Assembly: GCF_000003815.2 (NCBI RefSeq)
Contig: NC_049979.1
Span: 31,467,865 to 31,531,864, forward strand
DNA length: 64,000 bases
Direction of reading: 5' to 3'
Source: Branchiostoma floridae
Lineage: Eukaryota > Chordata > Leptocardii > Amphioxiformes > Branchiostomatidae
In this document: positions 1 to 64,000 of the stretch, piece after piece
Numbering within the stretch: the stretch's first letter is position 1
Layout: the number at the start of each line of letters is the position of its first letter
Made by a program: the position numbers and the translations under genes
Notes under the pieces: model-generated
What the model was told of the DNA's origin: nothing
What the model saw: only the letters and a program-made list of their open reading frames with translations
The model's database searches: none

Positions 1-2820
1 GTTGCGAACGTCCTGGGATCTAAAGGTTTCATACAGACATGTTTGCTACATCAATATCCGTCGCATGCCGGCTTGTGTATCGTTGGCTGGCCACCGGGGA
101 TTTTACAAGCTCAAATTTATACGTCGTGCCTCAAACCAAAGGGGTTTTATGCCTCATCTGTAAAACAATTAAATTTGCATGGCGATTTTTTAGTAAGTTA
201 AATGTAAGATGTGCCACAACGTAGCGACCATGCTTCGAACGTAACGTGTTAACCATTCTTAAAGCTCAAATTTCCTTGGCGACGCAAAACTTGCAATTGG
301 CTACTGTACACAATCCTATGAATCCCGCGATTCATTCAGACGACAGCTCTGTGCAGAAATTTATACTCAGTGATTTTTTTAACCTCCTTGCTCAGTCAAA
401 ATCTTACAAGCAGTTAGTAAAAAGATCAAGATCAAAAGCAAACTTATTTTTCACGGTTTATGTAAGGCCCCGCCCTTACATAAAATGCCGCATGATTGCA
501 AGCTGGTGAGGTCTGAGCCCTTGTCGTCAACTATATTGAAAGTATCTTTGACATTTGAATTTACATATTTATCTTCTTTTTTAAATTTGACTTCTGTACG
601 TATGTGGTAGCAATAACTGACAGTTAATCGTGGGGGGAGGGGGGTAATAACAAAAAAAGTCAGCAATATGCGACTGACCATAGCAGTAGGGGAGGGGGAT
701 TTTCCTACATACATATGCTGGCGGGTTCGACCGGTCGCTTCACTCTAGCCGCCGGCAGGCGTTAGGAACTACATGTATCATCTAAACCAGCACCGTCTGC
801 AAACACCCGCTGAATTTTTGCAAAATAATTGTCTACATTTACGCTCCCATATAGACGGCACCGACAATGACGGAAAGGACAAAATCTAACTTATACATGT
901 GTATTCAACTTCCACTGAACTTCGCCGCGCGCGCTCTGCACCGAATCGGAGCACGAGACTAAGGCCACACCATGTACATTTTATGGATGACATCAGCGTG
1001 CGCATTAATTTTCGCCTGATTTAAGGAAAAAAAAAGATTTTTCCTTCGGCAGGGATGGTCAACATGACGATAAAATACCAAGAAGAGCAAATGTGTTGTA
1101 GCCTTATAGTTGTACTTGTAGAAGGGACACTTCCAAGGTACCCGAGACTGTAGTTGTAGAAATGAAACTTATTGGATAGTTGTAAAAGTGAAACCAATAT
1201 GGAAGCTATGAGTGTGGCTACCAACTTTGTTGGTGATGCCAGTCTACCACACTAGTGTCACTTTTACTACACCAGTACATGTCTTAAATACAGGAATGAA
1301 TGCCTTCTTGGCTCTGGTACCATGTTTGTCCCTTTATTTTCTTTTTACAACAGTCATCACAACTTTATGGTGCCTATTTTTGAAAATGTAGCCAACTTTT
1401 TTTCACCCATCTTGTTTTTTTTCGCCCTATCGCACTATTTTTGCAATCTGCAGAGGATGTCATCCATAAAATTTACTTGCTGTGGCCTGATAGATTTCAA
1501 AGCTTTTTTTGAACATTTGATTACATATCGTTGAAGGAAACCAATTTTGTCCATGGCTTTCTCCCCAATTTCCAAGTAGAAATGTTAGGCTAGACCATGT
1601 GAAGGTAAACATTCTGTATTTGCTTGCAAATGTTACCTTTCTAGTGTTCACTTTGTTATTGTATCATTATCATCATACTTCATACATGTTTTTTGCAAAG
1701 AAAAAAAAAGAAAAATTAACGTCAGCGCCCTGCGGAAAATTAAAACGGAGCATCAGAGTTCTATGACCAAAAGTCAAAGTCGAGTAATACACACACAAGA
1801 CAGACATGTACATGCATACAAGATGCAAGGGAGAGGGTACGGGATAAGGGGAAAACCTGAGATGCAGTAGTTCTCGGTCAGCCTGCCTGGAGGAAGCTTC
1901 TCATGGGGATAATCACATGGAGCCGGTCGGGCGGGGAGGTTGGAACTCAGGACAAGAAATCCTCAGGGCTGGCGAGGTGAAGAAACGCAGTTGTCACAGC
2001 AGTAGGGAGGCGCAAAACCAGCAAAATTTTCATCCTGGTCCGGACGGGTACATCACGGGTACATGGGGTACAGCTCGGCGTGGAGAATCCGGAGCCAAGG
2101 CAGTAATCCTCGCGGCTGAGCGACTGTTTCTGACTGAAGGTAACCCAGAAGCGTATCGAACTACAAGGCGAGTCCATCAACACGAAGTAATCCCAGAGAA
2201 TCCACGCAGTATAGAGGCACGAGGTTTTGCCGTACGGGAGAATAGTTCTAAAACAGGTCCTAGTTCAAACAGCACAGACTAACAGAAGACAGGACACCAT
2301 TATAGTATAAACTCAACAAGTCAGGAGCTCAACAAAATATGACCGTACTCAGTGAAGGAGGAGCCACGAATGACCTACATGGGAGATGGGGGAAAGGTCA
2401 GAGGGTAAATGGGGTCAGAGGGATAAGCATCAGGGTAGGGGGACACGTGACTTGTCTGTTCAACCGTCGGAAAACATGAATCCTCTAGGATTACACGTGG
2501 AATGGAAGAAAACAATTTTTGGATTGCTAGCTTGTGGCGAACACGGATATAACTGTTTAAGAGAGCCATTTGTTAGGTATATGTTGCAATGATCTTGATA
2601 TGCTTTTGACGACTGACACAATAGGTGTTTATAATGTTTGGCTAATGTCTTGTGGTTAAATGCAAACTGTACAAATGTATACCTAATACATTTATCTGTT
2701 ACTGGACATGACCCCCCCCCCCCCCATGTTATTATTTTCAAAAAAGAACTGGAATCTTTGACAGCCCGCCCAGACACCCCCAATACTCCCATGGCCACGG
2801 ACGCCCTGCAGTTCACTTGA
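1..2820. other. No supported gene; unassigned non-coding DNA
   Basis: I see no recognisable domain, RNA gene or mobile element here. The longest open frame, 121 codons at 1917-2282 plus strand, is rich in Gly, Arg, Glu and Ser. It has no family signature and no flanking splice or promoter signal I could recognise. A run of 14 C lies at 2712-2725. It is one of about nine poly-C or poly-G runs of 10-15 bases spread over the window. Confidence 0.5.
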
Positions 2821-2822
2821 CT

Positions 2823-3380
2823 AGACTTAGACTCGACTTCAGCCAGGTTAACTCACACCTATTAAAACACCATTGTATAAATAGTCCTGCGTGCCAATGT
2901 GGTAATCCAAACGAGACTACTGAGCACTACCTGTATAATGTTGAAAGGACCCATATGTTACAATCCTAAGCCTGTTTAAACCTGAAAGAAATACTCTCAT
3001 TCGACCCCCTTCATTCATCTGACTGTACCGTATGTACCCTATAGCTACTCCTTATGGGCAACCCCTCCCTCTCACAATCCATAAACTGTCACATTCTAGA
3101 CCACGTGTTTAACTACATCTCAATGAGTGGAAGATTCTTTTAGTTCAATTTGATTGTTAAGCCAGCCTTGTGTCTGTAACTCTGCTATTATTACTTTTCC
3201 TTCGTCGACTGTCATTTAGCCTTTTCAATGTCAACCTTTGTATTTGTTGTAGTTCCAGCTGATTTTGATCGTTATTTGTTTTATGTTTACTGAGCAGAAG
3301 ACTCACATAAGCAGATATGCTTCTTGTCCTATGCTCACAAAACAAATGTGAATAAAATAAAATAAATAACAAACTGATTA
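2823..3380 (+). pseudogene. LINE 3' fragment: ORF2 C-terminal cysteine motif plus 3' tail
   Basis: Reading from 2823 in the plus frame gives RLRLDFSQVNSHLLK, then a cysteine-rich stretch CQCGN-PNE-TTEHYLYN. This matches the C-x-C...H-x(4)-C knuckle found after the reverse transcriptase domain in many non-LTR retrotransposons. The final Cys is replaced by Val (GTT) near 2940, and stops follow, so the copy is dead. The 3' part (3270-3380) runs into an A/T-rich tail with repeated AAATAAAATAAA, as expected for a LINE 3' end. The copy is 5' truncated: no RT core is visible upstream. The clade is probably CR1/RTE-like, but this is uncertain. Confidence 0.6.
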
Positions 3381-3399
3381 ATAAAAATGTCAAACCAGC

Positions 3400-4690
3400 A
3401 CCAATAGAATTGAGAATCCATGTGCTATCGGCAGCGACAGTGAGGCGAAAGAATAAGTCCTTCACATAAGAAACAACAACTAGAACCTTGGTTCCCTTAT
3501 GATATGAGTTCTGAGGCCAAAAAATTCTCCGAAAACGGCTGAAATTCGCGGAAAAAATAGCCCCAAAATTGATCGAAACTGATCCAGCACGGCTGCCATG
3601 ATAACACACGTGACAGTAAAAATAGCCCCTTATTGCACTAGGGCAGATTTGGATCATTATAATGATGCCGTAATCGCGTGAAATATATATATATTTTTTT
3701 ATTTCGGGGTAACGATGGACACAGAATGCCATTCATATTTTCAGAGTGTTCATTTTCAAAAATAATCGTAAGATTTTTTTTTCATTTCAGCAGTTTCAAG
3801 TGTCAAAATATAATCTGTAACATATTAGTATGTGCGTCCTGAGATGCTGAGCTACTTTTACAGACGAACTCTCAAAAATCTTTGTTTTCGACACCAACCT
3901 TTTTGTTGGCACTATCGAGCAGGAGATTATGAACAAAATACTATTTTTTTCATTTTGGGGGTGTTGATATTTTCTTATATATATGATTGTTTTAATTGGT
4001 GGAAATGTCTAAAAAAATATGGTTGAGTACTTGCAGCTATACAATGATTTTAATGATATGCCACTTCGAGTTCCAAGTGCATGTATCATGCAAATTTTCA
4101 CCTGTTAAATTTGAAAGCACTGTTGGCCCCCGGTTAGGGTTTTATATCGGGGAAGCCATGTCCATTTTGTTAACATTAGGGATACTAAGGATTTATTTTG
4201 TTATGTATAACTTTATACCTGTTATTACAAAATGGAAAAAATAGCTATGTATAATTCGAACGAGATATGCAACGTTATAGTTATTCATTATTTATACAAA
4301 TTACTGATATGGTGCCCAGGTATATGAACATAACTTACCTGCTTATCATATTCTTCCCCTTGAACAAAAGTAGCATGGACACAGTCTACATGTCAATTTG
4401 GTGATTTTCTGGGGTGTGTGTGTTTATTTCGGGGGGGGGGGGGTATTAGATTTTTTAAATATTTGTCCAGGGAATATGTTTTTTCCGTGGGTATGTTTAT
4501 TTGGGACAAAAGAGTAGGCTTTGCCTTTTTGAAGGGTATGGCAACAGTCAGTCCACGCAAAACTTAATAGTAATTAATAATTAATTGATAAAAACAATTC
4601 CCTTTATTCAGAATAGTGGTATCAAATCAAAGGAAGAGATTCATTGGATGAATCATGCAATGGAATGCTGAAAACTTCACTACTAACCTT
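3400..4690. other. AT-rich unassigned DNA
   Basis: No gene is supported. A minus-strand frame at 3157-3732 (191 codons) overlaps the antisense of the preceding LINE tail and shows no domain. Plus frames at 3832-4244 are AT-driven. A G-run interrupts the sequence at about 4431-4443. Confidence 0.45.
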
Positions 4691-4694
4691 GTTT

Positions 4695-5035
4695 TTGTGT
4701 GTTACATAATAATAACTTTATTGCACAACAATTGTACGAGGTACAAAGTATGGCATCTACATAACTACAGTGCTATAACTTAACTTAGGGCTTATCTAAC
4801 TAATACAGGAGTTGTAGTATGGGATAAGTTTCTTACAATCATTGGAGGCTTTTACAATCATTTGGGGAATTTCTAATGTCAAATCCTTCTTTGATATATT
4901 TTCCTATATCTGCCATGCAGGGATTGTCACATGTCATTATGTATCTGAATTTGCACTTCAGGTCCATTTGGATAAATCCTTCTATGTTCACCCCAGACTT
5001 TGACAAGAAGCATCAAATCAAATTAGTATGGCCTT
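4695..5035 (-). pseudogene. Minus-strand LINE 3' end (C-terminal tail and 3' UTR)
   Basis: On the minus strand a short open frame (about 5000 down to 4865) reads GFIQMDLKCKFRYIM, then GKYIKEGFDIRNS. This resembles the helical tail that follows the zinc knuckle in CR1/RTE-type ORF2 proteins. Further along, the same strand ends with AATAAAGTTATTATTAT (about 4720 down to 4704), a typical LINE 3' terminus of a poly-A signal and a short tandem tail. Only the last few hundred bases survive. The assignment rests on tail resemblance, so an unrelated 3' UTR is possible. Confidence 0.4.
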
Positions 5036-5115
5036 AGCCTACTATTCTCTAATGTAACTTACTGAATTTATGTCCAATGCGTAAAAAAAGAAACCTTTCC
5101 ATTGTCATTATTATA

Positions 5116-5529
5116 GATTATGCGTCTACCACCTTCGGTCAATGGCTGTTTCGACAACCGTCGTGGATTTTAGGCTCTACTCTACCCTTGGTTCAAGACG
5201 TGGTAACATATGATGCCGCAAAAGCCTTGGATGGGGACATTAGAACCTACTGGAAGCCAGCTTTTCAACTTCCGGACCAAGAGAACTGGCACATCGTACT
5301 GGATCTCACTACACCCCATACTCTGACCCGCGTTGCAGTCAACAACTACGGAGACACCAGGCATGATATCGCAGCCTTCAAGTTGCAAATGACCAAAGTT
5401 CTGAGGCTACACAACTTGGAGACCGTCGTTTCCGTTACTGACGTGAAATCAGGAACGAAGCATCGCCTGGAGTTCAGTTGTTTCTCGGGAACAGCGCGGT
5501 ACTGGAAGCTCCTAGTAACAAAGATATAA
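5116..5529 (+). CDS. F5/8 type C (discoidin) domain exon
   Basis: This is the only convincing host coding segment. It encodes a discoidin-like beta-sandwich of the kind used in extracellular and cell-surface proteins to bind glycans or phospholipids. Visible family landmarks are AAKALDGDIRTYWKP near the start, NWHIVLDLTTPHTLTRVAV in the middle, then NNYGDTRHDIAAFKLQ, and FSGTARYWKLLVT at the end. The usual closing segment (about 12-15 residues with W-x-PWL-x-E) is absent, because a stop follows LLVTKI at 5527-5529. Either the exon splices on before this, or the gene is truncated. A candidate acceptor (TATTATAG) ends at 5115. An ATG at 5077 would put an unlikely basic leader before it, so I prefer an internal or last exon to a single-exon gene. 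Partner exons upstream were not identified. Confidence 0.7.
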   Translation, partial: DYASTTFGQWLFRQPSWILGSTLPLVQDVVTYDAAKALDGDIRTYWKPAFQLPDQENWHIVLDLTTPHTLTRVAVNNYGDTRHDIAAFKLQMTKVLRLHNLETVVSVTDVKSGTKHRLEFSCFSGTARYWKLLVTKI

Positions 5530-5563
5530 TGTAATGTCCTGTAATGTGCTCTTCATATTCCTT

Positions 5564-5569
5564 AATAAA
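5564..5569 (+). promoter_or_regulatory. Possible polyadenylation signal after discoidin exon
   Basis: AATAAA lies 35 bases after the discoidin stop codon. It would fit a terminal exon with a very short 3' UTR. In AT-rich DNA the hexamer is common by chance, so this is only suggestive. Confidence 0.25.
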
Positions 5570-5911
5570 TAGATATAATAGATAATTGAGATGTAACGTA
5601 TTTTGCAGATTATTTATTAGGCATGGCAGATATCCATGAACATATTCTTTTCACGTTGAAATGTGTAAACAGAAGTGATAGATAATGGTCTAAAACGTCT
5701 TGCTTAAAATGTTGATGAGTCGGGACTTACCCTGAATTAGCTGTGAAATAACTTCTCAACATCTATTTCGTAATAACCTAAGAACAACATTTGAAAATGA
5801 AAACTAAATCTATCTATTTATCTACATATCTATTTATAAATGTTAGCAGCATTCCTTTGTACGTGTCAGTTGAACTAGCAATTGTTGAGAATGTATTTGT
5901 TTCCTCTCTAG

Positions 5912-5955
5912 ATGAATGTGCCCCTGCCGATGAGGACCCATGCTGTTCCGACGGG
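5912..5955 (+). CDS. Possible short exon, EGF-like start
   Basis: A pyrimidine-rich acceptor (TTTCCTCTCTAG) ends at 5911. The following bases read (D)ECAPADEDPCCSDG, and a GT donor candidate sits at 5956. D-E-C after a phase-1 acceptor is a common beginning of calcium-binding EGF modules. Only three Cys are seen and there is no consensus length, so this could easily be chance. If real, it would lie 0.4 kb downstream of the discoidin exon on the same strand. Confidence 0.15.
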
Positions 5956-5989
5956 GTATCCTTTTGGGTGCTATTGACATGTTTATAGT

Positions 5990-7925
5990 TTACAATTGAC
6001 TGAATGTTTTTGTAAGGTCACTTCACAACCTCCTAAATGGCAACCTCCGGAATTTGAAAAAGAGCCAATGAAATCGTCGAGAAAAAGTTTGGAAAATATA
6101 CATAAATCTTCCGCATTGTGAAAGCACGTATTTTTTAAGTCTGCGTTAGAATTCATAGTTATTAGTATCCATATTTGTTTGCTTTTTTCCTTTACATTTT
6201 GGATGTAAATTTCCTGATTTTTGTTGTTCATAAATAATCCTACTATCATCGTAAAAGTAGTTGTTTGCCAATATTGACAGGATCTTCATTTTCATAAAAC
6301 TCTAGCACAGTTGACAGGACATTACTCAAGATCTTGTTTGATTTTCTATCTTCTTACTTGATGTTATGATATGATATCTACATAAACCATTCATTTAGAT
6401 CAAAAACAGTTGTATTGATTCAATGTATTTTTACTTATGTAAATCATTTACGTACGTGACAGCAGCAACTAGTGCTACAGCACAATGTAAACCAGTCAGA
6501 AATGTCATGTGGAATGTAACAGACGGTCACCAAAGCGTTGCTGTAAATGAGGCAGTGTAAAAATGGTGTTTCATTTGTTGAATATAGTAGATGAAAATAT
6601 ACATTTTCCCTCTTTGTCAACATTATCTGGCTAACCAAGGAATTAATGGTGAATTAATGATGAATGATAAAACACCATTATCATAGTTAACAATGCCAAG
6701 CTTACCTGCATTCTTGCTCCTAGGATGAAATGAACAAAAACTGGTAAAATGTACAGTATATATTTGATCAATAATGATTTATAGTAAAATATCTTTCCAC
6801 GAGATAACAAGAGCTAGAATTCCATTGCAGTGCCAAAGAAAGTTGGAAGGTTGACCAGAATTTAATTTTGAGATTCTAAAGTTTCGGTCTCATCAACATC
6901 TACCTAAGAACTCCTGACACACCGATCACTGCTCAGAACATAACTTTATTGGCGAAAGTAATTACGTAAGGAACACGTTTTCAAAATTAGCTTCTGCAAA
7001 ATCATGTTTAATGCATCAATAGTGCCCCCTTGCAGTCTTCGATATAACTGCAATCATTAAAGATTGCAGTTTTAGAAGTTCTATCTAAATGACCAAAAGG
7101 GCCACCAAGCAACTCTAACTAAAATTGTAATGCTTTACATTATAGTTTCGCTTTAAAGATATCTTGGACTTGCCATGTTTCCTTCTACTGCAATAATTTT
7201 GAGACAACAGACGTTTAGTTGAAAATTGTAGGGCACTTTCTGCTTTTAAGATAAACGCGTACTGAATGTTTTATAGGGACGGACTACGGTGACGCTAGCT
7301 GCTTTCATTGGCACCTTGTAGGTACATTGTGTCATTTTAAAGCTAAATACCTAGCTTCGGCTAGGGCCATCCAAGGACAAAAGGTAAAATGGAGATCCCG
7401 TTTGGGAGGGCCACACCTAGGACACGTAAAAGACCCCGCCATACGTGATTGGATCAAACGATTCAATGGGCTAGGGGATCCCCGTAATATCTGCTTCGCT
7501 TATTGAGTCAATAAGTCAAACGTGCCGAAACTCAATGTTTGTAGCCTCGGAAGAAGAGATGCAGCCGCAGTGAGCGTAGTTCAGTACCTAGAAGTGGCCA
7601 ATGGTCATGCACTGAGCAAACACAGCAACATGGTGGTCGTTTGCAAGGGTATTATTTCCCGGCAGATTAGAGGAGGCCAAAATTACTGCAATATATTTGA
7701 AAATGAACACAGCATTAAGGACGTACGAATCCATTTTAATCACAAATGACTTAATATACTTTGAATGTTGTCATTTTAAGATAAATGGTCGATTTTCGGG
7801 AATTTTCCCCCTAACGCGTTTGATTTCTGGTGTTATGGAGGCGATTTTTTTAAATTTCATTTTATAATATTGGCTTCGAATATCATTGCAAATTCCTTAT
7901 TTTTATACTTTTCGTCGATAAGAAC
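5990..7925. other. Unassigned DNA, intron-like
   Basis: No gene or repeat was recognised. A short stretch near 7275-7325 is bounded by a possible acceptor and donor, but it gives no recognisable peptide. GC content rises near 7270-7560 relative to the surroundings. Confidence 0.4.
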
Positions 7926-7929
7926 TTGA

Positions 7930-8855
7930 CCCTGTCTAGACGGGGGGGGGGGGGGTTGGCTAAAAGTGCCTGCGCCAACTTTGACGTCGTATAACTGCCG
8001 AACGACGTGTGCTAGGACTACGAAACTATGTGACTTTTCCTAAAATATTGTTAGCAACAATTCTGTGAAAAAAATTTAGTTTGTGATTTTTCTTGTTGCC
8101 ATGGCAACGGGTTTCTGACAGGCATACTTTACCAAATTTACTAATTTCAGTTTGAATTATGGGATTTCATAGTTTTATTGGTAGACCAAACTTGTTTATG
8201 TATATCATTAAGATCCTGTGTAATTTTAAGTTACATTTCTAATCAATTATTCATAATTTATGCTAATTTGATGACGTCATGGGTCAAAATCCAAGTTTGC
8301 GGACAATACCATTTTCAACGATAAATACTAGTACATGTTATTTTTACTCAAATTCCGTCAAAATCTTTTATTTTCTTACAAAACACAATCATTTGAGCCT
8401 TTTTAGTCCACTTCTATTGGGTTTTGGGGTTATATGTGGAAAAAAATCGTATTTAAAAAAATTCAAGCTTGTCGATCCAAGATGGCAGACAAATGACGTC
8501 ACTTCCTGACGTCATATTGGCGTCAGTGTCGTCGTCATTGGCAACAAAAGACTTGGCAGACTTAGACACCAATAAGATAACCTTTATAGTCATCGTTTTC
8601 TTTAATACCTTTATGTATAGCGGAAATTTCATATTTAGACGATTTAAGCCTAAAATATGACATTATGACGTCATAATTACGTCATATTATGTCATAACGA
8701 TACCAAACTTACAGAAAATATAAAACTTTACTAGTACATCATCCCCTCCAAATTTGGTGATCGTTACCCAAGCGGTTTTGAAATTACGAAGGGGGGGGGT
8801 CAAAAGAGCCCCCCACCGTCCCAGGTATCCCAAAAAAAGCCCGGTCTAGATAGGG
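7930..8855. mobile_element. TTAA-type non-autonomous DNA element (MITE), copy 1
   Basis: The right end reads GTCTAGATAGGG followed by TTAA at 8856-8859. The left end reads CCCTGTCTAGACGGGG and is preceded by TTGA, a one-base-decayed TTAA. So the 926-bp element has inverted ends CCCTNTCTAGAC, each followed inward by a long G run (C run at the other end). Terminal CCCT with a TTAA target is the pattern of piggyBac-like elements, and Kolobok elements also use TTAA. No transposase is encoded. The inside matches two further copies at 9085-10839, including blocks around TTTTCCTAAAATATTGTT, ATTCATAAATTATGCTAAT and repeated TGACGTCA. Confidence 0.75.
8095..8108. promoter_or_regulatory. X-box-like palindrome inside MITE copy 1
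   Basis: GTTGCCATGGCAAC is a perfect 14-bp palindrome and matches the consensus X-box bound by RFX factors. The related copies have decayed forms at 9157 (GTTGCCATGGTTTC) and 9682 (GTTGCCTCGACAAC). Binding is not shown. The site may instead be part of the element's own structure. Confidence 0.4.
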
Positions 8856-9520
8856 TTAAATTAAATTCTATTCTTCATTTATGTCACGATTGACAAATAT
8901 ATTCAAAAATTAATTTTTTCTCACTGAATTACTAACAATTTAATACTATCATTGAATATATATCCGTTAAAAGCACATTAGTTTGCTTTCTTTGCTCAAG
9001 CAATATCGACAGGAATATCATTTACAACAGTAAATGCCACATCTAAAAAAATATTGCCTTCCTTGTAAAAAAAAAAAAAAACAACCAAACTTAGTGAGTT
9101 TTCCTAAAATATTGTTGGCAACAATTTACCATAAAAAAAAGTTTATAATTTTTCGTGTTGCCATGGTTTCTAAAAGGCAAATTTGACAAAAATCACTAAT
9201 TTTGGTTTAAACAATGGGATTTTAATATTTTCTTGCTAAACTTAACTTTTTTATATATCTTTAATATCTAACACATCTTAGTTGAACATTTATAATTAAA
9301 TATTCATAAATTATGCTAATGAGATGACGTACTTGGTCAAAATCCAAGATGGCCGACAATATCATGATGAAAAGTAGAACCAGCTTATTTTCACTCAGGT
9401 TTCATCACTACTTGGTATTTTCATACAGCAAACATTCATGTGAACGTTTTTAATCTAATTTTATGGAGTTTTAGCGTTAGATGTTGAAAAAAATGTATCT
9501 TAAGGTTTAAGGAGATTTAA

Positions 9521-10468
9521 CCCTATTCAGACCGGGGGGGGGGGGCTTTTGAGGCCCGCGCCAACTTCGATGTCCTATAACGCCAGAACGGCTTACGCTA
9601 GAGCCACCAAATTTAGTGAGTTTTCCTAAAATATTGTTGGCAACAATTTTACGAAGTTTGACAAATTTTCCATTGTTTTGTGTTGCCTCGACAACCGTTT
9701 GTTGACAGGTAGTTTTGCCAAAAATCACTATTTTTGGTTCTAACAATGTATTTTTCACATGTATTTGCTATATTACTGCTATTTTGTTACATAAACAAAA
9801 TCTTATATTATTTAGCATATCTTTCATAATTATATATGCATAAATTGTGCTAATTTGATGACCTCATCAGCCAAAAATCCAAGATGGCGGACCGCATGGC
9901 CAGATCAAGAATAACAAGCTAATTATCCCTTAAAATTTGTAACTACCTGGTATTTTTCATCAAAAACCATCTAAATGAATGAATTTAGTCTAGTTTCATT
10001 GCCCTTTGTAATTATTTGTTGCAAAAAAAGGATTTTCAAAAATTCAAGGTGGTTGATATAATATGGCGGAGCCCAACTCGTATCTTAGATGTGCATGACG
10101 TCATTTTATGACGTCATTTTGACGTCATTGATGTTGCCATTGGAAACGCAAGTCGTAATAAACATTATTTTTCTGTTATCTGCACTTGTTCTTACATTTT
10201 ATTAGCATAACTTGAAGTTTTCTGAGAATACCCCTTTTTCATGGATCCGGCCAATATAATCAAATTGATGACGTCATAATTACGTTATCTTACGTCAACG
10301 TAACGTGAAACGTCAAATCCTTGTCAGATATTATGTCGACATCATGTCCTAAAAATTTGGTAGCCCTACGGCACGTCGTCTTAGAGTTATAGGACTTAGA
10401 AGTGGAGGGCCTCAAAAGCCCCCACCCCCCGGTCCAGGGATGACCAAAAAACCCCAGTCTGAATAGGG
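9521..10468. mobile_element. TTAA-type MITE, copy 3, nested in copy 2
   Basis: This is a complete 948-bp element flanked by intact TTAA on both sides (9517-9520 and 10469-10472). The ends are CCCTATTCAGACCGGGG and its complement CCCCAGTCTGAATAGGG. The subterminal GGGGGCTTTTGAGGCC is repeated inverted near 10405-10430. It has no coding capacity. It sits at a TTAA inside a relative, so it inserted later, and its termini are the best preserved of the three. Confidence 0.8.
10096..10127. promoter_or_regulatory. Cluster of three TGACGTCA (CRE-like) palindromes
   Basis: TGACGTCA occurs at about 10096, 10109 and 10120 inside MITE copy 3. Further copies lie near 8272, 8494, 8509, 8666, 10268 and 10511, all within this element family. 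The octamer is the CREB/ATF consensus. Its repeated spacing of about 11-13 bases makes it a structured array, not a single chance site. Confidence 0.4.
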
Positions 10469-10485
10469 TTAAGGTTGATAATCCA

Positions 10486-10496
10486 AGATGGCGGCT
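10486..10496 (+). promoter_or_regulatory. YY1-like site AAGATGGCGGC in MITE copy 2
   Basis: This is an exact match to the extended YY1 consensus. Near-identical cores occur at the matching places of the other copies: AAGATGGCGGAC at 9881, AAGATGGCCGAC near 9347 and AAGATGGCAGAC near 8479. Sequence match only. Confidence 0.35.
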
Positions 10497-10914
10497 AGAT
10501 AAACTACAGATGACGTCATTTTGACGTCGTTGCGTCGGTTTTTGACAACATAAGTCTTAAAACACTTAAATATCGATAAGAAACCTTTGTTGGTAACTTT
10601 TTGTGTGAAATACTTAGGTATTATGGGAATTCGCCCATTTTAGCACAAAAAAATAATGGCGCCATAATCACGTCCTATTACATCATAATGAGATTAAAAT
10701 TTCAGGAATCATAAAACTCGCCGAGCATATCATCCCCTCCAAATTTGGTAATTGTACAGTTAGCCGCTTTGAAAATACGGAAGGGGTCGAAAGCCGCCCC
10801 CAGGCCAGGGAATGCCAAAAAAGCCCAGTATGGATAGGGTTAATGGCAAATGTACACAGTCTATAAGAAGATCAATCGCATATAAATATCAAGTAAAGTT
10901 CCTATCCATATGAC

Positions 10915-11245
10915 AACATTTTTCAGGATTTGTTCGGAGATTAATTAACAGTTTGTGTGTGCCCTATCACGTATGAATATCCAGTATAATTGCGAGAAGT
11001 TTTTTTTTTTTTCTGGATTTGTTCTAGTTAATTGATAGTCCGCGTTTTTATCACACATGAATTTCCAGTAAAGTTGCTCCCTGTGATAGTATGACAAGCT
11101 TTTTTTTCTGAATTTGTTTTAGTTATATGTCAGTCTGTTTTCAATCACAATGAATATACAGTATAGTTGGTATCTGTGGTGGTATGCAAGCTCTTTTTGC
11201 ATTTGTTCTAGTTAATAAAATCGGTCTGTGTTCCATTGCATATGA
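10915..11245. repeat. About 90-bp tandem repeat, four decayed copies
   Basis: TTTGTTCTAGTT-like anchors recur at about 10929, 11018, 11113 and 11202 (spacings 89-95). Each is followed by a T- or purine-rich spacer, ATGAATNTCCAGTA and a poly-T tract. The array runs directly into the large CTGT satellite, and the last copy already contains CTGCCTGCTT. Confidence 0.6.
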
Positions 11246-14200
11246 GTATCTGCCTGCTTCACTGTCTTTTAGAATCAAAACCTGTCTGTCTGCTTCCCTG
11301 TCTGTGTGCAACCCTGTCTGTCTGCTACCCTGTCTGATTGCTTCCATGCCTTTCTTCTTGCCAGTCTGTTTGCTTTAATGTCTGTCTGCTTCCCTGCCTC
11401 TCAGCCTACCTACTGTCTACCACACTGCAACCATGTCTGATTGCTTCCCTGTCTGACTGCAACACAGTCTGGCTGCCACCCTGCTCTCTGCTCCCATGTC
11501 TGTCCGATTACCTGTCTGTTAGCAACCCTGTTTGATTGCTTCCATGTCTTTCTGATTCCCTGTCTGCTTCCCTGTCTGTCTACAATCCTGTCTGATTCCC
11601 TGTCTGTCCGAATCCCTGTCTGTCTGCAACACTGTCTGATTGCTTTACTGTCTGTCTGCACCCCTGTCTGTCTGATTCCATCTCTGTCTGCTTCCATCTC
11701 TGTCTGCTTCCATGTCTGTCTGCTTCCCTGTCTATCTGCAAACCTGTCTGTCTGCGAACCTGTCTGTCCACCACCCTGTTTGTCTGCTTCCATATCTGTC
11801 TGCTTCCCTGTCTGTTTCCCTGTCTGTCTGTAACCCAGTCTGTCTGAATCCCTGTACTGGCACCCTGTCTAGCTCCCTGTCTACCTGGCACCCTGTCAGT
11901 CTTGCTTTCTGTTTGTCTGGCATCCTGTCTTTCTAATTTCCCTGTTTGTCTAGCTCCCTATCTGTCTGGCTCCCTATCTGTCTGGCACCCTCTCTGACAC
12001 ACTGTCTGTCTGATACCTGTCTGTCTGGCTCCCTGTCTGGCTGGCTTCCTGTATGTCCCTGTCTGCCTTGCACCCTGTCTGGCTGAATCACTGACCGTCT
12101 GACTCTCTGTCTTTCTGATTGCTTGTCTGTATTATTCCCTGTCTCTTTGATTGCCTGTCTGTCTGACTTCCTGTCTGTCTGGCACTCTGTCTTTCTGGCT
12201 CCTTGTCTACCTCTCTGTTTGTCTGGCTCCGTGTCTGTCTTGTTCCCTGTCTGTCTGACTCCCTGTCTTTATGGCTCCCTACCTGTCTGGCACCCTGTCT
12301 AGCTACCTGTCTAACACCCTATCTAGCTCCCTGTCTGACTCCGTGTCTGTCTGGCTTCCTGTCTGTCTGGCTTCCTGTCTGTCTGGCTTCCTGTCTGTCT
12401 GTCTCCCTGTCTGCCTAGCATCCTGTCTGTCTGACTCCCTGTCTGTCTGACTACCGGTCTTTATGTCTCTCTGTCTGCCTGGCACCCTGTCTGTCTGATT
12501 CTCTGTCTGTCTGGCACCCTGTCTGTCTGCTTCCTTGTCTGTCTAATTCCCTGTCTGCCTTGCACTCTGTCTGTTTGATTCCCGGTCTGTCTGATTCCCT
12601 TTTCTGTCTGATTCCCTGTCTGACTCCCTGTCTGTCTGACTTTCTGTTTGTCTGGCTCCCTGCCTGTCGACTCCCTGTATGTCTAACTCCCTGTCTGCCT
12701 GACTCCCTGACTGTCTGACTCCCTGTCTGTATGGCTCAGTGTCTGTCTGGCACCCTGTCTATGACTCCCTATCTGTCTCTCTATCCTGTCTAGCTCCCTG
12801 TCTAGCTCCCTGTATGCCTCCCTGTCTGTCTGACTTCCTGTCTGTCTGGCACCTTGTCTGTCTGGCTTCCTGTTTGTCTGACTTATTGTCTGTCTGGCAA
12901 CCTGTCTGTCTGGCTCCAGGTCTGTCTGACTCCCTGTCTTTATGACTCCCTAATTGTCTAACTCCCTATCTGTCTGACTTCCTGTCTATCTGGCTCCATT
13001 CGGCTCATTGTCTGCCTGTCTGGCTCCCAGTCTGTCTGGCTCCCTGTCTGTCTGACTCACTGTGTGTCTGAATCCCTGTCTCTCTGTCTCCCAGTCTTTC
13101 TGTCTCCCTGTCTGTCTGGCTCCCTGTTTGTCTGAATCTCTGTCTGTCTGACTCCGTGTCTGTCTGTCTCCCTGTTTGTCTAATTCCCTGTCTGTCTGAC
13201 TTGCTGTCTGTATGGCTCCCTGTCTGTCTGGCACCAGGTCTATGGCTCCCTGTCTGTCAATCTATCCTGTCCAGCTCCCTGTTTAGCTCCCTGTCTAGCT
13301 CCCTGTCTAGCTCCCTGTCTGTATAGATCCCTCCCTGTCTGGCTCCCTGTCTGTCTGACTCCCTGTCTGTCAGACTCCCTGTCAGTCTGGGACGCTGACT
13401 CCCTGTTTGTCTGACTCCCTGTTTGTCTGACTCCCTGTCTGTCTGACTCCCTGTCTGTCTGGCACCATGTCTGTCTGGCTTCCTGTCTGTCTGGCTCCCT
13501 GTCTATCTGGCTCCCTTTCTGTCTGACTCCCTGTCTGTCTGGCTCCCAGTCTGTCTGTCTCCCTGTCTGTCTGACTCCCTGTCTGTCTGACTTGCTGTCT
13601 GTATGGCTTTCTGTCTGTCTGGCACCAGGTCTATGGATCCCTGTCTGTCACTCTATCCTGTCCAGCTCCCTGTCTAGCTCCCTGTCTAGCTCCCTGTCTA
13701 GCTCCCTGTCTAGTTCCCTGTCTAGCTCCCTGCCTAGCTCCCTGTCTGTCTAGATCCCTACCTGGCTGGCTCCCTCTCTGCCTGACTCCCTGTCTGTCTA
13801 ACTCCTTGTCTGTCTGACTCCCTGTCTGTCTGACTCCCTGTCTGTATTGCTCCCCGTCTGGCTGGCACCCTGTCTATGGCTCCCTATCTGTCTCTCTATC
13901 CTGTCTAGCTTCCTGTCTAGCTCCCTGTCTGATTCCCTGTCTGTCTGACTTCCTGTCTGTCTGATTCCCTGTCTGACTGATTCCCTGTTTGTCTGGCACC
14001 CTATCTGTCTGGCACCCTGTCTTCCTTTCTGTCTTGCAACCTTTCTGTCTAACTCCCTGTCTTTTTGTCTCCCTGTCTAAATGATTCCCTGTCTGTTTAA
14101 CTCCTCATCTGCCTGTCTGTCTTGCTCCCTGTCTCTCTGGCACCCTGTCTATGGCTCCCTGTCTGTCTCTTTATCCAGTCTAGCTCCCTCTCCAGCTCCC

Positions 14201-14753
14201 TATCTAGCTTCCTGTCTGACTCCCTGTCTGTCTGACTCCCTGTCTGTATCGTTCCATGTCTGTCTGGCACCCTGTCTGTCTCTATCCTGTCTAGCTCCTT
14301 GTCTAGCTCCATGACTGCCTCGCTATCTGTCTGACTTCCTGTCTGTCTGCTGACTTCCTGTCTGTCTGGCTCCCTATTTGGCTGCCTTCCTGTCTGTCTG
14401 GCATCCTGTCTGTCTGACTTCCCGTCCGCCTGGCTTCCTGTTTGTTTGGCTCCCTGTCCGTCCGGCTCCCTGTCTGTCTGGCATCCTGTCTGTCTGGCTC
14501 CCTGACTGTCTGACTCCCTGTCTGTCTGTTTCCCTGTCTATCCGACTCGCTGTCTGGCTCCCTGTCTATATGGCGCCGTTCGGCTCATTAGCTCCCTGTC
14601 TAGCTACCTGTCTGTCTGGCACCCTGTCTATATGGCTCCCAGTCTGTCTGGCCCCGTGTCTGTCTGGCTCCCTGTCTATCTGGCTCCGTTTGTCTCCTTG
14701 TCTGCCTGTGTGGCTCCCTGTCTGTCTGGCTCCATTTCTGTCTCACTCCCTGT

Positions 14754-15830
14754 CTGACTGAATACCTGTCTATCTGTCTACCTGTGTGTCTAACTCCCTT
14801 TATGTCTTAATCGCTGTCTGAATGACTCCCTGTCTATCTGGAACCAGGTCTATGGCTCCCTGCCTGTCACTCTATCCTGTCTAGCTCCCGGTCTAGCTCC
14901 CTGTTTAGCTCACTGTCTAGCTCCATGTTTGTCTAGCTCCCTGTCTGCCTGTCTGCCCGTCTGTAAGGCATCCTGTCTGCCTGACTCCCTATCTGTCTAA
15001 CTCCCTGCCTGTCTGACTCCCTGTCTGTCTGACTTCCTGTTTGCTGGCACCTTGTCTGTCTGGCATCCTGTCTGTCTGGCAACCTATTTGTCTAACACTC
15101 TGTCTGTTTGGCTCACTGTCTGTTGACTCACTTTCTGTCTGACTCCCTTTCTGTCTGATTCCCTGTCTGTCTGATTCCTTGTCTGTCTGACACCCTGTCT
15201 GTCTTGCTCCCTGTCTATCTGGCTCCGTTCGGCTCCTTGTCTGCCTGTGTGGCTCCCTGTCTGTCTGGCTCCATTTCTGTCTCACTCCCTGTCTGACTGA
15301 ATACCTGTCTATTTGCCTATCTGTCTGTCTAACTCCCTGTCTGTCTGAGTCGCTGTCTGAATGACTCCCTGTCTATCTGGAACCAGGTCTATGGCTCCCT
15401 GTCTGTCACTCTATCCTGTCTAGCTCCCTGTCTAGCTCCCTGTTTAGCTCACTGTCTAGCTCACTGTATGTCTAGCTCACTGTCTGAATGTCTTCCCGTC
15501 TGTAAGGCATCCTGTCTGTCTGACTCCCTATCTGTCTAACTCCCTGCTTGTCTGACTCCCTGTCTGTCTGACTTCCTGTTTGCTGGCACCTTGTCTGTCT
15601 GGCATCCTGTCTGACTGTCTTCCTGTCTGTCTGGCAACCTATCTGTCTGGCACTCTGTCTGTTTGGCGCACTGTCTGTCTGACTCCCTTTCTGTCTGATT
15701 CCCTGTCTGTCTGACTCCCTTTCTGTCTTACTCCATGTCTGTCTAACTCCCTGTCTGCCTGACTCCCTGTCTGCCTGACTCCCGTCTGTCTGGCGCCGTT
15801 CGGTTCCTTTTCTGCCTGTCTGACTCCATG
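14754..15830. repeat. 539-bp higher-order tandem duplication within the satellite
   Basis: Non-consensus markers recur in the same order at a fixed offset. TGTAAGGCATCC is at 14962 and 15501. CTGGAACCAGGTCTATGG, CTGACTGAATACCTG and TTTGCTGGCACCTTG show the same offset of about 539 bases. The offset is not a multiple of 16, so the copies arose by block duplication of the array and not by single-unit slippage. An independent 128-bp (8-unit) duplication lies at about 17851 and 17979. Confidence 0.7.
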
Positions 15831-16086
15831 TCTGCCTGGCACCTGTACCCTGTCTTTGACCCACTGTCTGTTTGCCTATCCTGTCTAGCTCCCTGTCTAG
15901 CTCCTTGTCTGCCTCCCTGTCTGTCTAGAATTTCTGTCTGTCCTGCACTTTGTCTCTCTGGCTCCCTGTCTGGCTGTCTTCCTGTCTGTCTGGCACCCTG
16001 TCTGTCTGACGCCGTTTGACTCCCTGTCTGTCTCGGTCCCTCTCTTGTCTGGATCCCTGTCTGGCTGACTCCCTGTTTGCCGGACT

Positions 16087-16186
16087 NNNNNNNNNNNNNN
16101 NNNNNNNNNNNNNNNNNNNNNNNNNNNNNNNNNNNNNNNNNNNNNNNNNNNNNNNNNNNNNNNNNNNNNNNNNNNNNNNNNNNNNN
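16087..16186. other. Assembly gap (100 N) in the satellite
   Basis: Exactly 100 N, a conventional placeholder of unknown true size. The same satellite is on both sides, so the real array may be longer or shorter. Confidence 0.95.
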
Positions 16187-19028
16187 TGTCTGTCTGGCTC
16201 CTGTCTGTCTATCTCCCTGTCTGCCTGATTCCCTGTCCTTCTGTCTCCCTGTTTGTGTGACTCCATGTCCGTATAACTACCTGTCTGTCTGGCTCCCTGT
16301 CTGTCTGGCTCCCTGTCTGTTTGGCATCCTGTCTGTCCCACTCCCTATCTGCCTGGCACCATGTCTGTCTGGTTTCATGTCTGGCGCTGTTCAGCTCCTT
16401 GTCTGCCTGTCTGGCTCCCTATTTGTCTGGCTCCCTGTCTGTCTGACTCCCTGTCTGTCTGGCATCCTGTCTGTCTGGTGCCGTTTGGCTCCCTGTCTGT
16501 CTCGGTCCCTATCTGCCTGAATCCCTGTCTGTCTGGCTCCCGTCTGTCTGGCGCCGTTCGGTTGCTTGTCTGCCTGTCTGACTACCTGTCCGTCTGATTA
16601 CCTGTGAGTCTGGCACCCTGTCTTTGGCCCCCTGTCTGTCTCACTCCCTGTCTGTCTCACTCCCTGTCTGTCTCACTCCCTGCCTGTTTGGCATCCTGTC
16701 TGTCTCACTCCCTGTCTGTTTAACTCACTGTCTGTCTGATTCCTTGTCTGTCTGACTCCCTGTCTAAGTGACTCCATGTCCGTCTGACTACCTGTCTGTC
16801 TGGCTATCTGTCTGTCTCGGTCCCTCTCTGTCTAGCTCCCTGTCTGTCTGGCTCCTAGTCTGTTGGACTCCTTGTCTGTCAGACTCCCTGTCTGTCTGGC
16901 TCCCTGTCCTGCTGGCTCCCTGTCTGTTTGCCTCCCTGTCTCTCTGGCAACCTGTCTAGCTCACTGTCTAGCCCACTATTTGACTCCATGTCTGCTTGTA
17001 ACCCTGGCTGGCTGGCTGGCTCCCTGTCTGGCTCACTCCCTGTCTTTCTCACACCCTGTCTGTTTGGCATCCTGTCTGTCTGACTACCTGTCTGTCTGAC
17101 TCGCTGTCTGAATGACTCCCTGTCTAACTGGAACCAGGTCTATGGATCCCTGTCTGTCACTCTATCCTTTCTAGCTCCCTGTCTAGCTCCCTGTCTAGCC
17201 CCCTGTCTAGCTCCCTGTCTGTCTCACTCCCTGTCTGTCTGATTCCATGTCTGTCTAACTCCCTGTCTGCCTGACTCCCTGACTGTCGGTCTATCCTGTC
17301 TAGTTCCCTGTCTGACTCCTTGTCTGTCTGACTTCCTGTCTGTCTTGCACCTTGTCTCTCTGGCTCCCTGTCTGTCTGGCTTCCTGTCTGTCGGACTCCC
17401 AGTCTGTCGGACTCCCTGTTTGTCTGGCCCCCTGTCTTGCTGGCCCCCTGTCTGTCTGCCTCCCTGTCTCTCTGACAACCTGTCTAGCTCCCTGTCTAGC
17501 CCACTATTTGACTCCTTGTTTCTCTAACTCCATGTCTGCCTGTAACCCTGTCTGTCTGGCTCCCTGTCTGTCTGGTTCCCTGTCTGTCTCACTCCCTGTC
17601 TGCCTCACAACCTGTCTGTTTGGCATCATGTCTGTCTCTCTGCCTGTCTGCCTGGAACCATGTCTGTCTGGTTTCATGTCTGTCTGGCTCCCTGTCTGTC
17701 TTGCTCCCTGTCTGTCTAACTCACTGTCTGTCTGATTCCCAGTCTATCTGTGTCCCTGTCTGTGTGACTCCCTGTCTGTCTGGCACCCTGTCTGTCTGGC
17801 TCCCTGTCTGTTTGGCATCATGTCTGTCTTACTCCCTGTCTTTCTGTCTAGCTTTCTGTCTGACTCCATGTCCGTCTGACTACCTGTCTGTCTGACTCCC
17901 TGTCTGTCTGGCACCCTGTCTGTCTGGCTCCCTGTCTGTTTGGCATCCTGTCTGTCCTACTCCCTGTCTTTCTGTCTAGCTTTCTGTCTGACTCCATGTC
18001 CGTCTGACTACCTGTCTGTCTGGCACCCTGTCTGTCTGGCTCCCTGTCTGTTTGGCATTCTGTCTGTCTGACTCCCTGTCTGTCTGGCACCATGTCTCTC
18101 TGGCTTAATGTCTGTCTGACTCCCTGTCTATCTGGCTCCCTGTCTATCTGGCTCCCTGTCTGTCTAACTCCCTGTCTGTCTGATTCATTGTCTGTCTGAC
18201 CCCATGTCTGTCTGGCGACGTTCGGCTCCTTGTCTGCCTGTCTGGCTCCCTATTTGTCTGGCTCCCTCTCTGTCTCGGTCCCTCTCTGTCTGGCTTCCTG
18301 TCTGTCTGGCTCCCTGTCTGTCTGTCTTCCTGTCTGTCTGGCTCCCTGCCTAGTTGGCATCCTGTCTGTCTGTCTGGCTCCCTGTCTGTCTGGCACCATG
18401 TCCGTATAGTTTCTTGTCTGTCTGGCTCCCTGTCTGTCTTGCTCCCTGTCTAACTCCCTGTCTGTCTAACTCCCTGTCTGTCTGATTCCCTGTCTGTCTG
18501 ACTCCATGTCTGTGTGACTCCATGTCCGTCTGACTACCTGTCTGTCTGGCTATCTGTCTGTCCGGAACCCTGTCTGTCTGGCTCCCTGTCTGTTTGGTAT
18601 CCTGTCTATCTGACTCCCAGTCTGTTTGGCACCATGTCTGTCTGGCTTAATGTCTGTCTGGCTCCCTGTCTGTCTTGCTCCCTGTCTGTCTAACTCCTTG
18701 TCTGTCTGATTCATTGTCTGTCTGGCTCCCTGTCTGTCTGGCGTCGTTCGGCTCCTTGTCTGCCTGCCTGGCTCCCTGTCTGTCTGTCTCCCTGTCTGTT
18801 GACTCCCTGTCTGCCTGACTCTCTGTCTGCCTGACTACCTGTCTGTCTGGCTCCCTGTCTGTCTAACACCCTGTCTCTCTGGCTCCCTGTCTGTCTGGCA
18901 CCCTGTCTGTCTAACTCCTTGTCTTTCTCACTCCCTGTTTGTATGGCTTCCCGTCTGTCTGGCAACCTTTCTGTCTGACTCCCTGTCTGTCTGGCTCCCT
19001 GTCTGTCTGGCTCCCTGTCTGTCTGACT

Positions 19029-19725
19029 GTTCCGTGTAGATCCGACTAGGTTTACCGTTCATGTTGCACATCAAATTGAGTCCGTTTTGCCATGCCCAAG
19101 GATTGTACTTATTGTGACCCTAATTGTTGATCGTGTAGAAATTCCGAATATCTTTTTGAACTTTGTTACTGTAGAAATTTATATGGCGGTACAACTTCCA
19201 TGTATAAATGTTCTCTGTCTATGCGGTACAAGGTGCTTAATTCTAGGAGTTATCCGGGTTCTGTAACAGTGGCGCAGTTTAATAGTCTTAGTTGGGAAGT
19301 ACGCTGCGATGGCAGACGTCAGTGTGCTGTACAAGGCATCTGCCTTTTCTTTAGTTGTGGTTGTAGCGTGCACCTCCCAAGTATGGGTAGTAATCCATCT
19401 CCAAAAGTTACTCAGATTAGGTTCGCGATTGGGACGGACAAGTGCATGCATTTTGCTTCAGTTTATCATTGGCTTGCCACGAAACACAACAGTGGTCACT
19501 AAGACCAATCGGTGGGAGGATTTCGGGTCGGGGGAGGGGGGCTGTAGCACGTATTCATGTTTGTCACAATGAGATCAAGGGTGGCCTTGCCTCTTGTGCA
19601 ACTCTGGAAAACTTGTGAGAGTTCACCGTCAGTGAGAGTCCTGCGGATGTTCAGATGATTTAAGTTCGCCAGAAAGGCGAGACCGATGTTCGTAAAATAT
19701 TGTAGGTAGTTGATCTGCACTGGAC
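19029..19725 (-). pseudogene. LINE ORF2 fragment: end of endonuclease and start of linker
   Basis: On the minus strand, frames at 19720-19499 and 19451-19179 encode successive parts of a non-LTR retrotransposon ORF2. The first has LNHLNIRRTLTDGELSQ and TRGKATLDLIVTN, typical of the last part of the APE-type endonuclease. PPIGLSDH at about 19520-19493 supplies the conserved SDH motif of that domain. The second has FWRWITTHTWEVHATTT and EKADALYSTL, typical of the segment between endonuclease and RT. The three pieces lie in different frames, with breaks near a G-rich run at about 19535 and near 19440. The remaining linker sequence can be followed to about 19030, where it stops abruptly at the satellite edge. 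Confidence 0.7.
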
Positions 19726-19789
19726 AAGAACTGACGAGTCAGGCGGTGTGGTCTCACGTAGACCCAAAGACATTCCAGCTGTTTTGGGA

Positions 19790-20580
19790 CAGTTATTTCA
19801 GTCAGGTGATTTTATCAATTCTGAGTAAATGTAATTGATCATACTGAATTCTCTCAAATTTGTATGAACATCTACCATTGCAATTAAGCACCCTTCATTT
19901 TACAGTCATTGTGGCATATGGCCGATTCCATGTGCCATTGGCACCTCCTAGCGATTCATATTGTTTTTGCAGTAATTAGGTAATTTTTTGCAATCATCTC
20001 TTCGCCTGCTAGGGGGCAATTTTGATCCATACATCTAACTGCGATGGTCACTTGTAGGGGAACCTAGTACTGTAATTCGATTTATCTTCTCGGTACCAAA
20101 CTTTCACGGTCTGAGAAAATTTAGCTTGTTCTCGGAACTAAATGTTCACTGTTGCAGCAAGTGCGCCTAACAAAAGTCTGCGATTTATTTGTAATCAGTA
20201 ATGATAAGTTCACGTTACAGTCGTAACTGTGAAAACAGTACATTGAAAAAATCAGAAATTACAGTATAGAGAATACTTTTAGTTATTTCTTTTTTCTTTC
20301 CTTTTTTTACTTTTCATACTTCAATTTATTTATTTTTTTCAATAGTATTCATCTCAAAGCTGCTTTTATAACTGCAATATGAATATATTCCTGGTAATTA
20401 CTGACCTCACGCACACAGCGCATTTGTAATTAGTACAGAAAGGCACATATGGCGGAATGTTGTCAAATGGAAATGGGTGTTCCTTCAAATAGATTTTTTT
20501 TTCACATTTGCACATTTTACACAATGTATGCATTTTCATGTTTACCTTTTACTAAGTTAAAGGTAAACATCGTAACAGTA
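19790..20580. other. Unassigned AT-rich DNA
   Basis: No gene, repeat unit or mobile element end was recognised. Confidence 0.4.
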
Positions 20581-20584
20581 CTGT

Positions 20585-22830
20585 ACAAACAACAGTTTTT
20601 TTCTGACATTTAAAAGTACCCTTAAACCCATCTAATAAACAACCCAAGCCCTCTCGTATACGAATTATATATTAAGCTCCTATTTTAACTTAAATCATAT
20701 CTTATTATCCTTACCTACTATATACTGCTACCACTTTAGGTATAAAAAAATGTATTGCCTTACTTGCATTAACATTAGTCATCGACAGTTTGAAAATATT
20801 TTGATGTAAGGGAAGGAGTCTTAGTTTATGTTACGTATGGTTTCGCCTACTCCTGCACCTACTTTTATGTATTTTTTCCTATGGAGTTTAACGTGTTTTC
20901 TTGTGCAACTAAGCAAACAAAAGAAAATAAGTGCAGTTCCGGATAAAATCGTAGGTGCCCTCTTTGATCCATTAAAAAAAATAAATACATCATGTACAAT
21001 CGCCGCTAGGAGTCCTCTGTGACACGTGAATGACAACAGTTGTGAAACGTATTGAGTCAAAGAGTAAAAGAAAGCAGTAATCAATATTAAAGTAAAGCTG
21101 GCAAAAAATACAGTCATGTTAAATAATATTTTATGTATGCTGTTAGTATCATCAGTGAATTGGAATTCTTACATGATATCCATGTATTAATAGAACCGAA
21201 TTATTGTTATAGTTCCATGTAGTAAATGTCTATTTAATCGATAAATGTCTTTTAACCTTCCGAGTCTAAAACGATGTTAACTGAAATATTCCGGTAAACA
21301 AAGGTGACACGTCTATTTACTGAACGTAGATAAATGGACAAACCCTAGCCATATACCCTGGCAGTTAACCGCCATATAGGAAATCCACGCTTGATGTTTC
21401 CATTGATTAATGAAGCAGTCGTAAAAAGAAACATCGTCTTTTTTGACATTTGAAAGTTCCTTAAAACCTAGCTACATTTCAGTACACATAAATATATGTC
21501 CTTACTTGTATTCTTTATAGATTGTTAGTTTAAAAAATAGTTAAGTTTAAGGGTTATGGCTTAGTTTAAGGTACGTATGGTTTTCCCTCCTCCTACACCT
21601 ACTTTTATGTACTGTTACTTATTATGGTTTACGTGTTTACTTGTGAAAATAAATAAACAAAACAAAACAAAACAAAATAAAACAAGTGCAGTACCGAGTA
21701 AAACCGTAGGTGCCCTCTTTGATCCATGAAAAAAATAAAGTATGCAACAGGTACAATCGCCGCTAGGAGTCCTCTGTGACACGTGAATGACAACAGTTGT
21801 GAAACACATTGAGTCAAAGAGTAAAAGAAAGCAGTAATTAATGATTAAAGTAAAGCTGGCAAAAAATACCATCATGTTTTCTGATATTTTATGTAGGCTG
21901 TTAGTATCATCAGTAAGTTGGAATTCTTACATAATATTCATGTATTAATAGAACCGAATTATCGTTTTTTTTTATCGTTATAGTTCCATGTAGTAAATAT
22001 CTATTTAATCGATGTTGGTTTTTTTAACCTTCCGAGTCTAAAACAATGTTTACTGAAATATTCCGGTAAACAAAGGTGACACGTCCATTTACTGAAAGTC
22101 GATAAATAGACAAACCCTAGCCATATACCCTGGCAGTTAACCGCCATATGGGAAATCCACGCTTGATTTTTCTATTCATATAAGGAATCAGTCGTAAAAA
22201 CAACATCGTCTTTTCTGACATTTGAAAGTTCCTTAAAATCTAGCTACATTTCAGTACACAGAAATATCTTTTCTTACTTGTATTCTTTATTGATTGTTAG
22301 TTTAGAAAAAATATTCAAGTATAAGGGGTATGGCTTAGTTTAAGGTATGTATGGTTTTCCCTCCTCCTATACCTTCTTTTGTGTACTGTTACTTATTATG
22401 GTTTACGTGTTTTCTTGTGAAAATAAATAAACAAAACAAAACAAAACAAAATAAAACAAGTGCAGTACCGGGTAAAACCGTAGGTGCCCTCTTTGATCCA
22501 TCAAAAAAATAAGTATGCAACAGTTATAATCGCCGCTAGGAGTCCTCTTTGACACGTGAATGCCATCAGCTAGGAAAGATATCGAGAATAAGAGAAACCG
22601 CAATGATTTATCAACGTAAAGCTGGCAAAATATATTATTATGTTACCAAATATTTTAGGTACGTTGTTTGTATCGTCAGTGAATTAGAATTCTTATATAT
22701 TATTCATATGTATTAATAAAACCTAGTCTTGTTATAGTTCCATGTAGTAAATGTTTATTCACTCGATACCGTATTTTTTTACATTTCAAGTCTACAAAAA
22801 ATATCAGGTTTGAATGTTAAACAGTGTCTA
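20585..22830. repeat. Three tandem copies of a unit of about 0.77-0.83 kb
   Basis: The same landmarks recur in order. TGACATTTNAAAGT is near 20605, 21443 and 22216. GTACGTATGGTTT(T)C is near 20832, 21571 and (as GTATGTATGG) 22344. CGCCGCTAGGAGTCCTC is near 21001, 21759 and 22532. TTCCATGTAGTAAATGT is near 21211, 21986 and 22738. Copies 2 and 3 are more alike (including AAACAAAACAAAACAAAA) than either is to copy 1. No coding potential was recognised in the unit. Confidence 0.8.
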
Positions 22831-23194
22831 TTAAACAACCACCTAGACCTTTAGAAACTTGTTGCTGTTACCGGTTCAGCACACCCTACATCTGTTCTTG
22901 TCACAGTGTATCGGGATGGCGCGGGGGCACTGGCGGGTTGTGGCCGTTATTGGGTGGACGGGCAACAGACGAAGAAACTGTGGCTGCAATTTTCAAACCC
23001 TGACTTGTACCTCAGCCAATACATTACCATAGAATGAGTTTGATTAGATCTACTCTGACAAAAACTACACACAAATAAAGCAAGGCAAGGATGCTGTTGG
23101 ATCGGGTTGGGTTTGTAGACAGAACCGTTCCAGTAAGAAACTAAGTGGTAAATATGAGTTACAGACAATATATGACTTAACAATATATTCTTGT

Positions 23195-23955
23195 TAACAT
23201 TCATTCAGGACGGGGGCCCTTTTTCGGTGGGGTGTTTTCAAATCCTAACTTGGGCCCCAATACATTACAGTAACATTCATACAGGACGGGGGCCCTTTTT
23301 CGGTGGGGTGTTTTCAAATCCTAACTTGGGCCCCAATACATTACAGTAACATCCATACAGGACGGGGACCCTTTTTCGGTGGGGGTGTTTTCAAATCCTA
23401 ACTTGGGCCCCAATACATTACAGTAACATTCATACAGGACGGGGGCCCTTTTTCGGTGGTTTTTTTTTCAAATCCTGAATTGGGCCCCAATACATTACAG
23501 TAACATCCATACAGGACGGGGACCCTTTTTCGGTGGGGGTGTTTTCAAATCCTAACTTGGGCCCCAATACATTGCAGTAACATTCATACAGGACGGGGGC
23601 CCTTTTTCGGTGGTTTTTTTTCAAATCCTGAATTGGGCCCCGATACATTACAGTAACATTCATACAGGACGGGGGCCCTTATTCGGTGGGGTGTTTTCAA
23701 ATCCTAACTTGAGCCCCAATACATTACAGTAACATTCAAACAGGACGGGGGCCCTTTTTCGGTGGGGTGTTTTCAAATCTTGGCTTGGGCCCCAATACAT
23801 TGCAGTAACATTCAAACAGGACGGGGGCCCTTTTTCGGTGGTTTTTTTTCAAATCCTCACTTGGGCCCCACTACCATTCATACAGGACGGGGGCCCTTTT
23901 TCGGTGGGGTGTTTTCAAATCCTAACTTGGGCCCCGATACATTACAGTATAAATA
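23195..23955. repeat. 76-bp minisatellite, about 10 copies
   Basis: The unit runs from ACATTCATACAGGACGGGGG through CCCTTTTTCGGTGGGGTG and CAAATCCTAACTTGGGCC to ACATTACAGTA. Starts recur about every 76 bases from 23206 to 23884. Some units replace GGTGGGGTGTTTT with GGTTTTTTTTT, and this variant recurs every second or third unit, which suggests a multi-unit amplification step. A single diverged copy of the same segment lies in each arm of the neighbouring inverted repeat. Confidence 0.88.
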
Positions 23956-24035
23956 GTTACATGTGTGAAGTTGTTACTTGGCTCGGGTTGGTTTTGAGAC
24001 ACACACACCTTCATACGATGGCTAAAACTAGTTTC

Positions 24036-24552
24036 TGATATTAGTTATTTGTCGTAAATGTTGCCAAGCTACATTTGCACATTTATAGATTTTGGTGTTT
24101 ATAATAAAAAAAAAAGGTAAATCCATTGTGTTTCTCCACACGAGCGCGCGTGCACACACATACTTTCATACGACGGTTATAACTAGTGTCTGATATTAAT
24201 TACAAATGATGTACTCTTGGTAACAGTCGTCCAGGATTGGGGCCTTTCTTCGTGGGGGTGCTTTCAAACCCTGACTTGGGCCCCAATACATTATAGTCGA
24301 ATGACTTTCAATAGAACTGCTCGGACAGAAATTAAGCATAATTTATGCCGGAATGTTGTTACTTGGCTCTGGATGAGTTGCACTACACGAAATGATCTTG
24401 AATCCTGATGGATGCGTACATGTATTTCTCCGTTATCTTGTCGATTACTGGCGAATCCAGATTCGTAACAAATCAAAACGTCGTAAATGGTTATTCGGAC
24501 AGTAAAAATGACGAATATCTGAAACTACGGATTTGCGACAAATACGGAACCG
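24036..24552 (+). repeat. Left arm of a 3.5-kb inverted-repeat structure
   Basis: The arm aligns in reverse complement with 27028-27545 over about 510 bases. Shared landmarks include AATGTTGCCAAG, TTTGCACATTTATAGAT, ATACGACGG, GTCCAGGATTGGGGCC, TTGGGCCCCAATACATTA and ATCATTTCGTGTAGTG. The two arms have diverged by many substitutions and small indels. No transposase-like frame was recognised between them, so this may be a foldback-type element or an old inverted duplication. Confidence 0.75.
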
Positions 24553-27027
24553 TATTTTTCTGTATTTTTGTGAATCCATAACATATCCGAACATCGGATT
24601 CCGTTATCTGTAACAGGTCCGAACATCGGAATCCGACAATATCATAAAACATGGATTTTAGACATATACCGAGCCATATTTTGTCTGTATTTTTGTATTT
24701 GGTCGATCCGACAGGGAATCCATGATAAATCCGAACATCGGTAACCGTTTTTCGGAACCTCAAATCCAACAAAATCTGAAAACAAGGATTTTTGACAGAT
24801 TTTTGAGCTGTATAACGTTTGTAGCTGCCACAGACGTTGTCAGATTCAATATACAAACTTTCGAAATCTATTACATATTCTGACAAAGAATATCCCATTT
24901 GCCTCATACAAGACACAAACTTTGATTCAATGGTCTGTTATTCACACATAATTTTTCACGCAGAATTCACCGATACCCCATGCATAATTGTTCAGTGCTC
25001 TGAATTTGTAAAGTTATTTCAGGAATATCTGTATGCCAAATCATTTTATGATTAAACACTTCCAAGTTCACAACAAATCCAATACAATAATGATACAGAA
25101 GCCATGTAGAGTACTCTAGCTAAGTTATGAATTTCCCTTTGGACAGGCTGAGGGACATCCACATGTAGGGGCTCAAAGTATTTGTATATGCTGGTGAATC
25201 AAAGTTGTGTAGAACAGTGTATTGTTTTTAACAGTCTGTATTTCTACTTGTTAAATGCATCACTATTATCACCACTACAAGTAACATCTAATGATTCATA
25301 GTGCAATTGGGCTAAATACAATTCCTACACATTTTATCAAGGAACTTAAAGTCTTTAACTTTGTAGTCAAATCTTAGTCTAACAGTTAATACCTCGAACT
25401 TGTGCTACATTTTTGAAGGAGACATCTGCTGTGTTGAATATAAATACAGGAAAACTATGACACAGATTAGAAGACAAAACACAGCACTTGGTTATATTTG
25501 TCAAAAACAATATGGGCTTCCATAGATTGAATACATATGACTTATATTTCGAACTTGAACATGATACTATTGATCAAACAGATGTGACGTTAACTAAATA
25601 AACGCTACTGCTTCTCGCCCACTATATCCACAAACTTTAAGACCTATGTGGTATACTGAATACTCTTATCTGCGAATTTTTTCTGGTCCATTCGCATACA
25701 AGATCATTAATCATACAACGCTCAGCTATGTTTTTCTTTCGTATCTTCAACCCTACATGAATGCCTGTTGAACGTTGACCAGTATGAACAAGTTGCAACT
25801 TATAATGTTTATCACAGCGGAGGTTGGAAGGTGAGTTAGAAGCTTTAAACTAATTCATGTGATGATATGTCAGTAACAAAATACCAACCTAGTGATCTTC
25901 GTAGTATAATTTGAACTTATCAAACGACAGTAATGCTTGATGTCGAATCTAATTCCCTGACAGTTGTACTATGAGGGAGGGGGGGGGGGGGGTGACGAAA
26001 AGTACATCGGCGAAGAAGCAACGCTATTGTGCGCGTTCGAGTTTACACAACATTACCATCGATTCTTAAGCCACTCCAAATAACTATTGTAGTCTCCGGT
26101 GATGTCATGTAAAGCACAGAGAGAGTGAGATGAAACGCCGTCTCCCGAACTAACGGTTCCTGCCGCCCACTCAGCACGCTGTGTCTGTTGGGTAATTGAC
26201 GAATACAGGTTTCATATTCGCGTACAGGGTACTGTTGTAAATTATATTCAATGTGAAACTTCCAATAAAAATCACGAATTTCCCCAGATACTCCGTATCT
26301 CTTTGTATTCGAGGAAACTCGTATCCGAGACGTATAACGCACTGGAATCGGTCGGATTGTCGTATTTTAGTAAGGATAATGGATTTGTCCGGATTCGCTC
26401 GGAAACGTTCCGGATTCGCCATGTTAGCCGTTTTCGGATTCGTCGTATTCATCAGCATTCCAGGTCACTTCGTGTTGGTAGAACCACCGATGCGGTACAG
26501 ACACTAAAATCATGGCCCGTATTGCACCCTCCTCCCCCCGTGCCACCAACCCTATACGCTTTTGGGTTTGGTATACATGATTCATGTTCAAAGATGAGTA
26601 TGCGTTTCTTCACGCTTGAAAGTTAGAATGATTCGTATATGGAACATGTGGAGGAACAGCGGACAGTCACTATTCTCTTCGACAAGGAAAAATCTTTTAG
26701 CTAAGCCAAAGTCAATAATTCTGCCAGGGTAAGTTGGCAATATTTAGCATTGTGTAGTGTTTTCTTTAGAAAGGAATTATTGATAAACGGAGATATAATA
26801 TATGCATCTACTTCATGGACATAATAAATCATATTTGTAGCATATTGCTGATGTAAGCATTTGATGTTGTGTTCATATAACAATTATTTTCAGACCTTTA
26901 TTTCCCAACCTTTCGGATTTGTAGTACTTGATTTATGACATATTCTGTTCCTGCTTTTCTTATCACTTGAAACTGTAGTAGATACGGACGTTACCAATAG
27001 TTAGACTTATTAGACTTAGACAATTTT
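24553..27027. other. Core between the inverted arms, no gene recognised
   Basis: The left part (24560-24800) has several degenerate copies of CCGAACATCGGAATCCG. At about 26330-26510 there is a third, more diverged copy of the arm end (GGATTCGCTCGGAAACGTT, later CACTTCGTGTTGGTAGAACC) in the same orientation as the right arm. A G-run lies near 25978-25992. The longest frames (about 140 codons, minus strand near 24.5-24.9 kb) have no domain I know. Confidence 0.45.
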
Positions 27028-27545
27028 AGACTTTTTTGTCGCAAATCCTTATTTCGGATATTCGTCGTTTTCACTGTCTGAATAAACATTTCCGATGTTC
27101 GGATTTGTCACGAAAACGTTGCCGGATTCGCCTGCATTTGCCTGTACTCGCGAAGAATACGGAGGCATACCTGTACGTATCCGTCAGGATTCTATATCAT
27201 TTCGTGTAGTGCGACTCATTCAGAGCCAAGTAACAACATTCCTGCATAAATTTTGCCTAATTTCTGCCAGAGCAGGTCTATTGAAAATTATTCGACTGTA
27301 ATGTATTGGGGCCCAAGTCAGGGTTTGAAAGCACCCCAACGAAGAAAGGCCCCAATCCTGGACGACTATTACCAAGAGTATATCATTTGTAATTAATATC
27401 AAACACTAGTTTTAGCCGTCGTATGAGTGTGTGTGTGTGTGCGCGCGCGTGAAGAGAAATGCATGGGATTTAAATTTATTTTTTTTTGTGAACAGCAACA
27501 TCTATAAATGTGCAAATGTATCTTGGCAACATTTATGACAAATAT
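27028..27545 (-). repeat. Right arm of the 3.5-kb inverted-repeat structure
   Basis: This is the reverse complement partner of 24036-24552. A (TG)n/(CG)n tract at 27427-27450 corresponds to the CA/CG-rich tract near 24145-24162 of the left arm. The tract sits at the same place in both arms but differs in length and composition. Confidence 0.75.
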
Positions 27546-27849
27546 CCGATAGAAAGTATTGTGGCACGTGGAGGAGGCATACATCCTTACAAGCAAAAAT
27601 GCGTTTTTCTGTGTGTATTTAAAAACTAGGGTTTTTAATATAAAAATATTACCTGCTTTTCTAAATTTTTCTGAAAACTTTAACACAACATTGTTTCATT
27701 AAGTATAAACCCAGTTCAATTGATTCATATCAGCCCAGTTTAAAACTTTTATACAATAGCATATATTTTCTCTAAATATTCTAGGCATTTCTGCAAATGG
27801 TAAAAGCCTTCTGTCGCCTCAGATGTTGACTTGCTGATTCCCCGATCAG

Positions 27850-28300
27850 TTTGGGGAACTGTAAACGCGCAGGCTCCCGTCGACTTCTCTCGGCGAGCCT
27901 GCTCGTGTTCACCGATGACTGTCCTGCCGCCGACTCGCGTCGCCTTCTCTCTGCGACCCAGCTCGTGTTCACCGATGGCTGGATTTGCCGCAGGCTCCCG
28001 TCCACTTCTCTCGGCGAACCTGCTCGTGTTCACCGATGACTGGTCCTGCCGCAGGCTCCCGTCGACTTCTCTCGGCGAGCCTGCTCGTGTTCACCGATGA
28101 CTGTCCTGCCGCCGATTCGCGTCGCCTTCTCTCTGCGAACCAGCTCGTGTTCACCGATGGCTGGATTTGCCGCAGGCTCCCGTTCACTTCTCTCGGCGAA
28201 CCTGCTCGTGTTCACCGATGACTGGTCATGCCGCAGGCTCGCGTCGCCTTCTCTCTGCTAACCCGCTCGTTTGCACCGATGACTGTTCCTGCCGGATGGC
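27850..28300. repeat. 60-bp GC-rich minisatellite, about 7 copies
   Basis: CTCGTGTTCACCGATG recurs about every 60-62 bases from about 27902 to 28206, with a decayed copy near 28265. Variant units (GACTGTCCTGCCGCCGA, GGCTGGATTTGCCGCAGG and GACTGGTCCTGCCGCAGG) follow one another in a fixed order, giving a higher-order period of about 182 bases. Open frames exist on both strands only because the units lack stop codons. Confidence 0.85.
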
Positions 28301-28309
28301 GAGGTTTGA

Positions 28310-29990
28310 CCTCTTCATAGTGGTTGTTTTTGTGTCTGACAAATATCACTCATTAGCTGTCAGACTAAACTCTTACAAAAACAAACTTAGTCCAGTGTGC
28401 AGTCATTGATCAGGGCGTAGTGAAAATGTTGTCGATGCTACTTTCTAGACGAATTCTCAAAACGTTGCGTCGAAAGGCGAAGTAGTGAAGATAGTGGACG
28501 CGAGATTGAGAGGTCGCGGAAGCGGTTCCTAGCTTTCCTGGCTGAACTTTGACTTTCCTTACAATCCAGGTCGCAGTGTAAGGGAAGGGTGGAGCTGCCG
28601 ATACCGTGCACATGGTCAATTATATCAACCAATGAAGTTAAGTATACGGTCTCAAATATAAACTACCTTTGTCTTATACAATTTTTTTCAGAAATTATAG
28701 CATAATAAAAGCCAACCCCAAGCAAAAAGACTTCTTGACTGTAGCACAACTGTCCCAAAAATTAACGATATTTGTAGAGTCTTTTACCCCATTGAACTGC
28801 CGGTATATAATGTCATTCACATTACGTGTAAGACAGGGAACGATGTGTTTGTGCAGAATGCAGACGTGACACCATTGTATCCAGTTAATAACACACAGTG
28901 AAATATGGTCTGGGCCTCGGAGTACTCGAGTACGGCACGTCTGCGTATTCGTGTGGACAGATTTGCACGTGATATGTCGCTTTAATGGGACAAACAATCG
29001 TCAGAACAACGTTTCATATCATCCTCAATCGTCATTTTTACCTTTGACATCTAAAGAAACTGGATATTCCCCTGGGTTTGTGTCCATAAGATATTTATCA
29101 CCTAAACGTTTCGATCCGAGTTTTGTCTAGTCCTTATAGCCATGACACATAGTCGTGGCAGCTTTATTATGGTTAAGTAGTACTGTTGTGATTTTCTTAG
29201 TCTCCGTTACTAAATAGTAAGGTCTGGGTAAACTTAGACCACATGCTTATATATAATTGTTACCGCTTTGCTAATATGACGTTTTTCTTTTCATTTTGCA
29301 ATAAAAAAACTACTGCGTCGTCAACGTATAAACAGTGCTCCTGTCGGGCGACAGACGTCTCGTCTGTTGCATTGAACCCAACACTAGCACTGTCCTATTG
29401 TGAAGCAGTATATTGCTACGCCAGCTTTTAGACAAGCTTTGTTGTTTTAATCATAAGATCCCATGAGTCTGAAACTATTTGTAAAAAAGTTATTGCAATG
29501 AGACCACCCCTAGCAATCATTTTCGCAACCTTCTGTTAGATAAAAATAGAAATATCAATTTTAAACAGGTGAAGCACCAAAACTATTCAACTTTTTTTTC
29601 TAATAATGACGGATTACAAAGCTATGGATCAGCAACGTCATGGTTTGTCTCTCATCATATGATCAGTCGTTTAAAAGGTCGGTCTTCTTTTGTTTGTTAA
29701 AATTTGGGATGTGTTTTGTATGTGTTTCTAATAACCGGGCGTTACATGGAAAAATATGAGAGTGAGTACCGAAAATACTATTTAACATCTTTGTATGACA
29801 TTTTGTCACTTCTATTTTTATATATAACCAAAACTCTGGATATTGTGCGTGAGCTTATGTTGAAACCATGCGTGGTCTTAGGTTGAATTACTTAAGGGAG
29901 AATGTAAATACGAAGAAAGGTATGGATAGGAATGAATTATAAAGTCTTGCGGCAGACAAATACTACGGATTTGTGTTCGAAGCAAGGTCA
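28310..29990. other. Unassigned DNA with one dispersed copy of the 105-bp satellite core
   Basis: No gene is supported. At about 29328-29404 a segment (AAACAGTGCTCCTGTCGGGC, then CGTCTCGTCTGTTG and ACACTAGCACTGTCC) matches the core of the 105-bp satellite at 32.0-33.4 kb and the dispersed copies at 48.17 and 57.24 kb. Confidence 0.45.
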
Positions 29991-29999
29991 CATCAAAGG

Positions 30000-30540
30000 G
30001 ATATAGCCACAATGAAGTTATGACTGAAAAAGAATTGGAAAATCCTTTGGGAAATCTAAAAAAAAAGTGCTGAAGACTTGAGTACTAAGCCTGTAGAGCA
30101 ATCTTAAGATATACCAAGCAACAGTACTGTCAATACTGTGTGTTGTATAGGAGCGAAACATGGGAAGTATATGCAGCGGATAAAAAGCCCCTGAATGCCT
30201 TCCATACAATGTCTGAGAAAAATTCGGGGCATCTTATACAGGGACAGACAAACAAACCAGAGAGGAGTGGCAGACATAGTGAGAGGAAGAAGGCTAGGGT
30301 GTATAATGCATGTCCCAACAATGGGGAAAAGAGAACAGCGAAGAAGATAATAGAATGGAGATCTACTTGTGGAGAATAGGGCAGAGGCTAAGTCCAAGGC
30401 TAACATGGAAGTCAGACGTGGAATAAGTACTACAAGCTCTGGAAGCTCCTGGTATAGAGTCAAAACAGAAGCTCAGAACCATACTAATGTGTAATGTGGA
30501 CTAGGACGACAAGATGTGCCGCAAATGCACGGTATGAACT
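30000..30540 (+). pseudogene. Degenerate LINE ORF2 C-terminal fragment
   Basis: The plus frame from 30140 reads LYRSETWEVYAADKKPLNAFH. This resembles the LLYGSETW...RLNAFH segment just after the RT domain in RTE/R4-like LINEs. Later segments in shifted frames fit the same region: TNKPERSGRHSER, IIEWRSTCGE, and a final piece ending in an ALEAPGIES-like run. At least one stop and two frame changes break it, so it cannot be functional. The clade is not certain. Confidence 0.45.
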
Positions 30541-30544
30541 TACG

Positions 30545-31276
30545 TAATAAGTTACGTTTAGTGACCTGCTGTGTTTTAAAAATAAACAGACGACATTTCA
30601 TTTTATTATACACAGACGGCATACTTAAGCTTATAGCTAACAGTATGCCACTATTCTGTTCATAGTCTCAGAATGTTCTTTTGACTTATCTTTTGGGAGT
30701 AAAACGTGTACCTGTCTCTTGTTTATAGAGCCTTTAATTTTTTATATTTGTTATTGGGTCATTGGGACAGCCCACTACTCTTTCTTCGCAGCCAGTGGCT
30801 GAATTGTAATGAAGTTACAAAAGGCTAGGCTAAATCAATAGGATCTGTAAACGCAGCCTGTACACATCGTCTAGTGACCTCCAGGTGAATCCATAGGACA
30901 TTAAATTTTGAACCGTTCACAGTGGACAGGACCCTCACCCTTTGTGGTAAGTCATGTAGGTTCTTCGCCGTGCAACATCTGTGGCTACCCTTAAACACAA
31001 AGTCAAATCTGATGGTGACCCTTTGCATAAGTTAGGTATTCCTTTTTACCCGAATAAAATAAGAAAAGTCGCCGCCATATCAATAGAATTTAAGGAATGA
31101 CTTCTGGGTCATAGCCCAAACACCTTGATGTTAACGATTACAATCTCGCAAAAAATCAACTAAAAATCTTTTTCGTTATTTGATTTACTACCTTCAGTTG
31201 TTTAAGCATTGTTAAATTTGAATTTCTGTAATGACTATTCTTATTTTGGGGATGCTTAATGTGGCATTGTTAATGT
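30545..31276. other. Unassigned DNA
   Basis: No gene is supported. The sequence around 30825-31028 has more even base composition and an open minus frame of 67 codons without a recognisable domain. Confidence 0.35.
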
Positions 31277-31278
31277 TA

Positions 31279-31856
31279 CGAGGGGCGTGCAATAAGTAAT
31301 GGCCCTGACCCATTTCCCATAGCAGGAGATTAATGAAACTTGGCACAGATATTAGTCATTTTCTTCATAGGAATCACCCAGAGTCATGCATTTCTCCCAT
31401 TGTTTGATGCAGCTCTGGACACCGTTTTTGTAGGACACCCCAGGTTGGTCCTCCAACAGATGTCTCATCAATGGCAGGAGAGGGACGACCAGGTCTGGGA
31501 GCTGTTTCCACAGACTTCCGGCCACGTTTGAATTCAGGATGCCAGCGTTTTACAAGGTCATATGATGGGGCATCATCACCATAAGTTTCAGTTATTTCAT
31601 CAAAAGTCCTCTTTGGTGTGCGTCCTTTCAAATACAAAAACCGGATCACTGCGCGACACTCAACTGGTTCCATTTCACACCTTGTACATTTCGCACCTGA
31701 CTAAGTTCAATCACCAGTAAATCAGAAACCACAATTAGTTCAGAGCTGTCTTTTGCAACATAACCCAAAGAGATATGACTCATTACACATGCAAAATTTC
31801 ATTTAGATCAGACGACTGGAAGTGGGTCAGGGCCATTACTTATTGCACGCCCCTCG
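31279..31856 (-). mobile_element. Internally deleted mariner element, 578 bp, with perfect TIRs
   Basis: The element is flanked by TA at 31277-31278 and 31857-31858. Its ends are perfect inverted repeats of 34 bases beginning CGAGGGGCGTGCAATAAGTA; they continue for about five more bases after one mismatch. This is Tc1/mariner-style insertion. The only coding remnant is the transposase N-terminus on the minus strand (separate entry). A full mariner is about 1.3 kb, so the catalytic DDE/D part is missing and the copy could move only in trans. Confidence 0.93.
31374..31673 (-). pseudogene. Mariner transposase N-terminal DNA-binding remnant
   Basis: The minus-strand frame of 99 codons starts MEPVECRAVIRFLYLKG and continues with TYGDDAPSYDLVKRWHPEFK and RGRKSVETAPRPGRPS. 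These are the paired helix-turn-helix region and GRPS-type linker that bind the TIRs in mariner transposases. After about residue 70 the sequence no longer follows the family (VGGPTWGVLQKRC to the stop), consistent with an internal deletion joining it to a later part of the gene. No DDE/D catalytic motif remains. The start Met fits the usual family N-terminus, and the frame itself is unbroken over the binding domain, which suggests a fairly recent deletion. Confidence 0.88.
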
Positions 31857-32016
31857 TACCTGCATTCATTCTGTTGTAGGAATTATTTTGCATGATGTAT
31901 GTGTAAAATATGTGTAAAATATGTGTATATTTACCTCAGTTATATGTTTTGTGTGACCCTTACCTGTTCCGTCATGACCTCAATTAAAAACGGCATGCGA
32001 GCAGATTTGAGCTTTC

Positions 32017-33428
32017 ATGAATAAACAAGGTTCAAACACGCAGGTAAACAGTGCCCCTGTTGGGTGATAAACATCTCGTCTGTTGTAGTAAACACACCAT
32101 TAGCACAACATGTTTGTGATGTAAATAAACAAGGTTCAAACACGCAGGTAAACAGTGCCCCTGTTGGGTGATAAACATCCCGTCTGTTGTAGTAAACACA
32201 CCATTAGCACAACATGTTTGTGATGTAAATAAACAAGGTTCAAACACGCGGGTAAACAGTACTCGTGTTCAGTGATAGACAGCCCGTCTGTTGTAGTAAA
32301 CACACCATTAGCACAACATGTTCGTGGTTCAAACAGGCGGGTAAACCATACCCCTCTTGGGTGATATACTGTTTTCTGTTGTAGTAAACACACCATTAGC
32401 ACAACATGTTTGTGATGTAAATAAACAAGGTTCAAACACACAGATAAACAGTGGCCCTGTTGGGTGATAGACGCCCCGTCTGTTGTAGTAAACACACCAT
32501 TAGCACAACATGTCTGTGATGTAAATAAACAAGGTTCAAACACACAGATAAACAGTGGCCCTGTTGGGTGATAGACATTCCCGTCTGTTTTAGTGAACAC
32601 ACCATTAGCACAACATGTTTGTGATGTAGATAAACATGGTTCAAACACACAGATAAACAGTGGCCCTGTTGGGTGATAGACATTCCCGTCTGTTTTAGTG
32701 AACACACCATTAGCACAACATGTTTGTGATGTAAATAAACAAGGCTCAAACACACAGATAAACAGTGGCCCTGTTGGGTGATAGACATTCCCGTCTGTTT
32801 TAGTGAACACACCATTAGCACAACATGTTTGTGATGTAGATAAACATGGTTCAAACACACAGATAAACAGTGGCCCTGTTGGGTGATAGACATTCCCGTC
32901 TGTTGTAGTAAACACACCATTAGCACAACATGTTTGTGATGTAGATAAACAAGGTTCAAACACGCGGATAAACAGTACTCCTGTTGGGTGATAGACGCCC
33001 AGTCTGTTGTAGTAAACACACCATTAGCACAATATGTCTGCGGTTCAAACACGCGGGTAAACAGTGCCCCTTTTGGATGATAGACGCCCCGTTTGTTGTA
33101 GTGAACACACCATTAGCACAACATGTTTGTGATGCAAATAAACAAGCTTCAAACACGTGGGTAAACAGTACTCGTGTTCGGTGATAGACGCCCAGTCTGT
33201 TGTAGTAAACACGCCATTAGCACAACATGTGTGTGATGTAAATAAACAAGGTTCAAACACGCGGATAAACAGTACTCGTGTTCGGTGATAGACGCCCAGT
33301 CTGTTGTAGTAAACACGCCATTAGCACAACATGTTTGTGGTTCAAACACGCGGGTTAACAGTGCCCCTGTTGGGTGATAGACGCCCCGTCTGTTGTAGTA
33401 AACACATCATTAGCACAAGATGTTTGTG
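32017..33428. repeat. 105-bp satellite, about 14 copies
   Basis: The unit is recognised by CCATTAGCACAACATG, TTCAAACACRC, AAACAGTGCCCCTGTTGGG and CGTCTGTTGTAGTAAACAC. CCATTAGCACA recurs about 14 times from about 32096 to 33407. Most intervals are 103-106 bases; a few of about 84-90 lack the GATGTAAATAAACAAG part. Because 105 is a multiple of 3, one minus frame stays open for 275 codons with a 35-residue period; I treat this as a by-product. Several central units share a CATTCCCGTCTGTTTTAGTG variant, so that part expanded most recently. Confidence 0.92.
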
Positions 33429-33439
33429 ATATAAAAACA

Positions 33440-35670
33440 CATCATGTAGTGTGGAGTTTAATTTGAAGTCAGTATCAGTCCTCTTAAGACACATTTAGAT
33501 TGGAATTCTCATCTTCTTCTCGACAATTCGCCATAAGTGTGTTTTCCCATGACAGACTGAAGACGCCATCATATACTTATATGTGACAATGCCAAATTCA
33601 GTTCAGGTCATGCACCATACATATAACGTAGCTGATGAACCAATTTATTGGACATGTTCACTAAGTAGACCTGGTATTTTAGCGCACGGTTGTCAGTTGT
33701 CACCGACGACCTTATGCGGGAGATTAATTGGCGTCCAGCTTCAGCTGTGTTTTGTAGTGATCCCATGGGTCCTTTGTGGTTTAGGACGCGTTTTGCAGCT
33801 TTCGTGTTGTGCAAACTGTTTTCTTATTACGTATTGCCGACAAACTTTTCACTACTTGAAGGACACAAGGACCTAACGTTTACTTGGTGTATTTTATTCG
33901 GATTCACTAAGGTGCCAACCCGACTCACCAGGACACCAATCCCAACAGAAGGTCAGCATTGTTTTGGTTCCTAAACATAGGTGTTCTGTAGTTCATGTAT
34001 TTCTATTTACCTACCAGCATGTGGGTATGAAGTAAGGGTGGCGGATGTATTTAACAGGCAAGAAAGATCAGCCATTTTCTATAATGCACTTTACGCTAAT
34101 TTCATCCGCAGATACATAACTATATGTATCTCTGTCACCTGGATTACTGTTCTCACAACAGTTCGAACATCACGCCGCCCCCCCCCCCCCCAAGTAACGC
34201 ACAATATATGGAACAGGTAACAAGATTCGTCCTAGGGTGTGATACTAAGATAGGCATTGCAACAGTTCTACATACATTATGCTATTGACTAGTAAATGAG
34301 AGAATCCAACACAGAACCTCTGCCTCATTTCGTAGGACACTAGACACAGGATTGCCCAAAATGGTATAAACACACCTTCCAGTAGAACAACAGTCGGTAC
34401 CGAAAATGATCAAAAACAGTAAACTCTATCAAACGGCCAAAACCTAAAACCAATGCTAAAGGAAACGCTGCCTCTACATTATGTCTTATGCAATACCACT
34501 CACGACTAGACATTTGATGTCTAATATAGCAAGCGTAGAAACTTGTTTCTGCAGTATTAATTTGTATCTTATGTAATTCAGTGTGAATGTTTGGTAGTTT
34601 TTCTGTCAAAGGATATTGTTTTTGTGTAAACCAACCCCCAAAACCAATCCAGAAAGGGGAGGGTTCACCCATACAACATGTGCTATTGTAGTATCATACC
34701 TTTAACCCCTTTCCTGCTGTGCAACCCTGTAACCAATACCAGTGTGTTCCAAAAAGACTGCCTCAGCAAGGCGAGGGTTAACCCACAATACATGTGCTAT
34801 TGTAGTATCATACCCTTTAACCTCCTTCTGCTGCATATTCTGGTAGACAGCGATCTAATGGGCCCTTTGTAGTGTAGGACGCTCATTCTTGCAGCTATCA
34901 TCTTGTTCAAGCTGTGTTCTTTTTACGTTTTATAACGAGTTACGTTTTGCCGACAAATTTTTCATTACTTAAGGGACACAATGATTTAACGTTTACTTGT
35001 TGTATTCATTCGGATTCCCCGTACTGTTAGCCGACGCGACTCACCAAGTCACCAATCTCTACATAAGGTCAGCATTGTTTTCCTTCCTTACCATAGGTGT
35101 TCTGTAGTTCATGTATTTCTATGTACCTACCAGCATGCGGGTATGAAGTAAGGGTGGGCAGAACAAGCATGAAAGATCAGCCAGGTTCTATAGTGCACTT
35201 GACGCTAATTTTACTCTCAGATATATAACTGAAGTCTTTTTTACCCTTTATTATGTTCCATAGATTTGAGGAATTTATAGAATTGATCAATGCTGTAATC
35301 GTTCGTAAATAGACCATATACAGACCATCTCGTATAAATTTGAATAATAAAGAAAAACGGTCGTATGGGGCGCAGACAAAAGATTTAAGGAAAATGACTG
35401 AAAAAAATCCTTGGTTCTTCTTGAATGACCTGTGCATGCTTGAAATTTTATGTTTAGATAAGATTGTAGCCATGTTTTAAACAAGGCATATGTTAGGCAG
35501 GCTCAATGCTCGATAGAAAAATGGGTAGAATTCCGTTTGGAAAGAAACGATTTATGCTCAAGATTTGCATGTCGTCGGAAATTTCATGTTTTCTATGGCG
35601 GGGTCGTCAACTTGCTCGCGAACGAAACGTTACAGTCGACTAGTTTTTTTCACGTTTTGTGTACATCTTC
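33440..35670. repeat. Diverged duplicated block, two copies offset by about 1.1 kb
   Basis: Landmarks in 33700-34050 recur at 34840-35165. GTGTTCTGTAGTTCATG is at 33981 and 35097 (offset 1116). The same order holds for GCCGACAAA(C/T)TTTTCA, AACGTTTACTTG, AAGGTCAGCATTGTTTT and CCTACCAGCATG. GGTCAGCATTGTTTTG also occurs near 38879, so this belongs to the larger block family further right. A poly-C run is at about 34174-34188. No coding exon was recognised. Confidence 0.65.
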
Positions 35671-35674
35671 ATCT

Positions 35675-36970
35675 ATAGGTTAAGAACCAAGACTTGAAGA
35701 AATGATATTAGGTTAGAAGTAAGGATGTGGACATATTCTTAACATGGCGAATGTATTGATAAAATACGATGTGCTAAAACGTTTAATTAAAAGTAAGGTA
35801 ACTCATGTCTGACTTAGATAAACAGAATCAGAAACGAACTGCATTCTAGAATAAGAACCCTGGTTCTCTGTCACTTGGATTACTGTTCAAACAACAGTAC
35901 AGTACGTCTTTATCTAAAGGTTAAGAACCAAGACTTGAATAAATGATATTATGTTAAAATTAAGGATGTAGACATATCAAGGATCTAATTCGTGTCCAAG
36001 GAATTGGAATTCATTCAGCATGACATTATACAGCGTGCAAATCGTTTTTTTTTTAAACATGGCGAATGTATTGCTGGAATACGATGTGCTAAAACGTAAC
36101 TCATGTCTGAGTTAGATAAACAGAATCAGAAACGAACTGCGTTCTAGAATAAGAAACCACATCTGGTAATCTGTCACCTGGATTACTGTTCTCACAACAG
36201 TACAAACATCACGCGCCCCCCCAAGTAACGCACAATATATGGAGCAGGTAGCAAGGTTTGTCCTAGGGTGTGATACTAAGACAGTACAACGGTGTTACAT
36301 ACATTATGCTATTGACTAGTGAATGAGAGAATCCAACACAGAACCTCTGCCTTATTGCGTAGGACACTAGACAGAGGATGGCCTAGAATAGCATTCCAGT
36401 AGAACAACAGTTGGTACAGAAACGAACTGCATTCTAGAATAAGAACCCTGGTACTCTGTCACCTGGATTACTGTTTTCACAACAGTTCAAACATCACGCG
36501 CCCCCAAGTAACGCACAATATATGGAGCAGGTAGCAAGGTTTGTCCTAGGATGTGATACTAAGATAGGCAGTGCAACAGTGTTACATACATTATGCTATT
36601 GACTAGTGAATGAGAGAATCCAACACAGAACCTCTGCCTCATTTCGTAGGACACTAGACACAGGAGTGCCCCAAAATGGTATAAACACACCTCCCAGTTA
36701 AACAACAGTCGGTACCAAAAATAATCAACAACAGCAAAACTCTATCAAACCGCCCAAAACTAAAACCAATGCTAAAAGGAAACGTTGCCTCTACCTTATG
36801 TCTCATGCAATACAACAAACGACTGATGTCTGACATAAAAAACGTAGAAACTTATTTCTGCAGTATAAATCTGTATCTTATGTATTTCAGTGCGATTGTT
36901 TTGTAGTTTTTCTGTCAAAGGATATTGTATTGGTGTAAACCAACCCCCAAAATTACGCTGGGTACTATTA
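35675..36970. repeat. Local tandem duplications of 245-290 bp
   Basis: TTAAGAACCAAGACTTGAA is at about 35679 and 35922, followed in both by GGCGAATGTATTG and TACGATGTGCTAAAACG. CAGAATCAGAAACGAACTGC or its remnant is near 35823, 36121 and 36418. ATGAGAGAATCCAACACAG is at about 34298, 36324 and 36611. So the same short segments were copied at least three times, and part is shared with 34120-34690. Confidence 0.65.
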
Positions 36971-36974
36971 TAAC

Positions 36975-37915
36975 GCAACATAAAAACATTGTACTAGGGG
37001 TCTTCTCAAAATTGTCTTAAACACCGAAATACCTGAAGTGTATATACCTCAGGATTACTGATGCTGCTTTGGTACATCTCTTGAAATCGCATCGCGTGTT
37101 TTTTCTTGTGTTGCGTTATTATTGCATCTGGTGGAATTTAGGAAAGTTCACGTTGGTTCCAGTTAAACACCACAGGAGTGTAGCGTACAGAAATGTCAAG
37201 ATACTTGTGGATACAAAAAAAGTCAATGTCGACGAGTCTGTTTCTAGATCTATTGAAAATGTTCCAATTTCTTGTTGAAAATAATAGGTAAATAGATAAT
37301 AAATGGTGATAAAACACTTTAGGAAACGTCAACTCTACTTTTCTTTACCCCTTAACGGGTGTTTGTGCTAAAACTTTATAATTGGAGATCAGAAACAAAA
37401 TACACTTTTGTCCTGGACCTCCGATTTGTGAGGTCTACTTAGAAACCCGTTTTATGCTTCAATATTAAGTTAATTTTTCACTGTCAACTGGTGGTCAAAC
37501 TTACAGACGTGTTTGGAACAAAGCTTCAAAAATCCACACAAGACAGGTATGAGCTGCGCGCAACTTACACGAAGTCTTTGCAGAGTGCATCCAAACGTAG
37601 GCCAAGTGAATTTAATGCCTTTTCATATCTATGCTAGGGCTAGCATGGTATTTGCAGTGACATTTCTTGCGTCTGTACACGTGCTTTGGTAAAGAGACAA
37701 GCGTATTGTCTGTTGTAGCAAACACAATATGGCATCGGTACCTTAGTGATGAAAGTAGCTAACAATACTTTTTCCAAAATAAGCCAAATACAATTCAAGA
37801 AAAAAATGAGAAAAGTATCAGATTGCCTTTTGACAGTTTTAATTTATCAATATTTGACCTGGTTGTTCTAACATAAACTGTATTTTAAACGAACTACTCT
37901 GGAATACACTCCAAC
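36975..37915. other. Unassigned DNA before the large block family
   Basis: No gene is supported. The segment near 37140-37200 (AAACACCACAGGAGTGTAGC then ACAGAAATGTCAAG) resembles one near 40140-40195 in block copy 1, so this is probably an older, decayed part of the same family. Confidence 0.4.
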
Positions 37916-37919
37916 AGTG

Positions 37920-40900
37920 CGACACGGATACATCATTAGTGATTACCCCTGGTTACTGGCTGTTTCGGGTCTTAAAAGACCAGACAGCCCTACAAGGGTC
38001 AGTGATGTTATATATACACACAGGCGACCCAGTCAAGGTTGATCAATCCCCGACTTGTGCCCAAGTGGCTTTGAAGTACCCCCGCCCCACCATACCCCCT
38101 CATCTGGCTTTCTATCACAGGCTTTGCGTGTGTCGACCTTTCGTCAGTGATGACACGTCGTCAGTGGTGACCCCGGGGGCACTGGGCGTTTCGGGTCTTT
38201 AATCACCAGACAGCCTCACACGGGAGAAGAGCGAAGGTTGATCAATACCCCGAGTAGTTCCACGTGCCCTTTAAGCCCCCCGAACCACATCGCCTCTCCC
38301 CTCCTCTGGTTTTCCACCACAAGCTCAGCGTACTTCAGCCTTTCCCGTTCATTGGCCTCTCTGATGGATAAAAAATGATCGGCGAGCAAAATGTCACCGC
38401 TGATTTAATGTGACACCTTTTCTGATTTATTGGCGTCAGGTGTGCTTTTGTAGTGTTTTGAGTCCTTTGTGTACAGGACACGAAGTGTTTCCTAAATAGG
38501 TAAATGTAGTTACAACACCGCTCCGCGTGTTTAGTTCACTGGATATCCGCGGAGATTGGAAGTGTCATAGCTATAACTGCTAACGGTTTACTAACAAACG
38601 TTCTTCATGGCGTCGGTTGGTTCTGAGGAGTTCTGTCTCATCACGTTAGTGTTTGAAGTCACCACAGCTAGAATATCAACAAACAAAATGATTAGAACCT
38701 TAGAAGCATATCATGGCTTTACATTGAAGTGCACTTGTTCTATACTGTACTGTTTATTGTATCTAAAGCAAAACACCTAATATCTCCAGCTATGTAAGTC
38801 TGTACATCCCATGTAACACACAGACGTGTTTATGTCCCTGCTGGCCTGATTCACAAGGTCATCAGTCGGTTCAAAAGGTCAGCATTGTTTTGTTTCCTTT
38901 ACTTTAAGTCTTTTATTTCTTATATGTATTTCATATATTTAAAAGTTGATACCAAACTATGAAAAAACTACTAGTATTATGTATGCATATGGAGGCTACT
39001 CCGAAATTCAACTTGGAGGAAAAGTGATAATCGGGAATTAAAAAAGCACCAAGTAAATTCAGGCCCGATAACAAAAGGAAAAAAAAAATATTGTATCAAT
39101 CTAACTTTAGATTTCTTACCTAACGAAATATTTTCTACCGCATTCAAACATGTTAGAAACCTTTTTTAACCGCAAATGTATCATTTGTATTAGGTTCTAA
39201 ACTGCAGTAACATATATTCACCATTTGTTCTAACATAGGGGAATATTTTTGTATTTTGGCTTGGAAGAGGGCAATTCAGGAATCCCTGCCAAACACAAAT
39301 TATACCTGTATACCTGTCCGACAGATCTCTACAAAAGAACAACCGGTGTTCATCTGTAAAAAAACAAGAAATATGAGAGGCAGACAGTAGAGGTCCACAC
39401 CTAATGACATGGGGGAAGAGGGGGGGTGGGGGTGATCATGATTCAACATTGGACACGTGTTGAACATAACATAAATGTTTGACAATTGTTCTAAATGGTG
39501 ATTTTCATACTGTATGAAACATGTTCAAACTTTTAATTTTCAATCAAACAATTTGAAACTATTTGACTGAAATATGCTTAATTGATAGAATAGGACGCTA
39601 TGATAACATTTAAAAGATAGACAGTGTCCTGATATGTTTAATGTCAGAGAAAAGGTATCGGTATGGAATAAAGACCCCAATAATCATGGGAATTTTATGG
39701 AATTTATGTTGGAAAACACTCCCCCCCCTTTGTCATCCCCTTCATGTAATGAGCGTGAGAATGATCACATCACTTCAAGAATGAGTTACTTAGAGAGAAA
39801 AATCTACATGTAGAATGTAGCTAGATGTTGCACCAAAAACTTGTTCAATTGCCAAGACAAAAATGACATTAATAAATGCTGTCATGAGACCGAATATAGT
39901 CGAAGTAAGAAAGCTGAAAAGTATCGGGTAGGTCTTGTTTCTGTTGCGCTAGGAAGTCAAGGAAATCAATTATGTAGATTTAATGATGCCATACCATGAA
40001 AAATAGAATATTTCACTAATAATGAGATAAGATGCCATACATAACCTAACTTGCTGGCCTGGTTGTAATTGTTGTTTTACAAACTTAGCATTTTATTCAA
40101 TTATAATGTGACTTTTCTCTCTGCGTCATGTGATATGGTATTATTGAACATCCAGTATAGGACCAAAGAGAGTGTAGCTAACAGAGATGTCAAAGTCAAT
40201 CAACCTGTTTTTATTGGACATTTTTTAATCCCTTTCAACATATATTTGTTAAGCACTCTATAATAATGATAAATGGGCACTCACTGCAGAAAACCTCAAA
40301 ACTACTTTTTCTTACCCCTTTATATGCTTAAACTATAATAGAAAATTCATCTCGTCCTCGTTCTTTACTTTGTAATGTCAAGGCAGAACCCCTTCTTACT
40401 TTATTCTTACGTTAAATATTATTGGTTTACTTTGCCAACAGGTGGCAAAGCTTTTAAACATGTTAGGAACAAAGGTCAAAACACTTGCACAGGGATAAAC
40501 TGCACGTAACTTATTCGCAGTACGTAGCCAAACGTAATAAAAATATTTTAGAAGAGACCGAATATAGTTCACACATGGCTGTCAGGTGAAGTCAAGTCAA
40601 AACCAATATTACTTCCACATGTCTACTATCTAACTAGGTCAGAATATCGACTGATAGGCGATGTTTTCCGTGGCAAGGGTCGTCAGTTTGATCGTAAAAA
40701 GAAACTTTTAATCCACTGGGTCTTTCTTTTATTATGGTATGGAGTATTGTGTACCAAATGATAGTTTTTTTTTTCATTCACCGTCTTCTTTGACCATTGA
40801 AACGACTTTCTGGCATTATATGGCATTCGTATACGTTTCCCAACATTATTATACGATCTATACTATATATTCGCTCCTTTTACAGCTGCTTTGTATGGTT

Positions 40901-42655
40901 TGCTGTATGGTTGATGCGGGTGAATGTTATCCGTATAATTAAATCAACATGGCCTTAATGGTGTACTTCTTACACCAATCATTTTATATTGTCAAGTATA
41001 TAAAAACATAGAATGGCGCAGACAAGACGAAGACGCGCTAAAATTTAAACATGCTAGCGCCACGTTCAAAAAAGAACAAAGTTAAACTTAAAAATGCATA
41101 TCGACACATCCGTTGTGAATAATGGCAAATAGCAAGCACACGCACGCAAAGAGGTAAGTAAGCGAGGTCTTTAATGTCAAATACAACACGCACACGCACG
41201 CAAAAACGTACTGTAAGTAATAATCATCAGTAAGCATGGTGAATTTTAATAAATGAACAGAAATTGGAACAAATTGAATCAGGACGTTCCTACCTGCGCC
41301 AGAGAAACTCTACTGTCTACTCTAGTCTAAAAAAGATATAACGTTACTTTCTATAAATCGAATTTCTGCCATACAATAAAGTACGTGCTGTACATGTTGC
41401 ATTCTTGCGTCTACGGTTGTTAGATGGACCAGTGTTATATTAAGTTGGCTATATTAGTTGGCTATACAATTTCTCTCTGGAGGAGAGCAAGTCGGCAACG
41501 TTATTCATAACAAGAAGAGAAGTGCCATGAAATCGTCGACATTCAAGGTAGGTAAACATAACCAACGTTAGTATACGTACTGTACGTAATTGTAATAATA
41601 ATAGCATCGTAATGGCAGTCAAAATCCGACGCAAACTGGCCGATTTCGGCACAAAATCGCGCTAGTTGTCATAAAAAATCGTAAGGTTGAAAATGACACG
41701 GTCGTTATGTGTTCCAATTTTGGGCGGTCGCGGTCGCGTTGGTCAGGTGGTCGTTGAGAAAAGGTCGCTTAATGCTTACGTCGATGGGAAAAAAAATCGG
41801 TACCGAGAAAAAGCGGTCGCTGAGAAGGCCAGTTGGTCGCTGAAAAGAGGTGGTCACTCGGGCAGGTTTGACTGTAGATGGATATACACAATTTCAACAT
41901 CAATTAAGGTTCATACTTTCTAACAGCGCAAATCATGGCACCAACTTTCATGTATTTAGGCCTCACTGGGTGGTCATGAATGAAGTAATTTAGCACTGTG
42001 GTACATTAAAGTGCAAGTGTCAAGTTTGGACCAAGAAATTCTGACTTAAGCACATACTTTTACGATTTGTAGTAGAAAGATTTCTACAAAGAAAGGATTT
42101 ACAAAGCAGTAAGTGTTTAATAGAAGAAGTTGAGAATTGTGATGATTTCCCTCAGGAGGTGTACTCCTCTGAGTGATGCGGGTTGTTGACTCATGGTAGG
42201 TTTAGGTGTCATATTTGACCAAACTAACTTGTCACAATAGGCTAGTAGGTCTACATAATGATGTTTCCAAGGAGATCGTCGGGTATGTCAAGTTTTCTCT
42301 GCACTATTAATCGGGTCATTTACTAACATTTACAACCATTAAGACATTTACAATCATTTTGTTTTTTCTGCTTTCTGGTTCACCTAATACATTCTGAGCT
42401 CAAGAAAAGCCAAGATCGATTAGAGATTTGTATCTAACGTTGTTCTGCACTCAAAGATGGAAGTTTGTCAATGATAACGGGATTAGATTAGATTCTATAT
42501 CATAATTACTTCATCTCATGTGTTTATGTGTGGTGCGCCCATGTGTTATCTGTGGTATCACGAAGTGTAAGCCTTTAACATTTAAAGTCCTCACTATCTC
42601 ACAGCTGACGAGGACAGAATGGATTCCCAAGGTACCATTGGTGTTTTGATAAAAG
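37920..42655. repeat. Large repeated block, copy 1
   Basis: The head has GTGATGACNCC-GGGG-CACTGG, TCGGGTCTTTAATCACCAG, GGTTGATCAATAC and CTCAGCGTACTTCAGCC. Then come GGCGAGCAAAATGTCA, GATTTATTGGCGTC and GTCCTTTGTGTACAGGACAC. All recur near 42.7, 45.1 and 54.9 kb. The head itself is doubled in this copy (37945 and 38150). Later landmarks (GAGACCGAATATAG, TTGTAGTAGA, CTTTCTGGTTCACCTAAT) also recur in order in copy 2 and/or copy 3. No protein family was recognised in the block. The short frames are not conserved between copies. Confidence 0.7.
41115..41874. mobile_element. Possible TA-type element with a CAGGTTTGACTG end
   Basis: The right end, GGGCAGGTTTGACTG followed by TA at 41875-41876, matches the terminus of the 845-bp element at 49273-50117. 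Inside it carries repeated GGTCGC / GGTCGCTGAGAA motifs (41705-41850). Block copy 2 near 44400-44450 lacks this interval: a sequence like GACACATTAACGGG is there followed closely by the right-hand flank (TATACACAATT). The left end was not found, so the element may be truncated or the start misplaced. Confidence 0.4.
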
Positions 42656-42659
42656 GAAC

Positions 42660-45070
42660 TTCTCTAGAATAGACACATTGCGACAAGGGCACATCGTCAG
42701 TGATGACCCCGCGGTCAATGGGCGTTTCGGGCCTTTAATCACCAGACGGCCTGACACGGGCGACCTAGCCGAGGTTGAGCAATACCCCGAGCAGTGTCCA
42801 CGTGTCCTTTAAGCACCCCCCCCCCCGAACCACATCCCCTCTCCCCTCCTCTGGTTTTCCACAACAAGCTCAGCGTACTTCAGCCTTTCCCGCTCACTGA
42901 CCTCTCTACTGGCTCAAAATGGTCGGCGAGCAAAATGTCAGCGCTGACTTAATGTGACACATTTTGCTGATTTATTGGCGTCTGCCCCCAGGTGTGTTTT
43001 GTGGTACAGGACACGAAGCGTAACCTAATGAGCCGGTTAGCCTACGTTACCGCTCCGCGGTTTTTACTAGCAGTGTTTTTGAGGCCTGCGGAGAAAGGAA
43101 GTCTTATAGCTATAACTGCTAACGTTTTTGTAAGAAACGTTTACAATGACGCCGGTTGGTTCTGAGGAATTCTGTCGTGCTGAGAGAGATGTTCCCTGGG
43201 ACTGTTTCATTACGTCAGTGTTTGGAGACTAGACAAAAAAATGCTTAGAAACTTTGGAACATATCATAGCTTCACCATGACGCGTTTCTTCTCTTAGTAA
43301 TTTTGTATACCTTAAATAGTATACTAAACTGCGTTTATGTCTGCGCTGACCTGACTTAAAGGTGAATTCTCCGTTCAGAAAGACGGCATTGTTTTGTCAA
43401 CTTCACATCCAATGTTATTTTTCTCTTATACAATTTATATACCTTGCGTGATACGGGAAAAAATTAAAGGGAGTAAAATTTATTACCAAGGCAGAAAAAA
43501 ATTGTAGGGGAAAGTACTATGCATGTTCACCCAATGCTACTTCGAACTCAAGTCTGAAGGAAATAATAAGGATCGGACATCCCCCAAATCGTACACCCAG
43601 CAAAATAGTATGCTTGGATTACAAAAGATAAGTTAACTTGAGAAATAAGAGTCAGTTTTACGTCCCATTTTTGTTTTTTTTTGCATTCTGCTCAAACAGC
43701 TAAGGTCTACACCTACTTATTTTATGAGCGCAATAAATCGAATTTACAACAGTGAAAACATGTACATGTCCTTAAATCGTTCTAAACAAAGAGATATTTG
43801 TAACATTTATCAACATGCATATAAGTACCGAGATGTTCAATCTTCCCTTTTTAAATGTAAAAAAATTCATTTACGACCTTGTTCTTTAATTTGTCATATG
43901 CAGCCAAAACGTATGCTTAGGTAATTGTAATTTTGTTCTTCATCAACTGTCGGTCGAACTTTCAAACATGTTAAGAAAATATCAAAACATCCTCACTGCA
44001 GATATGAGCCGCACGCGAATTACACAAAGTATTCGCAGAATGTAGCCAAACGCAGTCAAAAAACCCTGAATCGAGACCGAATATCCCTCAAACTTGGCTG
44101 TTAGGTCATGTCAAGTCAAATCATTTATTGTTTCTCCACATGGGTGCTATTGACTAGTTCACAATGTCATTTGACAGGTCATGTTTTCTGCAGCAGGGGT
44201 GGTCATTTATTTTTTTCGTGAACGGAAAATCTAAGGCCACTGGGGTTTTCAAGTATTTCTGCGTTATGGTGTTCTTCTTACTCTTAATTTTTTTTTATTA
44301 AGGAAACAAAATAGCTAAAGGCAAGATGGAGACGGGCTTATATCCAAACGGACTTATATCTTATGCTATCGTCACCATTGGTCGAGGAAATAATTAAACT
44401 GAGGAATGTACATGGACACATTAACGGGCAGATAACTATACACAATTGTAACATCGATTAATGGTCTTTTTTTCTAAGAACAAAATTTTTCACTCCCGCC
44501 ACAAGCAGGCATTTCTGGGAGGACACAGATGAGGTAATTAAAGCTATGAGCTACATAGATGTGTGAAATGTTTAATTTGGACCATAGAATTTTCATCTTA
44601 CGATTTGTAGTAGACTTGCAAAGAAATAGTCCTGAAAGTATTAAGTATGTAATAACACCGTCAGAAGGAGACGAGAAGAAGTAGAGAAATTAAGTGATGT
44701 TGTTTACTTATTCTAAAAGGGTGGCCTTGATATATGGTGCTTTCATGGTGGTACAGATTTCGTCAGTCAGATTTCATTTCTTTCAGACAGGAATTTACAT
44801 GTTTTCGGTGCCCATTCGCCCGTCACAGATAAGAGTCAGTCAAGTCTTCTATCTTGTATCTGCAGAAAAGAAGGTATCGCTTTGTTTGTTCGGAATATAA
44901 CACTTTCAGTACCTGACGCGGTTATTGTCTTAACATTAGCTGTTTTTCCCGAAGGCAGGCTTGTATCTCATCCTTGCTATCCCACAGTTGACGACTGTTA
45001 CAGCGCAGAGGACTTAATACATTCTCCAGGTACCAGTGGTATTTTTAACGAACTACTTCAGAATATCCTC
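42660..45070. repeat. Large repeated block, copy 2
   Basis: This copy has the same ordered landmarks as copy 1 but is about half as long. It includes CAGACGGCCTGACACGGGCG at 42745, TCGGCGAGCAAAATGTCA near 42922, and TTAGTTGGTTCTGAGG-like sequence near 43155. A run of C is near 42816-42827. Frames at 44694-45073 are short, and I recognise nothing in them. Confidence 0.7.
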
Positions 45071-45609
45071 TAACCATGCCACAAGGACATCCCATCACAC
45101 ATAACCCCGGGGTCACTGGCTGTTCTGACAGCCTGACACGGGCGACCTAGCCGTGAGCCGAGTTTGCTCAATACCCCCAGTAGTGTCCACGTGGGCTTTC
45201 GGGTCTAAAGACCCCCCACCCCACCACCACCACATCCCCCTTCCCTACTCTGGCTTTCCATCACAACCTCAGTGTACGTCAGCCTTTTCGGCTCATTGGC
45301 GTCTAAATGTGTCAGAAAAGTTCGGCGAGCAAAATGTCATCACTGACTTTATGTGAGACATTTTCTGATTTATTGGCGTCTGGCTCCAGGTGTGCGTTTG
45401 TGGTGTTTTAATTTGAGTCCTTTGTGTACAGGACACGAAGCGAATCGTAATCAGGCTAAAATACCCGTCACGCGTGTTTTACTAATAGTGTTCTGGAGGT
45501 CTGCGGAGAGTAGAAGCCTTATAGCTTTAGCTGCTAACGTTTTGCCAATACAATCCTTGGGCATATACGTCTGTAACTCATCCCTACACCATGAATGTGA
45601 ACTGCTAAA

Positions 45610-45793
45610 CTGGGAGAAAAAGATAGAACGACTGAGAATTAGACTTTAAATCTGGAATGGTAGAAATCTAACTCTATTTTGAAAAGTTACTGTCTTTAAA
45701 TCCCTTGCCCTTCTCACACAAAAAAATCTATTACGTGTCTATGGTTTTTACTTAGCATTATGTGATAACAACGTAAGAAAAAATGTTGAATTT
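45610..45793. repeat. Segment repeated on both sides of a gap (first copy)
   Basis: AACTGGGAGAAAA, AGATAGAACGACTGAGAATT and TCTATGGTTTTTACTTAGC appear here and again at 46265-46447 after the gap, differing only by small indels and a few substitutions. The paralogous block copy 4 has the segment once (about 55455-55640), uninterrupted. Confidence 0.75.
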
Positions 45794-46084
45794 NNNNNNN
45801 NNNNNNNNNNNNNNNNNNNNNNNNNNNNNNNNNNNNNNNNNNNNNNNNNNNNNNNNNNNNNNNNNNNNNNNNNNNNNNNNNNNNNNNNNNNNNNNNNNNN
45901 NNNNNNNNNNNNNNNNNNNNNNNNNNNNNNNNNNNNNNNNNNNNNNNNNNNNNNNNNNNNNNNNNNNNNNNNNNNNNNNNNNNNNNNNNNNNNNNNNNNN
46001 NNNNNNNNNNNNNNNNNNNNNNNNNNNNNNNNNNNNNNNNNNNNNNNNNNNNNNNNNNNNNNNNNNNNNNNNNNNNNNNNNNNN
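45794..46084. other. Assembly gap (291 N)
   Basis: 291 undetermined bases. The flanks are the two copies of one segment (45610-45793 and 46265-46447), separated also by 180 bases of Penelope-like sequence. Confidence 0.95.
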
Positions 46085-46099
46085 ATGCCACAAGATACA

Positions 46100-46264
46100 C
46101 AAGATCACAGAAAAGACTTGCGCTCAAAGAAGAAAAGAAGTCGGCAGTTACAGACCATATCGCCAGGAACAATTGCGTAATTGACTGGGAGGGGGCGAAG
46201 GTCATAGACAGGGAAGACAATAGGCGGGCACGGTGGATTAAGGAGGCCATCTGGATAAGAAAGT
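46100..46264 (+). pseudogene. Penelope-like element fragment (GIY-YIG-associated C-terminus)
   Basis: The plus frame from 46100 is open and reads TRSQKRLALKEEKKSAVTD, then VIDWEGAKVIDRE and RRARWIKEAIWIRKS. The HARNNxxIDWExAxVIDRE...RWIKEAIxIRK pattern is typical of the extreme C-terminus of Penelope-like retroelements, downstream of the GIY-YIG nuclease, and of related RT fragments common in animal genomes. The frame is undamaged over 55 codons but enters from the gap and then ends in duplicated host sequence. The remainder may lie in the gap. Confidence 0.65.
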
Positions 46265-47660
46265 CAACTGGGAGAAAAGATAGAACGACTGAGAATTAGA
46301 CTTTAAATCTGCAATGATGGAAATCTAACTCTATTTGGAAAGTTACTGTCTTTATTCCCTTGCCCTTTCACAAAAAAATCTATAACGTGTCTATGGTTTT
46401 TACTTAGCCTTATGTGATAAACAATGTAAAGAAAAAAATGTTTAATTTCCGGTGAACAGTAAAAATGATAAGATTAAAAGATATACTGTTAGCCAAACTA
46501 TTGAGTTTTGGGGGAAAAGGTCTTACAAACTTTGACCACCAAAAGAAAATATTTACTTGCATCCTGAATACAAAGATTAGTAACGAATGACAATGTCTAA
46601 TGGAAGGCAATTGCTTTAACGTATAAAAAGTCCCTTGGTTCTGACAAATAACGGTTACATATAAATTTCACTTCTGATAAAGATGGTCCCGACATAAGCA
46701 AAATCCCCACATTTTATAAACAGATAATATCATCCTTCCACTCTGCTGGTGGAGGAGGTAAGAGCAAACCCTCTTGTCTAAATGACATAATGGAAGAAAT
46801 CATATGGTGTAACAAAAATGTAACGTCACAAGGTAAAACAGTATTCTTTCCAATCTGGATAAAAAAGGCATACTTTTAATAAAAGACATTTCCCCTAAGA
46901 TCATTTGTCTAGAACACTACCCTCAGCTTAACCTTAACACAAGACCAAATGGTATTATTGAATATATAACTCTGTTTCAAGCTCTACCTCCTACGTGAAA
47001 AAAAGCAATAAAAACCATATAGACCCAATTCCGTAACAAAGATTAGAGCGTGACTGACGTACCCAATCTATACCTGATGGTAAAACAACAAAACAAATCA
47101 AAAGCAAGAACACCTGCAAATACTGTACTGTAATGTAAGGTAACCAATCTGCTGTAAAAGTGGCAATCCATATCTCCAACTGAAACGCTGGTATGGGAAA
47201 ATACATTTAGATTATTAAGCCCACAGTCCTGTAAAGACACGAAGTTAGCTGAATTATACTACAAACTATTACGCTGGATATTTCCATGTGCGCATAATCT
47301 GCACAAATGAGGTATCAAAGATGAAACTGTATATATGATATATATGATACAACATGTACACTTTGTAGCAGTTGAAGCATAGAGGATTATGAACATATGT
47401 TCTTTAGATGTGAAAGACTGTGTTACTTCTGGGAATAATTTAATACATATGCACCTATGCCTTACATAGAAATTAATTGTCAGGAGATTTTGGAAGAATT
47501 AATCTTGCAATAACTTCTATGGACCATAAAAATAGAACCTTTACTGTTACAGTGGCTAAAATGTCAATCTTTTAAACTTGGATCGGACATTGAAAAGACC
47601 CACACTTGTATATAACTAACCCTTTAAATGTATTTGAAAAGGACTTCGAAGAACGGACGT
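46265..47660 (+). pseudogene. L1-type LINE ORF2 C-terminal remnant, copy A
   Basis: Several shifted plus frames fit the end of an L1-type ORF2. The pieces are a VLRFGGKGLTNF-like segment near 46500, WCNKNVTSQGKTVFFPIW starting at 46805, KKGILLIKDISPKIICLEHY near 46860, and ALPPT near 46985. Next comes a TLVWENTFRLLSP-like run near 47185. Last is CTLCSS...EHMFFRCERLCYFWE near 47360-47435, a zinc-binding-type motif. Multiple stops and frameshifts make it dead. A TGA inside the cysteine motif is shared with copy B, so it was already inactive before the block duplicated. Confidence 0.65.
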
Positions 47661-48171
47661 ACCATAGTAGACTGACAGCCAATGTAGTTTTGGAATAAAC
47701 CTTGCCTTTTTTAGACTACTCCATGTGTAATCATAGTGTTATAACAGATTGTACATATTCCTAGGACTTAGACTCCCTCCCCAACATTTTGACAAATGTA
47801 CTACATGTATCTGTCTTTTCTGTTAAACTACTCATGTACGGTATGATAAGTTAGTCATAGAATTCTTCCAGAAACACCAGTATATGTTATCCCTCCATGT
47901 GCAATACTACTGGACTGTAGAAAAACTAGTCACTTGTCTTAGTTTCTAAGTATTTGTATTTTTGATAAGAAAACAACAACTGTGCATTGTCCCATTACCA
48001 CATTTATGTTTTAAATGGGAAAAAGTGCCCGAATCAAGTATCATAAAACCACTACAATGTGTGGTTCTTTGTCTATTTATACTAAGCACTTCACACTCAC
48101 GATGGTGTAAAATTGTGGACGATATCTGTACACATATTGCGTACGTAGAGACTCCATTATCACATCTGTAA

Positions 48172-48245
48172 ACAGTGCTCCTGCCGGGCGACAGACGTCT
48201 TGTCTGTTGTAGTGGACACAACACCAGCACTGCCCTAATGTGATG
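48172..48245 (+). repeat. Dispersed single copy of the 105-bp satellite core
   Basis: It reads AAACAGTGCTCCTGCCGGGC, then CTTGTCTGTTGTAGTGGAC and ACACCAGCACTGCC, matching the satellite unit at 32.0-33.4 kb. A paralogue is at 57244-57318. Confidence 0.6.
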
Positions 48246-48313
48246 CAATTATGTCGTTTACGTCATATTTGAAACACAAGTTAAGTTTCAGGGCAGTAAA
48301 CTATAGGTATAAG

Positions 48314-48657
48314 AGTACCATTTGATGCACACTTTCTTTTTCTTTTCTTTTGAGGCTACCAAATTCAACATGCCTACAATACTCTATAGCCTACATACCT
48401 GCTGTAAAGTTTGCACAATCGCACATCGGGGCATGCCCCTACTCTTTTTTTTTATAAAGGTATGGCTCTCCGCAAACACGGTACCTCCATTTAACGTCCT
48501 ATTCGAAGGGTGGCCCTAACTGAAGTCAGGTACTCATTTTCACCTGAGTGAAGTGAGAAAAAACCGTGTAAGTGTATTTCCCAAGGGCACAAGTGACACA
48601 ACATGATTCAAACTCGGGATAACTCGGTCCTGAGTCAAACACCTCAGCCAACCACGC
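48314..48657. repeat. Near-identical repeat across a gap (first copy)
   Basis: This matches 48758-49101 at an offset of 445 with almost no differences. The main difference is a noisy stretch (GGGATAACTCGGTCCTGAGTC) just before the N run. A minus-strand SINE is contained in both and is cut off here by the gap. Confidence 0.85.
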
Positions 48658-48757
48658 NNNNNNNNNNNNNNNNNNNNNNNNNNNNNNNNNNNNNNNNNNN
48701 NNNNNNNNNNNNNNNNNNNNNNNNNNNNNNNNNNNNNNNNNNNNNNNNNNNNNNNNN
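48658..48757. other. Assembly gap (100 N)
   Basis: Exactly 100 N, flanked by two near-identical sequences. The related block copy 4 has a single copy at this place, so the gap may be artificial. Confidence 0.95.
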
Positions 48758-48774
48758 AGAGTACATTTGATGCA

Positions 48775-49123
48775 CACTTTCTTTTTCTTTTCTTTTGAGG
48801 CTACCAAATTCAACATGCCTACAATACTCTATAGCCTACATACCTGCTGTAAAGTTTGCACAATCGCACATCGGGGCATGCCCCTACTCTTTTTTTTTAT
48901 AAAGGTATGGCTCTCCGCAAACACGGTACCTCCATTTAACGTCCTATTCGAAGGGTGGCCCTAACTGAAGTCAGGTACTCATTTTCACCTGAGTGAAGTG
49001 AGAAAAAACCGTGTAAGTGTATTTCCCAAGGGCACAAGTGACACAACATGATTCAAACTCGGGACCTCTCGGTCCTAAGCCAAACACCTCAGCCAACCAC
49101 GCTACCGCTAGGCCACGCGATCC
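48775..49123 (-). mobile_element. tRNA-derived SINE, copy A
   Basis: Read on the minus strand from 49123, the head is GGATCGCGTGGCCTAGCGG. TGGCCTAGCGG fits the internal A box and GAGTTTGAATC (near 49058) fits the B box of a tRNA-like pol III promoter. The body includes CACTCAGGTGAAAATGAG and AGGACGTTAAATGGAGGTACC, a stretch resembling conserved central parts of some metazoan SINEs. An A-rich tail (AAAAGAAAAGAAAAAGAAAG) follows near 48797-48778. It is a SINE head, not a functional tRNA gene. The exact 3' limit is approximate. Confidence 0.7.
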
Positions 49124-49272
49124 GATCTTTATATTCTAAAGGCTTAAATTCGGTACTTTTACAACAGTGATCTTTCGTAGATATGAATAAGTGCATATGT
49201 GGGGTATATTCCGTAAGAAATAGGTATACCAACTTTTTTTTTTCTATCTTGCATGTGGTACATTTTACCATA

Positions 49273-50117
49273 CAGTCAAACCTGTATTAGCGGCCACCTT
49301 TGCATACCGGCCACCTGCCCATAGTGGCCACTTGTTGTCGGTCCCTTGGATTCGTAATGATTAAGAAATAGGCTTAGCGGCCACCTGTCCAACGCGGCCA
49401 CGGTCACACGATTTCCGGTCCCGCAGGTGCAAAAATACTGCCGATTACGGCCACGCGGACCGCTGATCTATGTTTCGGCACGCGTTCGGCCATATACAGC
49501 GGCCGTATCGTCACCCTACGCCGGATTTAAAACCTCATTTTCAAAACAAAACTTCGTAAACTGGTGCTACCCATACCCGCTGAAAAACGAGGTCATATAA
49601 GGTCAATAGACGACACCAATATTACGGAGGTAAATTGTGTTAAAGTTACGTTCTAATAGACACTATCGCTAAGGTTAAATTACATCACAAAAACTTTCTA
49701 AATAAATTGTAACAAAGACGAAATGATATGAACTTCAGACTATGGTGGATTTTATTCTTACATTTATTAAGAGATAGGTCTAAAATGACGAGACTTTTCT
49801 CGTGAGTACCACATTAGCATAATGGTGGAATCTGACGCGTGAACGCGGGAGGGAACACACGGACGGCGAAGTATTAAAGCATACAAGATGAAAGATCAAA
49901 GAAATATGACGATACCGGTCTCTTCAGACAATATCAACTGTAGAACATTTAAAACTTTTTATAGATTTTGTTTTCTTAATACATATAGTGTAAAAATCAC
50001 TGCAGTACATGTACAGTACTGTATTATGTGAATAAAGATCAGTGGGTACTAGAACCATGTGTAACTTATTTCTTGTGGTAAATCAATTAGCATATTCGCT
50101 ATAGACAGGTTTGACTG
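49273..50117. mobile_element. 845-bp TA-flanked DNA element with a precise empty site
   Basis: The ends are CAGTCAAACCTGT and ACAGGTTTGACTG, flanked by TA at 49271-49272 and 50118-50119. The equivalent position in block copy 4 (57871-57872) reads TTTTACCATACCTCTCT without the insert, so both ends and the 2-bp TA duplication are confirmed by a paralogue. The left 250 bases hold repeated GCGGCCACC motifs in both exact and decayed form (near 49290, 49307, 49324, 49378 and 49396). No transposase is encoded. TA target and CAGT-type ends fit a pogo/Tigger-like non-autonomous element. Confidence 0.85.
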
Positions 50118-50119
50118 TA

Positions 50120-51830
50120 CCTCTCTATCATTTATCAACATGTTGTTTACATATTTGTTTACTTTGAATAGTCTTCTAGACTGTAGTTGGTTTTTCTACC
50201 ACATTTCTTTTTCTTGCATGTGATTTTTTTGGTGTGGGTATTCTGTTAAATTAAATTGATACACGAGCTTACTTCCCTTCTATATCTTGCCTGTAGTACA
50301 CTTAAAATATTCTGTTAGTTTAAATGTGGTGATTCTTCCACACTTTTGTTTGATATCATGCATGTACAAAATATGTTTTATTTTGTATTTTCTGTTAGAC
50401 GGATCCTCTACCTCTTTTCACATATTCATTGTGGTACATTTGCTTTAAATATTCTGTTAGCTTTACTTAGGTAATATACCATACTTCTCTATGATGTTGT
50501 ACATGTGGTACAATTGTTTTGTTATATTTATTCTCTTAGACATAACTGAAGAATTATATCACAATTCTGTTCCATTTCTTACACTATCTAGTCGTTCTCA
50601 CGTTGGGAAATATGGCTGTTCGTAATATGATTTAAAACCTTCCTATCCATTTTCACAGTTCATTACAGGCAACACGGCTAAGTGGGCCCAGTGACGCCGA
50701 TATGATGCATGCAGAACCTCCGGCAAAGCACGAATCAAGACAATGGACCGCTTATTCAAGCATTCAGTGTGACCCAAGTATTGACCCTTATCTAAACGCT
50801 AAAGCGTTTGTCGCACGAAATGCCTCTTCTTTGATTTATCGTCCTAGTAATGATGATAGATGTGCTGTCTTTCGTAAATTACTTCAGCCTTTCATCTTAG
50901 TCCCATAGCTCAGCTCGCCCTAACTGAATTTGTAAACAGCGGACTAAGTTCGGAAATGGTAATCACTACATGTTCCTAACTTATGACATGAATGGTTAGT
51001 ATACCTCCCAGATGTACATAATATATTAGATTGTCTCAGTGAAAACGTCACATGGCTGACTTGAGGTCACACTTGGGCTGGATAATTGGCGCCTCGCTCC
51101 AGGCGTCCCTACAAGAGATCTGTTGTTTACATCAGATATGGAAGGTCATTTGTGTTTATGGTGGAGAACCGATTTTATCCCGTATTAGTACACGTGGATA
51201 TGATACCATACAGAGTGATACTATGCAGTTTTCTAGAGATCTGTCATTGGAGAATAGAGAAAACTCTATGTTGGGATTTGTAAGACTCACAGTTGGTTAT
51301 ACGACATGATTTTACATGAGTCAACATGTGTTAAGAAAATTATACAACCCTGGTTAGAAGTATCCTTGTCACGTAAGCTGTCTAGTCTTAAAGAAGGTAT
51401 GTAGCGTCCGGCATTTGAGTGAAATATATATATATATTTGATGCTGGTTTTGAAAATTTTTGATATAAATTCACTTTGACTACTTGCGGTATGTTACCTC
51501 TCTCAAAACTGTAGACTTATGTTCTACTCTTATTCTTAGGAAAATTCATATGACTCAGACATATCTCGATATGTTTCTTTTCCTTCGAGACAAGTTGCAG
51601 GAAATGATAACAAATTTAAAGGAAAAAAAACAACAACATCATTTGCGTCTTAAATATCCAAAGACTCATTTACATTTGGCACAGAATAGCTTTCAACCCG
51701 ACAGCTGCAGTGTCTCTTAATTAAAATATGTTCTCTTTCCAATGACAGTTTTTAAAATACAAAGGCCGAACTAGTCAAGCCTTTATTTCATTTTGTTATA
51801 TTTCTTTGTATTCATATCTTTTGATGAAGG
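50120..51830. other. Shared insertion DNA of block copies 3 and 4, no firm gene
   Basis: The interval aligns with 57873-59585. An open frame at 50702-50908 has a counterpart at 58448-58654 (AKAFVARNASSLIYRPSNDD in this copy). The changes between the two are mostly amino-acid altering, which argues against selection on a protein. ATTGGCGCCTCGCTCCAGGC near 51080 resembles the ATTGGCGTCTGGCTCCAGG phrase in the block heads, so older block fragments may be embedded. A frame at 51052-51309 is disrupted in the paralogue. Confidence 0.4.
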
Positions 51831-51919
51831 TTTAGAGAAGTTCAGTCGTGCTGACAGTGATACTACCGGGACAGTCTCATTACGTCATCGTTTGAAAACT
51901 TGAAGTCACCACAACTAAG

Positions 51920-52637
51920 ACGTTTAGTACCCATTTTACCACCTAAGACACTTTCCATGCTGTTTAACTGTATGATTCTTCCTAAGATTGATTATTGTGA
52001 TACTGTATGGGGCAACTGCGGGAAATCTCTCTCTGACAATCTCCAGAAACTCCAAAACCGTGCAGCACGGCTTGTGCTCGGTCTGTCACGTAGATCACAT
52101 GTAGATAATGACCATATGTCTGCATTAGTTTGGAATTCTCTGGCATCTCGTCGGAAAATGCATCTCCTGCAAACCGTCTTCAAGTCAATCCATCGGCAGA
52201 TACCAGAGTACTTACAAATATTTAATAGAACATCTCACACATACGCAACAAGGCTTAATTAAAACTTATCGCTACAACTACCGAAAGTCAGACTTGAATC
52301 TGGCCGTAGGAAATTTGAGTACAGGGGTGCATTTTCATGGAACGAGTTGCCGCCAACGGTTAAAGTGGCCAGTTCTGATCTGTCGTTCAAGAAACTGCTA
52401 AGAAACGGAAATCACTGCTGACCCCTGACCTCCTGACCCGGCAAAAACTTTGATTAATGAGTTACGATTTTGATTTGTTTATTGTATATTTTGTTTCTTT
52501 GGTTTGTTCATTGTTCAGTTTCCTTGTTATGCTATTTTATGTATGTATGTGCAGGGCACGCCTGAAAAGCAGTGCGCAAAGCACTGAGTGCGTCTACCCT
52601 GCTTAAAGAAAACAGAAATAAATAGAAATAAATAAAT
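51920..52637 (+). pseudogene. 5'-truncated LINE: post-RT domain, 3' UTR and tail
   Basis: The plus frame reads LFNCMILPKIDYCDTVWGNC, then LQKLQNRAARLVLGLSRRSH, and after a stop (TAA at 52260-52262) RKFEYRGAFSWNELPP before a final stop at 52420. This is the conserved C-terminal domain after the RT of CR1/L2-type LINEs. The 3' UTR contains CACGCCTGAAAAGCAGTGCG and ends in AAATAAATAGAAATAAATAAATA, the expected tandem tail. Block copy 1 near 38665-38680 has the uninterrupted target (GAAGTCACCACAGCTAGA joined to ATATCAACAAACA). So the insertion bounds are well defined and 5' truncation is clear. One in-frame stop and the missing RT make it inactive. Confidence 0.85.
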
Positions 52638-55008
52638 ATCAACAAACAGAACCTTGGGTTATGTGGGCAAAAGTTAGAGGGATTGAGTAAAATTTAATAC
52701 CAAGTCAAAAAAAATACTATTAAAAATATATATTCAAGGCTACTTGAAAATCAACTCTGAAGGAAATGATAGGATATGGCATCCTCCAAACAGTACCCCA
52801 GTAAAACAATATGGTTGGGTTACAAAAGAGCTCAACTAACATGAAGAAATTGAGTCAGTTTCACGACCCGTTTGTGTTTGTTGCCATGCCTTTTATTCAA
52901 ACATTTGAAACCTTTGCGGCCATCTATCTGAAGTGAGAAGTTTTTAAACAATTTCTAATATTTCTTTCGTTACTGTTTTTTGCCGTATTCAAACGTTGTA
53001 GAAAAAAATCTAACTTACAGTACTAACGTACTAACGTACATTATTTGTACTTGGTTCTAAACTGCTGCAGCACCATTTGTTTTAACATGACAAGATATTT
53101 TGTTATTCGGATCCTGGGCTAAGGAATGGTCAATTTACATATCCCTACCATGTACAGAAAGTTATGTCTGTCAGTTTCCCACAGAACAATCAGTGTCCAT
53201 CTGTAAATCTGCACCTACTAATGTTGTGACGGCAATGACAAAATTTACAACAGTGGAAACATGTACATATCCTTAAATCGTTTTAAACAAAGTGACATTT
53301 TTAACATCCCTAAAAACACATATAAGTTCTAACATGTTTAAACTTACATTTTTAAATGTTCAAAATTCACATATAAACTGCAGAAAAGAGCAGCACGTAA
53401 CTTAGACAAATTCTTCGCAGAGTATGGCCAAACATTACGACCTAGTATCATGGTGCTTTTATGGTGGTACAAATGTCGTCAGTCAGATTTCAGTGGATGG
53501 AAGCCGAATATTGTTTAACATTTTTGTTAGGTCAAGTTAAGTCAAATCATTTATTTGTCCTCAACATGGCTGCTATAACCATGTTAATTTTTTTTCTGAC
53601 TGCTAAGGTTTTTCGTTTCAAGAGACTTTAATTTGATCGTGAACGGAAAATTTAAGGTCACCGGGTTTTTGTAGACTTTCTACGTTAGGAAATCTTGATA
53701 TGATTATATAGACGAGCATAGCATCCTCTGGGAATTTCAAAACTTGAAAAACTCGATAAAAAGATTACAAAACTGATGTGAGCTTGCGAATTGAAAAAAA
53801 AATGCAAAGAAAGTTTATTATGAAATCTAAAAGGTAAGCAAGGTTTAACAAGTGAATATACAGTCTTTACTTTTGTTCTTTTACATCTTATTCTTTTATC
53901 GTTGAAATGACATTCCGGCTTGATATGGCATTAGTATCATTTTGTGATCTATGATATATATTTGCTCGTTTCACAGCTGCTTTGTATTATGTACAGTATG
54001 GTTGAAAGCTTGTTATCTCTGGGAACGGTTGAAAATAGATGCAATCCCGGATGATATCCGTATAAGCAAATTAACATTGCATTATGGAATAATTCTCACT
54101 CTAAACAATCATTATTTCCATTAGGTATTCAGTAAACATCAATCAAGGGGCATAGTTTTTAAAAGCGCAAATCATGTCACCCCGTTACTTTATGCAGGCG
54201 TTCCTGGGTAGACATGGATACAGTAGCTCTGTGGTACATGAAAGTGATAAACTTCCAGTTTGGACAATGAAGTGTTAAGTTAAGCACATAATGTTAAGTT
54301 TTGTAGTAGAGGTAAAAATAAAGGATCCACCAAGCAGTACGTTTTTAATATTGAAAGTGGCTGAGAATGGGAGTGATTTACCTTAGAGTGAGGAAAGCAG
54401 TTTTGGGTTGAGAAAACGTTTATGTGTCATATTTGTCGAAACTCACTGGTCTGACGTTTAATAAGCTACTAGTTCTAGATAATGATATTTTAAAGGAAAT
54501 CAAATCCCGCTGTGGTATGGGTGTCGGGTCTGACAAACTTTCTGGGCAGGATTGGTCGGTTGTCTACTTACAGCAACTTTACAGTCACCTTTTTCTTTCT
54601 GCCTTCTGGTTTACCTAATACATTCTGAGGTAAAAATGGCACGATCGATTAGTAATTTGTAATAAATCTGTGCTGCATTTAAAGAAGTGCACCGGCTGGT
54701 CATTAATAAGAGGATCAGATAGGATTCTGTATAATAGTTATGTCATACGTTCAGTTGCTTCACTACTAGAAACTGTCGACAAATATTAAGTCAGTCACTT
54801 GTTGACATCTGCAGATATCATCGGTATCTTAATTTAACGAACTTTTCTAAAATAGACTCTAACATTGCGACAAGGACACATCGTCAGTGATGACCCCGGG
54901 GTCACTAGGTCTTTTGGGTCATTTATCATCAGACTGCCTGACACGGGCGACCTTGCCGAGGTTGATCAATACTACTCACAGTGTGCTACTGGCCTTTAAG
55001 GTGTAAAG

Positions 55009-55009
<1 letters not shown>

Positions 55010-55070
<61 letters not shown>
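55010..55070. repeat. (CA)n microsatellite, about 30 repeats
   Basis: Uninterrupted CA for about 60 bases. The matching position holds CCCCCCGAACCACATC in copies 1 and 2 and CCCCACCACCACCACATC in copy 3, so the CA expansion is specific to this copy. Confidence 0.92.
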
Positions 55071-55076
<6 letters not shown>

Positions 55077-55469
55077 TACCGCATCCCCCTTCCCTACTCT
55101 GGCTTTCCACCACGAGTTTTTCGGCCCATTGCCCTGTCCAATTGCTCAGAAATGGTCTACGAGCAAAATATCACGCTGACTTAATGTGACACCTATTCTG
55201 ATTTATTAGCATATCGTCGGCTATAGGTCTGTTTTCATAGTGTTTTTATGTGAGTCCTTTGTGTACAGGACACGAAGCGAATCGTAAGCATGTGAATTAG
55301 GCTACAATACCGTCATTCATGTTTACTAACAGTGTTCTGGAGGTCTGCGGAGAATAGAAGCCTTACAGCTTTAGCTGCTAACGTTTTGCCAATACAATCC
55401 TCGGGCATAAACGTCTGTAAGTCATCCCTACACCATGAATGTGAACTGCTAAAATGGTAGAAAAAGAAA

Positions 55470-56850
55470 AAAAAAACGACTAAAAATCACACTTTAAATC
55501 TGGAAAGATAGAAACCTAACTCTATTTTGAAAAGTTACTGTCTTCAAATCCCTTACCCTTGGACAAATAATCTACAACATGTCTATGTTACCCAGCCTCG
55601 GGTGGTAGATAATGTAAAGAAAGAAATGTTTACTTTCTTGTGAAACGGTAAAAAGGATGCGATTAAAACAGATGCTGTTAGCCAACCTATTGCTTTGGGA
55701 GGACCAGGTCTAACAAACGTGGACCACCAAAATCAATCCTTACTTGCCTCCTGGATACAAAGATTAGTAACGAATGACAATGTCTAATGGATGGCAATAG
55801 CTTTAACGTATAAAAATCCCCTTGGTTCGGACAAATTACGGTTAGATATGAATTTCACTTCTGATAAAAATCCCCAAATTTTATAAACAGATAAAATCAT
55901 CCTTCCACGCTGATTGTGGAGGAGGTAAGACCAAACCCTCTAGTGTAAATGACATAATGTAAGAAATCATATGGTGCAACAAAAATGTAACGTCACAAGG
56001 TAAAACAATATTCTTTCCAATCTGGATAAAAAAGGCATACTTTTAACAAAAGACATTTTTTCCGTAGACAGGTTCATTTGTCTAAAACACTACCCTCAGC
56101 TTAACCTAAACACAAGACCAAATGGTATTATGGAATTCATAACTCTGTTTCAAGCTCTACCTCTTACGTGAAAAAAAAGCAATAAGAAACCATATAGACC
56201 CAATTCCGTAACAAAGATTAGAGCGTGACTGACTTACCCAATGTATACCTGATGGTAAAACAAGAAAACAAATCAAAAGCAAGAACACCTGCAAATTATT
56301 GTACAGTAACCAATCTGCTGCATATCTCCAACTGAAACGCTGGTATGGGAAAATACATTTAGATTATTAAGCCCACAGACTGTAAAGACACGAAGTTATC
56401 TGACTTATACTACAAACTATTACCCTGGATATTACCATGTGCGCACAATCTGTACAAATTATGTATCAAAGGTGAAACTGTATATATGATATATATATAT
56501 GATACAACATGTACACTTTGTAGCAGTTGAAGCACAGATGATTATGAACATATGTTCTTTAGATGTGAAAGACTGTGTATCTTCTGGGAATAAGTTAACA
56601 CATATGCACCTATGCCTAATATAAAAATTACTGGTCAGGAAATTTTGAAAGAATTAATCATTTAATAACTTCTAAAGACCGTAAAAATAGAACATTTACT
56701 GTTACAGTGGCTAAATTGGCAATCTTCAAAACTTGAATTTGGCATTGAAAAGACCCACACTTGTCACACTTGTATATAACTAACCTCTTTAATGTCTTTG
56801 AAAAGGATTTCGAAGAACGGACGTACCATATTAGACTGACAGCCAATGTA
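55470..56850 (+). pseudogene. L1-type LINE ORF2 remnant, copy B
   Basis: This is the paralogue of 46265-47660. It carries WCNKNVTSQGKT from about 55971 and the same cysteine region (CTLCSS, TGA, EHMFFRCERLCIFWE) near 56512-56590. It is damaged by independent small indels in addition to shared stops, and there is no gap or Penelope fragment in it. Confidence 0.65.
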
Positions 56851-57243
56851 GTTTTTGAATAAACCTTGCCTATTTTTAGACTACTCAGTGTGTAATCATA
56901 GTGTTGTAACAGATTGTACATATTCCTAGGACTTAGCCCCCCCCCCCCCCCAATATATTGACAAATGTACTACATGTATCTGTCTTTTCTGACTGGACTG
57001 TAGAAAAACTAGTCACTTGTATTAGTTTCTTAGCATTCGTGTTTTTTATAAGACAACAACAACTGTGCAAGTACTAAATTTATGTTTTGAATGGGAAAAA
57101 GTGCCCGAATCTATTTTCATAAAACTACTACAATGTGTGGTTCTTTGTCTATTTATTCCAAATATTTCACACACATGCTAGTATAAAATTGTGGACGATA
57201 TTTATACACATATTGCGTACGCGGAGACTCCATTATCACATCT

Positions 57244-57318
57244 GTAAACAGTGCTCCTGCTGGGCGACAGGCGTCTCGTCTGTTGTAGTGAACACAACAC
57301 TAGCACTGTCCTAATGTG
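57244..57318 (+). repeat. Dispersed copy of the 105-bp satellite core (paralogue of 48172)
   Basis: AAACAGTGCTCCTGCTGGGC then CGTCTCGTCTGTTGTAGTG and ACACTAGCACTGTCC. It was duplicated with the block. Confidence 0.6.
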
Positions 57319-57414
57319 ATGTAATTATTTCGTTTACGTCATATTTGAAATACAAGTAAAGTTCCATGGCAGTAAACTATAGGTATAAGAGTACCATTTG
57401 ATGTACACTTTCGT

Positions 57415-57726
57415 TCAACATGCCTACAAGACTCTATAGCCTACATACCTGCTGTAAAATTTTCACAATCGCACACCGGAGCATGCCCCTACTCTTGTTT
57501 TAGAAAGGTATGGCTCTCCCCAAACACGGTACCTCCATTTAACGTCCTATTCGAAGGGTGGCCCAAACTGAAGTCAGGTACTCATTTTCACCTGAGTGAA
57601 GTGAGAAAAAAACGCGTAAGTGTATTTCCCAAGGGCACAAGTGACACAGAATGATTCAAACTCAGGACCTCTCGGTCCTAAGCCAAACACCTCAGCCAAC
57701 CACGCTACCGCTAGGCCACGCGATCC
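57415..57726 (-). mobile_element. tRNA-derived SINE, copy B
   Basis: This is the paralogue of the SINE at 48775-49123. The head is GGATCGCGTGGCCTAGCGG read down from 57726, with a GAGTTTGAATC B-box-like element near 57661. It is shorter at the tail: the AAAAGAAAAGAAAAAG part is absent and the sequence joins GTTGAACGAAAG. It was present before the block duplicated. Confidence 0.65.
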
Positions 57727-59589
57727 AATCTTTATATTCTAAAGGCTTAAATTCGGTACTTTTACAACAGTGATCTTTCGTAGATATGAATAAGTGCATT
57801 TATGGGGTATATTCCGTAAGAAATAAGTATACCTAATTATTTTCTATCTTGCATGTGGTAAATTTTACCATACCTCTCTATCATTTATCAACATGTTCTT
57901 TACATAGTTGTTTACTTTGAATATTCTTCAAGACTGTAGTTGGTATTTCTACCAAAATTCTTTTTCTTGCATGTGATATTGTTGTTTGGGTATTCTGTTC
58001 AATGAAATTGACACACGAGCTTACCTCCCTTATATATCTTGTCTGTAGTTATATATATGTTAGTTTAAACGTGGTGATTCTTCCACACTTTTGTTTGATA
58101 TTTTGCATGTTTTAAATGTGATTTGTTTGTATTTTCTGTTACATGCTACCTCTACCCTTTTCTCATATATTCATTGTGGTACATTTGTTTTGATTTTGAA
58201 TATTCTGTTACCTTTACTTAGGTAATCTACCTTACTTCTCTATGATATTTTGCATATGGTACATTTGTTATGATAGTCTCTTAGACATAACTGAAGAATT
58301 TTATCACGAGTGTCTTTCATTTCTAACACTATCTAGCTGTTCTTACGTTGGAAAATATGGCTGTTCGTAATGTAATTTCAAACCTTCCTATCCATTTTTC
58401 ACAGTTCATTACAGACAACACGGCTAAGTGGGCCCAGTGACGCCGATATGATGTCTGCGGAACCTCCGACAAAACACGAATCAACACAATCGACCCCTTA
58501 TTCAAGCATTCCGTGTGACCCAAGTATTGACCCTTATCTAAACGTTAAAGCGTTTGTCGCACGAAATGCCTCTTCTTTGATTTATCGTCCTAGTAATGAT
58601 GATAGATGTGCTGTCTTTTGTGAATTACTTCAGACTTTCATCTTAGTCCCATAGCTCAGCTCACTCCAACTGAATTTGTAATCAGTAAGGACAAAGTACG
58701 GAAATGATAGCCACTACATGTTCCTAACTTGTGACATGAATGGTTAGTATACCTCCAAGATGTACATGATATATTACATTGTCTCAGTGAAAACGTCACG
58801 CAGCTGACCTTAGGTCACACATGGGCTGGATAATTGGCGCCTCGCTCCCGGCGTCCCTTACAGAGATCTGTTGTTTATATCAGATGTGGAAGGTTCCTTT
58901 GCGATTTTAGTGAAGAACCGATTTTATCCTATGTGGATATGATACCTTACAGAGTGATGCCATGCAGTTTTCTAGAGATCTGTGATTGGAGAATAGTTCA
59001 AGTTACAGACACGATCATTACAACCCGAGAAAAACTCTATATTTGGATTTATTAGACTCAAACTTGGTTATATGCGACATGTTTTGACAGGGGTCAACAT
59101 GTGTTAAGAAGTTTATACAACCCTGGTTAGAAGTATCCTTTTCACGTAAGCTGTCTAATCATAAGAAGGAATATAGCGTCCGGCCTTTGAGTGATATATA
59201 TATTTCATGCTGGTTCTGAAATTTTTTGATATAAATTCACTTTGACTGCTTGCGGTATGTTACCACTCTCATAACTGTAGACTTGTGTTCTACTCTTATT
59301 CTTATGAAAATTCATATGACTCGGACATATCCCAATATGTTTCTTTTCCTTCGAGACAAGTTGCAGGACATGATAACAAATTTGAAGGAAACAACAACAA
59401 CAACATCATTTGCGTCTTAAATATCCAAAGACTCATTTACATTTGGCACAGAATAGCTTTCAACCCGACAGCTGTAGTGTCTCTTAAAACATGTTATCTT
59501 TCCAATGACAGTTTTTAAAATACAAAGGCCGAACTAGTCAAGCCTTTATTTCATTTTGTTACATTTCTTTGTATTTATATCTTTTGTAC

Positions 59590-61600
59590 TGTAAACTAAG
59601 GTATATTTTACTCCTAGCTGTTACTATAAGTACCATTCCATCCCTAGTTACTTACTTGTGCATTTAGTTTCTAACGGGGAAGGACACGCATAAGTTTGCA
59701 ATCATATGTTTTGTCTCTTCTTTCATTGCGATTTTGATCTTGAATTTTAACAAATAAAAAAACCTATCTTTCCATTGTTTCATCCTAATGTATATTTAAG
59801 AGGAAATTTGGCAATTACTCATGCTATGTGGACACTTAAAAACAGGAAGGCCTTGAAATAGCAAGAATTATACTTGAATAACCTCATACCTGTCTATACT
59901 TGTCATTTCTATATCTTCATCTGCACACAGTCATGCTGATTATTTGTAGTGTACCTGCAAAACTTAAGTATGCAGCTGATAATGTTTTAGATATTCAGAT
60001 CCGTTCAAACGAAAACTAACAATATGATTACACTTGCATTGCTACCAATAAATATTTAATGTAAGCATATTGTCTTATTTTGACTTTTTACTGGTCCTAA
60101 AGTACGAAAGAAATGGGTAATACTTTGTGCAATGTAAAACCCTATACATCAGTCAATTTTTCCAACATCATATTGTTATTATACATATACTTTTGCAAGC
60201 ACAAGTATGTTTTAAAAAAGAGAAAAAGAATTACAGTGTTCAGAACACTCTCTTACACCGACTGATTAAGACTGATTTGGACTTAAACTCGAAAGGTTTT
60301 ACCCTTAGCCAGATGCCGGCCAAAAAAGCCAGGGTGGGTAGGATTTTGCTAGGATAAGCTGGGTACCAGAAATTCAAAATTTTTCATAAACGCTGTGACA
60401 CGTTAATATGACAGTATCACCCGATTATGTGGCTCGGTAGTCAATGGGCTTTGCAATTTGTTGGTTTAAAATATGAGTTAAACTTTTAAAAGAAATGACA
60501 CTCTATGCATGATATATAAGCTTGTTTTTTGACGGTAAAATTGGGATTGTGTCTCGCGAGGTGGGCTGTATCTAGCGCACTACATCAGCTATACTGAATG
60601 CTTATAGTTTGATTATTTAGCGACACGGTCCGCCAATCCGCAGTGGTTATATTTGTTTTTTTTAGAAAAACAAACAAAACATGGGATGAATATGTTACTG
60701 TATATTTCAAATGAAAAGGACGGCTCTCCGGATACCATTGGATTGTTCACCTTTCTACTCAGCTTTGCCAGTACCAAACAAAACGGCGTAATCATTCAGA
60801 GGAAGATCAGTAAAGAAATCCGGGCTATGTTATGTCTCGTGTTATGTTAAAAGCTGTGTGTCTAAAATAGAAGCACTGAGAACATGACATACTGCTGCAG
60901 CAATAATTCTCTGCCAGGCTGTTTCCCTACCAGTCTTTACTTATTTATCCTTCCGGTTTGACTTTTTTAATCATATGTACAACAAAACTGAAATCGTTCA
61001 TCCATTTTTTGCATACGAACGTGCATTGAATATGTTGATACGGTGTCTTAGCCCAGCCCAGCACCCATCGGAACGAAATGGTAATGGTAAGGGACTAAAG
61101 CCTAGACAGTTTACACTAGCCGAATTTATCAGGTGCTGTTACGGTGTAACTTCCAGCTTTAACTCTCCATCCAAATCACATCCCTCAACAAAGCTAGGTG
61201 CTAATTTAAAACAGGGTGGCGTTAGGAAATTGGTTCAATTACAAAGTGCACAAGCTTTTTTTTTAAAATCAATTACAATATTTTATACCCAAATCATTAG
61301 CATTGTATACTCATTGAACTAACACCGGTCCTGTTCAAGTACCTGTTCAAGTGTGCGGGTTTAAAATTCCCAAGCTATAGTATAAAATATTCAGCGAAGT
61401 GCGGTTTGCGATTGTGCCATTCGCATCTTGAATGGAATGTGTTTGGAGGAAAATGATGTTCATATGTTAGAGTAGAGTTCATCATCATCATCATTCCCAA
61501 AGCAGAGTTACCATTCATTTTTCGATAACCGAGTCCAACTATGGAGGAGGTGAACCCTTTGCTTAAAGGTATACAAATAGATGAATTATGTTGGATAAAA
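59590..61600. other. Unassigned DNA; possible LINE tail near its left edge
   Basis: AAGGACACGCATAAGTTTGC near 59680, followed by TTGATCTTGAATTTT and AACAAATAAAAAAAC at about 59750-59763, has the look of a LINE 3' UTR and tail on the plus strand, but no coding part is visible. Frames at 60127-60357, 60653-60850 and 60975-61322 show no recognisable domain. Confidence 0.35.
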
Positions 61601-61734
61601 TTACAAGATGAAAAAAAAAATGAGTGCTATCCATAGAAACCTGGCGACATTCTCACTCCAGTCACAATCCCTTACCCAAGCAATATCAGACGGTGTGCCA
61701 TTCTACAGGCAAGATGACAATTGTGGTTTATTTA

Positions 61735-61871
61735 CGGGTGAAGGAATAGCAGTACTGAGGACAGAATGGTCTTCCAGCAGCCCCGACCTCAACCGGGTCA
61801 GCTTGGGAAGGTGTGCATGTGAGGATGACCAAAAGAAACATCACTGGTCTACCTATAAGGATTCCTGGTGA
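61735..61871 (+). pseudogene. Possible Tc1-type transposase end fragment
   Basis: The plus frame reads LRTEWSSSSPDLNRVSLGRC. This resembles the W-P-x-x-SPDLNPIE stretch around the last catalytic acid of Tc1 transposases. The PIE part is altered (RV, then a frame that no longer matches), no inverted repeats were found and nothing upstream fits. It may be a short decayed remnant or chance. Confidence 0.3.
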
Positions 61872-61879
61872 TTAAATGG

Positions 61880-63040
61880 GACGCTATTTCACACCATCAC
61901 GTAACAAGATTTGTGACAAACATTATGTTGATGTGCCGGGCTCAGGTGACAGTGTGCGGTATGTCAATCAATAGCGTCACCTTCATCATCACTTAGGAGG
62001 TTCCTTTACACATCTTATTTTTCTATGAATAAAGAGTAACATTTTGTGCAAAGTAAATTTGCCCATAAAGAACTTCTTGTGCCATATATCCCTTTCCTCA
62101 TGATCAACACATAAACTTTCACTCATTGTTAGGAGAAAACACTTTACAGGTCATTACGCAATGCAGCGCTCTGTTGGTGACCGATGTTATCGTGAAATGT
62201 CAATGTGCACCGAGCTGTTTGCATGGATGAATCAACACATGACCCGGTGACCCAGCCTTACATTTAGACATTTTCGCCTAAAAATGGCTGAATTAAACTT
62301 ACTGCTGTTGTGTTATTGGGAAGTTAATGTTCATAATTATTATTTGTTGAAGTGTCTAAATACGAAGAAATTTGACAGCTTAAGTCACAGAAATTAGCCA
62401 TTAGATTATGATTTAAGATCAGATGACTGGGCGTGGTGTAACTTCATAATGACACCATTGTCTGCATAAGGAAGCGTCACAGAAAAGTTAAAGGCCACCA
62501 ACCGTCACACAAAGTAGTTTGTCAGTACATCGCCACGTAGCACACTGCTACTCGATCCTCAGATGTTTGGAATATTTAGCTGTTTTACAAGGTGGGTTCT
62601 TGTCATTTTTCTTTACATCTTGATCACAGGAAAGCACAGGATCAATAATATAGCTTTTAATGTATGTTTTAAACTTAAATGCGTGCAGTGATCTCTTCAC
62701 TCGATTAACAGATTTCCTGTCTTCTACATCATAAATTTACAACAGTGAACCCTGAAGCACCGTCCTGCTTTGCACATTTACGATGCTGAACTAATTTAAC
62801 GATCTATAACGGTACTGCCACACTAACTTACCATAACATACTAATTGTAAATTATATATACTGGTACAGAAAAGCTTAAGTTTAGGTTATATATTAGGTA
62901 CTTTTTGAAAACGGTCTCTTTGGTAGTCGCCTCCTTTGTCGGCTTACAACAGGAAACTGACATTAAACAACGCACCTATTTAACAATTTTACGACGCTGA
63001 ACAAGTTTATACAATGTGTAACTAGTCTACAATGTTCAGT
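61880..63040. other. Unassigned DNA
   Basis: No gene or element was recognised. Segments at 62700-63040 share loose similarity with one another (ACAATTTTACGACGCTGAAC, TTTACGATGCTGAAC) and may be decayed units of the repeats that follow. Confidence 0.35.
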
Positions 63041-63050
63041 CAAAATATCT

Positions 63051-63205
63051 GATAGCACGGTGGTGACGGGAGTGTGTGTGTTACTAGCTTAGACTTATCA
63101 CTGATAGTACGGGGGTGGCGGGTGTGTGTGTGTTACTAGCCTAGCATTATCACTGATAGTACGGGGGGTGACGGGAGGGTGTGTGTTACTAGCTTATCCT
63201 TAGAT
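63051..63205. repeat. 52-bp tandem repeat, three copies
   Basis: GATAG(C/T)ACGG starts at 63051, 63103 and 63155, each followed by TGGNGACGGG-like sequence, GTGTGTG and TTACTAGC. Unit length is 52 bases. Confidence 0.8.
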
Positions 63206-63299
63206 ACTTAAAAAAAAAAACAGTGCCCACTGCTGTCAAAAGTGGACTAAAATGAAATGTACAAGTATACAACCACGTTTATTGACAGTTAAAAATGAA

Positions 63300-64000
63300 A
63301 TGAATGGAGGGGGTATGTGTTACTAACCTAACCCAATCACATTACATTTAGATTCAAAGGAAACGGCGGACGTTTAAAGTTAAGCTATCATTTCTTTTCG
63401 ACTCCTGCAACATTTACTATAACTCCTCACTAGTCGATCCCTGCGGATAGTATTGCTTTGCACTTAAGGTTATCTTGGGTAGTTAAAACGGTCTAAAACA
63501 GTCCTCTCCTTTGTCAACAGTGAACTTTACTGAATTGTACAAATATGCTACCACGTTCTATTACAATAACAAATAGCACGGTGGGAGGGTATGTGTTACT
63601 AACCTAACCCAATCACATTACATTTAGATTCAAAGGAAACGGCGGACGTTTAAAGTTAAGCTATCATTTCTTTTCGACTCCTGCAACATTTACTATAACT
63701 CCTCACTAGTCGATCCCTGCGGATATTATTGCTTTGTAGTTAGGTTATCTTGGGTAGTTAAAACGGTCTAAAACAGTCCTCTCCTTTGTCAACAGTGAAC
63801 GTTACTGAATTGTACAAGTATACTACCACGTTCTATTACAATGACAATTTGCACGGTGGGAGGGTGTGTTTGTTACTGACCTAACCTTATCACATTACAT
63901 TTAGATTTGAAGGAAACGAAGGACCGTTAAAAGTAAGCTATTATTTATTTGTCGTCCCAAAGCACATTGATCTTATTTTGAGAATGGGATATTTACTTCG
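63300..64000. repeat. 276-bp tandem repeat, about 2.5 copies, running off the window
   Basis: TGTTACTAACCTAACCC(A) is at 63318 and 63594, and a variant TGTTACTGACCTAACC is at 63871 (offsets 276 and 277). The first two copies are near-identical over GGAAACGGCGGACGTTTAAA, CTCACTAGTCGATCCCTGCG and TTAAAACGGTCTAAAACAGT. The third is more diverged and is cut by the window end. Confidence 0.9.

Follow-up and report, generated by a model that had tools for sequence, protein, structure and literature searches.

Why some non-autonomous transposons succeed is an open question, and their ends alone are insufficient to answer it. Positions 7930 to 10839 of the window (the whole 64-kb stretch of DNA analysed here) pose it sharply, as three related elements there carry a dense set of sequences resembling binding sites of host factors. 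An earlier note on this DNA proposed that such elements could spread regulatory modules, but allowed that the sites might instead be of use to the element itself or simply reflect its structure. We asked what has kept these sites in place.

Three related MITE families at one locus

Element A (7930..8855, forward strand, 926 bp) follows TTGA (7926..7929), a TTAA with one base changed, and is followed by TTAA (8856..8859). Element B (9521..10468, forward strand, 948 bp) is bounded on the left by a TTAA located in C (9517..9520) and on the right by another (10469..10472). Element C, also on the forward strand, consists of a left part (9084..9516), which lacks the ~85 bp that open the family consensus, and a right part (10473..10839) which resumes past B's right TTAA and ends at a TTAA of its own (10840..10843). 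When B's flanks are joined, the window sequence of C aligns with A and B, and 20 other C copies give a consensus that runs on uninterrupted, with a single TTAA (TTTAAGG), where B splits the window's C. B is thus nested in C at a TTAA. The earlier note described correctly both the nesting and the three related elements, with their CCCT...AGGG ends and TTAA targets. No ORF of at least 110 aa stop-to-stop was found in 7930-10839, and no Rfam match at gathering scores in the window.

Each of A, B and C is a member of a high-copy family in its own genome. A first look at the 513 Mb host genome returned 3053 candidates for A, 2559 for B and 2522 for C. The best 40 of each family's candidates were scored, window copy included; these are the best matches to the window elements and not a random draw, and the C copies were retrieved with the left half of C alone as query. 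The family A consensus is 913 bp long (30 loci) and that of family B 949 bp (40 copies, each 96.0-98.5% identical to the consensus). Both have perfect 16-bp ends, and the terminal inverted repeat of B extends over ~95 bp, with 85 columns matching at 82%. An exact TTAA was present on both sides in 32 of the 39 fetched B copies. Among the other seven, L042 and L044 had one altered right site, L009 had TAAA on both sides, L025 and L043 were unreadable on the left, where the alignment starts in a G-run, and L045 and L047 were cut. A, B and C are three related families of ~0.9 kb non-autonomous piggyBac-type MITEs inserted at TTAA. From their ends and targets, we infer mobilisation by a piggyBac-type transposase.

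A Kolobok origin was also considered, as the TTAA target alone matches. T2-MITEs share this target with A, B and C but end in AGGRR, and Kolobok elements end in RR (PMC6004289, in the part covered); the ends here are CCCT, which rules this origin out. Beyond the host's own genome, AAAATCCAAGATGGCGGAC had no match in viral_contigs and CCTAAAATATTGTTGGCAACAATTT none in genome_contigs. Among the titles listed in a literature search, none dealt with these elements; the families may already be catalogued in Repbase.

Host-factor-like sites within and between families

Judging by motif resemblance, we take TGACGTCA to be of the CRE type (CREB/CREM), GTTGCCATGGCAAC to be an X-box (RFX) and CCAAGATGGCGG to be of the YY1 type; CCAAATTTGG sites are presumably CArG-like. 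In A, the conserved palindrome ATTGTT[A/G]GCAACAAT (8047..8061), found at the same site in B and C, precedes a perfect X-box palindrome GTTGCCATGGCAAC (8095..8108). Four TGACGTCA sites lie at 8272..8279, 8494..8501, 8507..8514 and 8666..8673. The third is 13 bp past the second, a spacing also found in the B and C consensuses, and the fourth is inside ATGACGTCATAATTACGTCAT, which is identical across the three consensuses. A also carries CCAAGATGGC on the forward strand (8477..8486), where its family consensus reads CCAAGATGGCGG, and a CCAAATTTGG site (8748..8757). The X-box position of B (9682..9695) holds a degenerate GTTGCCTCGACAAC in the window copy and is perfect in the family consensus. 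B further contains CCAAGATGGCGG on the forward strand (9879..9890), three TGACGTCA within 10096..10127 (at 10096, 10109 and 10120) and another in a conserved ATGACGTCATAATTACGT block (10269..10276). The surviving X-box half of C is GTTGCCATGG (9157..9166). C's first YY1-type site is CCAAGATGGC followed by CG (9344..9353, forward strand) and its second is CCAAGATGGCGG (10483..10494, forward strand); it also has a CCAAATTTGG site (10739..10748) and one TGACGTCA (10511..10518), where the C consensus holds three.

The window copies thus match only part of the earlier description, which gave each element several TGACGTCA and an X-box-like palindrome: A and B have four TGACGTCA each and C only one, and the palindrome is perfect in A, degenerate in B and reduced to one half in C. 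The exact YY1-type site reported at 10486 exists but starts at 10483, and a second exact site lies at 9879. Across A, B and C together, TGACGTCA occurs 9 times against 0.029 expected from dinucleotide shuffles, CAAGATGGC 4 times against 0.009 and the 14-mer GTTGCCATGGCAAC once against 0.000, although the copies counted are related, which makes the counts non-independent. None of the three was found elsewhere in the 64 kb, outside the elements.

The family consensuses strengthen this picture. They contain four (A), five (B) and three (C) TGACGTCA, and all three carry CCAAGATGGC and a perfect GTTGCCATGGCAAC, rather than lacking the motifs, the outcome that the earlier note had named as counting against it. 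Conservation between families was measured on the kinds of motif named in that note, covering 78 columns of the B consensus. These columns were invariant across the three consensuses at a frequency of 0.910 compared to 0.532 elsewhere, a value matched by 1 of 948 circular shifts. For A and B alone, TGACGTCA columns reached 0.975 (shift mean 0.640), which none of the 948 shifts attained. The CCAAGATGGC-type set alone was within chance (82/948 shifts). Some sites were selected only once the alignments had been seen, namely the CArG-like one, B's derived ATAATATGGCGG and two of the three GTTGCC palindromes.

Element structure is a poorer account of this pattern, since none of the named sites falls in the terminal repeats and, from family to family, they have changed less than their surroundings. 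A cruciform or hairpin was rejected as a conserved feature: when A and B were compared, only in the A consensus was the last TGACGTCA embedded in a long palindrome (columns 713-755), so shared structure is not what is conserved. It is also improbable that the motifs have no function and are ancestral words whose survival reflects chance, a lower mutation rate or a skewed sample of copies. Choosing copies by similarity would favour such a result, but the conservation spans three family consensuses and is almost never equalled by shifted sets.

Mutations within families and sites across the genome

Variants inherited by several copies can be distinguished from mutations private to one, which in principle allows selection acting on the element to be told from selection acting on the host. 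With the three families pooled and masked, inherited variants occupied 4/96 TGACGTCA columns compared to 316/1788 of the rest (p = 0.0002), and 4/72 CCAAGATGGC-type columns compared to the same remainder (p = 0.006). The deficit persisted unmasked, at 7/96 vs 462/2189 for TGACGTCA (p = 0.0004) and 4/72 vs 462/2189 for CCAAGATGGC-type sites (p = 0.0005). Among CpG columns, 1/24 inside TGACGTCA carried an inherited variant, compared to 29/66 other CpG (p = 0.0003). These tests treat columns as independent although the copies share ancestry. Pooled GTTGCC-type sites (14/114, p = 0.16) and TGACGTCA half sites (7/66, p = 0.18) showed no significant deficit within families. The motifs are thus kept beyond background both between families and among pooled inherited variants within them.

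The main source of the pooled signal was family B, where none of 40 TGACGTCA columns had a shared variant (p = 0.0007). Family A alone was not significant (4/32, p = 0.27), nor was family C (0/24 masked, p = 0.10; 3/24 unmasked, p = 0.32). That only B is significant by itself is what motifs without function might give. The pooled deficit, present masked and unmasked, argues against this reading, as do the TGACGTCA of C's right half, outside the query half, with a shared variant in 0/24 columns masked compared to 76/606 (not significant alone; 3/24 unmasked).

Private mutations were only mildly reduced. On TGACGTCA in the three families they affected 27/2951 cells compared to 673/52543 (ratio 0.71, p = 0.09), and on CCAAGATGGC-type sites 15/2148 cells (ratio 0.55, p = 0.017 uncorrected). 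For both kinds of site combined, in A and B, the figures were 30/4232 cells compared to 436/40708 elsewhere (ratio 0.66, p = 0.025). Private CpG mutations were somewhat rarer inside TGACGTCA (8/738 cells compared to 42/1945 elsewhere, p = 0.078), as lower methylation or mutability without function would also give. Most inserted copies therefore show no visible sign of strong constraint at the level of the host and, since the pooled inherited-variant signal is stronger than the private-mutation depletion, selection is placed before insertion.

This bears on the reading in which many copies work as enhancers or promoters and host-level selection maintains their sites. The depletion in A and B and the abundance of such sites in the genome fit it. 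The weakness of the depletion, non-significant for TGACGTCA alone, and the apparent timing of selection do not, and it is implausible that copies in their thousands would be constrained by the host. We consider host co-option quite improbable. The distribution on C1 of sites with the families' flanking context also speaks against it: 17 of them lay below 29.9 Mb and 83 in 29.94-33.23 Mb, a one-block clustering unlike a promoter-driven distribution.

Genome-wide, we found 2,478 perfect GTTGCCATGGCAAC, compared to 1 for the reversed-pattern control, and 1,020 of them had the flanking context of the A, B and C families. TGACGTCA and CCAAGATGGCGG were abundant in other repeats too. Within the first 5.0 Mb of C1 common to both lists, 7 of 50 ATGACGTCAT had a perfect X-box within 1 kb, and a ATGACGTCAT lay equally close to 4 of 11 perfect X-boxes; below 28.7 Mb, 19 of 66 CCAAGATGGCGG had a perfect X-box within 500 bp. 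These counts contradict the idea that every CRE and YY1-type site in the genome comes from the elements. As for the proposed spread of regulatory modules, thousands of such sites do exist in the genome, whilst their use by the host is a candidate only.

Clustering near contig ends was considered as a general feature of the families, using the 40 scored places of each and excluding two A and one B on small contigs. It held for A only, with 25/38 places within 4 Mb of an end (expected 11.9, equalled in 0/5000 simulations). The figures for B were 17/39 (expected 12.3, 379/5000) and for C 16/40 (expected 12.6, 776/5000).

Proposed selection on the element, and known systems

We favour, by a modest degree of belief, the reading that the families' ancestral host-factor-like sites were kept by selection on those lineages that went on transposing. 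The per-family result, significant in B alone, lowers our confidence in it. Of the possibilities raised in the earlier note, that the sites serve the element itself fits better than host use. The ancestral element carried several TGACGTCA in its interior, together with one or two CCAAGATGGCGG and with GTTGCC/GGCAAC palindromes, and this set was kept whilst the remaining sequence drifted to the 65-78% identity now seen between the consensuses; B jumped into C later. Site-bearing elements would have left more copies because CREB/CREM-, RFX- and YY1-type factors, once bound, kept them open or transcribed in germ-line cells, in which transposition has to occur; most copies, once inserted, would decay nearly freely. 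Mouse spermiogenesis offers a parallel, with CREM and RFX2 named as essential sequence-specific factors, but the two govern largely separate gene sets, which counts against this explanation (PMC4498915, in the part covered). The scattering of ready-made binding sites would be a by-product, with occasional host use a putative consequence.

A more specific and tentative suggestion is that the clustered CREB/CREM, RFX and YY1 sites form an internal germ-line access cassette. It would loosen the element's chromatin in germ cells, or have the element transcribed there, and so expose it to a transposase acting in trans; element-only selection would have kept the cassette across three diverging families, and it might now be a main source of the host's perfect X-boxes.

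Alternatively, the sites may be internal transposition enhancers to which the transposase or a specialised cofactor responds, their resemblance to host-factor sites being incidental. Internal blocks conserved across three families agree with this. However, the sites fit three distinct host-factor consensuses, which one transposase would not explain, and the transposase-bearing loci that were read mostly lack them. PF13843 (piggyBac transposase domain) had 25 matches in the host genome. In the 12 loci read, TGACGTCA was absent from 11, AAGATGGC from all 12 on both strands and GTTGCCATGG from all 12 on the one strand searched. TTAA+CCCT was present at one side in five (L079-L082, L084) and at both sides in L085; the ends visible in these six were TTAACCCTTGTCC, TTAACCCTAGTCC or TTAACCCTCAA. 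An autonomous element with CCCTATYCAGACC ends like A, B and C was not found among these 12 of the 25 loci. In piggyBac-related coral MITEs, too, the interior is better preserved than the TIRs, and the authors suspect a role in transposition (PMC2872659, in the part covered). We regard recognition by the transposase or a cofactor as unlikely.

If the sites do give germ-line access, they would offer a direct, testable rule for MITE success. As a by-product, a genome can be stocked with large numbers of perfect X-box, CRE and YY1-type sites, and motif-based regulation maps of this host would mislead unless repeats are masked.

Like other MITEs of the piggyBac superfamily, A, B and C have a TTAA target, CCCT...AGGG ends, no coding capacity and many homogeneous copies; their dense conserved host-factor-like sites set them apart. 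At ~0.9 kb they are also longer than the usual MITE. LanceleTn elements are MITEs of amphioxus, the probable host here. Human L1 is likewise a mobile element with CAAGATGGC-type and other host-factor sites, including a YY1 site at its 5' end that it needs for transcription, whereas a non-autonomous DNA transposon need not be transcribed. The main text of the coral CMITE paper makes no mention of TGACGTCA, palindromes or a transcription factor (PMC2872659). Coral CMITEs resemble A, B and C in their piggyBac-type ends and in an interior that the families share more closely than they share the TIRs, but differ in length, at 96-108 bp compared to ~0.9 kb (PMC2872659).

Anatomy and type of the elements

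The region at 7930-10839 of the window was inspected, and its direct and inverted repeats were mapped. It holds three related elements, A, B and C, in identical orientation. Element A (7930-8855) has TTGA on one side and TTAA on the other, and element B (9521-10468) has TTAA at both ends. Element C starts at 9084, inside its own consensus, is split by B at a TTAA pair (9517-9520/10469-10472) and ends at 10839, followed by TTAA. When the B flanks were rejoined and aligned with A and B, C proved to be a single element. No ORF of at least 110 aa was found in this region, and an Rfam search of the window gave no match at gathering scores. Elsewhere in the window, an open frame at 5053-5529 matches a galactose-binding / F5/8 type C domain (PF22633, E 2e-9; PF00754, E 5e-7). 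A degenerate CCTGTCTGTCTG tandem repeat of ~7.7 kb (11281-19028; periods 12, 16 and 48 bp) has a strong pyrimidine bias on the + strand, and a ~105-bp tandem repeat at 32020-33435 has long open frames on the - strand.

TTAA is the target of the piggyBac superfamily, in which the transposase acts in trans and insertion occurs at TTAA. The A, B and C families share with piggyBac both TTAA and CCCT ends, and CC[C/T]T termini are given as a piggyBac hallmark in excerpts of PMC2872659. Kolobok also uses TTAA but terminates in AGGRR or RR (excerpts of PMC6004289), and with the CCCT ends of A, B and C a Kolobok origin was rejected. The anatomy thus supports TTAA insertion of all three families by a trans-acting piggyBac-type transposase.

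A profile search with the piggyBac transposase domain PF13843 gave 25 matches in the genome, and 12 of these loci were read. TTAA plus CCCT (ends TTAACCCTTGTCC, TTAACCCTAGTCC and TTAACCCTCAA) was found on one side in L079-L082 and L084 and on both sides in L085; the 1.5-kb flanks of the other six held no such end. The MITE end CCCTATYCAGACC was at none of the 12. MITE motifs were nearly absent from them, with one CRE-like palindrome TGACGTCA (in L082), no YY1-like AAGATGGC on either strand and no GTTGCCATGG on the one strand searched. Transposase locus L084 repeats CATAATTTATGCAAAT (235-256 and 595-625), a near-match to the conserved CATAATTTATGCTAAT block of the MITEs; the word is octamer-like.

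Conservation of the internal sites

In the three elements together, TGACGTCA was found 9 times (A 4, B 4, C 1), where dinucleotide shuffling of their sequence predicts 0.029; CAAGATGGC was found 4 times against 0.009, and the perfect X-box 14-mer GTTGCCATGGCAAC once against 0.000. All three were absent from the remainder of the 64-kb window. As the copies are related these counts are not independent, and conservation is the better test.

Copies were sought in the window's own assembly (513.4 Mb, 431 contigs). Counting the window copy, the best 40 of 2559 first-look candidates for B matched at 91-100%, the best 40 of 3053 for A at 87-100% and the best 40 of 2522 for C, queried with its left half only, at 87-100%; the scored places include some partial copies. 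Exact TTAA was present at both ends in 32 of the 39 fetched B copies. With the window copy among the input, the consensuses of B (40 copies) and A (30 loci) measure 949 and 913 bp; that of C (20 loci), built without it, measures 922 bp. In the B, A and C consensuses TGACGTCA occurs five, four and three times, respectively; AAGATGGC occurs twice in A, twice in C and once in B, alongside a derived ATATGGCGG. Perfect GTTGCCATGGCAAC is present in every consensus and intact in 24/30 A, 36/40 B and 16/20 C copies. The window copies of B and C are decayed at motif sites intact in their families. As all three consensuses carry TGACGTCA, AAGATGGC and GTTGCCATGGCAAC, refutation by a motif-free consensus failed, and the motifs pointed out in the earlier note are a family property. 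Two related structures were seen at other loci. L003:2990-3944 is a composite repeat starting with TTAACCCTATTCAGACCGGG; it matches the reversed right part of B at 76%, followed by many GACGTCACGTA-type units. L007:1-700 may be a second example of nesting, in which an inverted A/C-like element ends at GGGTTAA beside a C-like right half.

Consensus identities were 0.653 (A-B), 0.781 (A-C) and 0.702 (B-C). The 78 motif columns of B, comprising the motif kinds of the earlier note and B's derived ATAATATGGCGG, which we added, were invariant across the three consensuses at 0.910 versus 0.532 for the rest, a value matched by 1/948 circular shifts. Invariance was 0.925 for TGACGTCA (1/948), 1.000 for the X-box (24/948) and 0.818 for three GTTGCC palindromes, two of them chosen after alignment inspection (6/948). 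The YY1-like CCAAGATGGC-type columns (0.833; 82/948) were alone not beyond chance. The longest invariant blocks include TTTTTCGTGTTGCCATGGCAAC, ATGACGTCATAATTACGTCAT, TTTTCCTAAAATATTGTT and CAAAATCCAAGATGGC. The A-B pair alone gave a similar picture, with a wider motif set including further sites picked afterwards.

Within families, variants in at least two copies were classed as shared (inherited) and those in one copy as private; homopolymers were removed, the outer 100 bp was excluded from the background and stretches below 75% local identity, a threshold of our choice, were masked. With uncorrected p values, columns not fully independent and copies that are top matches rather than a random sample, pooled shared variants occurred in 4/96 TGACGTCA and 4/72 CCAAGATGGC-type columns versus 316/1788 of the rest (Fisher p 0.0002 and 0.006). 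GTTGCC-type (14/114, p 0.16) and half sites (7/66, p 0.18) did not differ significantly from the same background. For TGACGTCA by family, B gave 0/40 versus 108/592 (p 0.0007), A 4/32 versus 132/590 (p 0.27) and C 0/24 versus 76/606 (p 0.10); CCAAGATGGC-type p values were 0.32 (A), 0.013 (B) and 0.34 (C). Most of the signal therefore comes from B. Among CpG columns, shared variants were in 29/66 elsewhere versus 1/24 inside TGACGTCA (p 0.0003). The per-cell rate of private mutations, divided by that of the remaining columns, was 0.71 for TGACGTCA (p 0.09), 0.55 for CCAAGATGGC-type (p 0.017), 0.75 for GTTGCC-type (p 0.1) and 0.98 for half sites (p 1).

In C without masking, 3/24 TGACGTCA columns had shared variants and private mutations numbered 20/448 cells; with masking these fell to 0/24 and 10/407. 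We put the unmasked excess down to copies non-collinear on the right. The pooled deficit persists without masking (TGACGTCA 7/96 and CCAAGATGGC-type 4/72 versus 462/2189; p 0.0004 and 0.0005). Conservation beyond background holds for the motif set as a whole between families and for pooled shared variants at TGACGTCA and CCAAGATGGC-type sites within them; family by family, B alone reaches significance. The split suggests that site-losing lineages failed to multiply and that inserted copies decay nearly freely. We consider A, B and C a real, well-formed group of piggyBac-type MITEs with host-factor-like sites conserved beyond background.

Genome-wide distribution of the sites

The genome holds 2,478 occurrences of GTTGCCATGGCAAC (reversed-pattern control 1), 2,776 of CCAAGATGGCGG (1420 + 1356; control 10 + 10) and 10,244 of ATGACGTCAT (control 1,391). 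An extended pattern, GTTGCCATGGCAAC plus the downstream context seen in the A, B and C families, recovers 75/76 intact sites in sampled copies and occurs 1,020 times (517 + 503; control 0). On contig C1 below 28.7 Mb, CCAAGATGGCGG lies within 500 bp of 12/17 context X-boxes (0.04 expected) and of only 4/29 other perfect X-boxes. About 41% of the perfect X-boxes in the genome are thus explained by the A, B and C families or their very close relatives. The counts do not support these families as the chief origin of the YY1-type and CRE sites: only 19/66 CCAAGATGGCGG in the same part of C1 are near a perfect X-box, and some CCAAGATGGCGG and ATGACGTCAT lie in other repeats.

Two further motif-rich repeats were seen on C1. 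Eight ATGACGTCAT sites at ~365-bp spacing (2442520-2445074) form a CRE-bearing tandem array, probably outside MITEs, and ten CCAAGATGGCGG sites are spaced mostly ~200 bp apart at 29270421-29272549. Of the 100 family-context X-boxes listed for C1 up to 33.23 Mb, 83 fall in 29.94-33.23 Mb (25 per Mb) and 17 in the initial 29.9 Mb (0.57 per Mb). The window (C1:31467865-31531864) sits within this strong local concentration.

A possible role in amplification

Conservation between families and the differing patterns of inherited and private mutations lead us to infer that the internal sites may help the element to amplify. We hypothesise that they would do so by keeping the element accessible in germ cells, and the putative spread of regulatory sites may be a by-product of the MITEs. 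In mouse spermiogenesis, CREM and RFX2 are essential factors, according to PMC4498915, so that an element active in the germ line could plausibly combine a CRE with an X-box; the same paper describes the target sets of the two factors as largely separate. The nearest precedent is the coral CMITEs, whose internal region is kept better between families than their TIRs and, as the authors suggest, may have a role in transposition (excerpts of PMC2872659).
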